A stretch of DNA of 64,000 nucleotides from NCBI GenBank assembly GCA_950295325.1, contig OX485803.1, positions 39,571,554 through 39,635,553 on the forward strand. Direction: 5' to 3'. The position numbers and the translations under genes are program-made. Source of the stretch: Polytrichum commune (lineage: Eukaryota; Streptophyta; Polytrichopsida; Polytrichales; Polytrichaceae). Below are positions 1 through 64,000 of this stretch, in pieces. The notes under the pieces are model-generated. The model ran no database searches. It was not told where the DNA came from and saw only the letters and a program-made list of their open reading frames with translations. The stretch's first letter is position 1. Every line of letters begins with the position of its first letter.

Positions 1-205
1 ATGCAGTTTTGATTGCTCAAGATCAAATTAAGGGACTCAACAAATAGCCTAAGATACTTGTAGGTATAGTCATAGAGGAAAAAAATTCAAGAATACACTA
101 AGATCGAAATTGCATAACTTTAGTGCAAAAAGAAAATTATGTCATGGGGAGCTTGGGATGGAACATTGTCAGCTGACATGAGGATATTTTAATGTGATTG
201 TGCAG

Positions 206-2241
206 CCACATGAAGCGTATGCACCAGATGTTACTATCGATTTAACGAAGCACCATAAACCTGAAACTTGGACGGACTCTATTGCGTTCTGGACAGTGAA
301 GTCACTGCGTCTCCCCACGGATCTCTTCTTCAGGGTACTAACAATGTTCTCTCTGCACATGAACCGAGCAGATGCAGTAACGAAGTAGGGCAGATTCTCT
401 GCAAATTGTATGCAATCTTGTGTGTGGTGGATGTTATTGTTAATGACCGGTTTGGTTCAAGTTTTTGTTGTTTACTACACCTTATATTGAATCTTATATA
501 CAGTTTGGTTTTCCCCTGGATCTTACGTAGTGCTATTAGTTCTACCGAGGATGTAATTGTTCGCAAGTATCACACGACTAGATAGTAAAACATTTTCTGA
601 AACATAAACAAAGCTCTGACGGTTCATTGTAAGAAGTTATAGCACTGTGAAATTCCAAATGGTTTTCCACACTAATCGCAATAAATGGTGCAGTTTTAGA
701 TTGGAATTGTAGGAAGGTTTCTTATATTTGGCATTCTATAATCACCCATAGATGGACTTATGTTGATGGATGTCTTGGATGACCGAGAGCAGTATGAAAT
801 AGGGCAAGGCTCTTTATCCTAGCTACCTCTGCAAGCCAGGAAATGGGCACTCGAAAGCATTTAACAAATTACAGCAGTGCCTGCCTGGTCTGCAGGGAGC
901 GGTGAGGTAAGTAGCGCTGCTGCCATGCTCTATCTCTGTTTCCAGTGGAATATCCGTGGTTTAGTTCATTCCAGTTGTGGTTATTGTAGGGTCACTTGTT
1001 GTAGAGCTTTTAATTTCTTTTGGCCCATCTATTGTTTGCTACCTAGCTGACACAGGTGCGCATATCAGAAACTAGGGATTTGAAAGCTTCACTGTTGGTG
1101 ATGACAGTTGAAGCTGGTGTGAAGGCATCAGGTCCCACTTGGTTCTGACAAGTACAATTTAATTGGGTTTTATGCAGAAACGATATGGATGCCGAGCCAT
1201 GATGTTGGAAACCGTGGCAGCTGTACCAGGCATGGTCGGTGGAATGCTTCTTCACTTCAAGTCATTGAGGAGGTTTGAGACAAGTGGGGGTTGGATAAAG
1301 GCCCTGCTTGAGGAAGCTGAAAACGAACGAATGCATCTTATGACGTTCATGGAAGTGGCAAAACCTGCGTGGTATGAACGTGCGCTTGTGATCACGGTGC
1401 AGGGAATTTTCTTCAACGCGTATTTCCTCCTGTACCTTATGTCGCCCAAGCTTGCTCACAGGATTACAGGGTACCTGGAAGAGGAGGCCATCTACTCGTA
1501 CACCATGTTTTTGAACGAGATTGAAAAGGGCAATATTTCCAACGGCCCAGCCCCACCCATTGCCATTGATTACTGGCGGCTTCCCAAGGACGCGACCATC
1601 CGAGATGTGGTCACGGTCGTTCGTGCAGATGAAGCTCACCATCGTGATGTCAACCATTTTGCCGCGGTAATGCCCTTTTCTTTGTCAATCTGTTATTTAC
1701 TCCTTACCGCATTCGACCAATCTTTCTTTCTTTCCTTTAAATCTCACTACCAGCATGAGTCCTCCACAGTCGTCCTGTGCTTGAAGAAATTTTGTCACTT
1801 GAAGAAATGTGCTGGTAGATTTGCAGCTCTTCCAGTGATGTAGGACAATTTCTTAGTGATCTGTGTCAATAACCAAGTGTTTGATCCTTATTTCATAACC
1901 AATTTGTTTTGGAAGTACTCAGTGCACAATCTAGTGGTCGTGATGTTTTTTCAATAGATGCAATTGTCCTATGTAATTGACGACTATGCCATGGCATGAC
2001 CACTACACCTGGTAATGGACACATGTTGCCCTGTGATTGGTTGCAGAAGAACCCAATCTCTACCTCGCCAGTACAATACTAATACTGTGGCGAGGTGGGT
2101 TGGGCGCCTCCTTCAGAAATTTCTTAGTGTACCGATGAGTGCTTCCAGGGTGCTATCTGACATTATTTTCTACATGTGCAGGATATTCACAAACAAGGAA
2201 AGCAATTGCGAGAATTGCCTGCACCTGTTGGATATCACTAG
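206..2241 (+). CDS. AOX: Alternative oxidase, mitochondrial (exons 2-4; 5' end outside window)
   Basis: Ubiquinol oxidase of the inner mitochondrial membrane that passes electrons from ubiquinol to O2 without pumping protons. Exons seen: 206-334 (129 bp), 1178-1666 (489 bp) and 2182-2241 (60 bp including TAG); these match the classic plant AOX exon sizes, and all junctions are phase 0 with AG/GT borders. Exon 2 encodes [14 protein letters not shown]; exon 3 carries the di-iron ligand blocks [23 protein letters not shown] and [13 protein letters not shown]; the last exon encodes DIHKQGKQL...PVGYH, the family C-terminus. The transit peptide and regulatory cysteines would be in exon 1, before base 1; bases 1-205 are the end of intron 1. 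No frameshift or stop in what is visible. AOX1 versus AOX2 type cannot be decided without exon 1. Identity is secure. Confidence 0.95.
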
Positions 2242-2679
2242 CAAACTGCTCATTCTGAGACGAGACATTTATGTGCAGATTCAATGTGGAGTGACTGATT
2301 ATCTCCTGATCTGTTTAAGGTCATAGCACAAGGTGTCTGGAATTTAGGAGAAAAGAGTAGGTTTCCCAAGACCTCCTCTTACAGGTATGTCTGAAGGCAA
2401 ATGTGTGTGCGAACAGTCATCAGCATATGTGCTGGCAGATTTTTCTTGAGGATTCATTGGGATTGCAACCCATTTAATGAGCTCTCACTGCACACTCATT
2501 TCTCATGACCTAGATGTCTTGCTGGTTTTTTGTTGTCGGTCAGCAGATGGGCATGATTATTCCATGCTGTATGCAATAAATCACACGACATGGCTTTATT
2601 TAATTTGTCAAATTTATATGGCATGTCAATGTTTCATGTTCTATGTTCACTTTTTTTTTCACTGGGATGTTTCTGGAAC

Positions 2680-2700
2680 CCCTAAACCCTAAACCCTAAA
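2680..2700 (+). repeat. Short telomere-type motif (CCCTAAA)3
   Basis: Three exact CCCTAAA units, the Arabidopsis-type plant telomere repeat, followed by TCC. Too short to be a telomere remnant of any size; it may be a telo-box or chance. It sits about 440 bp after the AOX stop. Confidence 0.7.
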
Positions 2701-2902
2701 TCCTTTCCTTTACATCATGGACGATGAAGTTATCTCACATCAGAGGGCATTTTTGCATGGTCAGACTTCATGGTAACACTTCCATGGTCCGATGTCTATA
2801 CAATGTCTTTGTGCCCTTGAGTAGGTGTAAAGTAAACCAAATGTGAACCAAGAGAAGTCACCATGCACCAAAGCCCAACATTTTCCTTTTTAATTGCACC
2901 CA

Positions 2903-3124
2903 TACCCAGACCATGCCCATCAGCAATGACCTATGCCCACCCATGCCCACCCATGCTATTCAAATTGCGCCCATGTATTCAAAAATTGTGTATGTGTATT
3001 GTGTAATGTGTCTTGTATGTGTAATTGTGCCCCACCCATGCCCACCCATGAACAATAATATTGCACCCATGCCCACCCAAAACCCATGGGCATGGGTGGG
3101 CACGGGCATGGGCATGGGCACCCA
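2903..3124. repeat. CCCATG/CCCACC low-complexity tract with hairpin potential
   Basis: Imperfect units of CCCATGCCCACC recur at about 2935-2955, 3030-3050 and 3067-3080, then the complement (GGGCATGGGTGGGCACGGGC) follows at about 3088-3115. The two halves around 3067-3110 are inverted and could fold into a hairpin. Flanking sequence is AT-rich, so the block stands out in composition. Confidence 0.6.
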
Positions 3125-5264
3125 ATGTAGGGCTTTGCCATGCACCAAAAAGTGGACGTGTTGATTTTTTTCAACATATGTTCAACAATGGCAGTTTTGG
3201 CAATTTTTTTCATGTTTGACCTTCTCTCCTTCCCTTTCCTTGTAACTGTCAAAACCGTTTGGCATTAAAGAAAAATGATCAAAAAGATTGAAAATGGCAT
3301 TTCTCTGCCATGGTCCCGACATTTGTAGCAAGCGAGTTATGTCATGTTTTTGGACGCGCATACTAATTATTTATGTAGTTTGAGTAAACCGTAGTATAAT
3401 GTTGTAGCAATGCATAACTCCAAATAGTAACCCACATTTATAGGACAATTTAGTGTACACCTTCAAGGGGTTGTTAATGCATGTGTAGCTTCTAGAAACA
3501 TTAGATGTCTCCTTTTCTCTACATGTTAAACTTGAACTTAAAACTAACTTATTAACTAACAACTAACCGATTCAAGTATATAAGTACTATGTTGTCAATC
3601 ATCTTGATATTGGTTTGTTTGTTTGAGTGTTATTGCTCTGGACCTCTCAAATTGTGGGGCTGATGAATTGTTGGAAAGTCATTAAGAAGACTATTTCCAC
3701 GTTAATTGTTTACCTAGATTTGGATATGTCATGTTTGGAGATATTGAATTTGAATGAATCAAGGAATCAAAATCTAGAGTAGGAATAAATTGAGATTTTT
3801 GTGTTGCCTGAGCGGAGAGGAGTGAAGTGGACTTCAGAGTGTCATAAATGTGTTAACAATACATGTTATACACTCCATTGCTATTACTATTTAGTATTTA
3901 GTATTGGTATTGCCAAGATTTGCAGTAATTACAAAATACTGTGGACATGTGAACACTGAAATTTATTGTCTCTCGTTGGTGGAAAATGCCGTGACTATTC
4001 CACTTCACTTGAGTTTTCAAGGGCTTTAAAATACATAAGGGAAGTTTGAATACACAAAATTCTCTCTGTCACACAAGAAACATTTGAGAATGTTCCATTG
4101 GGAAAAATTGCTATATTTCTTTTATATGTCCTACCAACACTTCACCGTCAGAATTCAAAAGCATTGGAAGTAGGGGACAATTCTCTTGGTAATATATGAG
4201 AAACTGTATACAAGGGAAGAAGGAAGGGAGATTCCTAGTGAATGAGGTTGGGAACAATTACAAGTGGAATTATCTCACATGGAATTGTGATAGGAAGCTT
4301 CACATATGAGCAATGAGATCTCTAATGGGAGACTTGAAGGGAATAATCATGGGAACAATCCATAGTTATTGGGATTAATATTCGGACACTTCAAGAGAAT
4401 GATCATGAGAAATTTAACTAGTTTGCGGGAGATATGTTGAGACACTTGAAGGGAATGATGGTCATGTATCACCATATAGCATGTGGGACATTTCATATGA
4501 CAAAGCCGATTGGTGGAAAACTACAATAAATAATGACTAATAATTATTCTTATACTACTTGTGTCCCATAACACATAATATCAATTTCTCTAGTGTCCCA
4601 TTTCATCCATAAGTTGTGCATGCACAAGCCTTGACTTTTTCAATCCACAGACAAGGTCTTAACTTTCATAATTTTTTGCTAATGCTTCAACCCTCACACA
4701 ACTAAAGTGAGCAAATCATCTTTGCACATGCTCTCATGACCCTTGTATAACATATGCATGTGATTTTTCCTTGCTTGAGCATTCGCATTAGTGATTATTA
4801 AGACCAACTCAGATGACCTATGATTTGAACTGCTTCATCATAATAAATCTGCGCAATGATGATTTTATCACCTTTGGAACGTTCCTCAACACCATGTGGA
4901 AAAGAATCATTGTGTTAAGTGCTTGTGGCACATGGAGTATATAAAAATGGGTTGCAAAAAAAAGAAAAAAATGAAATCATGGCATTGAAGTATACTCTCA
5001 AGAAAATGAAACTTCTTACATTGGAAAAGAACCAATAGGGTTATCCTTTAGGCTTTAGCTCGATGGGACTTTACATCGGGAGTTGGTCCCTTATGATAAA
5101 TCTATTACTTGCTTTGCATATAAAATCAACCATTTATTTTCACTTGTGATGCATGTTCAAAGTTAGTGTTTGAATTTGAATGACGAGCGGCCTATTTAGG
5201 TTCATTAAGGATAAAACTCATTTTAGCACCTCTTGACATTCCAAGATAAGTTTGACCCTCATTG

Positions 5265-6010
5265 AACTAATATAAAGTATTCTTCCTTCAAAACCTTCAA
5301 GCATGCACCAAACACTTACCACCGACCAATGTTTGGAACCAACTAACAACTAGTTACAGATGAACCGACTGAATTTAATAAATAACCGGTTGAAGTTGGA
5401 GACTTCAAGAGAATTACCGATCATTTAAGCACGGGGGGTGCACTTCATTGTCAAGTTGAACACCACGTGCGATAAAACAAAATCTACTTTTTACATAAAG
5501 CATCACCAAAATGGTTCAAAAGTTTATGATTTTTTTTTCATGAGTAGATATACATAGTATCTATTACATAGTAAAAATTGGTAACCAAATTTGATGATTT
5601 GTTTTTTTTATAAAACATACCGTTTCTAACTAGAATGACGCAACATTGAACTAAACAAATTACTACAAAAAATGAAGATGACTAAAAATTTCAAAAAAAT
5701 ATACAAAAGATATTATCAATGGTTATGTGTATGTAGAAAAAATATCATAATTTTAAAAATTATCTATGGCATGTAATATAGGGTAGCAAACTTTTATCGC
5801 ACGTGGTTATGAAATGTAAGGGGGTGTGATCCCCCCGTGCATTTAAGAAGCATCTATAGAATATACCTCAAGTGAATCAAGCAAAACCGAAAGATGTCAA
5901 CATGTAACCGCTTGGATGTGGAATCACTAGGATCTTGACCGACTATGCCCAAAAACTTCCCGGGCACTCTTTACCGACCATGGACAATGTTGTATGCAAA
6001 ACAACTAGCT
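5265..6010 (+). repeat. Dispersed repeat family A, copy 1 (interrupted by MITE 5430-5839)
   Basis: The block containing AACCGGTTGAAGTTGGAGAC, ACCGATCATTTAAG, ATCTATAGAATATACCTC and GACCGACTATGCCC recurs inverted at about 16786-16990 and in the same direction at about 37205-37400. The other two copies lack the 410-bp insert, which marks the empty site. Sequence at 45840-46005 resembles its outer parts. No coding sequence is evident; an old LTR or non-autonomous element is possible. Confidence 0.65.
5430..5839 (+). mobile_element. hAT-like MITE, copy 1 (410 bp)
   Basis: Starts CACGGGGGGTGCAC and ends GTGATCCCCCCGTG, giving short inverted ends. It is flanked by perfect 8-bp duplications CATTTAAG (5422-5429 and 5840-5847), the size typical of hAT elements. 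The body is AT-rich and non-coding. An almost identical copy of exactly the same length lies at 61299-61708. It interrupts repeat family A, and uninterrupted paralogues define the empty site. Confidence 0.88.
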
Positions 6011-9000
6011 CTCAACCAAAAGTGATATTGAGGTGAAGATAACTTTGATTAATCACCAACTTCTCGGCTTGTGTTTGTTGATCCTTTTCAACCATGGAAT
6101 CGCATGCTCAACTTGTACGTTTGTACGACACGGTATCATTTGCTTGTTTGTACTTCATGACTCTCGGCCTTCTTCATTTAAGGTCAACAAACATAAATCT
6201 CACCACCTCATGCACCGATTGGACACCCAATTTTCGATTGTGTTTGACAAAACGGTGGCCATGGCTCCCATGTTTGAATGGAGTCACTTCACAATCAACA
6301 TTGGAATTCGCGATGCTCGAAATTCCTCATCTACATCCGTAAGCCTACAACAATTTAACTTCATTATGTTTGAGGCCCAACATTTGCATATATATCATCA
6401 CCAAAGAGGGTTCATAAGGTAGGTATATTGGAATCATTTTATTCATTTGAATACTCGAGTCAAAATTGGAGTCACTACCATCTTAATATTATGTAGGCAC
6501 AAAGGTCCTTGCATGGTATATATAGATTTAAATGGTTCAAGAAAAATTCATGTATCTTTTAATACTCATATTCTAGCAGTCTTTTAAAATGTAATTTCTC
6601 ATTAATAACTATATTGGACTAATAGGGGATTGGTAGTAAATACTACGATTTTAGCACAATATAGTGGAAAGTTCTTGATCCATGCATAGGTTTAAGCGAA
6701 AGTGATTTTAATTTAAATACTAACTTTGAATTTTGTCAAGTGATTTTTTTAAAACATTGATTTACTAAGCCAAAAAATTTATGTTGAAAAAAAAATCTAC
6801 GTATCCTAGAAGATGTTGCAAGTGGTGTGCAAGTAGGTGATATTGAACGAGTAATCTTCTAGAATTTATTTTAAATATGATAAATTCATATTAAATTAAT
6901 AAATTTATACCAAAATAATTTGATGTCCACAATGTCACGGTATGCAGCGTTGGCGGCCGTACCTTATCCGTTGGGCTTCATTCATTTAGGTTTGGATGAA
7001 TAAATCTAGATGTGGAGAGGAAGGCTCCTAAGTGAGGAGCCTCCTCCTTGGCTTGACATTCTAGCCAAGTCAAGTTTTGTGAGCGAGTGTGTGGAGACTC
7101 TGGAGAGAGTTTGTGTGAGGTGAAGATTGCGTGTTTTTGCAATAAATCTTCAGTTCTTCCTCCCCTACTTACACTCTTGGATTTTCCCGTGGTGGAATGA
7201 GAGATAGCTTGACTCATTGTGTGCATTTGAAGAAAGATTTAGAGCTCTTATGAGTGTTTGACTATCTTCCTTCTCTGTCGAGGTGTGTTGTTTATGTGTG
7301 ACTTTGCTATGTTTTAGTGTTGTTTGTTAGTGGTGGTTGGTACTCGAGCTGCAGTGACACACGATTGCTATCTACACGACAACAAGTTCATTATATATTT
7401 AAGGTCTACGAGGTGAAAATTCAAGTTCAAATACTTAAGTACATGAGATTTAAGTTCCACACCAAATTTAGCCATTTGCTTTTGGCCATGATTTTTAATG
7501 ATATGTTTCGTAGATCTCATCTTGATATTCTACATGCACCATGAAAAAAGATCACTTTAAACATCATTTCACTACTACTTCTAGGTGTTTGACCAAAAAA
7601 CTATGGTGTTATGATACCCGAGCACTTTCTCAGTCCACTTTACCATGCTTGTACCCTCCAACACTGATGAAAATATAGATTTAAATGTACATTTTGAACT
7701 TCGTGATATAAACATAATCACAAAGAATAGCATATACATTGAAGCTTGAAATAACATTCAATTGAAATACAATCATAACAGTGATGTCAATGTTCAAATT
7801 ATATATAATTATATATAATTTATTTTAAAATTATTATGTTTATTTTGTGATTAATTTGATTGAAACACAAATGGTGTGGGCAGTAGTGTCAAGACCCACG
7901 GGGGTTGCACTTATTGTTAGAATAGGAACCATGTGCGCGCATGAGCCTGAGATTAATACCCTTAATTTTTAAGAGTGTATCCTTCTTAGAATTGATATAT
8001 GTACAATATGTAGCTAGGAAATCCCCTCAGATACATAAACAAGTGAGAAGTAAATAAATCATATAGACCCCAATCGTATGTATACATCGGAAATATCACA
8101 TAGAAAATTGGCTAAAATATTCTTAGCAAGACACATTTATTTATCATTGATGACATGTTTGTTTCTACAATATAGGTCATTTTAGCCAATGCAATGATGG
8201 TTTTTTTTTAACTCTACCATTAGATGATTTGTCAAATTGTAGGTCCACATTGACCCATTCTTATTTTGATACCAATATAACCTTATTTCCATATTGAAAG
8301 GTCACTTCTAGAGGGCAATTAGTTACAAATACGCAATCTACATGTTGCCAGTTTTGTGGTGCATCCTATAGACCCTTCCCAAATACCAAGTATTAATGGT
8401 CAATGTTTTAGCCAACTTGCTTCTCTTTTTTGCTTTTTATCTTTTCTTCACTCCTTTAACTACTTCTAGAGAGACAGACGATACCACACATTCACATCTC
8501 AATGTCAATGAGTAATCATTATCCCCAACTCTAGATAGTTGAACTTTAGGTTTGACATACAACATACCATACTTGATTATAGTGAACTTATCCTTGGACA
8601 ATCAAGGATTACCATTCAACTGACATAGGGGATGAAAAATTCATTGGGTCCTCTTGTAGATTACCCACGCGAATATAATTGACTATGGGCCTAAAGGTAG
8701 AAATACAACTAGGGGTATATGAATAATATCTCTAGTATATTTACAAAGTTGGAATAAATAATACCCATACCTTATGTATAGTTTGTAACCCCTATGCACA
8801 ATACATACCCCTTTTGTGCACCCACATGGGTCCATACTTTTAGCAAAGAGTGCACCTCCCGAGTCAAGGCTGCATTGTCATGTTCAAAACTTGCGCAAGT
8901 TGCATTGATATTTGGGCAATCAACTTTAACTCCTCCCTTAAATTTGTCGACCTTTGGTTAGTTGTAATCAGGGGGTGTAGGTGTGAGAGTGGTTGGCTAG

Positions 9001-9469
9001 CATGTTGGTTAGATGATTCTCACTAACCCATATTGTTAAGTAGTTCTCTTAGCTAGGCATGTGGGCGATTTGAGCATATTCTTAATTAGGTAGCATTTTG
9101 GTTTGCTAACCTTCACTAACTCATATTAAATTAGTTCATTCTCTTAACTAGGTGGTGCGGGTGGACCCTAACATTGTTGAGCTCAACTTGCCACTTACCA
9201 TAGACATGAGAATAATATGGCCAAGGGTCAAGAATATACATAATGCGATTCTTCAAAAATGGCATACTCAAATCTTAGACTTGATCCACCACCAAGGCCC
9301 TCATGAAACATGACATCTCTTTTATTAAAAAAAATGATGAGGGAGCACAATGAGGCTTAGCAATGTTAAGTCGGTATGAAAATTCATCCATGGGAAGAAA
9401 TTAATCATTAATATAATACTTGGTGAATTTGGGGGTGCAAACTTATATATATTGGTTGACAATTGGTCA
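6011..9469. other. AT-rich interval, no gene recognised
   Basis: Short open frames around 6033-6422 and 7317-7544 match no family I know and lack coding character. The segment at 6940-7330 is less AT-rich and has AATAAA at 7139, somewhat like an LTR, but I find no matching second LTR, primer-binding site or polyprotein. Confidence 0.4.
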
Positions 9470-9895
9470 ATAGAGTTATCTGTAAAAGTCCTTCAAAGAT
9501 GGAGGAGATTGTGGGTTTGATCCTTCTTTGAGAAAACTCTTGTATTATGAGCTTGTTAGCATGTCATGTATCATAGTCTATTTAAAAAGTTGGGCGAAAC
9601 TTTTGGGACCTCCTCTTCTCACCTCTCAAACTTTGAGAAAAATCTAGAATCTTAAATAGGGCATGTGCTTAAGACCGACTGTCCTAAATCTTGGATCGAC
9701 TTATGCAAAGCTAGCTTGGCCCACCCCGCCCTAGCTAGTAGGATGAGCTAGAAAGCTCGGTTCTCAAAAGCCCGACACCACTCTTTATGTACGATGATTT
9801 AAGCATAAGAAAACTTGGAAGACTTTGTGTCAATTCTCATAAATTCCCATGGTCTCATCTGCTTGACTTTTAGCAACAACTCTCCTCATAGGCTC
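9470..9895 (+). repeat. Dispersed repeat family B, copy 1
   Basis: About 420 bp similar in the same orientation to 42590-43000. Shared blocks include CTTTGAGAAAACT, AAACTTTTGGGAC, CACCTCTCAAACTTTGAGA, AATAGGGCATGTGC, GGCTTATGCAA or its variant, CACCACTCTTT and GATGATTTAAG. Non-coding; type unknown, perhaps a solo LTR. Confidence 0.65.
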
Positions 9896-9929
9896 AAGGC
9901 CATGAAGTATTAACTATAGCCTAACCTTG

Positions 9930-11520
9930 TTAGTACGACACTCGTTTATATGACACCCTTAATATTACGACACATTTTTGCGCAACCAAACTTTTCAGTT
10001 CAAAACTCCCTCTTTTATACGACTACGACACTCAATAATACGGCATTTAGAATCTCCGTTTTGTCATATTAAAGAGGTAATTAATGTTAAAATTCCTTTC
10101 ATCTATGTTATGTACATCTAAAATACATTCATTTTCACTTGGGAACTACTTGGGAACTTGATGATAATTAGGGATACTAGTGTAGAATGGACTTGGTTAG
10201 GGTTAGAGTGGTCTCCTTCCTATTCTTTTGTCAGATTATGAGCCTGAAGATGTTTACAACATGGATGAGACTGGATTGTATTTTAGAGCACATCCTAATA
10301 AAACATTAGCACCAGGGAAGGTGAAGGGTCGGAAGTTACATAAGGAGCGTGTAACATTTGCTCTCGCTGTTAAGTCAACTGGGACTAATAAATTGAAGTT
10401 GCTTGTGATTTATACGTCCAAGCAACCACGATGTTTTGGAAGGTGGGAGCCTCATGAGTATGTTCGGTGGCACTCAAACATAACAACTTGGATGAAGGGG
10501 GATATATTTGAAGCTTGGATTTTGCAGCTCAACAATCAATTCAAAGGCCAAAATCAGAAGGTGATTATGATTTTGGATATTGCATCTTCACATGTTGTTA
10601 GCTCTGCCAAAGTTGGTAAGTCTCGTGGTTTTTCAACCTTGGAATTGAGCAACATGACTTTGATATTCCTTCCTCCCAATGTTCCAAGCATAGTTCAACC
10701 TTTGGATCAAGGTATAATAGCATCTTTTAAAAATTTAGTACAAGAATAAACTTTTGTAGTGGGTTTTATCACAATATGATGATGCTACATTGAAGGACTT
10801 AAGGAAGGTGGTGGCCAACATCAGACATGCTATCATGTGGAGTTATGAAGTATGGAATGAGATAGATGCCTAGATAGTCAGGAATTGTTGGAGGATGACG
10901 CGTATATCACCTACAACACGGAATGTTGATTTTGCCCTAGTTGATGAAAGCGGAAAGAATAGAATGCAAGAAGAATCAAATGAACTTGGTGCTCTGATTT
11001 CAAAGTTGTGATTGGGTGATGATGAGATGTCAATTGAGACTTACATTCAGATGGAAAGGGAAGAGAACACTGAGCTAGAATTGAGTACTAATGAGTTGGT
11101 GGATGCTGCTTTGGGACTCAATCATGCACAAGGCTTTGATATTAATGTTGATCTACATTCAGTAGATGTGGATGATGTTGCTCCACCTACAGTAAAACTT
11201 AGTGATGCTAAACGTCATGCATCATTGTCGTCTAATTTCTTATTAGATGACTCTTAACATCTTGGTGTTAATGAAATTACCGATTTTCAAAAGCTAATAA
11301 AAAATTTAGACAAGATGATAGTTGCTAACTTGGGGTAGTTCTTGAAAATATTTGTATTTGTTTGGAGTTATAAGGTATTACTTCATACAATCTACACAGC
11401 TTAAACTCAGTGTATATAACTTTAAGCTCCTATTGCTTATGTTTTGGTATTCCCTCAACAGTACGACACTTTTACGCCATTTGTCATGTTAACGAGAAGG
11501 CGGCACCTCGATAATACGCC
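9930..11520 (+). mobile_element. Pogo/Tigger-like DNA transposon (decayed)
   Basis: A transposase pseudogene (10213-11340) is flanked on both sides by sequences rich in TACGACAC-type motifs (AGTACGACACTCG near 9940, ATTACGACAC near 9965, AGTACGACAC near 11460, ACCTCGATAATACG near 11506), resembling pogo/Tigger ends. I could not fix exact TIRs or a TA duplication, so the borders are approximate. Confidence 0.55.
10213..11340 (+). pseudogene. Pogo/Tigger (DDE_1, jerky/CENP-B-type) transposase pseudogene
   Basis: Catalytic core of a cut-and-paste transposase. The first 540 bp are open and contain the three catalytic aspartate blocks: NMDETGLYF, MILDIASSH (usual form LDNAxxH) and PLDQGII, plus the typical LPPNVPSIVQ stretch. 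At about 10745 the frame shifts; the continuation reads WVLSQYDDATLKDLRK, with in-frame stops near 10873 and 11009, then VDDVAPPTVKLSDA near 11170. That C-terminal part matches the relic at 18420-18670. The N-terminal DNA-binding region is not recognisable. Clearly inactive, but only a few lesions old. Confidence 0.85.
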
Positions 11521-11781
11521 GCTTTTTGTGTTTCCCAAGCGTGTTGTACTAAGGAGGAGGAAGAACAGTACAGACCGAGCGGAAGGGAGCTTTTAATTAA
11601 TGAGGAGCAGGGCCCACAATCTGAAGGCCTGTGTGTGGAGAGAGGAGTCAGCAAGGTTGATGAGGCTCTTTTCCAGTTGCGTGCTAACCAAGGACCTCGC
11701 TCATCAGGCGGCTTTCGAGTTGGAAAAAGTCTGGGCGATCGGCTGTTCTGTAGGAGTGATGATCGATCATGAGCAGACACA

Positions 11782-11782
<1 letters not shown>

Positions 11783-11814
<32 letters not shown>
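11783..11814 (+). repeat. (AC)n microsatellite
   Basis: Uninterrupted AC dinucleotides, about 16 units. Confidence 0.95.
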
Positions 11815-11818
<4 letters not shown>

Positions 11819-12091
11819 GCTCCTAATTTGCCTTGGAATTTTCATGAGAAACGTGCTCCAATGTGATACCGAATGGGGTGTATTCACCGCAATAGTTTAA
11901 TGGGATCGACAGTAGTTTTCGATTATTTCTAAGCATTGACTGGTAAGGCGCTACAAAGGACAGCCACAAAGCGGTGTGGCTGCAGGCAGGTAATTAAGCT
12001 CATCCCATGCATATATTACCACCTACTGTGAGGTGAGTGACACGCAAATACACTTATTTTTTTACAGCCTACAGTGTCACATGTTAGACCC

Positions 12092-12306
12092 GTTCAAGGT
12101 GTGATGACCCCAAAACTAGCAACACAGACCTCGGCTTCGTGTTGTGGAACTTGACAGTTGGATCTGACAAACCACCAACGTAATATTCTATGGTAGGTTT
12201 TTACGAGAACCTCACTGTTGACAATGGTAAAGTCTACGAAAGGATCGAGTTCAAGTGCAGATTAGCTGAAATACATGGGAACTGTATAAGAGGTTGTTGT
12301 GTTTGA
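12092..12306 (+). pseudogene. Possible dirigent-like gene relic
   Basis: One frame reads ...TSNTDLGFVLWNLTVGSD, then a stop at about 12180, then MVGFYENLTVDNGKVYERI and EFKCRLAEIHGNC before a second stop. The order LG..V..LTVG, VGFY and YE.IEF...EIHG faintly recalls dirigent beta-strands, but no diagnostic motif is certain. Could equally be an unrelated fragment or chance. Very tentative. Confidence 0.2.
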
Positions 12307-12386
12307 TGATGTGGTAGTTTTTGATGTACAGCGCCTGTATTTTGAAAGAGGAAGGAGGTTGGAGATGGATGCAAAGAACATTCTTA

Positions 12387-12913
12387 GGGCATGTTTAGAC
12401 TTGGGGCCAAGGTCATTAGGAACGAAGGCCAATATGTCCCATGTGGCATGCAAATGGGCCCCCAAGGCCATTAATAAGAAAGTAACCTAACTCCATTCAT
12501 TGCTTTCATGTGTAAACCTATTTAGGTGGGGTTGGGGCCATTTGGAGGCTGCAATTATGAGAGGCTTATCCACGTACTAACGTACTCATGAACTATTCTA
12601 TGGATAATGATTAAAGTATAATAAATTTAGAATTTCTCCCCTCCTATTCAATGCTCAAAGAATAAACTACTACAAGCAAATAAAAGCTCTGACAATGGCC
12701 TCAACTAGAGGGAAAGAGTCCACAAGGTTGGGAGCTCTCTTTTCCAAGGCTTGAGGCCATTGTCATGATGAATAAAATAATTTATTTGTTAATTGGCCCC
12801 AACTCATGGTGTAAACTTGAAGAGGCGAGTCCCAACCTCTCTACCAATGAGAGGAGTGGATTTCTTGCACCCAAGCCCATTTTTGAGCCCTGACTCCAAG
12901 TCTAAACCCGCCC
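12387..12913. mobile_element. Tourist-like (PIF/Harbinger) MITE
   Basis: Inverted ends: left GGGCATGTTTAGACTTGGGG, right end read on the other strand GGGCGGGTTTAGACTTGGAG. TTA precedes the left end (12384-12386) and GTA follows the right (12914-12916), a degenerate version of the 3-bp TWA duplication of this superfamily. The interior is non-coding and about 527 bp long. Confidence 0.65.
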
Positions 12914-14328
12914 GTAGATTGATATGTTGAACTGACGTGTTTTAACTACGTGCTAAATTATATCAAATGTGATGGAAAAGTTAAGGTTATGGGAGCTTAT
13001 GTTTCAAGGTTACCATGTCTCCGACCCTGACATCTTCAACTACTATCATCAAATACACGCTCCAAATCTTGGTTATTGTTGAACGCTTAAGATGCATGAT
13101 AAATTCACTATATCCATCTTCACTCAGTTCAATATGAGTTCTGCCATACATGTGTGAGTTTGCCCAATTATTATGTTGTCCACAAGCTCATTGACACTTG
13201 GTACAAAACGACATCCATTTGGAAGGTATCATGGGGCCTACCGAAACGGAAAACCCTTGACATCCCAACACCACCAAAAGTCACATTTGATGCTATCCAA
13301 CATGCCTTTCTTGGTTTAAGAGAACTATGAATTTGAATCGCACTTGAAGCAATCATTGACACCATCCCAATGCAAATCCATTGTTGCTTGCTGCACCTCT
13401 AATCATAGACTTGCCATTTACTATCCCAATTCCTAGAGACAAAAGATTATGCCAACTGTGTTTAGAAAATTATGCAGTTGAAAAGGAGGCACACTTTTTG
13501 TTGGAGTGTCCCCTCTACAACGTTCATTAGAGATAGGTTCCCCTCCCTATTTTAGGATGTAGTACTAGGAAGTCTCAAGTCTTCCTTCCAATTGGAATAT
13601 GAAGTCAATATTAACATCTTATTGAGGCCTTTGCACTTTGTTAATCTAGAGCATTAACCTTTTTGACAAGATGTTGATATACTTCTAGTCCCATAAGCAA
13701 TTTGGCAATCTAGACTTTCGAATCAATTTCATCAATTTGTTATGACCTATTAATAGGTTTTATGACATGCTATTTACAGGAGAGGCCATTTTTCTACACA
13801 AGTTCATGAAAGGTACCATAGTAAAATACAAGTTGTTTTTAGTAAATTTGGTAATGCATGTTTATTAATACACAGCTCTCAAATATATGTATGCGATCAA
13901 CCCCTAAATACTTGGACCTAATGTCAATGCACGGCATACTAGTGATTTTATTTACTTGACAGAGTAAAAATTCTAAAGTAATATCCTACATAAGTAGGCA
14001 AATGTACATGGAAGCTCTAACCAAAGTTTCAACATGACTGGACCATATTTGGATTCGTTATACAACACACGCAAAATCGGAAGTAAATATATGGTAAGAA
14101 TAAAACTTCATCGAAAATCTCAGTTGTGGTAGAGTCAGTATGTATACTCAATAAGCAAAGAGTCTCAAAGTAGGAAAAAAAGGAAACAGAAGAAGAAAGA
14201 AAACAATCATCATCCTTGCACATGATTGAAGTATCCCTAGAAGTTGGTTTGCATTTTAGACACTCAGGTCTCATGGTCTCTTAATGATGTAAACTCTACA
14301 AATTAAGCCTTTTGCTCAGTCCCAATAG
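12914..14328. other. Interval with LINE relic, otherwise featureless
   Basis: Apart from the zinc-knuckle relic, only short frames occur. Part of 13000-13650 probably derives from the same decayed non-LTR element. Confidence 0.4.
13411..13530 (+). pseudogene. LINE reverse-transcriptase C-terminal zinc-knuckle relic
   Basis: A 39-codon open stretch reads LPFTIPIPRDKRL then CQLCLENYAVEKEAHFLLEC and PLYNVH before a TAG. The CxxC-x10-HxxxxC spacing with EAHFLLECPLY is the signature of the zinc-binding segment after the reverse transcriptase of many non-LTR retrotransposons. Upstream sequence from about 13170 may be more of the same element but is too decayed to read. Confidence 0.55.
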
Positions 14329-16337
14329 GAGGACGTTAAGTACCCCCCCACGAACTTTTCGGGGGGGGGGGGGGGGGGGGTTTATTATGTCAGGGGCAGC
14401 CCCCCGACATTTTTTCTGCACCCGGCCGAAAACTGCTGCCCACCCGCCCGATTTCGAAAAAACTAGTATACTTGCATTTTTGAAGGCTACTTGTCCACAA
14501 ATCCCATATTGAGTGCACTTCATTTTCAAGGTCTCAAATCCAATATATATGTTCACTTCCATTGAGTAAATAAGCAATTGACTAGATTTCATTTTCAAAG
14601 TGAAACTACCAATAAAGCATGTAATTAACTTGGAAGTCAAAAATATTACAAAATCCTCATTACCATTGAGGTTATAATTTTTTCACTTACAATTGAAAGG
14701 GAATTTGTCATTCTAAAATGAAACTAAAATTTATGTTTTTTTAATTTTTTTTAATTTTTTAATTTTTTAATATTTTAATATCACATATACTATACTATAT
14801 ACTACATAAGATCCAATATAACATAATATCTGATATATATTTAATACCTTCTACAATCACAAAGTTTTCATACGCATTTAAACTAGTTAAGTAAGATTGA
14901 ATGCAACTAAGTCTAATAATTTCTGATTAATCCTAATTAATCCTATTCAAGCCCAAGTAAATCAGAAAATATGCGTACCAAATTAATAACCCTAATTAAT
15001 TATAAAATGTACTTACTGGAATTAGTCATGATTTAAATGGAATTAACTCCAGTAAATATAATTTATGATTAATTAGGCTTAATTAATTTGGTAAGCATAT
15101 TTTCTGATTTAATTGGGCTTAATTAGGATTAACCAGAATATATTAGACTTAGTTGCATTCAATCTTACTTAACTAGTTAAAATGCGTATGAAAACTTTGT
15201 GATTGTAGAAGGTATTAACGATATTATATATTAAAACACATTATATTATTTTAAAATATTAAAATAAATCATAAGTTTTAGTTTCATTTTAGAATGACAA
15301 AGTCCCTTTCAATTGTAAGTGACAAAAATTATAACCTCTGTGGCAATGAGGATTTTGTAATATTTTTGACTTCCAAGTTAATTACATGCTTTATTAACGG
15401 TTTCACTTTGAAAATGAAATCTAGTCAATTGCTTATTTACTCAATGAAAGTGAACATATATATATTGGATTTGAGACCCTGAAAATGAAATGCACTCAAT
15501 ATGGGATTTGTGGACAAGTAGCCTTCAAAAATGCAAGTACACTAGTTTTTTCGAAATCGGGCGGGCGGGCAGCAGTTTTCGGTCAGGTGCAAAAAAATGT
15601 CGGGGGGCTGCCCTTGACAGAATATTCCCCCCCCCGGAAAAGTTCATGGGGGGGTACTTAACGTTTATGTTCCGGGAAAACTGACGACTAGTTCATTATC
15701 AGCCGATGGATTTCCCCTCATGGCTTGTCCAAATTTCCAACCATCGGATGGCAATCCGACTGTAATTTCAGTCCTCCGGCAATTAGCCGATGGACTAGAA
15801 AATGTCCCAGAAATGTAGCCGATTCTTCTTGTGAGTTACTGGATTTCAGCCGAAAGCATCCAGAGCGCTATTTGTCTGGGGCATCTGATGATGCACTTGA
15901 GGAAGTACCCTAAACCTTAAACTTTTTGAATTATGCAACCTTTCCATGACCAAATCCAATTGCTTCTATGAAGAATTGGGGGACCCTTGGCCTTCAAGCG
16001 GTGAAGGCATTGCTAGGTTCAATTCCTGCCAAGGATATTAACTCTTCAAATTTAAAGTTTTGAACATGCCTTTCTTTTCACTTATTCAAGATTTTGTACT
16101 AAGAAATGATTTCTAATAACTTTTCATACATTTTTTGAACAATTAGTGCCGATATGAATTCCATTCAATCGGATATTGGCCCATGAAATTATGAAAATAT
16201 AGGCAATTGGCCGATTGATTTTACAAAAGACCGGCTGTTGCCGATGTAAATTGGGAAAAATCCGACCCTTCGTAGCAACTACCGGCAATTAGCCACTAAG
16301 GCTTCAAAAACTTCCCGAACTCTGCTTAACGTCCTCC
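14329..16337. mobile_element. 2-kb foldback element with long internal hairpin
   Basis: Left end GAGGACGTTAAG (14329) and right end CTTAACGTCCTC (to about 16336) are inverted, and GTCCCAATAG occurs directly outside both (14319-14328 and 16338-16347), so an 8-10 bp target duplication is visible. Inside, 14333 to about 14990 is inverted relative to about 15010-15664 with high identity, a hairpin of about 660-bp arms meeting near 15000. Arms include poly-C/poly-G runs (14342, 14360, 15628). Bases 15665-16337 are outside the hairpin and rich in CCGAT and CCGGCAATTAGCC motifs. No transposase seen. A MULE-like or foldback non-autonomous element is the best guess. Confidence 0.8.
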
Positions 16338-18179
16338 GTCCCAATAGTCAAACGATGCGCTTGTCCCCTCTTATTATATAGGGAAGGAATATCCCCAACA
16401 GAGATTTAGAAATTGATAATTTGGTCCTTTGGCCCTCAATCCACCGTCCAGCCAAGATAAGTAACAACATGCGGCCTGGGCCGCCTGCCCTGCCTTATTA
16501 GTCGTCACCTTCCCTAGATGGGTGCCGAATTGTGGACGCTTGCTCGCTACCACTTTGCTTTGCTTTCCTTTGCTATATATGGACCATTTCCCGTACATTC
16601 ATGATTTGTCGGTCACTTTACTTTGTATTTCCTCTAGCATGTAACTTGGAAGTTGGGGTTTGATGCTCCATGTTTTCATGTGGTTTGTGCAACGGATTTG
16701 ACTTTTCCTCACATCCATTCCGTGGGCATTATTATTATGCGGCCACTTTTCTAATCCGAGTGGGGCCTATCAAGTGATCGGGGAGATTGTTTGGGCATAA
16801 TCGGTTGAGATCCTAGTGTTTGCAAGTCCAATCGGTTGTTTGTTGACATCCTCCGGTTTTCCTTTATTGAATTGGAGTATATTCTATAGATTCTTCTAAA
16901 ATGATCGGTAATTTTTCTGCAATCTTGAACTCCAACCGGTTATTTCTCAAACTCAACTGGTTCATTTGTAACTAATTGCTGGTTCTCCTTGATCATTGGG
17001 CCTATCATGAGTAGAGGCATCCGTAACTGATCTCATAAGAGATTTTGCGTTAAGGTAGAGGGTGCTTAAACCACCACTTTAAGCTATTGCACATACACAT
17101 GGCTATGTGGTTGATATATAGTATGTGTATTCATGTTAGCCTTTGGGCTTAAAATAGGTGTCAAGAAAGAAGGAAAATATTTTTAGTCTCAATTGAATAT
17201 TTGAGGGAGTATTCAAAGTCAAAAACTACTAGCTTTCTTAAACCAATCCATAGGCCTTGTGTATGGCAACCTCGCATGTGATGAGGACCCCCACCGTCGT
17301 TGCCTAGAACCAACATGACATAGTTGGGTACTAGACCCAAACTACACCAAAGCCCAAGTAGTAATGGTACGCAAAGCCACACAACTACCTCCATGACCCC
17401 ACCCGGTTCGCTTGCAAAACCATCACCTTGCATCCCGGGAAATGACCCTTTTGTGCTTTGTGGGCCTACCTCTTGGGCGCTGTGAATAGGATGGCTAGAA
17501 AAGGCATTGACAAGCCACCTTAATTAATCCCACCTTGAACCAACCCGGGATAGAGTGGAGCTTGTTACCTACCCTACATGAAGGTAGTGGAGGCCACTAT
17601 GAGGTGGCACCACTAATGCCACCTAAAACCGTCACTTTGCGGGCCCAGACACTCCTACACCGCTGGGTACGATTCAAGGTTGTAGAGATGTTGGCAATTG
17701 GGAGGTGTTTATAGGTGTTGGTTTTGGATGGGGTGTTGGTTTTAGCACCCTCTACCTTAAATCTAGAGAAGTATACGGTGGTGCAATTTTTTTCCTTCCG
17801 TGTAGGAAGAGAGAAATTAGGAGGATTGCAATTTTTTCGTGATTCTATTCCATAGATTGAAATTACTGTGAAATGTTTGAAGCCAAAAGTTCGCTTAAAC
17901 ATAAGCGTTCATTTTGAGACAACTTTCTCCTCGCTTCAACACTCAAACCAACGTCACGTGCCTTGGAACTTATCGATTCCGGTCTGATCGAAATTCTGGT
18001 ACCCTACATATTCATGAGGGGGTCTTGATCAAAAATAGGTGGTTCGACTCCTCGAGTGGTATTTGGGAGTGTTAATACAAGTAATGGCCACCAAAAGACA
18101 CGTGTTGCAATGATATTATAGTAGGTGTTTAAATTATTGTTCTCCATGTTTGATATGACATGCTTGGTCATGCAAGAAA
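16338..18179. other. Intergenic, contains repeat family A copy 2
   Basis: Family A occupies about 16786-16990. The rest has short unsupported frames (for example minus strand 17161-17433 and 17597-17902) with no recognisable motif. Confidence 0.4.
16786..16990 (-). repeat. Dispersed repeat family A, copy 2 (uninterrupted)
   Basis: On the minus strand it reads CAACCGGTTGGAGTTCAAGA, TTACCGATCATTTTAGAAGA, ATCTATAGAATATAC and CAACCGATTATGCCC, colinear with 5380-5960 minus the 410-bp MITE. It therefore shows the pre-insertion state. Confidence 0.7.
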
Positions 18180-18670
18180 GTGTCACATTATCTAAATGTC
18201 GTATTCTCGATAATATGACATTGTGTCCTCAAATGTCATACTATTGAGTTTTTTCAAGAAAATGGCCTATTTCAATGGAGAATGTCATTTGGTGTACACA
18301 ATGAAGATACACATTAAGTATGAATGAGCAATTTTTTTATTGAAGAAACATGTTCACAATTACATCATACAACATGGAGTTTAGAACATATATAATCTCA
18401 TGATGATGTCTTCACCATATCACACACTACGAAAGGAATAATTTATTGCCTTTTGATGATGTTTATTGATGTTTGAATTTGACACCATGTTCAATTTACC
18501 CATAAAAGATTGCATTTTCATCATATCTACAATGGAAACGTCTGAAGAATGCTTCAGTGCAAAATTTGATAGTAATTGGGCATACACACGGGCGTGAAGA
18601 AGCTTGACTATGGGTGTTGGTTGGTCATCCACATCATTCCCCTCCATTGGGTCTTCAATTATGCTTCAAC
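18180..18670 (-). pseudogene. Pogo/Tigger transposase C-terminal relic
   Basis: The minus strand encodes VDDQPTPIVKLLHARVYAQL, LLSNFALKHSSDVSIVDMM and the end KHHQKAINYSFRSV. It aligns with VDDVAPPTVKLSDAKRHASL of the element at 10.2-11.3 kb, and its C-terminus resembles the typical Tigger ending. Sequence at 18185-18255 (TGTCGTATTCTCGATAATATGACA) resembles the element's terminal region. Truncated and inactive. Confidence 0.65.
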
Positions 18671-21600
18671 CTCCACCCATTATCAAAGATTCTAAGTGCA
18701 ACACTTGTTATGGAACCAAGGTTAAAACAAATAACTTGAGTTAAGCTAAGTTAACCCACCAATGATTATGATTCATGTTCTTCTTCCAATTCCTAGGGGG
18801 TGGACTCTTCATGTACCGCGTACGAACTAACATGAGTGTAAGAAGGGGTATTATTTAAGGCATTAGCACACATATTATGCATAAGGGAGAGGTGCTAATT
18901 CTCTATAATGTGTACATTTAACAAGGCTATTAGGAATTTTGAAGTAAAGTAGATATACAAAAGGGGACCCTAAGGTTTAGAGAAAAATTTGACAATAGAT
19001 GTGTTAATTTAATCTAATTCACATTTTCATAATTCATTGTTGTCATATATGGTAATAGTTTGTAATGACTCCCTTGTCCATTCTTGTTAGGATTCACATT
19101 TGGGTTATAGGACAAGCTAGTTTCGGCTCTTGGAGTGCTCATGGGCTCCCTTGAGATTTGCTCTTCAGATAGTGGCTAAGTCATTGTGCTCTTGTCTTTG
19201 TTTGTTTGATGTAACAGTTGAGTTACATGCTATGGATGAAAAAATGTTCAATGACTTTCTCATTAGAAAGTGACTATGGATTGTACATGTAATAAAGTAA
19301 TATTTAACTCATGCTTTGCATTTTGTATATGTATTGGGAGCATTTATCACCTCAAAATTGAAAAGCTTAGTATAAATACATGAGTCCATTTCACTCTCAT
19401 TAGTATGTATACATTGTTTTTCTTTATAAACTTTTTGTATATAGGGGGTTTGATCTCATAGTGACCCACACACATTATTTCAGTCCACCCCCAAGTTTGT
19501 GATTCATTATGTATTTGGAACAACTCCCTCATTTCTAGGCGAATCCTTAGTGTGGGTCCCACCACTTATGCATATCAATTACCTTAACTATTTGACATCT
19601 CAAGCCTTAAAATGTCATATTATGACAACAATCCATGGTATAAACTTCCCTCATGACTTTGCATCTCAATTCATGCTTTGAAACTAGAAATGACAATTTG
19701 CGTGACTTGTAATTAGGTGAGAGTATCCTTGATCCAATCCAAGGACCAAAACAACATGGGGGAGTTGCAAGTGACCATAATAAAGTCACATATGCCCTCA
19801 AACCCCAAGTATCCAAAATTCCATATCTAGAGGGGAGTCATTCCTTTGTGAGAAAGCCAGGAGAAAACCCCATGGTTTAGGGTAAGATAAATTCTTTTGG
19901 AACTTCAGAATTTGGGAGAATGGGTGGCACTCACTCCCCACATTTATCCTAGTTTTCAATTATTCCAAAATACGAAATCTTACCACTGTCCAACATTCCC
20001 AATATACCAAAAATCGCCGTCAATATGGAGTTGTGCAAACCTCAAGGGGTTAAGGCTTAAACTAACTAACCCCCTAAATGCCTAGGATCATCAACGATTA
20101 GCCCAACTTTATGCTTTCATCTCCTAATAGAAGGGAACAAAGACGCATGATGGCCAAAGTAAACAACTTCACTAATATCACTAATCACGAAGGCTAATTT
20201 GATACGATGAGACACATTACCACTCGTAACCATGGCATTGCCGTGACTTGACCCCTACGTTTGCTTTATGGCATGTGTCGCCCTGCCATTGGCTGTGTTG
20301 GCATCCGATATTTTTACGTTTTGGAAGTTGGGTGCCTTGCCTCCTACATCGCAATAATTACCAAGTGCCTAGGTCATATGACGTGGTGCTTTTTATCAAC
20401 AAAGGGAGGTTAACTTGTACCACATGCAATATTCCTTGGCCTTTCTCCAGGGCCTAGAGGTCAAGCGGCTTGAGTCGGTGGGCAGTAACTTAGTTTTTAT
20501 CCTCGGCAGCGGAAGCCGCACTGGTGCTCGTCCAGGAGTTCCCGACTGGCTGGCCTACAAGGTCATCGACGATCGGTCGACGGCCGGCAGTATGAAGAAG
20601 TTCGGGAGGGCGCTTGGAGAACAGATTGATGAGAAGAGGTCTCTCACTCGATCTGCACGTATGTAAGTGAGGGATAAGCTTTAGATGATCATTAAACCCG
20701 CCACCCCGCCGAGAGGCTGCCGCAGGGCCTCATCAGCACGATGAGGATGAAACTGGTAGACAGAGCGCAGCAACCGGGAACGCGAGCTTCAGTCGGCGTT
20801 TCGGACATTTGTGTTTTCCGGAAGGTCGCGCACTTCCAGCCTGATGTCTGGTTTATTCCTAGATGAGACAGGAGTTGCGGTGCGACCATATTGTGCTGTG
20901 ATGAAAGGGGAAAAAGGAGGTTAACAGTTTCAGTGAATGGATCGGAGCTACCAGTGCCAGTGAGATTTTCTATTTCATTCTTGTCATATTATCTGGTTCA
21001 TACACGAAATGGGGTGATCCATACTGAACATGAAATCAAACCGGCAGCCATATTAATAAGTCTGCCGGTTTCTCCTAGATGAGGTTAATTTCATGTTCAG
21101 TATTATTGGTTCAACGGATATTAGAATTCATACTTCAAGGTGGAGACAAGTAGGGCCGCAAATGGTGAAGAAACACTCAAAAATCAAAGTTGGGTTTGTG
21201 AATTTCCAGTGGCATGTACATTCGATTTCTATTTATGTTCTAAAATTTCGTCACGCAATGGATTCGTCACGCTTTTGCGGATAATGTGGATTTTCTAGCA
21301 ATTTTCCACAATAACTAAATCCTCCTAATCTGCAGCACTTTCTGGATGTGTCACTTTAAGGAACACACACCTTGCTGCAGATCTTGTTTTGCAGTCCAGC
21401 AGGCGTACAGGACGCAGGAGCTGCATCCAAGCGTTGATCGATCTGACCATTGAAGCTCTGCATCAATTATCTTGAAGATTATAGCCCACAGATGTTTGGT
21501 GAGCTCTCATTCTAGCATTGTTACAAATTCAAGTGGGTGTGCGCCGGCAAATGCATCTTAGAACAAATTATAACCCTGGGATGGCTGTGACCTCTTGTAG

Positions 21601-22132
21601 CGCCAGCATAGGTCGAGTTCTTTATTAGAAGCACTATTTTGGAGCTGCTTTCGTAAGAAATTTTTCTGAAGTTTCTTAGGAGTGAATAAACCTAGATAGT
21701 GACCCATGCTTTAGAGAACTTTGCTTCGATCTTTTTGAAATTTTTTTCGGAGATAAATGAAGGCTTGACAAAGCTCGCTCTTAAGTGGCCGATCTAAGAA
21801 CTTCCACAATTGAAAGCGTAAATTTATTCTAATATAGGCAACAATTGATATGATGCGTTCCTCTCATTGCCAACTTCTTTCCAAGCATGTAAGCTGTTTT
21901 TCTTTGTGAACTAACAATTCATCAATTCATTAGAGGCATCAGAAGCCACCTAGAAACATACGTTTTAAAAGGGTACTAGAGGTGCCACCCCGGGACAATG
22001 ATAGTAACGAAACAGTAGTACATGTCTGCATATCTTGGAATATGTGGTAATGTGTGCTTCATCTGAATCAAACTTAGGCTGAGAAGAATCAATATACTCA
22101 TGATGATCCATGTTTCTACTTTAATTAGGTGG
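18671..22132. other. Intergenic region upstream of the tandem kinase gene
   Basis: AT-rich to about 20250, then a GC-richer island at about 20440-20900. A frame at 20415-20666 (LAYKVIDDRSTAGSMKKFG...) has some coding look but no family match. A 5'-UTR exon for the kinase could end at a GTGAGC donor near 21499, pairing with the AG acceptor at 22127-22128; this is inference only. Confidence 0.4.
21022..21102. repeat. Nested inverted repeat (hairpin)
   Basis: Perfect 15-bp arms TACTGAACATGAAAT (21022-21036) and ATTTCATGTTCAGTA (21088-21102) enclose perfect 10-bp arms AAACCGGCAG (21038-21047) and CTGCCGGTTT (21062-21071). An asymmetric 16-nt bulge separates the two stems on the 3' side. May be a small MITE or a transcribed hairpin. 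Confidence 0.75.
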
Positions 22133-25100
22133 ATGCAAAACGCAATGTCAGACTACGTGAGCCAGATCTGCGAGGTCGTTCATTCGATCCAGCAGAAATT
22201 AGTTGCCGGAGCGGCCGGGACAGGTGTGATTGTGAACCAACTCCAATCGTTGCACATGTTTGGGAAGTTCAAGGCTGTGAGTGTTGCGCTTGTGGAGCAT
22301 CGGCCTTTCTTCTTGAGCCCAAAGTGGCAGTTGATTTTGAAGGATATTTTTCGACTCGTGACGGAAGCACACAACATTGTGGAGGAATGTGGAATCGACC
22401 AGGCCGGAGATTCCTTTGTGAACACCGCGCTCCTACAGGTGGACAATGAGGAAGCATTTACAAATCTGCTTGGGAGGTTGAAGTCTACCATAGGCCTAAT
22501 TCTCGATGACGAACTAGTCTGCAATGCTCATCATCAACGCATCTACGATACTTTCCAGAAGTTGTGCGCAAGCGTCTGTCCACCTAACAAAACCGCCTTC
22601 AAGTATGACCACGAGCAGTTACTTGTGAAGCTCAAAGACATGGTTGCAGCGAGGATCGGCTTGCAACAGTGGAATAAAGGTCAAAGCTTTCGGGCGGTAC
22701 ATCACCTGATCGAGAAGGTTAATCGCATCCTTGAGCGCAAGAGATCTGAACTGCCTGATCAGGTTGAGGCAGTCGACAGCAATCATGTGACGGAGCCAGA
22801 GTTAAATTGTTTCGTCACGGAGGATTCGCCACTGATTTTGAAAGACAGCGATATCGTTGGTGGGGGAACCAGCGGGAAGGTATACAGAATAGAGTGGTCG
22901 GGGTCAGAGTGCGTCATAAAGAAGTTCTGCTACGCGGTAAGGGAAGAAGAGGCCAAGCTCTTGGTGTCTGCAAACCATCCCAACATCGTCCGAGTGATCT
23001 GTTGCTTGCAAGACAGCGGAGGGACACCCATCGGAATTCTCATGGAGTTGATGCCCATGACGCTCGATAAATTCATTAAAATAATGCACCACCACGACCA
23101 ACACGAAGATGAATCTGACGTGCGTTTAACAACTCGGGTTTTACCATCAGCACTTCCTTTTTATTTCTTATGGCTATTTTCTAATTTTCTTAACTAGTTT
23201 CACTGTTGATATCTGTCCAATAGAGTTATTTGTAAAGTAAAGCAGAGGAAACCATGGGTCACTGTATCTTTATGACTGGGGGTAGTGCCCTCAAGTCCCA
23301 CAATGCCTTCCGCTTAGTGCCTTGCTCTATACATAATCATATTCTCCTAATGAATTTGATATTGGAAAAAACTCAAAAAGATGAATCCAGATTATGTCGT
23401 TTTTGCAATGGTTGATTTTTATATTCACCGGAACCAATAAATAACAAAGAAAATATAAGAAAATATACTATGTAAGGGTCTTACTTGATATGATTAGACA
23501 ATTCACAAGCCTTATTAAATACTTGAATATCCTATATTATGCGCAAATAATAAAGTTTTTAATTATATATTTGCTAAGTTATTATAATTACAACTTCATG
23601 CTTTATTATGGAAGTCTTTTTATAAGTTATCATCTGAACCTTATTTTGACGGTGCCCTTGCTTATTACACAGGAGTACTCACCACGGAGTTTCACGCACG
23701 AGGCGATCATCGACATTCTGTGGCAAATCGCGTCCGCCATGAAGTACTTGCATCAGCGGGGGATTGTGCACCTGGATTTGAAACCGTCCAACATCCTGGT
23801 GTCTCCGAGCCGAATCCCCGAGCTCGCGAGGGATGGGTATGTTCGCGCCAAACTCATCGATTTCGGGTGTGCGAAGCGGACCGACAACTCAAATGCTCAG
23901 TACTTCAACATCCCGCATTTCGGCACGACTCGGTACCGTGCTCCCGATCACCTGACCTTCACAAAAATTGATCCTGAAAAATGTGATGTCTACAGCTTCG
24001 GAATATTGTTTTCGGAGGTGCTTACGGGCCAAATCCCGTTCCCCGACATGGAGTGCAGCAAAATGAGATTCAGTGTCGGGAAGAATAAAGAGCGTCCCGC
24101 ATTGCCAACGGACTGTCCACAGGATCTAGCAGCGCTGATCGAGAAGTGTTGGGCCCATAAACCCAAGGATCGTCCCGATTTCTCCCAAATCTGTGATGAG
24201 CTCTTCAGGGTGAGAGCTCGCCTTCTGATGCACCAATTCTTCCGAGCTCCAAGCCGATCAGCACGGTCGTCGGAGGCCTTGATAAGGGTGAGCCGCAGTC
24301 GACACGCACAAACTCATTGCGATCCAATCGACTTGAGTACAAAACGAGCAAAGTTGCAGGAGTTTCTCAAAAGCGTGTCGGCGAGGCTGCCAAGCCCATC
24401 GCCCATGTCCGTCAAAAGGTAATTAGCTCACGACCACTCCCCGCCAAGTGATAACAAACATCATCTCGTTTTCAATTGAAAATCGTCAACTCACGATTCC
24501 TTAATATTTCTAATTGTAGTACATATTCTTACTATTCCGGTTATTGTGCGTTATGATTTTCAGTTCTAGCTGAAAAGTCCTAGCCCCTATATGCACACAT
24601 GCGTTATTCTGGTAATATGCTCCCTTGCCCTTCATACTCTACTAATCTATTTAAAACAAATAACAAACCATTGTAGAATGTGAAATTTTCATCTTGTTTG
24701 GTGACAATATGGTCTTCAAAATTTAATCATAAGGATCTAATTAAGGTTTGATGGCGTTAGAAATTCTCACGAATAAAATTGATAATTTTTATAATGTCAA
24801 CCCAGGCCGCACGATGCCTCTATCCACTACTGGTGCGGCGATGAAGCATTCACTTACCAAGAGCTTTATGTCGCCACCCACGGCTTCCACTCGCAGAACA
24901 AACTTGCCACTCCAAAGGAGCACACATGCAAGTACGGTAACATGTACAAGGGAACCCTCAAAGACACGGTCACACGTGTGGCGGTGCGCAAGATCCCAAC
25001 CACAGTCATCGATGTCGAGTGCGTCCGGCGGATAAGTCACATTCAACACCCAAATGTTGCCGGGCTACGAGGATGGTGCAATAACCGAGAGAATCTGCTG

Positions 25101-26745
25101 TTGGTGTACGAGTACATGGAGAAAGGGAACTTGAAGAGCATGTTGCAAGATGACCTCGAGGTCAAGTACTTGCGGTGGGTCGTCCGGCGCGACATCCTCA
25201 AGGGTGTCGCGTCGGCGGTGCAGTACTTGCATGACGATTGTGGGCTCGTGCATCAGGGCGTGAAGGCCAGCAACATCTTGCTTGGATGGGATAACAATCC
25301 GCACCTGCGAGACTCGGGCCTGGCACTCCTTGTGCCACAAAATTCAATAAAGCGGAGCAGGTCGATTTCGAAGAAGCGAGGCCACTTGGCGCCGGAGCTG
25401 TGGCACTACAAGGAGCACACGAAAGAAACCGACGTGTTCAGCTTTGGCAACCTTATTTTGGAGGTGGTGTGTGGCGACGTCCACCCCGCGCATCTTCCTG
25501 CTTCGAGCTCCTCAAACGGTACTGCATTCAAACCCACAAAAGCCGTGGAAATTCATCACCTCTCTCGACTATCCAGGTTTAAGGTAGATGGTGCCCTTAA
25601 TGAAAGGGATACATCTACCTATATCCTAGATTTCCGTGAATTCTTATATCACAAATTTGATGAGCAAACATAATGGTTGCAAAGTGGACGTTTAGATAAA
25701 CCCCATCATTATTACCGTTTGTGTCTAAATTAGGGAAGGTGCACGTTTCCACATGTGAATTGTTTAAGACATAAATTGAAGCAATGTTTTGTGATGCAGT
25801 CTGACCAGGGTTGTCCCCCATCCTATCCTTTTTGTCCATCACCGTCCCAGGAGGGGACCGAGATCGGACAAGGGTAATTATTTTTCCAACGTAGAAAAAT
25901 TGATCAACCAAATGGTGTGATTAGTCTACGTCGAATTTGCAAGTCAGGTTACTCCAGGTCAGGTCGACCATTGACCTCCCAGTTCACTTGCCGGCAAAAA
26001 TTAATAAATTTGACTGGTCATCTAGTCTTGTCAACCTGAATTTTCAGGTTGACTGATCGATTACAAAAATTTCTACAGATTCTCGGGTGTTGGTTCTGGC
26101 TGAGGATTTGGTTTTAGCAAGCTCTACTTTACACAAATGATCGCCTAACCTACCCCTGCTCTTGATGCTCCAGATTATGATTGCCAGCTCAGGAAGAGTC
26201 ATGGCTGCTCCCGGCGGTTCCTGCACGACTATGTGTGGGAGTCGTACACGAAGCATGGCAACCTTGGAACACTCGACATGTGGGTCAAAAAGATCGCCGA
26301 CCCTCGCTTGCACGGCAACTTTGAGGTGGCCGATGTGCAGACAGTGCTCATGCTCGGCTTGTGGTGCTGCCACCCGTACTTGAGCATGCGGCCATCCATG
26401 AGCGTCGTTCACCAACTCTTGAGCGCAGATCGGATTTATGATACCCCACCAAAATATCATTTTCATGGGAAAAAGGAGTGTAGAAGATCCTGCCCTCCAT
26501 TAGCTCATCGTCCCGAGTTCACGAAACTGTATGATCAAGTCCCACCCAAGAAGCCAGAGGTCTGGTATGAGCAACCCGGACCACCTGAGTGCAGCAGATC
26601 CTCCCAGGATCATACACATGATGATCATGTCGTTCCTGACAATCATCAAAAGGAGAAGGCCAACTTTGACTGCCCATGTCTTTCAATTTCCACCGCACTC
26701 TTTGTGAAATATGAAAACTGTCTACAACGTCCTCGATTTGCTTGA
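22133..26745 (+). CDS. Tandem kinase protein: helical N-terminus + non-RD kinase + LecRK-like pseudokinase
   Basis: Exons 22133-23119, 23673-24418, 24806-25518 and 26174-26745 join in phases 0, 2 and 1 to give 1005 aa. Residues 1-225 are helix-rich (QICEVVHSIQQKL...) and unassigned; a HeLo/MLKL-type bundle is a guess. Kinase 1, about 235-505: VGGGTSGKVY loop, VIKKF lysine, HLDLKPSNIL (HRD Arg replaced by Leu, so non-RD), IDFG, APD for APE. Kinase 2, about 590-900, begins FTYQELYVATHGF as in lectin receptor kinases but has no glycine loop, VAVRK for VAVK, HQGVKASN for HRD and DSG for DFG, so it is a probable pseudokinase. It lacks its own start, signal peptide, lectin or membrane domain. The fusion depends on donor AAAAG/GTAATT at 24418 and acceptor CCCAG at 24805, whose phases agree. 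Start 22133 follows an AG acceptor at 22128; 22145 is possible. Role inferred: signalling or immunity. Confidence 0.72.
26030..26053. repeat. 24-nt near-perfect palindrome in kinase intron 3
   Basis: GTCAACCTGAA (26030-26040) and TTCAGGTTGAC (26043-26053) are exact complements separated by 2 nt. Direct copies of the word AGGTCAGGTCGACC lie nearby (about 25957). Function unknown. Confidence 0.6.
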
Positions 26746-27161
26746 TGTAGACACCGGCAATCTCTGGCTTGTTCTTTCATTTTCTTCCAGGAGTTATATA
26801 TACTGTAGAGCAGCATTTACTGCAGAATTTGCCTTGTAAAATTTGGTAATTTCTACCACTAATTGGAAAAAATGTTTCAACAAATACCTTGTGAGAGAAT
26901 AAGTTTGTAGAATATTGGTTGAAAGAGGATTCAACTACAAGTTGTTCTAAACAAATATAAGCAATGAAGAAAAAGGTTGTCAATTATCAGCTATGTTTTT
27001 GGGTGACAGTCTTATAACAAAAGGAGTGGTCGTTTCACAAGTTCTCAATAGTACAAGAAACACAAAATTGTTTCAATATGTTGACATTTGACATTTTATT
27101 TAGAATTCCTGGATCTGACTCTCGTGATGTTTAAGATCTAGCTAACTAGAAAATTTCTAAG

Positions 27162-30100
27162 CTACTCAATGATGTCAGCTAGGGAAGGATCCCCTGCTGA
27201 CATGGCCTTGATAATACGGTAAAGCTCAACATCACTTGAAGCAGCCCATGGATACACAGCGTGCCAGCTCGGAGTGTACGCAATGGCTGGGTCATCTATT
27301 TCTTCCTTTTGAGAGAGTTGTTTCGTACTACTAAATGCATGTGCATCAAAGTTTTCTGGGTTATCCATTGCCATGAACATCAATGGAAGTGCCAAATCTC
27401 TGTGCAATTTCACTTTTGCTGCTAGGGGTACCAAGGCTGCAAAATCGTCCACCAAGCGGCGCGGTAAATAATAAATGTCGGAAGTGCTCACTACAAAGTG
27501 ATCGTCATCCATCGTCTCTTTGTAAGTCGTGCGATACTCCACAGGCAGACGGCTCACCGTTTTCTTAACCCCATTCTTATTCCCTTTGCTTAGGTACCAA
27601 TCAGAGCCCGAATTGTTGAAGCTGACCTTTTGCCAGGTTGCATTTGCCTGCCACGCAACCACAATTTAGGGTCTAGGAACACCAGCAAAAAGGAATTCTT
27701 TCTAAGGAGAAAATCATAATATCTGTATGAATTATTGCACACAAGGATACGGGCAGACATTTGTGACACCTACCTACAAACAATGAGGACAAAAATTACA
27801 GAGCAGCATTGCACAGCCTGGAGATACCCATTTCTAGCAAAACTGAACCCTGAATGGTAGGTGTCATGAACCGAGATGGGGTCCTTTAAATGGGGGCATC
27901 AGAAGCAGAGGAAAAAAAATCAATCTCCTATTGATTGTTGGTTCATTTAACCATGTGAACCATGGGGAGGAAGCACCACTTGCAGGGTGTAAATGAAACG
28001 ACACCACCTCCTACCCATGTCCACGTGGACAAACCAACATGTGGATAGTTTCCCGAGTAGGGAAAATGACTCTCAAGAAGGTTAATCACCGCAACATTTG
28101 GATGCTTGAGAAATGGAGGCCAGTTCTATGCACACGTATAAAAGATCCACCGTCTTCAAGAGGACTTCTCCATTACACTACCCCATGCATGGTATCTAGT
28201 GTCACTCACTATTTGGAATTACACAATGCTTTTAAGTCCTTGTAACAATAGATTTGATTTTTTACCAAAAATCATTAATAGGTTGTATGGACATCATACA
28301 ACATAAATGACTTTACTTGGTAAGAGATTACATTCTCAGTAAATAGTTATAACATTGTGTACTCCGAATAGAAAGTGACTCTAAATACCATGAATGGTGT
28401 AGTGCAATCAACACAAGTATACACTCAAGCCATATGGCCAAGAATACTCCACTCTTTCCATGACGTGGATCCCTTGTTATATTTTCCTTTTACTAAATGT
28501 TTTTCAAGTGAGAGGAAACTAGTACTAATGAATCAAATGGCGAATAACCTCAGGGCGCCAATCACAAGAAGACACCTTATAAAACACAACTGGTCTGGTC
28601 TCGACTGGCCTTTCCTCCAACTCTCTTGAAACTTCTAGGTACAGTATTACGTAGGACTCAAAGTCCCCATAAACCACACAATGTGCATCCCAAGAGCCGA
28701 ACACAGGATAGAAACAAAGAATGTAAAACATCATGCATGTTAACCACAGATTTCTAAATATTGATCACGATACTTGACCAGACTTAACAAATACCTGATG
28801 CAAGGTCCAGAGCTTTGTCTTGTTGGCGGATGCTAAGTGCCAATAGTTGAACACAACCGCCTCCTTCATCACCACAAAACCCTCTGCCATGGGGTACTTC
28901 TCGAAAATCTTTGGCAATAAGCTGCATCCACAATGGAAGTCGTTTTGTCAAATAAAAGTGATATTCTAGAAGATTGATACTGGTCAATAACCATAAACCA
29001 GACCACAAGTTCTGTCACCTAGATTCTAAATTAGGCTTGTGTATTCCTTTATAAATGTTTCTGAAGTGGGCTTCACAGTTTTCAATATCCTTAGATTTGA
29101 GACTTCCTACACACTTGTCTTAAATATTCAAGGCTTTCAACTGGTATCAACCAACAAGGTCATCACCCAGGTCACCAGAACCAGGATTTGAAGTAAGCCT
29201 GGCAAGAAACAGGAGCTTACTGTAATTGCATCACTCACTGTTCCAAGGTGATGAATTCGCCATTTTCATAACATTTTTCAGGCACTCACTCTGTGCAGGC
29301 ACTAATAATACTCTTGGATATACTAGAATAAATATGCGATGAATCTATAGATCCAGATTCACAGACTGAAGATGGTGCTTCCTGCTCAAGCTTCAATTCA
29401 AATAGGATAATCTCCTTACTTGAGGAGAAATTGAACAATGGGGAGGGAAGCTAGGAAAGTGGTGGGCTTAACAGTCTATACCAAAACAAAAAAGAGGTGA
29501 AGAACTATGGTGTTCAAGAATGTTGTGTTGCACCCCACCAATAATTCTGTAATTGTCATGATTACAGCTACCAAATGCCTTCAAAGGAACACATTTACAT
29601 AAGTGGAAGAAGCTAGAGGAGGGCAGGGATGATGTCTAACTGTGAAACCATGCATTTCAAGTGCAATCTCAGGTTGAAGGACTACGATGTTGAAGAATGT
29701 GTTATTTCATCCCATCGATTCCGCAATTGCGACGAATGCAGCTATCAAATGTCTTGAAAGCAACACAGTAACAATGGTGGAAGAAGCCAGAGAGGGAAGG
29801 GACAATGTGAAACTGTGGCACCATCCATTACAACTGAACCTCAGGTTCTTTGGTCCTCGGAAACTCACCTGTAAGACATCCACCAGTCACTGGCCCGAAC
29901 TCCAAGCCCAGGGGCATTCTCCTGCGACAGCACCACAACATGCTTGAACAAGCGGCCATAGAGCAGGCGCCACGACAGGACAGTATGGTTGAGCGGCCAC
30001 GAGCACTCGAGGACAAGCACCATGTTGCCATAGAATCGACGCCACTTGAGGAAATCCACAAACTCCTCCGTCAGTGAGGTGCCATCCTGCACCCCCAGAT

Positions 30101-32640
30101 GGACTGTTGGAAAAGAACGGGGAACAAATTGCTTGTGTGCAAGGGAGGGATCCGATTCACGACGCATGTCCAGATCACTTCCCAGTAATCTAGGCTGGCG
30201 CCACCCCACAGAAAGAATGTCCTTGAGCCAGTCCGTAACAAGCTCCACGTCCTGTGCACCCCAAAACCCCTCCTCCGCCATGTTGTGGCTGAAGGTTAGG
30301 TAGAATCGCCCGATTCCAATTCCATTTCCATTCGTCAGTGACTTCATTCTGACTCCAAATCTTTCTCCCCAAAGAGGACAGTAGCAGCTAAGTACTTGAA
30401 AGTGAATACTGCTGATATTTTTCTAAGAAATCATCAAAACACAGCTTATTGGTTTGGCTGAGAGATACAAAACATCATCATAAGCTCAACACTATCCGCT
30501 TTGATTTGGGGAAGGGCTATGTACCCACTTTAGATTGCAACTGAAGGAAACCTTGACTTTCATTGACCCTATTTAACTCACAGAATGTTGAAAAACCATG
30601 AATTCAGTTGCATTCACCTCCTTATAGTTTTGCATTTATATTTGATTCCATCCGGCAACGACCCAATTCTGACACCAAATGTTTCCCCTAAGGAGGATAG
30701 CAGCAGCTACGTACTTGAAATGAATACTCTTACTGATTAATTTCTACGGAATCATCAAATACACAGCTCGCTGGTTTGGTTGAGAGATACAAAACAGGAT
30801 CATCATAAGCTCAACAATATCCGCTTTGCTTTGGGATAGGGCTATGTACCCACTTGACATTGCAACTAAGAGATTAATCCTATCGAAGTCCCACAATGCA
30901 AAGAAAATCATGAACTCAATCACATTCACCTCCTTATGGACTTGCAAATTTTTGAGCTTTTTCGTGAGATTTCTCCAGCACATTCAAGGTCTACCTTAGG
31001 TGTACAATGTTGTCCAGGAACATCGATTAACCACTTAATATGAGCTTCAGATTGCAACTGAAAGACACCTTGGCTTTCATTGCTCATATCGAAGTCCCAC
31101 AATGTAGAAATCCCATGACCTCAATCGCATTCACCTCCTTATGGACTTGGAAATGTTTTGACCTTTTCCGACGAGTCAGATTTCTCTAGCACATATAGTG
31201 CTAGTTATAATTTTCTCCTTATTAGTATTGAAATTTTCCGTGAGATTTTTCCAGAAAATTTAGGGGGGCTTACCTTAAGTGCACAATCTTGTCCAGGAAT
31301 GTCGATTTGGGCGATCGCCATTTCACGAGGAAATCGACCAAGCGGCGAGACTCAGCGTGCAAGTCCTTCTCTTCCAAAAAGGAAATTGGCTGTCCACTGT
31401 CCACTCTTGTCACCGTGGGAGGGTAGACCACCATTAGCCCTCCAATTTCCCAAAGCAGACGCTGCGCCCAGTACCCTCGAACAATGTCTGCCGCTTTGGG
31501 GCTAACAGTCACGGGAAGCATCAAGCCCCAAAATCCTGCGGAGTGAAAAAGTGTGTTAAAAGCATTGCAAGGCGCCATGGTGCCATGCGGAAGTGCAACA
31601 CGCGGTGCAGTGGTGTCGAAGTTGATGTCAATTGCATCGTCCTGCGATCTTCGAGTGTTGTAAAAGATGGAGTCCACATCCGGTAACCCATTCGCTAAAC
31701 CTTGTTGAATGATCTGGTTTCCAGGAAAAACCTCGTTATATGAAATGTCAGGTGCAATCTGCTGCACCGATTCCAAAGGAAACCCTCGCGGCCACACCGA
31801 CTTCTGCCCAAAATGAATGAACGGATTCACCACCGTCCGGTTGGGGATGGTCCGATACTGAAGAATCGGGTCCCGGTTCGACTTCTGCCCTTGAAGATTC
31901 ACATCAAACACCATGTCCAAATCATCTCCTAAAACGGAAGCATTCTCATCAGCATCATAGATTTTCTGTGCACCATGTTGAATTGCAAACAGATATCCCA
32001 CATTCTTCCGCAAGAACGAATTGTCAGGAACATGTGCGTTGATCCGGTAGCCTAGCTCCACCTGCGCATCAAGAGACAGAAAAATTGCTCCTGCAACTTT
32101 CCAATCGGCCGGAGAGTTAGATCCCCCAACCGCAAGAACTTGCCATCCACTAACCCGTGTTAATGCTTGCACTTGCATTGTTGGAGGACCCAAAGCGGCC
32201 ACCACAATCCACTTGTCTGTCTTGGTAGTTTTATATCGTCCCTTATCCACCCTCGGTGAAATGTGCTTCAAGTTCAAGTCGGGGTAAGGGATCTGTTGAA
32301 GCTCGCTGGCGACAGATTCGAGGCACAGGAGTGTCTTCTCCCCACCTTGGTTATGCATCACCAGAAGGATTAGAGCGCTCAGAAACACGAACACAACAAT
32401 CACCACCTTGGGCAGATTGTCCATCACCCAAGTGCCAAGCGACCCACCATTTCCACCGCTGCTCTCCGCATCGTAGCCACCGAAGACACTCGATGGGGGT
32501 CTCATCGAGTGACGGCTATATGGCTCCTCAACTTCTTCTTCATCTGACTCATGTTCGATGGCGGCGGCAGCCTCTTCCGTTACGTTCCGAGAGCCGTTTC
32601 CTACCCATGCTGCTTTGCCGTTTGCCTGTTGGACTAGCAT
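27162..32640 (-). CDS. STL: STELLO-type probable glycosyltransferase (DUF288), Golgi
   Basis: Homologue of Arabidopsis STELLO1/2, Golgi type II membrane proteins that bind cellulose synthases and are needed for assembly and export of cellulose synthase complexes. Exons on the minus strand: 32640-31274, 30288-29869, 28921-28795 and 27647-27162, phases 2, 2 and 0, total 2400 bp, 799 aa (Arabidopsis about 770). The start MLVQ matches the family start. Acidic cytosolic N-terminus, membrane helix VVIVVFVFLSALILLVM near residue 80, then DKWIVVAALGPPT, GWQVLAVGGS, GYLFAIQHGAQKIYDADEN (acidic DxD-like site), NRTVVNPFIHFGQ and SVWPRG. Exon 3 encodes LPKIFEKYPMAEGFVV; exon 4 ends with GDPSLADIIE. A strong donor (CTCTCG/GTAAGTGG, exon side ends 33454) hints at a 5'-UTR exon. 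Introns 1 and 2 hold tandem duplications. Convergent with the kinase gene, 416 bp between stops. Confidence 0.95.
29497..29846. repeat. Tandem duplication (about 175 bp x2) in STELLO intron 2
   Basis: 29497-29675 and 29676-29846 are diverged direct copies sharing GTGTTCAAGAATGT/GATGTTGAAGAATGT, CACCCCACC/CATCCCATC, AAATGCCTTCAAAGGAACAC/AAATGTCTTGAAAGCAACAC and GTGGAAGAAGC. The second copy ends 23 bp from the exon 2 donor. Confidence 0.65.
30330..31260. repeat. Tandem duplications in STELLO intron 1 including a relic of the exon 1 end
   Basis: Blocks starting near 30347 and 30663 share about 220 bp (GAGAGATACAAAACA, CATCATAAGCTCAACA, ATATCCGCTTTG or close, GGGCTATGTACCCACTT). A CATTCACCTCCTTAT block recurs near 30616, 30927 and 31130. 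The segment 30980-31025 (CCTTAGGTGTACAATGTTGT) resembles the real exon 1 end and donor at 31270-31310 (CCTTAAGTGCACAATCTTGT), so the unit once included the exon border. Confidence 0.65.
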
Positions 32641-34075
32641 TGCTTCCCAAACTTATGGCTACTTCTACGTCTTTGCAAACTTCGGTGCACAAAATTCTAT
32701 GTCATCTCCGCCTCCGATGTTGTTGGCATGTGGTCGGTCGCAGCCCATCGACAATGATCATTGTAAGTAAATAGCTATGAATGTACCATGGATGCAGGTA
32801 GCCATGGCGTTGGTCGCCAGATCGATTTTAGCACCACACAGTAGTTTTTGAGGCCATGACTAACTCCAAGTGCAGGAATGAATTTGCCAGAAATTGACAA
32901 AACACTTCTCACCGTATGCCAGACTCAAGGTTTGCTCTCTTAGAGTGTCACGCCGCATTTCGGCTATGGTTTGCATGTACCCCTGTCATGCCTTGGCTCT
33001 TGCATCAGGATAATGTTTCACCTGGGGAAAGAAAGTACCTAAATTTGGTAAGAACAATGCCACATCTTCCAGCGATCGGGAAAGGAAACAGCGACCGCGC
33101 ATTCGACAAAAGACGAAGCGTAGGGTCACAGATGCACGCACAGAAAATATCAAACGAGCTTCTTATAGAGCCTCTTCAACTCCCTAGGAAGATCTCAAGG
33201 AAGGACAATGGACTCACAACTACAAACCCACAAATTACTCGACGCTCGATCATCATCAGGATGAGGAGGATACACGGTGCATGAAGGTCTAAGCGTAACA
33301 CACTCCCATAACAATTACTCCAACCATGCATGCAGCTGGAAAGGCGGCCGGGTACCAATCAAATCAATGCCTGCGGACTCCCAGGTCACTATAAATTTCT
33401 ACCACCTCTCCCCAACCAACAGCCAAATTCACAGCATCAAGTACTCCACTTACCGAGAGCCCGCACAAAACACTGAGAGAGATTCCACTCCGCCAGCTAC
33501 ACTAACGCCATAGCCACCCAAAAGCTGCCACCGTCCGCACCATGCACACTGCAGTTTGCCAAACTGAGCCCATTCGGAGACAGCAAGCAGCAGGACCCCA
33601 ACAAGCTCCGCTCTTGCAAACTGCAGGCAGCAGGAATCAATGTTGGAAAGGGTTAAGCTTCCAAACCCCAAACGCAAAACCACGCCAATCTCTCCTCCTG
33701 TCCCACTAAGTTAGATAGCTAGCTCCCAAGACTCCCTCACTCACACACAAGCTGCAACCAATCAACCTGGCAGTGACATTGACACAGCAGCAACTTGAAG
33801 CTCAATGTGTGGGAATAGCAGGCACAAATGAAATGAGCCTGGGGGAAGAGCGGGTGGGCAATCAGTGGAGTGGCGATGGGGCCCCCAGGGACAAGAATAA
33901 TGCACCAGTGTGGTTTTAACTTTGCAAAGGGAGACGAGACGAGACGAGACGAGAGGAAGAGCCTGCAACAAGGACAATATGACGCTCTGCCATCTCCCTG
34001 TCAGTCAGCCTGCCACCCGCTTCAGTGTCCCTGCCCAACGTAGATGTGCCTTATTTGATCACTCGCGTGCCTTAA

Positions 34076-34387
34076 TCGGACACCTATCCTTGAGTGGTGT
34101 GTGGTTAGGTGTGGCTCCAAGAATGGGTATCAAAAGACATGTGTTTTGAAACGCTTGCACTGCATGTTCAAATATCATACCCATTCTAGGTGCTATAGTC
34201 AACATGATTGGGGGACCGACCTGTATGGCCATTCAATGAGCACAAAAATCTTCACTTTGATCACCAATGAGATATTCATATGTGTTCCAAAAACAATGAA
34301 AAAAGTCGCTACAACCTTGATGTGAATTTTGCTGACCATCTCGAACTAATGTCGTGTCTCATATCCTAGGAGAAGTGGATGAGTTGG

Positions 34388-34459
<72 letters not shown>

Positions 34460-34699
34460 CCGTAGCCACTTTCCTCATTGTTTTTGGAACTCATGTGAAT
34501 GTCATATTGATGATCAAAGTGAAGAATCTTGTGCTCATTAAATGGTCATATAGGTCCCCCTCAAATATGTTGATTATAGAACCTAGAAAGGTTATCATAT
34601 TCTAAACATGCGATCCAAGCTTTTCAAACACACATGCCTTTTTGGTGTCAGTTCTTGGAGCCACACCTAACCACATACCACTCAAACATTGGTGTCCAA
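34076..34699. mobile_element. Foldback MITE with (CT)n core, TTAA-flanked
   Basis: Ends TCGGACACCTATCCTTGAGT (34076) and, on the opposite strand, TTGGACACCAATGTTTGAGT are inverted, and similarity continues along roughly 300-bp arms (GTGGTTAGGTGTGGCTCCAA is identical in both). TTAA stands directly outside both ends (34072-34075, 34700-34703). Near the centre lies the (CT)n run 34392-34457. The TTAA sites recall piggyBac targets, but the terminal sequence is not a known piggyBac end. Non-coding. Confidence 0.75.
34392..34457 (+). repeat. (CT)n microsatellite
   Basis: About 33 CT units without interruption, at the hinge of the foldback MITE. Confidence 0.95.
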
Positions 34700-37204
34700 T
34701 TAAGATAGGACCAAATTAGGTATGTCTGGGACATACATAACATTATTAAGCAGTGTACGTTCGTTCATGTGGGCCCCGAGAATATAACCATGGGATGCCA
34801 CAACTAGTGCAAATTCAAATCATTAATAAATGTTATGTAAGAGGCTTTACACTAAACTTAGTTATTCTCACGGTTTCTTATACAAATCTTTGTCTTCACC
34901 CTGACGAGGTGTTGACAAATTACAACAAGGCCATTGTTCCAAATCGTGAGCCTTATTTTCAAGCAATGCAAATTGATAAATTAATTGGACTGAGTTTTTG
35001 AGTTTGACAAGCATAGGGGAAAGATCTTGAGTGAAAGATCAACAAAGGTTGGCTTATGAATTTGGAAGCCCAAGAACATAGTGAGAGTGATACATGCACA
35101 TTGATATGTACATAACATGATTCAGCTAAGTGATCAAGTTGGGTGGGACCGGGAATATGTCATGTAAGGTTCTAAAATTATACCTTACGGATACTTGTCA
35201 GTAAGTAGATTTAGCCTTAAAACCAAGTGAGATTCGGGTGAAGCATTATCACTGAATATTATTGAAATGAAACGGTTGATAGTAGTTGTTATGCACATTG
35301 ATGCTAGTTGGATTTTTTTTAGCAAAGTTTCATTACTTATTCTTATGTTTATGATTGAAATTTAAAAGATGGAGAAAGATGGAAATTGAAGTTCATGAGT
35401 TTCATGGAAATCATGTGGAGATCCTATAGTCAATAATTGAGAGGGATTGTAGCACTAAGTATGGTAAATGTGTAAGGTGTACTTGGGTGTAGGGAAGGGA
35501 GAAGGTTGACTTTTTTCCCTTGCTTAACCTATGATCCTTTAAAAAATACCATTTGTGTTCATTTTTTAAGTATGTCCATTGATATGTGCAATTAAGTTGC
35601 CCCACAATAATTCACCGACATTCCACACCACAGTCTTTGAATACTTGTTACCACTACAATAGAATACATTAAATTTTTTTTAGTATGGTTGCTATACATG
35701 ATGAATTGACAAAGTTATAAGTTTTGTGATCTGATTTTTATCCAAAGTAGATTTGCATGGGTGAAGAGGCAACTTATTTGTAAAGGCAACCTAATTGCAC
35801 ATATCAGTACAGCTCCCCACTGCTTTGGGATGGAGCCAATACAAATCTCATTATTGGATCACGGACGAAATTGGGCGCTTTCACCTTAATCAAATACAGA
35901 AGCTTGAGTGGAACTCTATGTTCATGCATGTGAAGTCCCAGCTCATGACGGCAAATCAATATTGAATTCATATGCCAGAGTTGCTTTCGAAAAAACCTTC
36001 GTGCAATTCACTTCCATATGCCCGATCAATGGGTGTGTGTGAATATTAGGTTTACATTTCTGAAGATTATGTTATGTTCAAAGCTACTCAATTACTACCA
36101 ACATTGTACTTAAGAAAAGGGTTGGATGCATCATAGTCCTCTCAACATTTTCCAAACAATATCAATCTGGAATTCCCACACTTCTAAACAACTGATTTCC
36201 TTAAATGATGAAGTACATTGTATTAAAGATTGTAGAATGATATGCACTGGTGCCTAGGTAGTATCCTGTGAAGGTGGTGTGAGAGTGGTTATGAGTGATT
36301 GAAAGTGGGTGACGAAAAGTTAGCAAGGTGACGAAGAATTAACGGAAATGCTTTGGTACATTGTGACATGGAAATTGGTGTGCCATATTAATTAGAGTGG
36401 TCTTCATGACTTGTTATATACTGGTATCAAGTGTCATACAACACCCGCTCTAGCTCTCAGCCAATGATTGTAACACAACTAATGTGGGTCAATGATGAAT
36501 AGTGTGGGCCACTATAAATCATATGTTCAATGTAGTGGTGGAGGAAGGCAAAGGTTGCACATGCTTGACCACAACGCCGGTTAGGGTTTACTTGTACACT
36601 AGTAAAGTTAGTTAGAAAGTTGCATTAGACCTAGCTAGAGTTACTATTAGCCAATCAAAAAAATATAATTTAGTGTTTCTCATTTACTTTGAGAAGTTTG
36701 AATACTTTAGAAGGGAAATATAATCAAATGATTTGGTCGAGACCAATGACGATGATCTTCACATCCACCATATAGATGCTCTCTCTCTCTCTCTCTCCAA
36801 TTAAAATCTCCAACTCATACTTGATAGTACATCTTTGATTTTTAACTAGACCCTCGGAAAATTAGATGTCAAGTGGAGTTTTATTTATCTTATCATTTTT
36901 CATTTTAAAAAGAAATTCCGAAATGATTTGATGGAGATAAATGGAACCAATCCTCATTCCAATTATGTAGATGGAATCTACAATTCAATCTTTATTGCTA
37001 CATTCTCTCTCATAGGTCAACTCTGAGTGAGGTCTCCAGCTAATATTGTATGATAAATCTTTCATTAGAGTTGGACCCCATGCAATTAAGGGTTGGCATA
37101 CTTGCCAAACTTTTGATGTTTACTCACATCCATTATGAGGAAGTAGGTGTCCATTATATTCCTAAACTCTTCACTAGCACTCATGCGAATTCACCACGAG
37201 TTTG

Positions 37205-37400
37205 AGAAATATCGGATGGAAGTTCAAGAATCCAGGAAAATCGCCAATCACTTTAGAGCAATCTATTGAACATACCTCAAATCGACAAAGAAAAACTGAA
37301 AGATCACAACATGCAACCGGTTGGACTTGGAAACACTTGGATCTCCACCGATTTATGCTCCCAAACCTTCCCAGTCTCCGATTAATTGGACCCCCCATGT
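37205..37400 (+). repeat. Dispersed repeat family A, copy 3
   Basis: Reads AATCGCCAATCACTTTAGAG, CAATCTATTGAACATACCTC, CAACCGGTTGGACTTGGAAA and ACCGATTTATGCTCCCAAAC, colinear with 5410-5970 without the MITE. It lies just beyond the SAXO-like stop codon. Confidence 0.65.
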
Positions 37401-37501
37401 GGTGTTTAGGGGATAGGATAGGTAGTATACATGCCAAACGTGACATTTTCCTCGCGTCCATTCTTAACAAGTAGATTGGACCATTACTGCTAACTCATTC
37501 T

Positions 37502-38889
37502 TCAGTAGCATTGGTGGTTATTCACGGTCGCTGTAGGTTTGGGCCTCATCAGCACTGGACACTTCTCCTTGTTGGGAGGCCTCTGGAATGCATCCACATA
37601 CGTCGAAACTCCACCAAACGTCTCCGTCCTTGGCCCCCATCGCACGGGCTTGATAAACCTGTTGCAATGACCACGAAAATCCAGTTGGAGTTGAGAACTA
37701 GCCAGTTCGTGTTCAAGGCTTCAGGCACGTCACCGGCCAGTTTGGAGGAATCTAGTAAATTTTATCTTTTGAAAATAGAAACAAAAAGGGAAGAAATCAG
37801 CATGTAAGGAACTGTGTAACATGCATATATCTAAAACCAACACTCTGTATTGAGGTCATACATTTGGGGGCGTTGAATCTAATGGTTGTGGTATATTATA
37901 GCACTTAGTTTGTTTTTAGGTTACATGTTGATTTTGGAACTATATATGACTGTCAAGTTCATGAATTGGTTTTTGAACAGTTTTCGGTCGAGACCAATTG
38001 TGCCCAAATTATGTCCATGTTCACTAACGAATCCCCCCAGCGAATAGCAAAAAGGTAACAGTAGCCCGCAAAGAAAGAGGCTCTTTGTTTCTCAAGGCAA
38101 GTCTGCTTGTTGCCGTATCCACATACAAACATTGATCACGGATGAAAAAATGCAAATTATATTGGAAAATGTGTGGTGAGGGTTCCCACCCACCGGCAAC
38201 TGCCATATCCGCAAACATTTGCAGAAAGTGGATACGGTCATCCACATTTTCCAATAAAATGAGCATGTTTATGGTCACCGCCAACTCGCCACAAACATAA
38301 TTAAGGAGATGAGCAATCCACATTTTTAATCCTCCTCGGATTTTCACGTAAGGGTGGCACACTTACCTTGTTGTGACTCATTTCCACTTAAAAGTGAGTC
38401 GTGTATCTAAACTGGTCTAGGATGCTTTACCTGACAAGCTCTTTCTCATGTCCTCTTGCAGGACAATGTGGAATCAATAAAGATGCAAACGCAAAAAATT
38501 GGATGGATCAGCGAGGATTTGTCATGTGGATACGGCAACACGAGGGCTTACCCTAATGAAGTCAACGGCTATATATATATGTGTGTGTGTGTGTGTATCT
38601 ATACACATCCCACAAACATAATTAAGGAGATGAGCAATCGATGTCCTTAATCCTCCTCGGATTTTCGCGTAAGGGTGACACACTTACCTTATTGTGACTC
38701 GTTTCCACTTAAAAGTGAGTCATGTATCTAAACTGATCTAGGATGCTTAACCTGACAAGCTCTTTCTCATGTCCTCTTGCAAGACAATGTGGAATCAATA
38801 AAGATGCAAAAGCAAAAAGTGGATGGATCAGCGAGGACTTGTCATATGGATACGGCAACACGAGAGCTTGCCCTCATGAAGTCAACGAC

Positions 38890-38921
<32 letters not shown>

Positions 38922-41179
38922 TCCCACTTACTCACCTGTTGCTCTCCTGTGGCTTTGGCTGTGGGTAGTGCTCTCGAAACGTGGTGCGGTCGACGAAATC
39001 CGCCGGAGGGATATTAATCACCCTCGCCCTCTCGGTCCCCTCGTCATAAGGCCCCGACCGATGAGGGTGCAATTTCTCGCACAAGCTATACGTGTGTGGG
39101 TAGTGCTCGAGCTTGCGCCACGGTTGCACAGGCCTCGACTTGTCGACGAATTGTTCGGAGTAATGTGTGCTCCCTTGAAACGGCTCTTTGGAGGCTTCAA
39201 ACCCGGGAGGCCGGATCGAGTCTCGGGCGTTTGGCCCCCAATCTTTGTACGAGGCCGTGTAGGTTGTGGCGCCTCCAAACGTCGGTTGGTCGCTCGCCAA
39301 CGGTGTCTTTATCCATGCCCGTCCGGGAAACAAAGGCTTCTCGACATTGTATCGGGAGGAGTACTCTGAGTTGATCCATCTGCAACCACGTCCACTTCAC
39401 TCTCAAAAGAGCCGGTATAAGGTAGAAATACCATAACCCGTGAAAATAAGGTGAAATCTTCGCATTGAAGATCTGGTCTGACAATCATGAGATAATTTCC
39501 CAAGATAGACGAGAAGGATTCATGAAGACTGCAAGTTGTTTCATATTTATCTGTTCTGTACAAAAAAATGCTACAATTTTTCAAACTGGAAAGTTGTCCA
39601 ACCCCCTACTCGTTCACTAGAATCTCCCTACACCGAACATGGTAATCCGCATTTCCATACAAAACATCGCCTAAATCGGTTACCTCATGAGTACATAACT
39701 TTGACTCCCATTGGCTACACAAAGTGTACACACATTGAAGTTGTCGCCGAGCCATGATCCGTTTTAGAAATGGCACTTTGACACTATTATGATGGCGGTT
39801 TAACGCACGGCTAGAGGGTGGTTAATGGGGTATGGTATTTCTACCTTAGATTGCATGGCACACATGAGAGTTTGCACAATCTGCCAACAAGTATGAACCT
39901 CTACATTTATTTGGTTTATGAGGATGAACACCTTATCCAACACAATTTAGAATGAAGAGGTGGTTAAAATATAGTCAGTTATATGTGACGATCGTTGTTC
40001 CTTTGTTTATCGTATTAGCATTTACCTCTAGCTGATGTCATTTTGACTATGCTTTCGATAGTCAACCACTTAATAATATCCCATACATATGCAAAGAAAG
40101 AATATTCTACAAAGGCGCCACCATTTCATTGGCAATGTGATTTAATAATAGTCTAATGAAATAGGTATGACCTATGTTCTCTACTTCCATCCCATCCTCC
40201 CTTCCTTTCTCTTGTCTTCCTTCCTTTCTCTTGTCTTCCTTCCTTGTAATTCTCTCTTCTCTCTCCTCTCTCCCCCTTCCTTGAACTACCTTATGTATTC
40301 TTTGGGTCTTCTAAGGTTGCTCACATATACATGTGTGCATGCTGTAATAATTTCTAGGATGATTGCAACTATGTGATCCAAGAAAAAGAAAGAAAAAGCA
40401 AAAGAAAAGACAGGCATGCAAGAAGCGATGGAATAACCAAGAAAACTTAAGAGACATGCAGCTTTGAATTGCTAGTCAACAAACGAAATATTACATTAAC
40501 AACCTCGATTGTCCGAAACGTCCTTCAACTTGGACTCAAATTAAAATGATCATGATGGTTCTATTATTGTCCATAGAATGAACACAAAACTTGTTTCTCC
40601 TACCCCAATTCTTTGAGCCTTATCTCTAGGTTATGTACTCCTCATTACCTCCTTACTCTCATTTGTTGCTGCTATTCAATGTTCTACACATAGATAGAGC
40701 TCCTCAAACTAATGACCCCAAACAGAATAAAATCCACATGATATTTGAGCACCGACAACTCTTGGACGGGCAAGCAAAACGACCGGTGACACTCATATAT
40801 GTTTAGAAATTGAATATTCATTCCAACCATTCAATTAGAATGTTTAGTTCTAGCTCAACTTTTGTCAGAACTTTTCCTTCCACCTTCCCTATGTCAATAT
40901 CACAACCACAAGGTTTGCTCAAAATTCTACAGTTCGAAGATTGAGGACTCACTTGGGGTAATAATCCCCTGTCGGAAAGACTCCCTTGAGAGAGACTCCA
41001 TCTTTGCACGTTCTGTCCGCATGGGAGCATTGGGGATAATATTTGGAAGTGTACTCACTCGCACCTTGAAATCGGGCATCTGTATCTTTAATATTGAGAG
41101 ATTGATACTTTGATGTCTCTGCAGGCACACATTTATGTTTCCCACAGTTACAAGCTGTGCAGACACATTGCTGAGCAGC
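37502..41179 (-). CDS. SAXO: SAXO/FAM154-like stabiliser of axonemal microtubules (first exon not found)
   Basis: SAXO proteins bind and stabilise microtubules of cilia, flagella and basal bodies; in plants this points to motile sperm. Minus-strand exons: 41179-40953, 39379-38936 and 37658-37502 (TGA), joined in phases 2 and 2, 275 residues. The N-terminal part has CVCTACNCGKHKCV, like the cysteine motif that opens SAXO1/2. Then come microtubule-binding repeats: SEYTSKYYP, SEYSSRYNVEKP, TFGGATTYTASYKDWGP, PFQGSTHYSEQFVDKSRPVQ, DFVDRTTFREHY and TFGGVSTYVDAF. Donors are strong (GTGAGTCC, GTGAGTAA); the first visible acceptor follows a run of ten T. A short upstream exon with the ATG should exist but I cannot place it. 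Intron 2 contains a tandem duplication with microsatellites. No stops interrupt the exons. Confidence 0.85.
38289..38935. repeat. Tandem duplication (about 320 bp x2) in SAXO-like intron 2
   Basis: 38289-38609 and 38610-38935 are about 93-95% alike (shared ACAAACATAATTAAGGAGAT, CCTCCTCGGATTTTC, CTTTCTCATGTCCTCTTGCA, GACAATGTGGAATCAATAAA). Each copy ends in an AT/GT microsatellite (38571-38600 and 38891-38920), where the copies differ most. Confidence 0.85.
40167..40290 (+). repeat. Pyrimidine-rich tract in SAXO-like intron 1
   Basis: Two exact repeats of CTTCCTTTCTCTTGTCTTC then further CT-rich sequence. On the gene's strand this is purine-rich. Confidence 0.6.
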
Positions 41180-44100
41180 CTGCCGCAAAAAAAAAACAAC
41201 CAACAAACACAGACAGTCAGCCAGCAGAACATCTCATTCTTCACACAGTTTCTTTTGTTGGGCACAAATTGAGAAATCGATTGTAAGAAAGAACCCAGAA
41301 TACAACCAACCCTGGCGAACCAGCGCAACCTGAGTGGAAATCAAGAAATAATGTTCATCTGCGATCTCTCCATCCACGTGACAACTACGTTACTCTGAGG
41401 CACAATAAGGCTTTTGACCCCCCAAGTCGAATCGAATTCGTTCAGGACGTCTTGGTAGCTAGGCTACATCTCATTCTCCACACATCGAGAATTTGAGAGG
41501 GAGATGAACACTGCATTCTAAGTTGTGTTTATTACACTCACATAGTAGCCTCCCTAACTCCCAATCTCTGCAAACTGATAGGTAGCTGGACTCAGAAGTG
41601 TACTTATTGGGTATATATGCTGGCAAGGCGTCTTTCCTCTTCATCTAACTGGAAGCACTACACTGGATATTGTAATTATCATCTTAATATAGTATTTTAT
41701 GTTACAAGTGGTAACTTTTTCTAATGATACTTATGAACAAGTTTATGAAGATTGCCATCCTAACTTTACTATTGATCCATCCAAATGTCACTTTTTGTTG
41801 AACAAAGTTCGGTATGATCTGCATCCTAACATTTCTGTGATGAGATATTATCATGGATGCTTGAAATGTGGTGGAAAAGCACGTAGGAAGTGACAGTAAT
41901 TGCAGGCATTGGGAATTTATGATGCTATATGTTTTTTACTTGTAAGGAATGACAAATAATATTAGGTCTACATTCAGTGTTGTGACACTACACGGGCGGT
42001 TTACAAATAGTATTGAGCAAGACATTTAGAATTGGTAACACCAAATACAACATTTAGTGTACTTATTCAGCAAAAAGGAAGCAAGACTGCTGCTATCAAT
42101 GATACAAATATCATACATGCTCATAATTACCATGAACTTAGTTATTGTATCAATAACACTCATGAGTTGCTCGCATCTCACTAGACATTTTGACAGTATT
42201 ATAGTTATCTTTAAAGTCTCCCAAAAACTCATGGTTTGGTCGGGAATTTTGGCCCATTTTTTATATTTAGAATGTTTAAGAAGTTTTAAAGTGGTATTGG
42301 AGCCTCCAACTTTTATTGAAATAAAAGAGAGGCATTTGACTGTGGCCAAAAGACAGCTGTATAAATTTAAATTCCATGAAAAACTTGTGCATGCACCTAA
42401 AATGGTGCTCTCCAAAGCTTGATAAGTAGATTTTTTTATATAGCCGCCTTTAGGCCAAAGTCAAGTGCCTCCCCTTAATTTCATCAAAATGGGGGTTCCG
42501 ACACCACTTCAACACTCCTCAATGATTATAAAATGTTGGATGTGGGCCAAAAAACCTTACCACACCATGCGTTATTGAGAGACATTAGAGTTATTAGTAA
42601 AGTCCATCAAAGGAGGATGAAACCATGGGTGTGATCATTCTTTGAGAAAACTTTCTATTAAGAGCTCGTTAGCTCATTGTGTATTGGAGCCTATTTTAAA
42701 AGTTGGGTGAAACTTTTGGGACATCCTCTTTCCACCTCTCAAACTTTGAGAGAATTTTAGAATCTAAAATAGGGCATGTGCATGGGACCCGCTAGCTCAA
42801 ATCCCAGAACGGCTTATGCAAGGCTAGCTTGGCCTATCCATCCTAGTAAGACAATCTAGAAAGCCACTTTTTTAGAACCCAACACCACTCTTTGTGTATG
42901 ATGATTTAAGTATTAAGGAAACTTGGGTGACTTTGTGTTAATTCTCATAAACTCAGGTTTGGCATGAAATCCATGGTTTCATTTGCTTTACTTTTCAAAT
43001 AACTCCATCAAGGATAACTCTATTGCCACTTGAGAAACACATAACTTTTCTGACCTTTCATCACTCTGACATTTATGGTTTTAGCTAATCATGTCTAAAA
43101 GTTTCTCTCATCAAATCAATGAGATTTATGTTTATAGAGAGTCTTTAAGTTTAAAATTTTATATTCAACAGGGAAGGATCGTAAAATGTCTCCAGATTTT
43201 AACATGGACGTGATGAGGCTTTGATGATGTCTCAGAGCTTTTCTTTTGTGACAATTTCCACAAGTCCCTTGAGAACATGGTTTTTACAACACATCTTAGA
43301 CTCTGCAAATTACTCCTGTTGAAAGTTAGTCACTCACATGGAGATCAACGCAGCTAGGAGGGGGTGGTGGTGTGGGCTTTGGGCACGAAGCTGGATTGAA
43401 GTTGGTCGCCATAAAAAATCAAATTTACTCACTATGAAGCACAATGTATGCAGAGTCCCTTCTTAGTTCTGCACAACACCTGAACAAATCAAAGAGCACC
43501 AAATGAGGTTTTTGGACACCTCAGAGAAAAACCAAGAATGGTTGATTGACTTTTAATCATACTTGATAAACAATAGCTATAATTGCCTTCTTTCTTCGAC
43601 AGCAATTAGTGATGTCCAGCTCAAGATTGCTCGAGGTCCAGTGAGAGATTCCCATTTTGAGGATTGGAAACCCCCTACCTCATTTCGCAGTGTTGATCAT
43701 TTTCAAGTTCTGGGTCACCTACAAAGAAATGGACCATGCTCCATTGCCATAGCAAAATCTCGGTAGACATACAGTAATCGAATACATTACACCACTCAAT
43801 TTGTGTGCAAAGTCACACAATCTGGACCCGTGACCCCACTTTCAATATGATAATTGATGAGGTCTGGGTAAGTGCTCGCAGCTGTCCCAAGTGTAAAACA
43901 AGCAGCTCACCCTGTAATGGCTCTGCTAAAATTTTGAAAATGGACTGTACTCCAAGTTACAAAATTTTGTAACAATTCATACACAGATACATAGTCTCTT
44001 CCCTATGGGCAGAGCCAAGAAAACCTCATAAATCGAATGCCACATGCATTTTTTGAACATCCTTGAATGCCAGAATTGGCCTACTCACTGAACTTGTTGT

Positions 44101-45076
44101 GCAAGGATATACCTCTTGAGGGGTTTTTCAGCTGCACATTTTTATGTAGCCACATACATTTGAAACCTAAGTTGGAAGTGCCTTCACAATTTGATGAGGA
44201 CTTTTCAACACCTCTATGTCCATTTTCCACCAAGCCTGTTGGAGCCTGGTGTCATTACATTGATGAGCGTAACAACTGGTGAAGTGGTGCTGAAGCCTTG
44301 ATCTGAGACGTGTAGAGGTTTCCTGTGCAATGTATGATTATGAATACTGTGGACTAAACTACCTTAAATTTTTTTAATTATTTGTTGGTTCCCTTTCGGC
44401 TTCACTCCCTGGAAAGATAACTTCATCATACCTCATGGCTTCTCCCTTCAGACCCTCCATATCTTGGATACTGTAGCCCTTGGACACAGAAGCAACTCTT
44501 CACATCCTTGAGACTTTCTAGGAGTGCTTCGCAATGGTTCAACCAAAATCACTCAGAACCACCAACTACAGTACATTTGAATTGCTGTACTGTTTCAATC
44601 ATACATGTGAAAGAAGTCAAACGAAGAGTTTGTTATAAGCATTCGGGTGATGTTTGGACTGTGGTCCTTCTGCTTAATTAGGTAGAATGGAATACAATTA
44701 ATTATCTAGATGTAACTCTGCAGTGATAGATATGTTGTTGGTTGCACTAAGTTTGACCAGATCCATTCTACTGCAATAACAATACTCGATTGGAACCAGT
44801 CATTTTTATGTGTATGCAGTCGCTCTGCTTGCTACCAAAGATGATGATGTATGTTGAGGCGTGAGAACTGAAATGCAAGAATTTAAATTCTTCTGAAATT
44901 GGGGAAAAACAAAACGAGAAAGAAAAAAGGCGACACATCCCTTACTGGACTGCAGCTTGAGAATGAAGTGACACATGGTATGTACAAACATCCCAGAGCC
45001 ATGTTGCTGCCAGATTCTTCCTAAAATCCCAAGACTGATTACCCTTCACCTATTTCTTTGTACCTGCCTGCAAATG
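41180..45076. other. Intergenic between SAXO-like and TcdA-like genes
   Basis: Upstream of SAXO; 41180-41600 should hold its promoter and first exon. Family B copy 2 lies at 42590-43000. Sequence at 42025-42062 is an inverted copy of 51940-51983. Frames at 41699-41893 and 44067-44282 look non-coding to me. Confidence 0.4.
42590..43000 (+). repeat. Dispersed repeat family B, copy 2
   Basis: Colinear with 9470-9895, about 75-80% alike by eye, including CACCTCTCAAACTTTGAGA and GATGATTTAAG blocks. Confidence 0.65.
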
Positions 45077-48000
45077 CTAAAATTCCATTGCAGCTCGGTT
45101 CAATGTAGCTGTCACCATGGAGAAATATTCTGGGTCCCGCACAGAGATTTCATCCAGTGTTGTTGAATCATGCTCTTCAGCCTCGTCAAATGTTAATAGC
45201 ACCAGGTTGTCAATGTTAGGTGGTCGTTCACTGTCCCATCTGCAGTTCCCAAAGTCGAGGAAACTTTCTTAATAGTGGAATTACAAGGAATGGAAAAGTA
45301 ACAAAGGTACAAATCCAACATGCAACACTGCATCCAAATATATGATTACTGATATGAAAAAACTACATGATTTATATGCTTTTATGTTACCAAGAAGAGA
45401 CAGTGTTCCATACCAGAAAAAATGTAATCAATCACCTAGTTATCATATGACATGCTCAAAAAAGACTGTCAAAGAAACAAACAGCAAAGAGGAATGTACC
45501 TTGTAAGAGTGAGGTTGTTCATGGAGCGCCACATGCCTCGACCTACGTTAGTGGACTGTTGATCTTTTGCACTGCGGCCTCGCCAAAGTTCTCGCACCAC
45601 ATAAGCAACTTCCTCTTTGTCCACCTTCACGACATAGGTATGATTAGAGACTTCAGCACTGATAACAAGACTTTACAACATGTGCATCTCAGATGTGTCA
45701 CAGTTGAAAAAATATAGATATGAGAGTTATCCTTTGATACAAAGGGACTTTTTGTTGGGAGTAGGTCAGTTTTCAGTGCATGCATGGAGGTAATGTGGAG
45801 GTTTGAACAAAAAACCCAAATATGTTGAACTCATATTGGCATGTCAAGAGCTGCTACACTGAGTTTGGCCCTCAATGAACCAAAATAGGTTGCTCTCCTT
45901 CAAACTCAAACACTACCTTCAAACATGCACCACAACTGGAAACAGTTTATGACATTGTATGCAAAACAACCAATAGAAAATCAGAGGACCAACTCCCAAC
46001 GCAAAGGATAACTCTATTGTGCTTTGAAATACCTCAACAGCCTCAGCAGAGCCACATAGGAGCTCCTCTCGCTCAATAAGCCGTTGGTGCAATATTCCAT
46101 AGTGCTCCACATCCAGATTCACCACTGGTTCTGTTTGGAAGAACATCCCTGCAATTTGGGTGACAACATACGACGCCATCACTTGGCCAAATATGGCTGG
46201 GATAGTACCCAATACTGGTATAATGCGAACCCTAAATCCTGGGACAACCTGCTTCCAGAACGAACTCTTATCATCAGCCACACAACACCCAATGCCCTTC
46301 CGGATTTAAGTTAATCTTGTCCTAGCTAGGGGAGAAACGATAAGATTACCCTATAAATACCAGAGAACATATAGATTCAAGAAGTGTCCAAAGTATTGTA
46401 GAGAATGCAATATTGTACAGAATAATGGAGGTGGACCGACCTGATAGTCGGTTGGGTCAGCATCTTCTCCATTTGGGCCTTTAAATGGCAACAACTTTGC
46501 TTTAGGTTTCTCAAGTGAGAAAACCACTGGAATTCCTCCCAGAATGCCATGCTCTCTTCTTAGGCGATGCCTGACCTGTCAAAATTAATTAGTGTCACTG
46601 TCTCCCAATCATGCTATCCTACGACCAGTAACAACAACTGCCAAGGGACATTATTATTGGCCATTTGTGAAGAGGACATGGAAGAACTTACAGAGCGGGA
46701 CAGAGGGTCATTTGACGACTCCTTCAAATCTGCAATGCGAATGCGAGTAGGATCAACACGGGCCCCAGCTCCTGTTGCTGATAGAACCTTCAAGTTCTTT
46801 TTCACACATGCTGCCAAGAGGGCGACCTATGTCCACAAGAAATATTTATTGTAATTATTTCTAATAAAATAATTACAAAGACACTTAAGTGAAGACATAG
46901 AGATATGCAGGTCTATAAGAATCTTGATTTTGCTTTTTTCATGGCCCTTTGTCATACTTATTATGACAGATCCTTGAAGAAAAGAACATATATTTATCCA
47001 CTGTTGAAAGTCAAAAAAGGCTACCTACTTACTCTCAATATCAATGACAAAATGAATAAGAGAAGAAATGAGGATTAGGTGTGTGCACACCTTTGTGTCA
47101 ATATTGTCAATGCAGTCAAGGACATAGTCAGGAGAACCAGAGAGAAGTTCATCTTGTGCAGATGCTTCAAACATTTGCACACAGGCTTCAACATCACACT
47201 CAGGAAAAATACGCCGGAAGTGATTTTGCAAGCACACAGCTTTGGACATCCCCACATCTGACCTTGTCGCCACTGCATGACGATTCAATGACGAAACTGA
47301 GACCTGGAGGACACGCATGGTCAATTCACTGATGCAAAAAACAGCTAAAACCAAAACTGTGGAAAACGATTAAAAATTATCCACATCTACAAATAGACAG
47401 TAACTCTATTGAGCAAAGTATGCCATTACTCCTTAAATGTCCAAGAAGCCCATTCTGGGGCTCAAGGTGTCATAAGGAGGGGTTTAAATCTACTTCTTCC
47501 TATTTTCAGATTGAAATTCAAAAGCAACTGTACCTCAACTCAGCTCATTGATCATACGCATTATTCCAATCAGAGCTTACATGTGTGTATCATGCATTAT
47601 AGGGACACTTGGGCTCATATAAAAGAGCTAGACTCAAATACATACTATATATTTGTTACATATGAATTTATGTGCACTTCCTCTTTTTAATAGGTTGAAC
47701 TAAATATAGATTCATTATTGTAGATCAGATAAAATATTATATCGATACTTGTTTTGTGAGTTTGTACAAATCGTCACATATCCCACATAAACACACCCCC
47801 GGGCCTTTAAAGGTGAAGCCACCTGATCAAAGTCAATTAAGCGTAATTTGCCAACTCCACACCTCAACAGCATTGCAGCTGCATGGCTGCCAACTCCACC
47901 AAGCCCCACCACAACCACAAAGGAACGGTGGACCTTCAGCTGGCCCTCTTCTCCAAAAAATTGTATGTTTCTGCACAAATTCACAAATATGTATATCAAT

Positions 48001-49889
48001 TTGTTGAAAAACAAGGCACCTATATCTGAACTTGATGGGGATTCCTATCTAAAGACTATCATTTTCATTTGTATGATCAACACCTCGCGAACTCCCACCA
48101 CAATCACATGTATGTGCATACCAATGTTGGACTGGTATGAAGGTGAATGCATGGTAAGAATACACTATATCATTACTGGTATCAAATAACCTACCCAATT
48201 GGTATCATAACTTGTAACACCAGTCAAATATTGATACCTGTTGATCATGACAAGCTGAGAGAATCTTTGTATACCGAAGTAATTATTTGGGTGGAATTCC
48301 ATCCTAATACCATACCGATACTGGGTAATGTTACCTGGATATGAAGATTCTTGGATGGCATTAGACCTTCAGACATCCATAACCTACTAGTATCAGAAAA
48401 ATATAAAAACCTTAGCAAACATACCCAAATGGTATTGGAAAAAGGTGATACCAGTCCAACACTAGTATATACATACCTGGTGAATTGCTCATTCACAATT
48501 TCATCATGCAGATAATGTTCGATTGAGTGCCCATTAGTTGAACAAGGCGGTGATGTAAAATCCTCCAGCGTACTCTCTGCACAAGTAAAAATAATTAATT
48601 CAGGCATACAGAGTAAAAGACCTCTGAGGACATATAGTGTTAGGTAAATAATCGCATGCAGTGTACATTACAATTTCCTACAAAGGGTGTGGAGTTATTA
48701 GGACTGAAGGTTATAATTCCTCAACACCATTGCCTGCTGACCTGTGAAACCCATGCAAGCAAGTCCATCCACATGTAAACAGCACAAAATCTTGCTATGA
48801 CAGGCGTCCACTAAAGCTCACCAGATCCACTTGTTGTGAACTTTTTCCGCTCCGAGGATGCTTCGTACGTTGGATTTTCAGCTACCGATTGATATTCCAG
48901 CTGTTGTCTGCACCGAAATATTTAAAACTTGTTTCAACAATGATTCTAAATAACAACTACTACCATACGAAAACTATTCAGTTACACTAACTAGAGTATT
49001 TGGCTAGTTCGGTAGCAGCGTATGCTCTAAATCTACGTGAAGAGAGATCAAGATTATTAGTTTCAGTTCCATTTGCCTTCGATTCACCATCCTGCATACG
49101 AGCTATAACCTAGCTTGTACCGACCTACACATGGAATTCCAGACTTTTCAACATGCTCATTCAACTTCCTGGTGGAAGAAAACTTTGCCAGTAGCTGCAG
49201 CTTGAAAATCTCAAAAATACACCCAGCACACAATAGCAATGTGTACATCAAAAGTTACTCTTGTGGTCTCCCCATCGTATGTGAAAGCAAGGACATCAAT
49301 TTTCACAGGAGCCCCTGCTGATTTTTCAGAACGTCGAGAGAAAGGTGAACGAATTTGTCAGAAATCTCCAGGAAAATTGTAGCAGAGGATTCTGTCAACC
49401 ATGATTCTAAAGAGCAACTGTTACAAAACGAACACTGTTCATTTACCCTAACTAGGGTATTTGGCTAGTTCGTTGGCAGCATATGTTCTAAGCCTACCTC
49501 AAGACAGATAAAAAGGATTACTACTTTCCGTTTCGTTTGCATTTGACACCAGGACACAACAGTAATCTCTACGTCAAAAAATTCTCTTGTGGTCTCCACG
49601 TTCATTGTACAAGCAAAGGCCATCAAGTTTCACAGGTCCCGCCCTCTGCTGATTAGTGAGGAGCTTGAGAGAAAGGTCAGTGAACTTTTTTTCAGCAATC
49701 TTAGCATAGAATTGGTCCACCCCATGCCAAACCCTAAAGAGCATGAGTGAGAGGGTTAAGTGGAAGAAATCAGAAGACAATCCACCTGGGTGGCGTGGAG
49801 CGCTTGAATGAGAAGAGGGCAAGGGTGAGGGCCGACCCCAACACTGCCCCTGCTCCTAACACCACCAGTGAGTTCGTCGAGACCACCAT
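45077..49889 (-). CDS. tRNA threonylcarbamoyladenosine dehydratase homologue (TcdA/Tcd1, ThiF/E1-like)
   Basis: ThiF-fold enzyme family that uses ATP to cyclise t6A at tRNA position 37 to ct6A. Ten minus-strand exons, all phase-consistent: 49889-49786, 48907-48822, 48576-48477, 47970-47823, 47303-47091, 46826-46692, 46575-46441, 46248-46033, 45624-45500 and 45239-45077; 1425 bp, 474 aa. N-terminal hydrophobic segment LVVLGAGAVLGSALTLALF, matching the anchor of plant homologues and consistent with the membrane anchoring of yeast Tcd1/2. Then NIQFFGEEGQLKV, nucleotide loop VVVGLGGVGSHA, DFDQV/SVSSLNRHAVATR, LDCIDNIDTK, SATGAGARVDPTRIRIADL, GGIPVVFSLEKPKAK and PGFRVRIIPVLGTIPAIFGQ, and the plant-type C-terminal region (RELWRGRSA, WRSMNNL). 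An in-frame TGA lies upstream of the ATG. A MITE sits in intron 3 and a tandem duplication in intron 1. Confidence 0.95.
45840..46005. repeat. Fragment related to the outer parts of repeat family A, in TcdA-like intron 8
   Basis: CTTCAAACATGCACC at 45917 and ATTGTATGCAAAACAACCA at 45954 resemble CTTCAAGCATGCACC (5296) and GTTGTATGCAAAACAACTA (5989). Old and diverged. Confidence 0.45.
48121..48465. mobile_element. TA-flanked (Stowaway/Tc1-mariner-like) MITE in TcdA-like intron 3
   Basis: Left end CCAATGTTGGACTGGTAT and right end, opposite strand, CTAGTGTTGGACTGGTAT; TA is outside both (48119-48120, 48466-48467). 345 bp, non-coding, rich in GGTATC/GATACC words. Its right border is 10 bp from the exon 3 donor, in the intron. 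Confidence 0.65.
48908..49740. repeat. Tandem duplication in TcdA-like intron 1
   Basis: About 48935-49340 and 49385-49730 are diverged direct copies sharing GTATTTGGCTAGTTCG, TTCTCTTGTGGTCTCC or close, TTTCACAGG and GAGAGAAAGGT. They fill nearly all of the intron. Confidence 0.65.
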
Positions 49890-51144
49890 ACTTGCTTGCA
49901 AATACCAGCAATCTCAGCAGCAATGTTATGATACCATAGCCATATATTCTCTTACTACCACTGCCTCATCATCTTGGAGCAGTAGTCCAACGCTAATTTC
50001 CCAGCTATCCTTAAGTTCACCTTCGTCATGGCCCCCAAATCTCCACCTACAACTCTTCCATTTGAGATAGATAAGTTAAACACTTGCAGTTCCGTTCAAT
50101 CCACCTCCTCACTCACTCAACAGATCCTTGTGGTTCAGGTGCACAGAAACAGCAATGTCGCAAAACCCAAGCCCGCATTCCAGGGGTAAGTTCGTCGACA
50201 ACCGTGCAACAATTAGCGCGGCAAACTTCAAGTTGTCAGAAACCTTGGCCAAAGTCCTGTTGACAATTCCTGTAAGGAATTCCACTGTGAGTGAGTGTCG
50301 AGGTAGAGTGGGGAATGGAATCTCGAGGTGAAGCCGCCGTGCTAAGGTAAATTTAAGAGGGGGCATAAAACGGACACTTTTAGCTCTCCACCCACTTCTC
50401 AAAGAAGAATATTTTATTTTTAAATCCTTGATAGAGTAAAAGTCCTCTGATATTCAAATTTTCGCTTTTAGTTTTATGGTGAATCTTTTATTTTTGGTAC
50501 TTTCCTAGAACTTTTTGCAATCTTGTGGTTCAATCGCAATCTTTCAATTGGAGTCGTCATCTAATTCATCCATTGGTTGGGAGTTGACTAGGTAATTTCA
50601 ATCGATATCATCCATCCGTTGGGAGCTTATTCACTCCAATTTGTACATTCCAATTGTTATTGTTTGATCAAACTAACACCAAGATCTTTTATTAGGAGTT
50701 GTCTAAGTCTCGTGCACAAATCATCATGGAGTTGCCTAGCTCCAATGCACATCACGTCCATCTTGGTTGGTCCAACCATGATGCACAATTCTTTCATGCA
50801 TAGTTGTTTGACTCCATACATCATGCTCACATGCTAAGTATAGCAAAATATTGTATTGTGGTTGGGATAGTCGATAACAAGTTGGTCTCATCCATACTCA
50901 ATTCTCCTTGCTTTGACAAAAACAAGTGTTTTGATTGGGAGGATCAATGTACAATAGCCAACTACTTCTTAAATCATTCACTTTATGATCATCTTCAGCC
51001 TTGGGGCCATGCATGGACATGTTGGAAAACACGGTCCTAGGTATACATAGAACAATGACCCCCAAGTCGCACTCATGCATGAAGTTGATAATCTCCTATC
51101 CCCACCAAGGGCTTGCTTTCTAAAGAGGAACATTAATATGGATT
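49890..51144. other. Upstream of the TcdA-like gene
   Basis: Probable promoter and 5' leader of the minus-strand gene to about 50400. A short plus-strand frame MSQNPSPHSRG at 50155 meets a GTAAGT donor-like site, which could mark a divergent transcript, but no second exon is recognised. 50400-51144 has nothing I recognise. Confidence 0.35.
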
Positions 51145-51482
51145 CTCGGGGGGGGGGGGGGGGGCAGTGTGTTAAAAAGTTAAGGATATAGGTGCGAACA
51201 GCCACTATTTTATAGGGGGGGTATTACTCTCAATTCTTCTTTTTTTCACATGCTATCATTATGTAATTTTCTACTTTGGGTTAATAGAAAAATGGCTTGC
51301 ATTACTTATAATTCCAAATTACTTGTTATTTCATACTTTAAAGATGTCTAGTGCCATTTTTGATACCCTATATTACTCTTAAGTCCATTTATAATTTTTT
51401 GCTTCCATGTTTTTAAAATACCCTATCATTTGTTCGCACGTATATTGCTACTCCAACCAATGACTACCCCCCCCCCCCTGAG
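51145..51482. mobile_element. hAT-like MITE with poly-G ends (338 bp)
   Basis: Starts CTCGGGGGG and ends CCCCCCTGAG, flanked by exact 8-bp duplications TATGGATT (51137-51144 and 51483-51490). Internal inverted similarity (GGTGCGAACA near 51190, TGTTCGCACG near 51431) makes it foldback-like. Ends resemble those of the 410-bp hAT-like family, but the body differs. Confidence 0.8.
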
Positions 51483-51980
51483 TATGGATTATGCATGACA
51501 TTACATTACTTCATAATACATATTATATTTGATAAAAAAAAATCAATGTGGCAGACATGAATCCATAAGATATATCATAGTACTAGGTATGATATTGACT
51601 CTAAACCAATGTGGACCACACCAATTTCATAAATGTGAATGCTCCACAAATAATGTGGTACATACTAATTGGAAATAGTAGTTTAGTTGGTGGCATAATT
51701 GCAAAAATCAAGAATTTATCTTGATTAACACAACTCCCTCAAATGGCTTGTACTGGGATACAAAGCCATATATTCAATTTTGACAACCTACAACGAGGGC
51801 ATGCAGGTGAGTGTCGATGCAATCACCATCCCAAAGTTCCAAATTAGTCTGTTATCAACAACGGTATGTTGAGCAGATAGTTGGGAATGGCTATGGTAGG
51901 TGTAACACAAAGAACCCATGCCACCAAGACCCCTAGACTTTAAAAGGTACACTAAATATGATATTTAGTGTCACCAATTC

Positions 51981-52479
51981 TAATGCCCCCTTTCCACCTG
52001 GTTTTAGCTAACTTAAAGACTAAAAGTTGGTTCTTAAAACCCGGCCTTCACACCATCGTCATTATTCAGTGCCGAGCCTAGTTGGCAAATGATGTGGCAT
52101 GGCTTAAAAGTGGAGGTTTTAAGCCTTAAGCACCAACCCTCCCATCGGTACCTAAACATGAGACAAGAATATAAGACCTTTAAATGTGTCGCCTCACGCC
52201 CTTGTGATTGGTTGTTTTTTAGTCTTAGCTATGAGGGCACGAGGAGCTTCATCAACAAAAAATGATGGTAAGATAGATGAGTAGTAAGACATTTGGGGAT
52301 GGGACAAAATCTACCCAACATTCAGTGCTTGGTAAATAAAACAATGAACGTGTGTGAAAGCTACTGAACTAAAACCTACTTGAAAATCTTTGGAGCAAGT
52401 TCTCGTAGGTGCATTGGGATAGCCGGATGCCTCCGCTAAGTTATAACTGAGGGAGCTTTACCCAGTCTTTAGGAAATAC
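51981..52479 (-). mobile_element. Incomplete copy of the 945-bp PIF-like MITE family
   Basis: Inverted relative to 55989-56933; shared runs include TGATGTGGCATGGCTTAAAA, CATCGGTACCTAAACATGA or close, GGTAAGATAG and GGAGCTTTACCC. It lacks the roughly 410-bp segment 56239-56650 of the other copy. Its right end is lost after about 52479. Confidence 0.75.
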
Positions 52480-53604
52480 TCATCTGTGCCCTAACAGTTG
52501 TGGAGTTCACTGATGGAGATTGTATTTGGCTTGTGCATCGAAACACGATACAAGTTGATCAGAGACACAGTCGGCAGTTGCTTGATATACATAGATTGTC
52601 ACTTTTCAACCGACCTTCAAACATTACATTACTCTCAGGTTCTAGAGCTTGAGATTTTGTGTCAATATATTGGTGCAGGTATTGTTCTGATAGTTGAGGA
52701 AGATAATCTCAGGCACTTAGCTTGTGCGAATGCCAAGGTGGTGTTCTCCATCGGCAGCCTTGTGATATATCAGTGTGTGACGACATGGACGATCGTATCC
52801 ATCTCCATCCAGATGCTCTGTCATGGATGCGATGATATATTCATTTTGAAAGCAGATTCTCAAGGCGACACCTTTACTCGATGCATGCAATTGTTAGTTC
52901 CATGGCACGCTGTGTGTGGGTGTCCCCTATATACTGTAACTCCATTAGAGATAAATTGCAACCACTATTTGAGAAGGTAGGATTAGAGAGTCTCGAATCT
53001 TTCTTTCAGTAGATCATCGAGTAGATATTAGCCTCTACCTCATGGATGCCACTGCACTCGCACGCCATTTTAAAAAATCAGCTGGTTCGACACGATCTTG
53101 ATGTACTTTTCAGCTTCCCGGACTCAAATCAATTTTATTGTATGACTTTTTGCCCCAGTTATTTAGAATTTAGGGTTTGACGATCATCACATGAGACCTC
53201 TCACTGCGTACTGGTGTATGGAGAAATTCCCAGAGTCACTCTCTCGATCAGACCCGTGGTGGTCACACCAATAAGACCATGCATGCTGTACTTTGATTTC
53301 TGATTGTGGTGGATATTGTGTGCTTTAATGTCAAATGGAACTAAGTCTCCGAGGGCGTAAGTTGAAGGGAATACGATGTTGTCTTCAAAAGATGATATGC
53401 CCCTACTACCATGCTTATTCCATTCGAATCTGCGGTCAGACTCCCATGCATGATTCACTTTTTGTGTGTATACATATTTCTTTCTTTCTCTCTTTCTTTC
53501 AGTCAGTCCCACAGGCTCAAGATGTAGAGGATGGTAGCGTTAGTACTTTGACACTCGTAAGTAACATTTGCAAACAATGAAACCCATTCTCTGGGCCTTT
53601 CTTA

Positions 53605-54160
53605 GGCCTTCTAACAAGTGGCAGATGCCCGTCATAGTGTCACCTTCTGCCATTTTTAAGTTTGTCAAAGTGCCACTTTCAATTTAATTGCACTTGTTGT
53701 GTGTGTGCTACTGATTTTGGATTAGCGACTGAATTTTTAGAAATTTGGGGGTGTGTGATATACCGTTGGAAAGGCATTTTCAAGACGTTTCCAACAGTAT
53801 ATTACATGCCCCAAAATTTAATAAAAATACAATTACAGAATAAAAAAGAGAAATTTGTAGTCATTTAGTGGCTGCAGATGAGGTTGGTCAGAAGACCCGC
53901 AGCCAATTTCGGCTTCAGTTTTTTTGGGCATAGTTTTCTACTAGTGTTTCCATTCTCAAATGGGAGAAGAACGCGAATTGAACTTCACTCACCAACTTGG
54001 CGTCTGGAGGGTATCTTCTATAGCAAGCAGCACGATTGCCTAACCAAAATTTGAACCTAAACAAAACATTGAATTCACCAATGCCACTTTTAATTCGCTC
54101 GGTGTCCCACTTTTAAGCTAAAAGTGGCAAAGGGTGGCATATTCCACTTTTTAGGAGGCC
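53605..54160. mobile_element. MITE candidate with GGCCT ends
   Basis: Left GGCCTTCTAACAAGTGGCAG and right end, opposite strand, GGCCTCCTAAAAAGTGGAAT; AAGTGGC/GCCACTTT words repeat near both ends. No clear target duplication. 556 bp, non-coding. Confidence 0.5.
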
Positions 54161-55988
54161 TCCCCTTTCTCCTCTTGACGGTATTTGGCTACATGGGCCA
54201 AGCCGGGGCCAACAACAACAACAATTAATTAGAACCAGGCAGAAAACATCAAAATATGTTATCAGACTAATTTCACAGGAGTCCTCCGATATTTACCTTT
54301 TGGATTGTATTTGCAAAGGTGATGTAGGTACATTGAAGCTTCCAGGCACAGGTGCACGAAGAGGAGCTAGGTGAGAAACGGGACAAGAGTGATCAACTGA
54401 TCAGGACTTAGTAGGAAGAGTCATCTGTGTCTGTAGAGTTTGCTAAATACGCCACAAAAACCGACCGAACCTGCTACAGATGTTCAACAATTTAACTATA
54501 TATTTCATGCAGTGAGATGGCTGATACACGAAGACTGAAGCATGTCCCACACCTGGAGAATTTTATAGGCCCCAATAACTGGATTAGACTGCAGAAACAA
54601 CCTTGAACTTGATAGCAGATCGATTGTGAGCAGTCACACCTACGACAGAACAAGCAAAATTAAACCATCAGATCGACGTGCACACACACAGACTACTTCC
54701 ATCGGTAACTGGATTCGAGAAGAATATATATGCAGACCTAGCTACGTCGCTGTCATTGTTGACAAGAATGGCAGTAATCAACATTTTGAAACGCTCTCTT
54801 ATGGATATGGTGCTCTTGCTCAGTTGGGGTGGTGTCCAGCAGTCTTTTCACAAATTTGTGTTAAGCGTAGAATGACTGGAGGCTTGACACTAACTGTTTT
54901 GGAACAGCAAAGTCATGTACAGGATGAGCTTCAGAGGTGCCTCTCAACCACATGAGGACCCGGGATGGCAACTAGTGCAAAATAATTTATAATAGATAAT
55001 CCATCCATATTATCCTTGTACATTCATATCAAAGAACAATTTTACAAAACTTAGAATGGAGTGATGGAGTGCACATTGATACCGTCCATAATACATAATA
55101 AATTTTGGTTTGAACATGTCTATGTATTATAATACGTCAATAATTTGAAAATAATGTGGGCTTTCTATTGGACAGGGAGCTAGGCTTGTCCATAATCCGG
55201 TCTCCATCAGACCTAATTATAATTTAGATCATTTACAAAAAAAAAATTGAAGATAATTTGGATTCTTTTGGCTTGTGAGCCCTAACCCTAACTCTCTTCC
55301 CGACTTCTGTCGGTGGCTTCTCTCCCACTTCTCTTTTGAAACTCTTGAATCCAAATAATTTGAAACATAATCCAGATTATGTGTACGATTATGTGTACAT
55401 AATCTATGCCTTTGTGAAGTTTTTGGACGAACCCCCTGTAATTATTTGTTTGAGCTGCCACCCTGGGCTATCTAGAGCACCTGCAGAAGTCAACATCTTT
55501 GGAACATGATTTGAAGCTGCTAGATTATCTCTAAAAAAAATATTGTCTTGGATTTGCTTTCATATTACAAGCATTCTTGTTAAGGCCATACACTCTAAGA
55601 AAACACTATGAACTCTCTTAGAAGGAAAAGAAATACCTCGATGTCCCCTGGTTTCGAATAATTACTACTAGTTAATCAAAGAACGACATTTAATTAAAAG
55701 TGTAAACCTTTTTCCAAAGCAAACACAATTACGCATATGGGATGGATTCCTCTCAATCCCCATTTTCCAATCATGTGGCTTTGCTTTGTAAAGTAAGAAA
55801 TTATCAATTCATGGGAAGCATGAGCGAGTGATCTAAGAAGCAACCGTGTCAAAGAGGAGAGTTTCCACCCCGGCCAAGAGGATTTCACTGATTCAAGCGC
55901 TAGGCTGACACTGCCTCATAAATGCGGCAAGGGATGATAAGAATCCGCCTCGTCTAATGATCCCACATTTGGGAACATATCATGCTTA

Positions 55989-56361
55989 TGGGGCATTCTC
56001 ACCTGACTTTAGTTAAGACCCAAAGTATTTCCTAAAAACCGGGTAAAGCTCCCTCGGTTGTAGCGGAGGCATCCGACTATCCCAATGCACCTACAAGAAC
56101 TTGCTCCGGAGATTTTCAAGTAGGTTTTAGTTAAGTAGCTTTCACACATGTTCATGGTTTTATCTACCAAGCAATGAATGTTGGGTAGTTTTTGTCCCAT
56201 CCCCAAATGCCTTACTACTCACCTATCTTACCATCAGTTTTTGTTGGCATTGTCTGTAGGACAGAGACTATGCATCAACTTCTTCGTTTCAAGAGCAAAT
56301 TTCCTAACCACTTGGACGTTACTTGTTCTTGTTATTTTTGGTCCACTTTATTTAATGTGGA

Positions 56362-56402
<41 letters not shown>

Positions 56403-56933
56403 ATTGCTCTCTAAAATGCATTGAAAGAAGTTTAGTTAACTATAGTTATTTCGGCGGTTCTTGATTATTCATTTAAAAAGATTTGAGTGATAAATGAGTA
56501 GCTTCAATCCTTGACCCGCATTTGAGAAGAAGGTGCTCAAAATCCAAGAAAGGTTTGGTATAGTGAATAACCATGGATTGGCATGAGTAAAGTGGACAAC
56601 TACAATTGTAGTCTTTCATAATAAAGGACAGAGCCTCACGGTTCTACCGTTTTCTTGTTAATGAAGCTCCTCGTGCCCTCATAGCTAAGACTTAAAAGCA
56701 ACCAATCACAAGGGTGGGAGGCGACACTTTTAAAGTTCCTATATTCTTGCCTCATGTTTAGGTACCGATGGGAGGGTTGGTGGTTGAGGCTTAAAACCTC
56801 CACTTTTAAGCCATGCCACATCATTTGCCACCTAGGCTCGGCACTAAAAAGAGCCGTATGTGTGAACCCTAGATAACTAAAACCGCTTTTAGACTAAAAC
56901 TACTTCTAACTAATGTCAGGTGGGAATGCCCCA
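55989..56933. mobile_element. PIF/Harbinger-type MITE (945 bp)
   Basis: Ends TGGGGCATTCTCACCTGACT (left) and TGGGGCATTCCCACCTGACA (right, opposite strand), with TTA outside both (55986-55988, 56934-56936). No coding capacity. Includes a (CT)n(AT)n microsatellite at 56361-56402 within a segment (56239-56650) missing from the related copy at 52 kb. Confidence 0.8.
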
Positions 56934-57163
56934 TTAGGCACTACACTGTAGTTAGGAGCGTAAGTGTGTTAACCAACAATGTCATCTGCAAAGGGTGAGA
57001 GTAGTATTGAGTGAGGAATGTTTTGTGTTAACTCCTCCCATATCAATTTTGGTCTTTCGAACATTTTAGTAATATGACATGTATGAAACAACACTTCGAT
57101 AAAAGGAAGCATCATGTTTACATATATGAAGTGCCAAACCGCATGTAGGTGCCAAACATATAA

Positions 57164-57202
57164 GGGGCGGTTTACACTATGGACCATGAAGTCGTCCCAC
57201 GG
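57164..57202 (+). repeat. PIF/Harbinger left TIR
   Basis: Begins GGGGCGGTTTACACTATGGA; mismatches with the right TIR at positions 15, 18 and 28. Confidence 0.93.
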
Positions 57203-57596
57203 CCGTTTAAGCGATGTGATTGGACGTTGAAGTCGTCCCGGGACGACTTGGGTTTACACCAAGGAAAAAATGGCAGAGTGACCACGGAGGTTGAGGTCCA
57301 CAAATTTTGTATTTTAAGCCTACTATATCCACTGGCATGGTCCAACGGGTTTTCCGTTGGGAGGGGCAAAAGAGGTGGTCCTGGAAAAACAGTCAGGGGC
57401 CCATGGCAGAAAAATGCCAAAATAAAATTTTTAATAAATTTTTATTGTCCGCTGCAGGTTACTGTTAAAACGGATTAACGGTTTAATTTCAGGGCACAAT
57501 GAAAAGGCCGTTATATGAAGGATTTGTCATTTCTCTTTCTTGCAACATAGTGATAGAGTGATAGATTTTTTTTCGCAAAATTTTTTTTCCGCAGAA

Positions 57597-58728
57597 ATGG
57601 AAGGATACTTTGTTGATGAGGAAGCACGTAGAGAGTCACAAGGAGAGTGGTCACAAAATTCAGAGTGGATGCAACGAGTGTCAAATCAAAATTTCAGAGA
57701 GAATCAAAATTCGATTTCACGAATGTTGCAAGGTCCGAATGTGCTCCCCAACACTTTTAGTGTATTTCATCCTCCTCCACTTCTGAACATGACAAATTAC
57801 AGACAAGGAGGACAGTTAGATAGTCATCATGTTATAGAAGAAATGTTTGAAGAAAAAGAGGAAACTGAGGGAGCAGCAAAGAGCCAACTAGCAGGAAGAA
57901 AGAGGGGGCGTGTTACAAAAGAATCAACAAAGAAGATGAAGAAAGGCGACAAGAGGAATACAATCGAAATTGGCGAATCGGAAGAAGAAGAAGAAGAAAT
58001 GAGCAGAATCAAATGGAAGGATTTTAAAGTGCATCACCTGATAGCAATTCGCGGGGAGATGGAGGAAGAATTCACAAAAACAGCAAACAAGCAAGGTAAT
58101 ATGTTTTTCAAATTTTTTTGTAATTTGATTTTTGGTAAAAGGTAAATGTGGTAAAAGGTAAATATGGTAAAAGGTAAAAGATAAAAGGTAAACGTATGAT
58201 GTTGGCCGTATGATGGGCCCGTAGAGGCCTTGGCCTTAGCCGTAAGCCCCTATGCCCCCCCCCCCATAGTCGGGCGGCCGCTGCCGCGGGGGCTTCGAGT
58301 TTTGTTACTGTATTTAACAAAAGTTTGTCGATGTCGGGAATGGAACCCGCGTCTCCTCTACCCTAAACCTCTATCCTTACCACTACGTTACACTCCCTAC
58401 TTCGATACCAATGACGTCGCTTATGTCCTTATACTACACTTCAACTATGCTGAATTTTTATTTTCAGGGTCAATTTCAACATCTTTTAGCTTCTGGTTTG
58501 GAGTTTTTAATGTGTTTTCCTGTTGCTACTGTAGGTACCAACTCTTGGCTCAAATTGCAGATTCGAATGGTCGCTGCAATCAAAGGTTTCAACCGTTCCT
58601 GGTTATCGTGCAAAAAAAAATACAAAACCATCTTAAGTGAATACAGAACTGACAAGAGAACAAATGAAATTTATGCCGTAGTTTGTATTGCCACAAACTT
58701 TCTGCCAATGTTTCGTGCATCGTTGTAG
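57597..58728 (+). CDS. PIF/Harbinger ORF1, Myb/SANT-like DNA-binding partner
   Basis: Partner protein that in this superfamily binds DNA and helps bring the transposase to the nucleus and element ends. Exons 57597-58095 and 58535-58728 join in phase 1 (AAG CAA G/GTAATA ... CTGTAG/GT ACC), 230 aa. The start is the first ATG after TTTCCGCAGAA. The N-terminal half is polar; a basic KRGRVTKESTKKMKKGDKR stretch could be a nuclear signal, followed by an acidic EEEEEE run. The SANT/trihelix-like part reads IKWKDFKVHHLIAIRGEMEE / KGFNRSWLSCKKKYKTILSE / YRTDKRTNEI. The last 140 bp overlap the transposase gene on the other strand. The intron hosts a SINE-like insert. Confidence 0.82.
58134..58405 (-). 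mobile_element. tRNA-derived SINE-like element in ORF1 intron
   Basis: On the minus strand the head contains TAACGTAGTGGTAAGG (58390-58375), close to a pol III A box, and CGGGTTCCATTCCCG (58349-58335), close to a B box, at tRNA-like spacing. A GC-rich body follows (58200-58320), then a tail of TTTACC repeats (58193-58134). No target duplication could be fixed. Alternatively it is a tRNA pseudogene fragment. Confidence 0.6.
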
Positions 58729-60022
58729 CTTCCCGCAGAAGGTCATTAGCCTTCTCATTTTCTCTCAATAAAAATAAATTTGTCTCTTCATCATTTTCTT
58801 CATCTGCAATTGGCATATCTTCCCTAGCTAATATCCTTCTTCGCACTTCCGCAATTCCAGCTCTTTCTCCTCGTAATTCACTGCCTTCTCCTACTTCACC
58901 CTCGCTAATTCTTCTAGATAATTTATTTTCTGCTTCAATAATCCAATCTTCTTCTATACCTTCGTTATTGACAATGCATATATTGTGCAATACTATACAA
59001 GTTGCTACAATATCAGGCATATTCCTCAAAGGTACCTCAGATCGTTTCATTATCAATCTCCATCTGCCCTTCAAAATCCCGAACGCCCTCTCTACGCACA
59101 TCCTCGTCGAAGATTGTATGAAATTCCAATTTCCCTCTTTCCCGGATAGCGCTGTTTTTCCACCCTTAAATGGACAATACATCCAAGGTCGTACCGGATA
59201 TGCCGCATCTCCTATCAACTTGTATGGCTGGAATTTACCCTCAATACAAGCTCGTCCAATTTTTGTCACTTGAAATACTGCCCAATCGTGAAGACTCCCT
59301 GCCCACCCAAACTCATAATCCCAAAACATGCAATCAGGTCCAACAATTCCCTGCAAAATCGCTGAATGAAATGACTTCCTACAGTAATAATCTTCTCCCC
59401 CGAGTATAGGAGCTAAAACAGGAATATGTGATCCATCTATCGCACCTATAATGTAAGGTATTCCGTGCAACTTTTCAAACTTTGAAGCTAAAACCCTAAA
59501 CTGTGATTCACTTGGAGTTTGCACGAAAATTGGTTGAAGATGCTTTCTTACGGCTCTGCAAAATTCTCTCACTATTATAGATATTGTGCTTTTATGTACT
59601 CCATACAAATCACCTATTGTTTGCAATCCATCACCACTACCCAACCGATGCAATGACATCGCTATCCTCTCTTGCACCGGTACCGAAACCCTAAAACGAG
59701 TATCCTCTTTCTTCAAATAAGGACCCAACCTCTCACACAAGAACCTAAATGTCGTATATGTCACTCGCGTTCGCTTTCTAAATTCTTTCTCCGTCCACGA
59801 ACCTAATAGCAACCGGTCCACAAAACCTAACATCCTCTCTTGACTCCATATGTTCCTCTCTTTACGTCTTTCGTAAACCACGCTCAAAATTGCAAATTTT
59901 TCCCATTCTCCTTGCAAAATCAGTGTTTGAATGCCTACAACATTCTTCACAAGCATGTACAAAAATATGTACAATCCTAGTAGCACAACTAGCTTCCTCC
60001 TCCTCTCTTCCATTTCGACCAT
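58589..60022 (-). CDS. PIF/Harbinger (HARBI1-like) DDE transposase
   Basis: Cut-and-paste transposase, single open frame of 477 aa from ATG at 60022. N-terminal hydrophobic/helical start, helix-turn-helix GDLYGVHKSTISIIVREFCR, then the DDE_4 nuclease core: first Asp in IIGAIDGSHIPV, second Asp in KLIGDAAYPVRPWM, Glu in RMCVERAFGILKGRWRLI; a typical NMPDIVATCIVLHNICI follows. All three catalytic acids are present and no stop interrupts, so it is probably functional. The last roughly 45 residues (HKFHLFSCQFC...) are antisense to ORF1 exon 2 and may not be native; a splice before them is possible. Acts with ORF1. Confidence 0.93.
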   Translation of the reverse strand: MVEMEERRRKLVVLLGLYIFLYMLVKNVVGIQTLILQGEWEKFAILSVVYERRKERNIWSQERMLGFVDRLLLGSWTEKEFRKRTRVTYTTFRFLCERLGPYLKKEDTRFRVSVPVQERIAMSLHRLGSGDGLQTIGDLYGVHKSTISIIVREFCRAVRKHLQPIFVQTPSESQFRVLASKFEKLHGIPYIIGAIDGSHIPVLAPILGGEDYYCRKSFHSAILQGIVGPDCMFWDYEFGWAGSLHDWAVFQVTKIGRACIEGKFQPYKLIGDAAYPVRPWMYCPFKGGKTALSGKEGNWNFIQSSTRMCVERAFGILKGRWRLIMKRSEVPLRNMPDIVATCIVLHNICIVNNEGIEEDWIIEAENKLSRRISEGEVGEGSELRGERAGIAEVRRRILAREDMPIADEENDEETNLFLLRENEKANDLLREATTMHETLAESLWQYKLRHKFHLFSCQFCIHLRWFCIFFCTITRNG

Positions 60023-60316
60023 ACTTGCTGAATTTTAAGGCGAAAAGAAGAAAAACCTAAGTGAGAAGATAAGTGAAGGCATGTGTAGACAAGTGAAGTC
60101 AACAAAATGGTCAAACTTTGTTTTTTACTAAAACTGCCCTTTTTGGGCTTTATATTAAAAAAATCAGCACATCCACTCCTTGCCGCATGGTCATTCCTCT
60201 TGGTCCACATTCGGTTTACACCTAGTGAGGGGCCCAACGGCTTTGTAAATCAATTTTTTAATAACTCGGACCATGAAATGTAGACCATGAACTCGTACCA
60301 AAGAATAAGGCATCTT

Positions 60317-60355
60317 CCGTGGGACGAGTTCATGGTCTATGGTGTAAACCGCCCC
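60317..60355 (-). repeat. PIF/Harbinger right TIR
   Basis: On the minus strand begins GGGGCGGTTTACACCATAGA; partner of the left TIR. Confidence 0.93.
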
Positions 60356-61298
60356 TAAGTTTATGATTTTACCCCAAATTTACTCATCCAATTTGAATCT
60401 CCTCTTTTATGCACTAGAGCAAGCACGTGAGAGCAAGTGATGCTAAATATGAGATCAAATTGGCTTCACAACATTACAAAAGAATTCATTATGTTTTCAC
60501 ATGTTAGATCGATGTGTCATGTATGCATATGGCTAATGAGAAGCATGGCTTTGGTTCCAAGTCCATGCCTAGGTCAACAAAAAACTCACAATACATGTAT
60601 ACAATGTTCAATGTAGTTGAAATATATCTGAATACATGTTTCAGTATAATAATTCTACAGCTATTATACCACACAAGATAGATTTAACACAAATTACCTC
60701 TATAGTAGAATATAATAGTTTCAAAAGTATAGTTTCATAGTATTAAATCATATTTACTTCATTATTTACTTATTAAATGTATTATTCATATCAAATTATA
60801 TTGGAGTGCAAGATGCACTCAAGTGTACATGATCTAGAGTACACCCCTCCACCTATGGTACGTTGAGTGGTTCATTTCATTATTGCCCCTCTCAAAACAT
60901 GAAGCCATTACATCTTCAAGTAGTTGGAGCTCACGTACATTTGATTGTCACATTAAATCATTTATGGGCATTTGATGAAATGTATTTGAAATTCATATTG
61001 ATGAGTTTCAAGTACTTCATGACACTCTAAACACTTTGGAGAAGAAAATCTCAATTGTTTTATTGGTAACACTCATTTTTATAGAATAGACACTTTCAGT
61101 AGGTTGGCAATTTGTGAAATAAAGAATTAGACAAGTCACATAAGATCACCCATTTGTATGAATTTGTATTCAGGTTGTTGAGTCGTGTTCCACAATTATC
61201 TATGATAGTTGCACTTCAGTTTTGGTTTCATGAACATTCTAATTGATTGTTTCATTGTTGTCTATGTGAAGATGAAGGAACACAACTTACGATCGTCT

Positions 61299-61708
61299 CC
61301 CGGGGGGTGCACTTCATTGTCAAGTTGAACACCACGTGCGATAAAACAAAATCTACTTTTTACATAAAGCATCACCAAAATGGTTCAAAAGTTTATGATT
61401 TTTTTTTTCATGAGTAGATATACATGGTATCTATTACATAGTAAAAATTGGTAACCAAATTTGATGATTTGTTTTTTTTATAAAACATACCGTTTCTAAC
61501 TAGAATGACGCAACATTGAACTAAAACAATTACTACAAAAATGAAGATGACTAAAAATTTCAAAAAAATATACAAAAGATATTATCAATGGTTATGTGTA
61601 TGTAGAAAAAATATCATAATTTTAAAAATTATCTATGGCATGTAATATAGGGTAGCAAACTTTTATCGCACGTGGCTATGAAATGTAAGGGGGTGTGATC
61701 GCCCCGTG
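61299..61708 (+). mobile_element. hAT-like MITE, copy 2 (410 bp)
   Basis: Same length and about 98% the same sequence as 5430-5839. Starts CCCGGGGGGTGCAC and ends GTGATCGCCCCGTG, flanked by exact 8-bp duplications GATCGTCT (61291-61298, 61709-61716). The near-identity of two copies about 56 kb apart implies recent activity. Confidence 0.9.
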
Positions 61709-61921
61709 GATCGTCTCATGCTTTCAACAAGTTACCAAAAAAATGTCATGAAGTAGTAGTATGTGGTGATGGTTGAGCTAGCTCGTGGCTCAACATTGAA
61801 TCAAAATGGAGAACATGCAAGGAATCAAATGGCCTAACATTCAAGTGACCTACAAGTCACTATCTTTGTCATAAAAAACAAACAAGAAGATGGTGAAAAC
61901 CAATATGATAATGTTATTTAT

Positions 61922-61954
<33 letters not shown>
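61922..61954 (+). repeat. (AAT)n microsatellite
   Basis: About 11 uninterrupted trinucleotide units. Confidence 0.95.
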
Positions 61955-61956
<2 letters not shown>

Positions 61957-62179
61957 GAGAAAATATCGTATATACACTAATTGGTTTGATGAAGATTTGC
62001 GGCCTTTGATCTATGTTGCTCTCACTGGATATTGAGGGTTGTTAATTATTTTGAGGTATCTGATAGCATAATAACAATCTTTTTGGACAACTTTGGATCT
62101 TAAATTCAAATATTCCAAAATAAAATATAAAAAAATTGAACTGTAAGTTTCCAAGAATGCCATGTTCAAATGAACCTTA

Positions 62180-62503
62180 TGGCAGTACCCCGGAGTACCA
62201 CATAAATTTCATGCAATCAGGGGTTTAATTATTTAATTGGTCCCTAGCTTCCGTACACTTTGGAATTTGCAAAGGCGGCGCTTGGTCGTCTGAAGAAGTC
62301 CTTGGTTGTGCAGCCATGTCAACAGTCCACCCTCCCATTCTTCCGAAATTATGAGCAATAAATTCTTATATTTTGGTCGGTAATGAGATTGTGCTCATTG
62401 AATGCAGTCCATTGGCACCCTTCTAGTTGAAATTAGAGTTATATTGAGTGGATTTTGACTTCATGGGAGAGCCAGGGTATTGTGGTACCCTGGGGTACCG
62501 CCA
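62180..62503. mobile_element. TA-flanked MITE with palindromic ends (324 bp)
   Basis: Left TGGCAGTACCCCGGAGTACC and right, opposite strand, TGGCGGTACCCCAGGGTACC, each followed by ACA. TA lies outside both ends (62178-62179, 62504-62505). Each TIR is itself partly palindromic around GTACCCCGGGGTAC. Non-coding. Confidence 0.7.
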
Positions 62504-62659
62504 TAACGTTTTAATGTTGATATATTTATGAAGTGATGTAATTCTTGTAAAAGCCGCCTAGGTTGGCCACTATAGTTTCAATAGCCACTAGGTTGGCCAC
62601 TTTAGGAGACATGGGACGACCTATACAGATCATATAATTTGTAGATGATTTCATAAGTT

Positions 62660-62677
62660 ACATACATACATACATAC

Positions 62678-62731
<54 letters not shown>

Positions 62732-62758
62732 ATATGTATATGTATATGTATATATATT
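62660..62758 (+). repeat. Compound (CATA)n(TG)n(TATG)n microsatellite
   Basis: About 100 bp of CATA, TG and TATG units in succession. Confidence 0.95.
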
Positions 62759-64000
62759 ATCTACATGTATTTTGGGATGTGTAAGTTATTAAAAGTAAAC
62801 ATGACATAATCTAGTGTACATGATAACCCCATTCTAAAACCCTTGACCCTTACTGGTATGATATGGACCAGAGTTAGACAAACCCATTTCCGATCGATAC
62901 CCCCTCTCCCCAATCTTAATACATAGAGTTCCCTAAAGCCGTGAAGTTCCACACTTGTAGCTGCTATTTTCTAACGTGATGAGAAAAGCCACAAAGAATC
63001 ACACACGTGACCATCACATTCGGTGTGATGAAAAAAGCAAGTTAAAAGGGCACGGATTTGGGTTCTTTAGAAATGACACTAGTTGTAGTCAAGTTTTCAT
63101 CTCGTAGTGATTGGAAATAGGTCAACCTGTGTTATGAATATGGATTAGGAGAGAACCTTGCCTTGGAAAGTTACAATATTTTCAAAACCTAGAAATAATT
63201 TGTGAATTTTTTTGTTAATCATTGTAATATTCCCAAACATGTGAAAATCACTCCAATATCCCTTATGTGAAATTACTTAAGTTATTGGGAATATATCCGT
63301 TTACTCTAAATTAAGGAGGACCACACATTAACCCTTTGAAGTTACTAGGCTATAACTTTTAACTGAAATGACACATTCAAATGTTATTTTGTAAATTGAG
63401 AAGATCATAGTCATTCAATTTGACTTGTATGGTGCATTGCATTACACTCCTAGCAAAGTCAAAGAATGCTCCTCTTTTCTCTCAAGTGTCATCGTTTATG
63501 GTTTTAGTCATGCAATGTTCTTGAATCATCAAGTATAAAAAGAGGGTTGATCTTGAAGATGAAGAACAACGTGACAAAAGTTTTGGACTATAATTGACCT
63601 TAAATGCATAGCCATTTTGATATTATTTTTAATCTCAATAAAACATGAGTCAAATTATTGCACACGTTTTACATGAAAGAATTCTATGTACTAGCCTTGT
63701 CTACACTTTATTGCTTTTCAACTAGAAAACAAAAACACATAATGCAATCGATTAACCTCCCTCAAGGGTTTTGGAGCCCAATTTAGGTCTCTCACACATG
63801 CATTATTATAAAGTGATACAATGTGAATCTAGATTGTGATGCGACTATTTGGTAGATAGTGACAACTTGTTGTCTTACAAGGTTATTCTTCTTGTCACCC
63901 ACACAAAAGTAATGTGAAAGGAGTTTGATGAAGATTACATATCATCAAGTATAATAAGAGATTCCACAAGTAGTATGAACATACCAAAAGTGTTTAGGGG

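Follow-up and report, generated by a model that had tools for sequence, protein, structure and literature searches.

Tandem kinases are resistance proteins of cereals. In the moss Polytrichum commune, two kinase-like regions lie close together on one strand, and this raises the question of whether they belong to one gene and, if so, what kind of protein that gene would encode. The locus was studied within a stretch of 64,000 nucleotides (hereafter the window), and its relatives were sought in the 408-Mb assembly, which comprises 64 contigs, seven of which (42–78 Mb) contain ~406 Mb. An earlier note on this DNA had proposed a candidate tandem kinase, a reading of the window gene that is probably right.

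A predicted four-exon gene with two kinase-fold domains

Joining four exons on the + strand (Table 1) gives a predicted gene whose spliced translation runs through 1005 aa with zero internal stops, in agreement with the positions and the open frame that had been reported for the two kinases. From its N-terminus, the predicted product comprises a helical domain, then a non-RD kinase (K1) and lastly a pseudokinase of the L-type lectin receptor kinase (LecRK) type (K2). All three introns are GT–AG, with GC contents of 0.49–0.55 in exons vs 0.32–0.42 in introns; for intron 2, the flanking exons have 0.535 and 0.551, vs 0.336 within the intron. The TAA stop of K1 sits inside the donor caaaag/GTAATT (slash, exon end), and the acceptor AACCCAG ending at 24805 restores the frame, as the earlier note had recognized. 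Both spliced kinases match Pfam Pkinase (3e-41 for K1 and 1.4e-26 for K2). Exon 4 alone gives no kinase by Pfam, and intron 3 is supported by homology because the alignment of K2 to the Protein Data Bank (PDB) entry 6cth_A runs through the exon 3/4 join. Pfam detected neither NB-ARC nor LRR in the spliced product, no membrane helix was found in the 1005 aa (best 19-aa Kyte–Doolittle mean, 1.22), and Rfam, searched at gathering scores, returned no hits.

Table 1 Features of the predicted gene in the window
Feature	Position	Strand	Evidence
N-terminal helical domain, residues 1–208, MLKL/DUF1221/RPW8-type bundle and brace (assignment predicted)	22133..22756	+	AF2 model, Foldseek, Pfam in relatives
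Exon 1: helical domain and K1 N-lobe	22133..23119	+	Frame open; donor GTGCGT at 23120; K263, E273 invariant in alignment A1
Intron 1, 553 bp	23120..23672	+	Pkinase match 239–505 crosses join in spliced K1
Exon 2: K1 C-lobe (HLDLKPSN, DFG) and linker	23673..24418	+	Pkinase 3.3e-34
Intron 2, 387 bp, predicted K1-to-K2 join; donor at its start contains apparent stop TAA	24419..24805	+	GC 0.336
Exon 3: pseudokinase N-lobe and part of C-lobe (VAVR, HQG, DSG)	24806..25518	+	Pkinase 7.7e-27
Intron 3, 655 bp, within pseudokinase domain	25519..26173	+	Spliced product aligns to 6cth_A across join
Exon 4: rest of pseudokinase C-lobe and ~100-residue tail, stop TGA	26174..26745	+	6cth_A match reaches query residue 324

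Three introns are unusual in this setting, because most relatives of K1 and most of the best matches of K2 are intronless. An AATAAA at 24772, within intron 2, could serve polyadenylation of K1.

A putative MLKL-type module from a large gene family

The N-terminus had been described as unassigned, a view that we revise. The AlphaFold model of exon 1 (mean pLDDT 80.1) consists of helices from H8–27 through H184–205, and a Foldseek search against the PDB returned the AtMLKL3 tetramer 6ka4 as top match (E 1.1e-6, probability 1.00) and as the sole match below 0.001. The alignment spans 360 columns with gaps, at a query TM of 0.50, an rmsd of 8.1 and 17% identity. Among the 32 members of alignment A1, Pfam at E ≤ 1 detected DUF1221 in 9, MLKL_N in 6 and RPW8 in 5, with best E-values of 5.2e-5, 4.7e-4 and 1.9e-5, respectively. 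At E 1, Pfam left the N-terminus of the window copy without a match, these three families included, and searches of the window exons by themselves with Pfam and NCBIfam gave the domain no name; its assignment follows from the structure match together with the weak Pfam matches in relatives. Across the 32 rows of A1, C86, F109 and D159 of the helical domain are invariant, and W95, N35 and Q38 nearly so. The N-terminus is thus very probably of MLKL/HeLo type and part of an MLKL-type module, as judged from the model and the alignments.

K1 has an intact glycine loop, Lys, alpha-C Glu, HLDLKPSN and DFG, while APE is changed to APD. We call it non-RD and probably active because the catalytic motifs are kept and HLD replaces HRD. 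A genome search with exon 1 gave at least 97 matches, self included, and the best-scoring non-self match among those listed is 27% identical. The family count is based on 44 other distinct loci, 31 of which are single-module, some of them broken (e.g., L007, L024 and L029); the module forms an intronless ORF of 550–600 aa, stop to stop, in 26/44. Three loci (L012–L014) contain the module twice in one ORF, and in one (L015) it is followed by NB-ARC (5.7e-34) and LRRs, the layout of a PK-NBS-LRR (PNL)-type NLR. In six others (L009, L010, L011, L030, L034 and L035), a receptor-kinase-like pseudokinase follows. The last three (L031, L036 and L047) have a second module ORF 163–211 bp downstream, with its own ATG after TTCCAG; these were considered as parallel fusions and rejected on account of that start. 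By sequence comparison, K1 is a member of a large, mostly intronless family of the P. commune genome.

A catalytically degenerate second kinase

Residues 16–324 of spliced K2 (309 residues) align to 6cth_A, its best PDB match (7e-39) and an entry named ConA-like lectin kinase. K2 reads VAVR for VAVK, HQG for HRD and DSG for DFG, and its glycine loop is destroyed, yet APE, DVFSFG and RPS are retained. Scored on eight key catalytic residues, K1 keeps 7/8 (APE to APD) and K2 keeps 4/8 (N171, D184, E208 and R280 kept; G52, K72, E91 and D166 lost). Three of these eight residues are named in PMC6170490. The pairing of a non-RD kinase with a degenerate LecRK-like one, as described in the earlier note, is borne out by Pfam and the 6cth_A match as well.

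Over the aligned domain, K2 is 36–39% identical to four LecRK-type kinases. Judged by identity across the greater part of the query, its two best relatives in the genome are L049 and L050 (43–44%), both receptor-type kinases, L049 having a plastocyanin-like ectodomain plus kinase. Of the 16 non-self matches with the highest scores, 13 are in open frames of 748–841 aa; no close copy of K2 was found among the own-genome matches. By its kinase domain, K2 is of the L-type LecRK type, and by its residues it is predicted to be catalytically dead.

One gene or two

The two domains might instead belong to adjacent genes: an intron-bearing MLKL-type kinase that terminates at 24422, with an independent gene or gene fragment derived from a LecRK lying downstream of it. 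K1 ending at its own stop would have 578 aa, the usual length of its family, and the separate-looking second module ORFs of L031, L036 and L047 offer a precedent. Against this, K2 has no usable start: the earliest Met in its frame occurs at 24942, level with or beyond what is left of the glycine loop, and 24422–24770 contains no ATG exon with a GT[AG] donor that would splice to 24806 in frame. Neither a membrane helix nor an ectodomain is at hand, as the absence of any + strand ORF of ≥110 aa between 10749 and 22067 leaves no lectin ectodomain ORF upstream. The earlier note's statement that K2 lacks a start, an ectodomain and a membrane helix of its own therefore holds, and K2 as a separate LecRK gene was rejected. 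The 387-bp gap also leaves little space for a terminator and a promoter.

The position of the K1 stop within a donor weighs in the same direction. As a control, AGGT[AG] was found ≤12 nt from the stop in 2/45 related ORFs; the L002 site, GAG/GTAATT, would bypass its stop as in the window, and the L004 site would leave the stop in the exon. A chance donor at a stop would thus be uncommon (1–2/45) yet possible, and the phase match of the acceptor alone has a 1/3 chance. The strongest support for fusion is comparative: the nearest K1 relatives contain the same module–pseudokinase pair, at six paralogous loci. Taken together, a transcript joining K1 and K2 is predicted as likely, and two adjacent genes appear unlikely.

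Paralogous loci with the same pair

At L009, L010, L011 and L035, the module and the LecRK-type pseudokinase lie in one uninterrupted frame; L030 is broken by a TAG at the module start and L034 by a stop inside the pseudokinase. The six loci and the window gene have the same domain order, in one frame in 4/6; unlike the window gene, however, the paralogs have no intron through the pair and a far more degenerate K2. The second domain of L009 has 6cth_A as its best match (1.3e-8) and no Pfam match at E 0.01. Its model is poor (pLDDT 55.6) and matches receptor-like kinases at 1e-7, which we treat as supporting evidence only. With just 19% identity to the K2 of L009, window K2 was rejected as a close duplicate of the K2 in that group. 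L009–L011 have more kinase-like remnants downstream of the pair. The tandem kinase reading therefore stands insofar as a kinase and a LecRK-type pseudokinase would share one gene, with six paralogous loci alike, so that the window gene is not alone in this combination.

K1 trees exclude ORF fragments with insufficient coverage of the module (hence L007, L024 and L029 are absent from the 48-row tree). The quick 48-row tree placed window K1 and these paralogs nearest to each other, without support. In the careful tree, which holds 24 of the 48 rows, window K1 is sister to L009, L010 and L035 (support 90/92, unstarred, on long branches). On removal of those three, window K1 moved to the base of a 13-row group; on removal of the window row, the three fell in an unresolved fork beside the 13-row group and L020/L023. 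These leave-out results are consistent with kinship of window K1 with L009, L010 and L035, short of proof. The K2 tree (11 rows, without the near copies L011 and L030 and without L034) separates window K2, the K2 of L009, L010 and L035 and four LecRK-type kinases from BAK1, PBL2 and FER (100/99.6) and gives no finer resolution. Topology tests on it returned a p-AU of 0.51 for a shared fusion and of 0.16 and 0.17 for the alternatives, none of which was rejected. One old fusion, followed by divergence and gain or loss of introns, would be the simplest account, and two separate fusions are possible.

Constraint on the second kinase

A further alternative is that K2 is a decaying LecRK pseudogene, downstream of K1 by chance, and that the fusion is accidental or non-functional. 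Its catalytic residues and glycine loop are gone, it has no ectodomain, and its tail appears weakly constrained because GC3 drops there to 0.40–0.45. The frame itself tells against decay. The K2 branch measures ~0.67 changes per site (Poisson correction), or ~49% of residues, and K2 in the window has zero stops. In simulations of neutral decay, which model stops and not frameshifts, 0/300 runs stayed open at 45% amino acid change (mean 6.7 stops), and the share of runs without a stop was 0.7% at 35%, 2% at 25% and 6.3% at 15% (300 runs per level). Neutral decay would thus probably have broken the frame. GC3 is retained in K2 (0.72 vs 0.63–0.66 in three live relatives), as are APE, DVFSFG, RPS and a 309-residue domain alignment. 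These data speak against long neutral decay and are compatible with a recent loss of function; overall, we regard a pseudogene as very unlikely.

Among the six relatives, mean dN/dS over 15 pairs was 0.88 for the helical domain, 0.55 for K1, 1.70 for the linker and 0.74 for K2, suggesting weak to moderate constraint. High dN/dS and two broken loci of six fit fast immune evolution, and they also fit relaxed constraint.

Relation to known systems

The predicted protein has two kinase-fold domains in tandem, one of them degenerate in its catalytic residues, and by sequence its organization is that of a kinase–pseudokinase tandem protein whose first half would descend with plant MLKL kinases and PNL modules. 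Like plant MLKL kinases (Arabidopsis MLKL3 and Pm13), it combines a helical N-terminal bundle, a brace and a kinase domain; unlike in them, the kinase is not the last domain, a second, dead LecRK-type kinase following K1. Wheat Pm13, an MLKL_NTD-kinase, acts as a resistance protein (PMC10951266). The same helical-kinase module stands N-terminal in the moss PNL class of NLRs, as in L015, with NB-ARC-LRR in place of the LecRK-type pseudokinase of the window protein. This class is described as dominant in mosses, with no amplification from liverworts (PMC3352924), and its occurrence at L015 agrees with a moss genome. N-terminal kinase domains of kinase-NLRs caused mild ion leakage, and one such domain from the moss P. 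patens elicited a response that was modest and variable (PMC11218826).

With tandem kinase proteins (TKPs) such as WTK1/Yr15, Sr62 and WTK3, the window protein shares a kinase and a pseudokinase in tandem, of different kinase families. Sr62 is counted among known TKPs (PMC8956640), and WTK3 acts with the NLR WTN1 (PMC12839863). A survey of 92 TKPs reports no further conserved domain, L-LPK domains among the TKPs, and one Physcomitrella TKP (PMC6170490). In contrast to those 92, the window protein would have an MLKL-type bundle, and its K1 is of the PNL/MLKL family. The extra domain bars it from that 2018 survey set only, because Lr9 and WTK7-TM, fusion proteins with extra parts, are also termed tandem kinases. 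The earlier note had set the protein apart from WTK1/Yr15; we concur, the nearest relatives of its first half being plant MLKL kinases and moss PNL modules. With L-type lectin receptor kinases it shares the K2 kinase domain, and it differs from them in having no ectodomain, no transmembrane helix and no K2 catalytic residues. Among the matches listed in a search of open-licence papers, none described a tandem kinase bearing an MLKL-type bundle.

Proposed working of the fusion protein

Based on these comparisons, the locus is reasonably likely to specify a single kinase fusion protein of the cytosol, in which an MLKL-type module precedes a dead LecRK-type kinase; the immune working proposed for it is as follows. 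The helical bundle, of a membrane-active type, the brace and the probably active K1 would form one executioner and kinase half, which the pseudokinase would restrain at rest. The pseudokinase may serve to bait or sense a pathogen factor aimed at receptor-kinase domains; once engaged or modified, it would release the module, whereupon K1 could signal, the helical bundle could oligomerize at the membrane, or both. Either by itself or together with a partner NLR, the protein would trigger defence or cell death.

A more specific proposal, which we put forward tentatively as rather doubtful, is a one-piece device in which the pseudokinase sensor directly gates a built-in, membrane-permeabilizing MLKL-type executioner, with no NLR needed, in contrast to wheat WTK3 and its partner WTN1. 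Equally tentatively, a single executioner module may have been given different sensors in this lineage: a LecRK-type pseudokinase in the window and six other loci, a second module in L012–L014 and NB-ARC-LRR in PNLs. If true, MLKL, kinase-NLR and tandem kinase architectures would be linked via one exchangeable module in a non-flowering plant, and the idea of tandem kinases as self-contained sensor-executioners would become testable.

Fusions with pseudokinases are not necessarily immune, and the fused protein might act in growth or receptor-kinase signalling; we consider this rather unlikely, since the large module family, the presence of the module in the PNL-type NLR L015, and Pm13 indicate immunity. 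By analogy with these systems, an immune function of the window protein is the fairly probable reading.

Paralogs with further or repeated kinase parts

Three paralogous loci in which the helical-kinase module and a LecRK-type pseudokinase share one uninterrupted frame (L009, on the reverse strand, L010 and L011) carry an extra degenerate receptor-kinase-like domain, in pieces, 3' of the 900-aa ORF. These pieces are spread over short open frames (e.g., NPIGFCVEEGEKILIYRDMET and DNIHVTRNGDVMFGLQF), and suggest the order module, pseudokinase and third kinase remnant. The two-module ORFs of L012, L013 and L014 encode 1137–1227 aa and are tandem kinases that arose by duplication.

Features in the window and at related loci of the same genome
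Feature	Location	Strand	Content or match
L012, L013	C1:10.9-11.03 Mb		helical-kinase module twice in a single uninterrupted ORF
L014	C2:0.51 Mb		helical-kinase module twice in a single uninterrupted ORF
L015	C6:797000-804500		1477-aa open frame: helical-kinase module, NB-ARC, LRRs; PNL-type NLR
L049	C2:47893800-47895700		open frame: plastocyanin-like domain, hydrophobic stretch, LecRK-type kinase
Alternative oxidase exon	window 1163-1843		AOX, 2.7e-75
Transposase gene	window 10207-10749		DDE_1, 7.2e-24
Transposase gene	window 58589-60034		DDE_Tnp_4, 1.4e-26
460-aa frame	window 31270-32652	-	

Gene boundaries

Window positions 22110-22132 are pyrimidine-rich, with TTAATTAG/G directly 5' of the ATG of the non-RD kinase, and could represent a 5' intron; the true start of this kinase could therefore lie further upstream. 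Like the window kinase, the module paralog L002 has a donor-like site, GAG/GTAATT, directly before its ORF stop, and no kinase domain was found 3' of the ORF within the extracted locus.

Other genes

The 460-aa frame had no Pfam match at 0.001; it may resemble STELLO-type glycosyltransferases. Elsewhere, the LRRs of L015 form a long series of near-identical repeats, and the plastocyanin-like domain of L049, a relative of the window pseudokinase, was identified by a Cu_bind_like match (3.2e-10).
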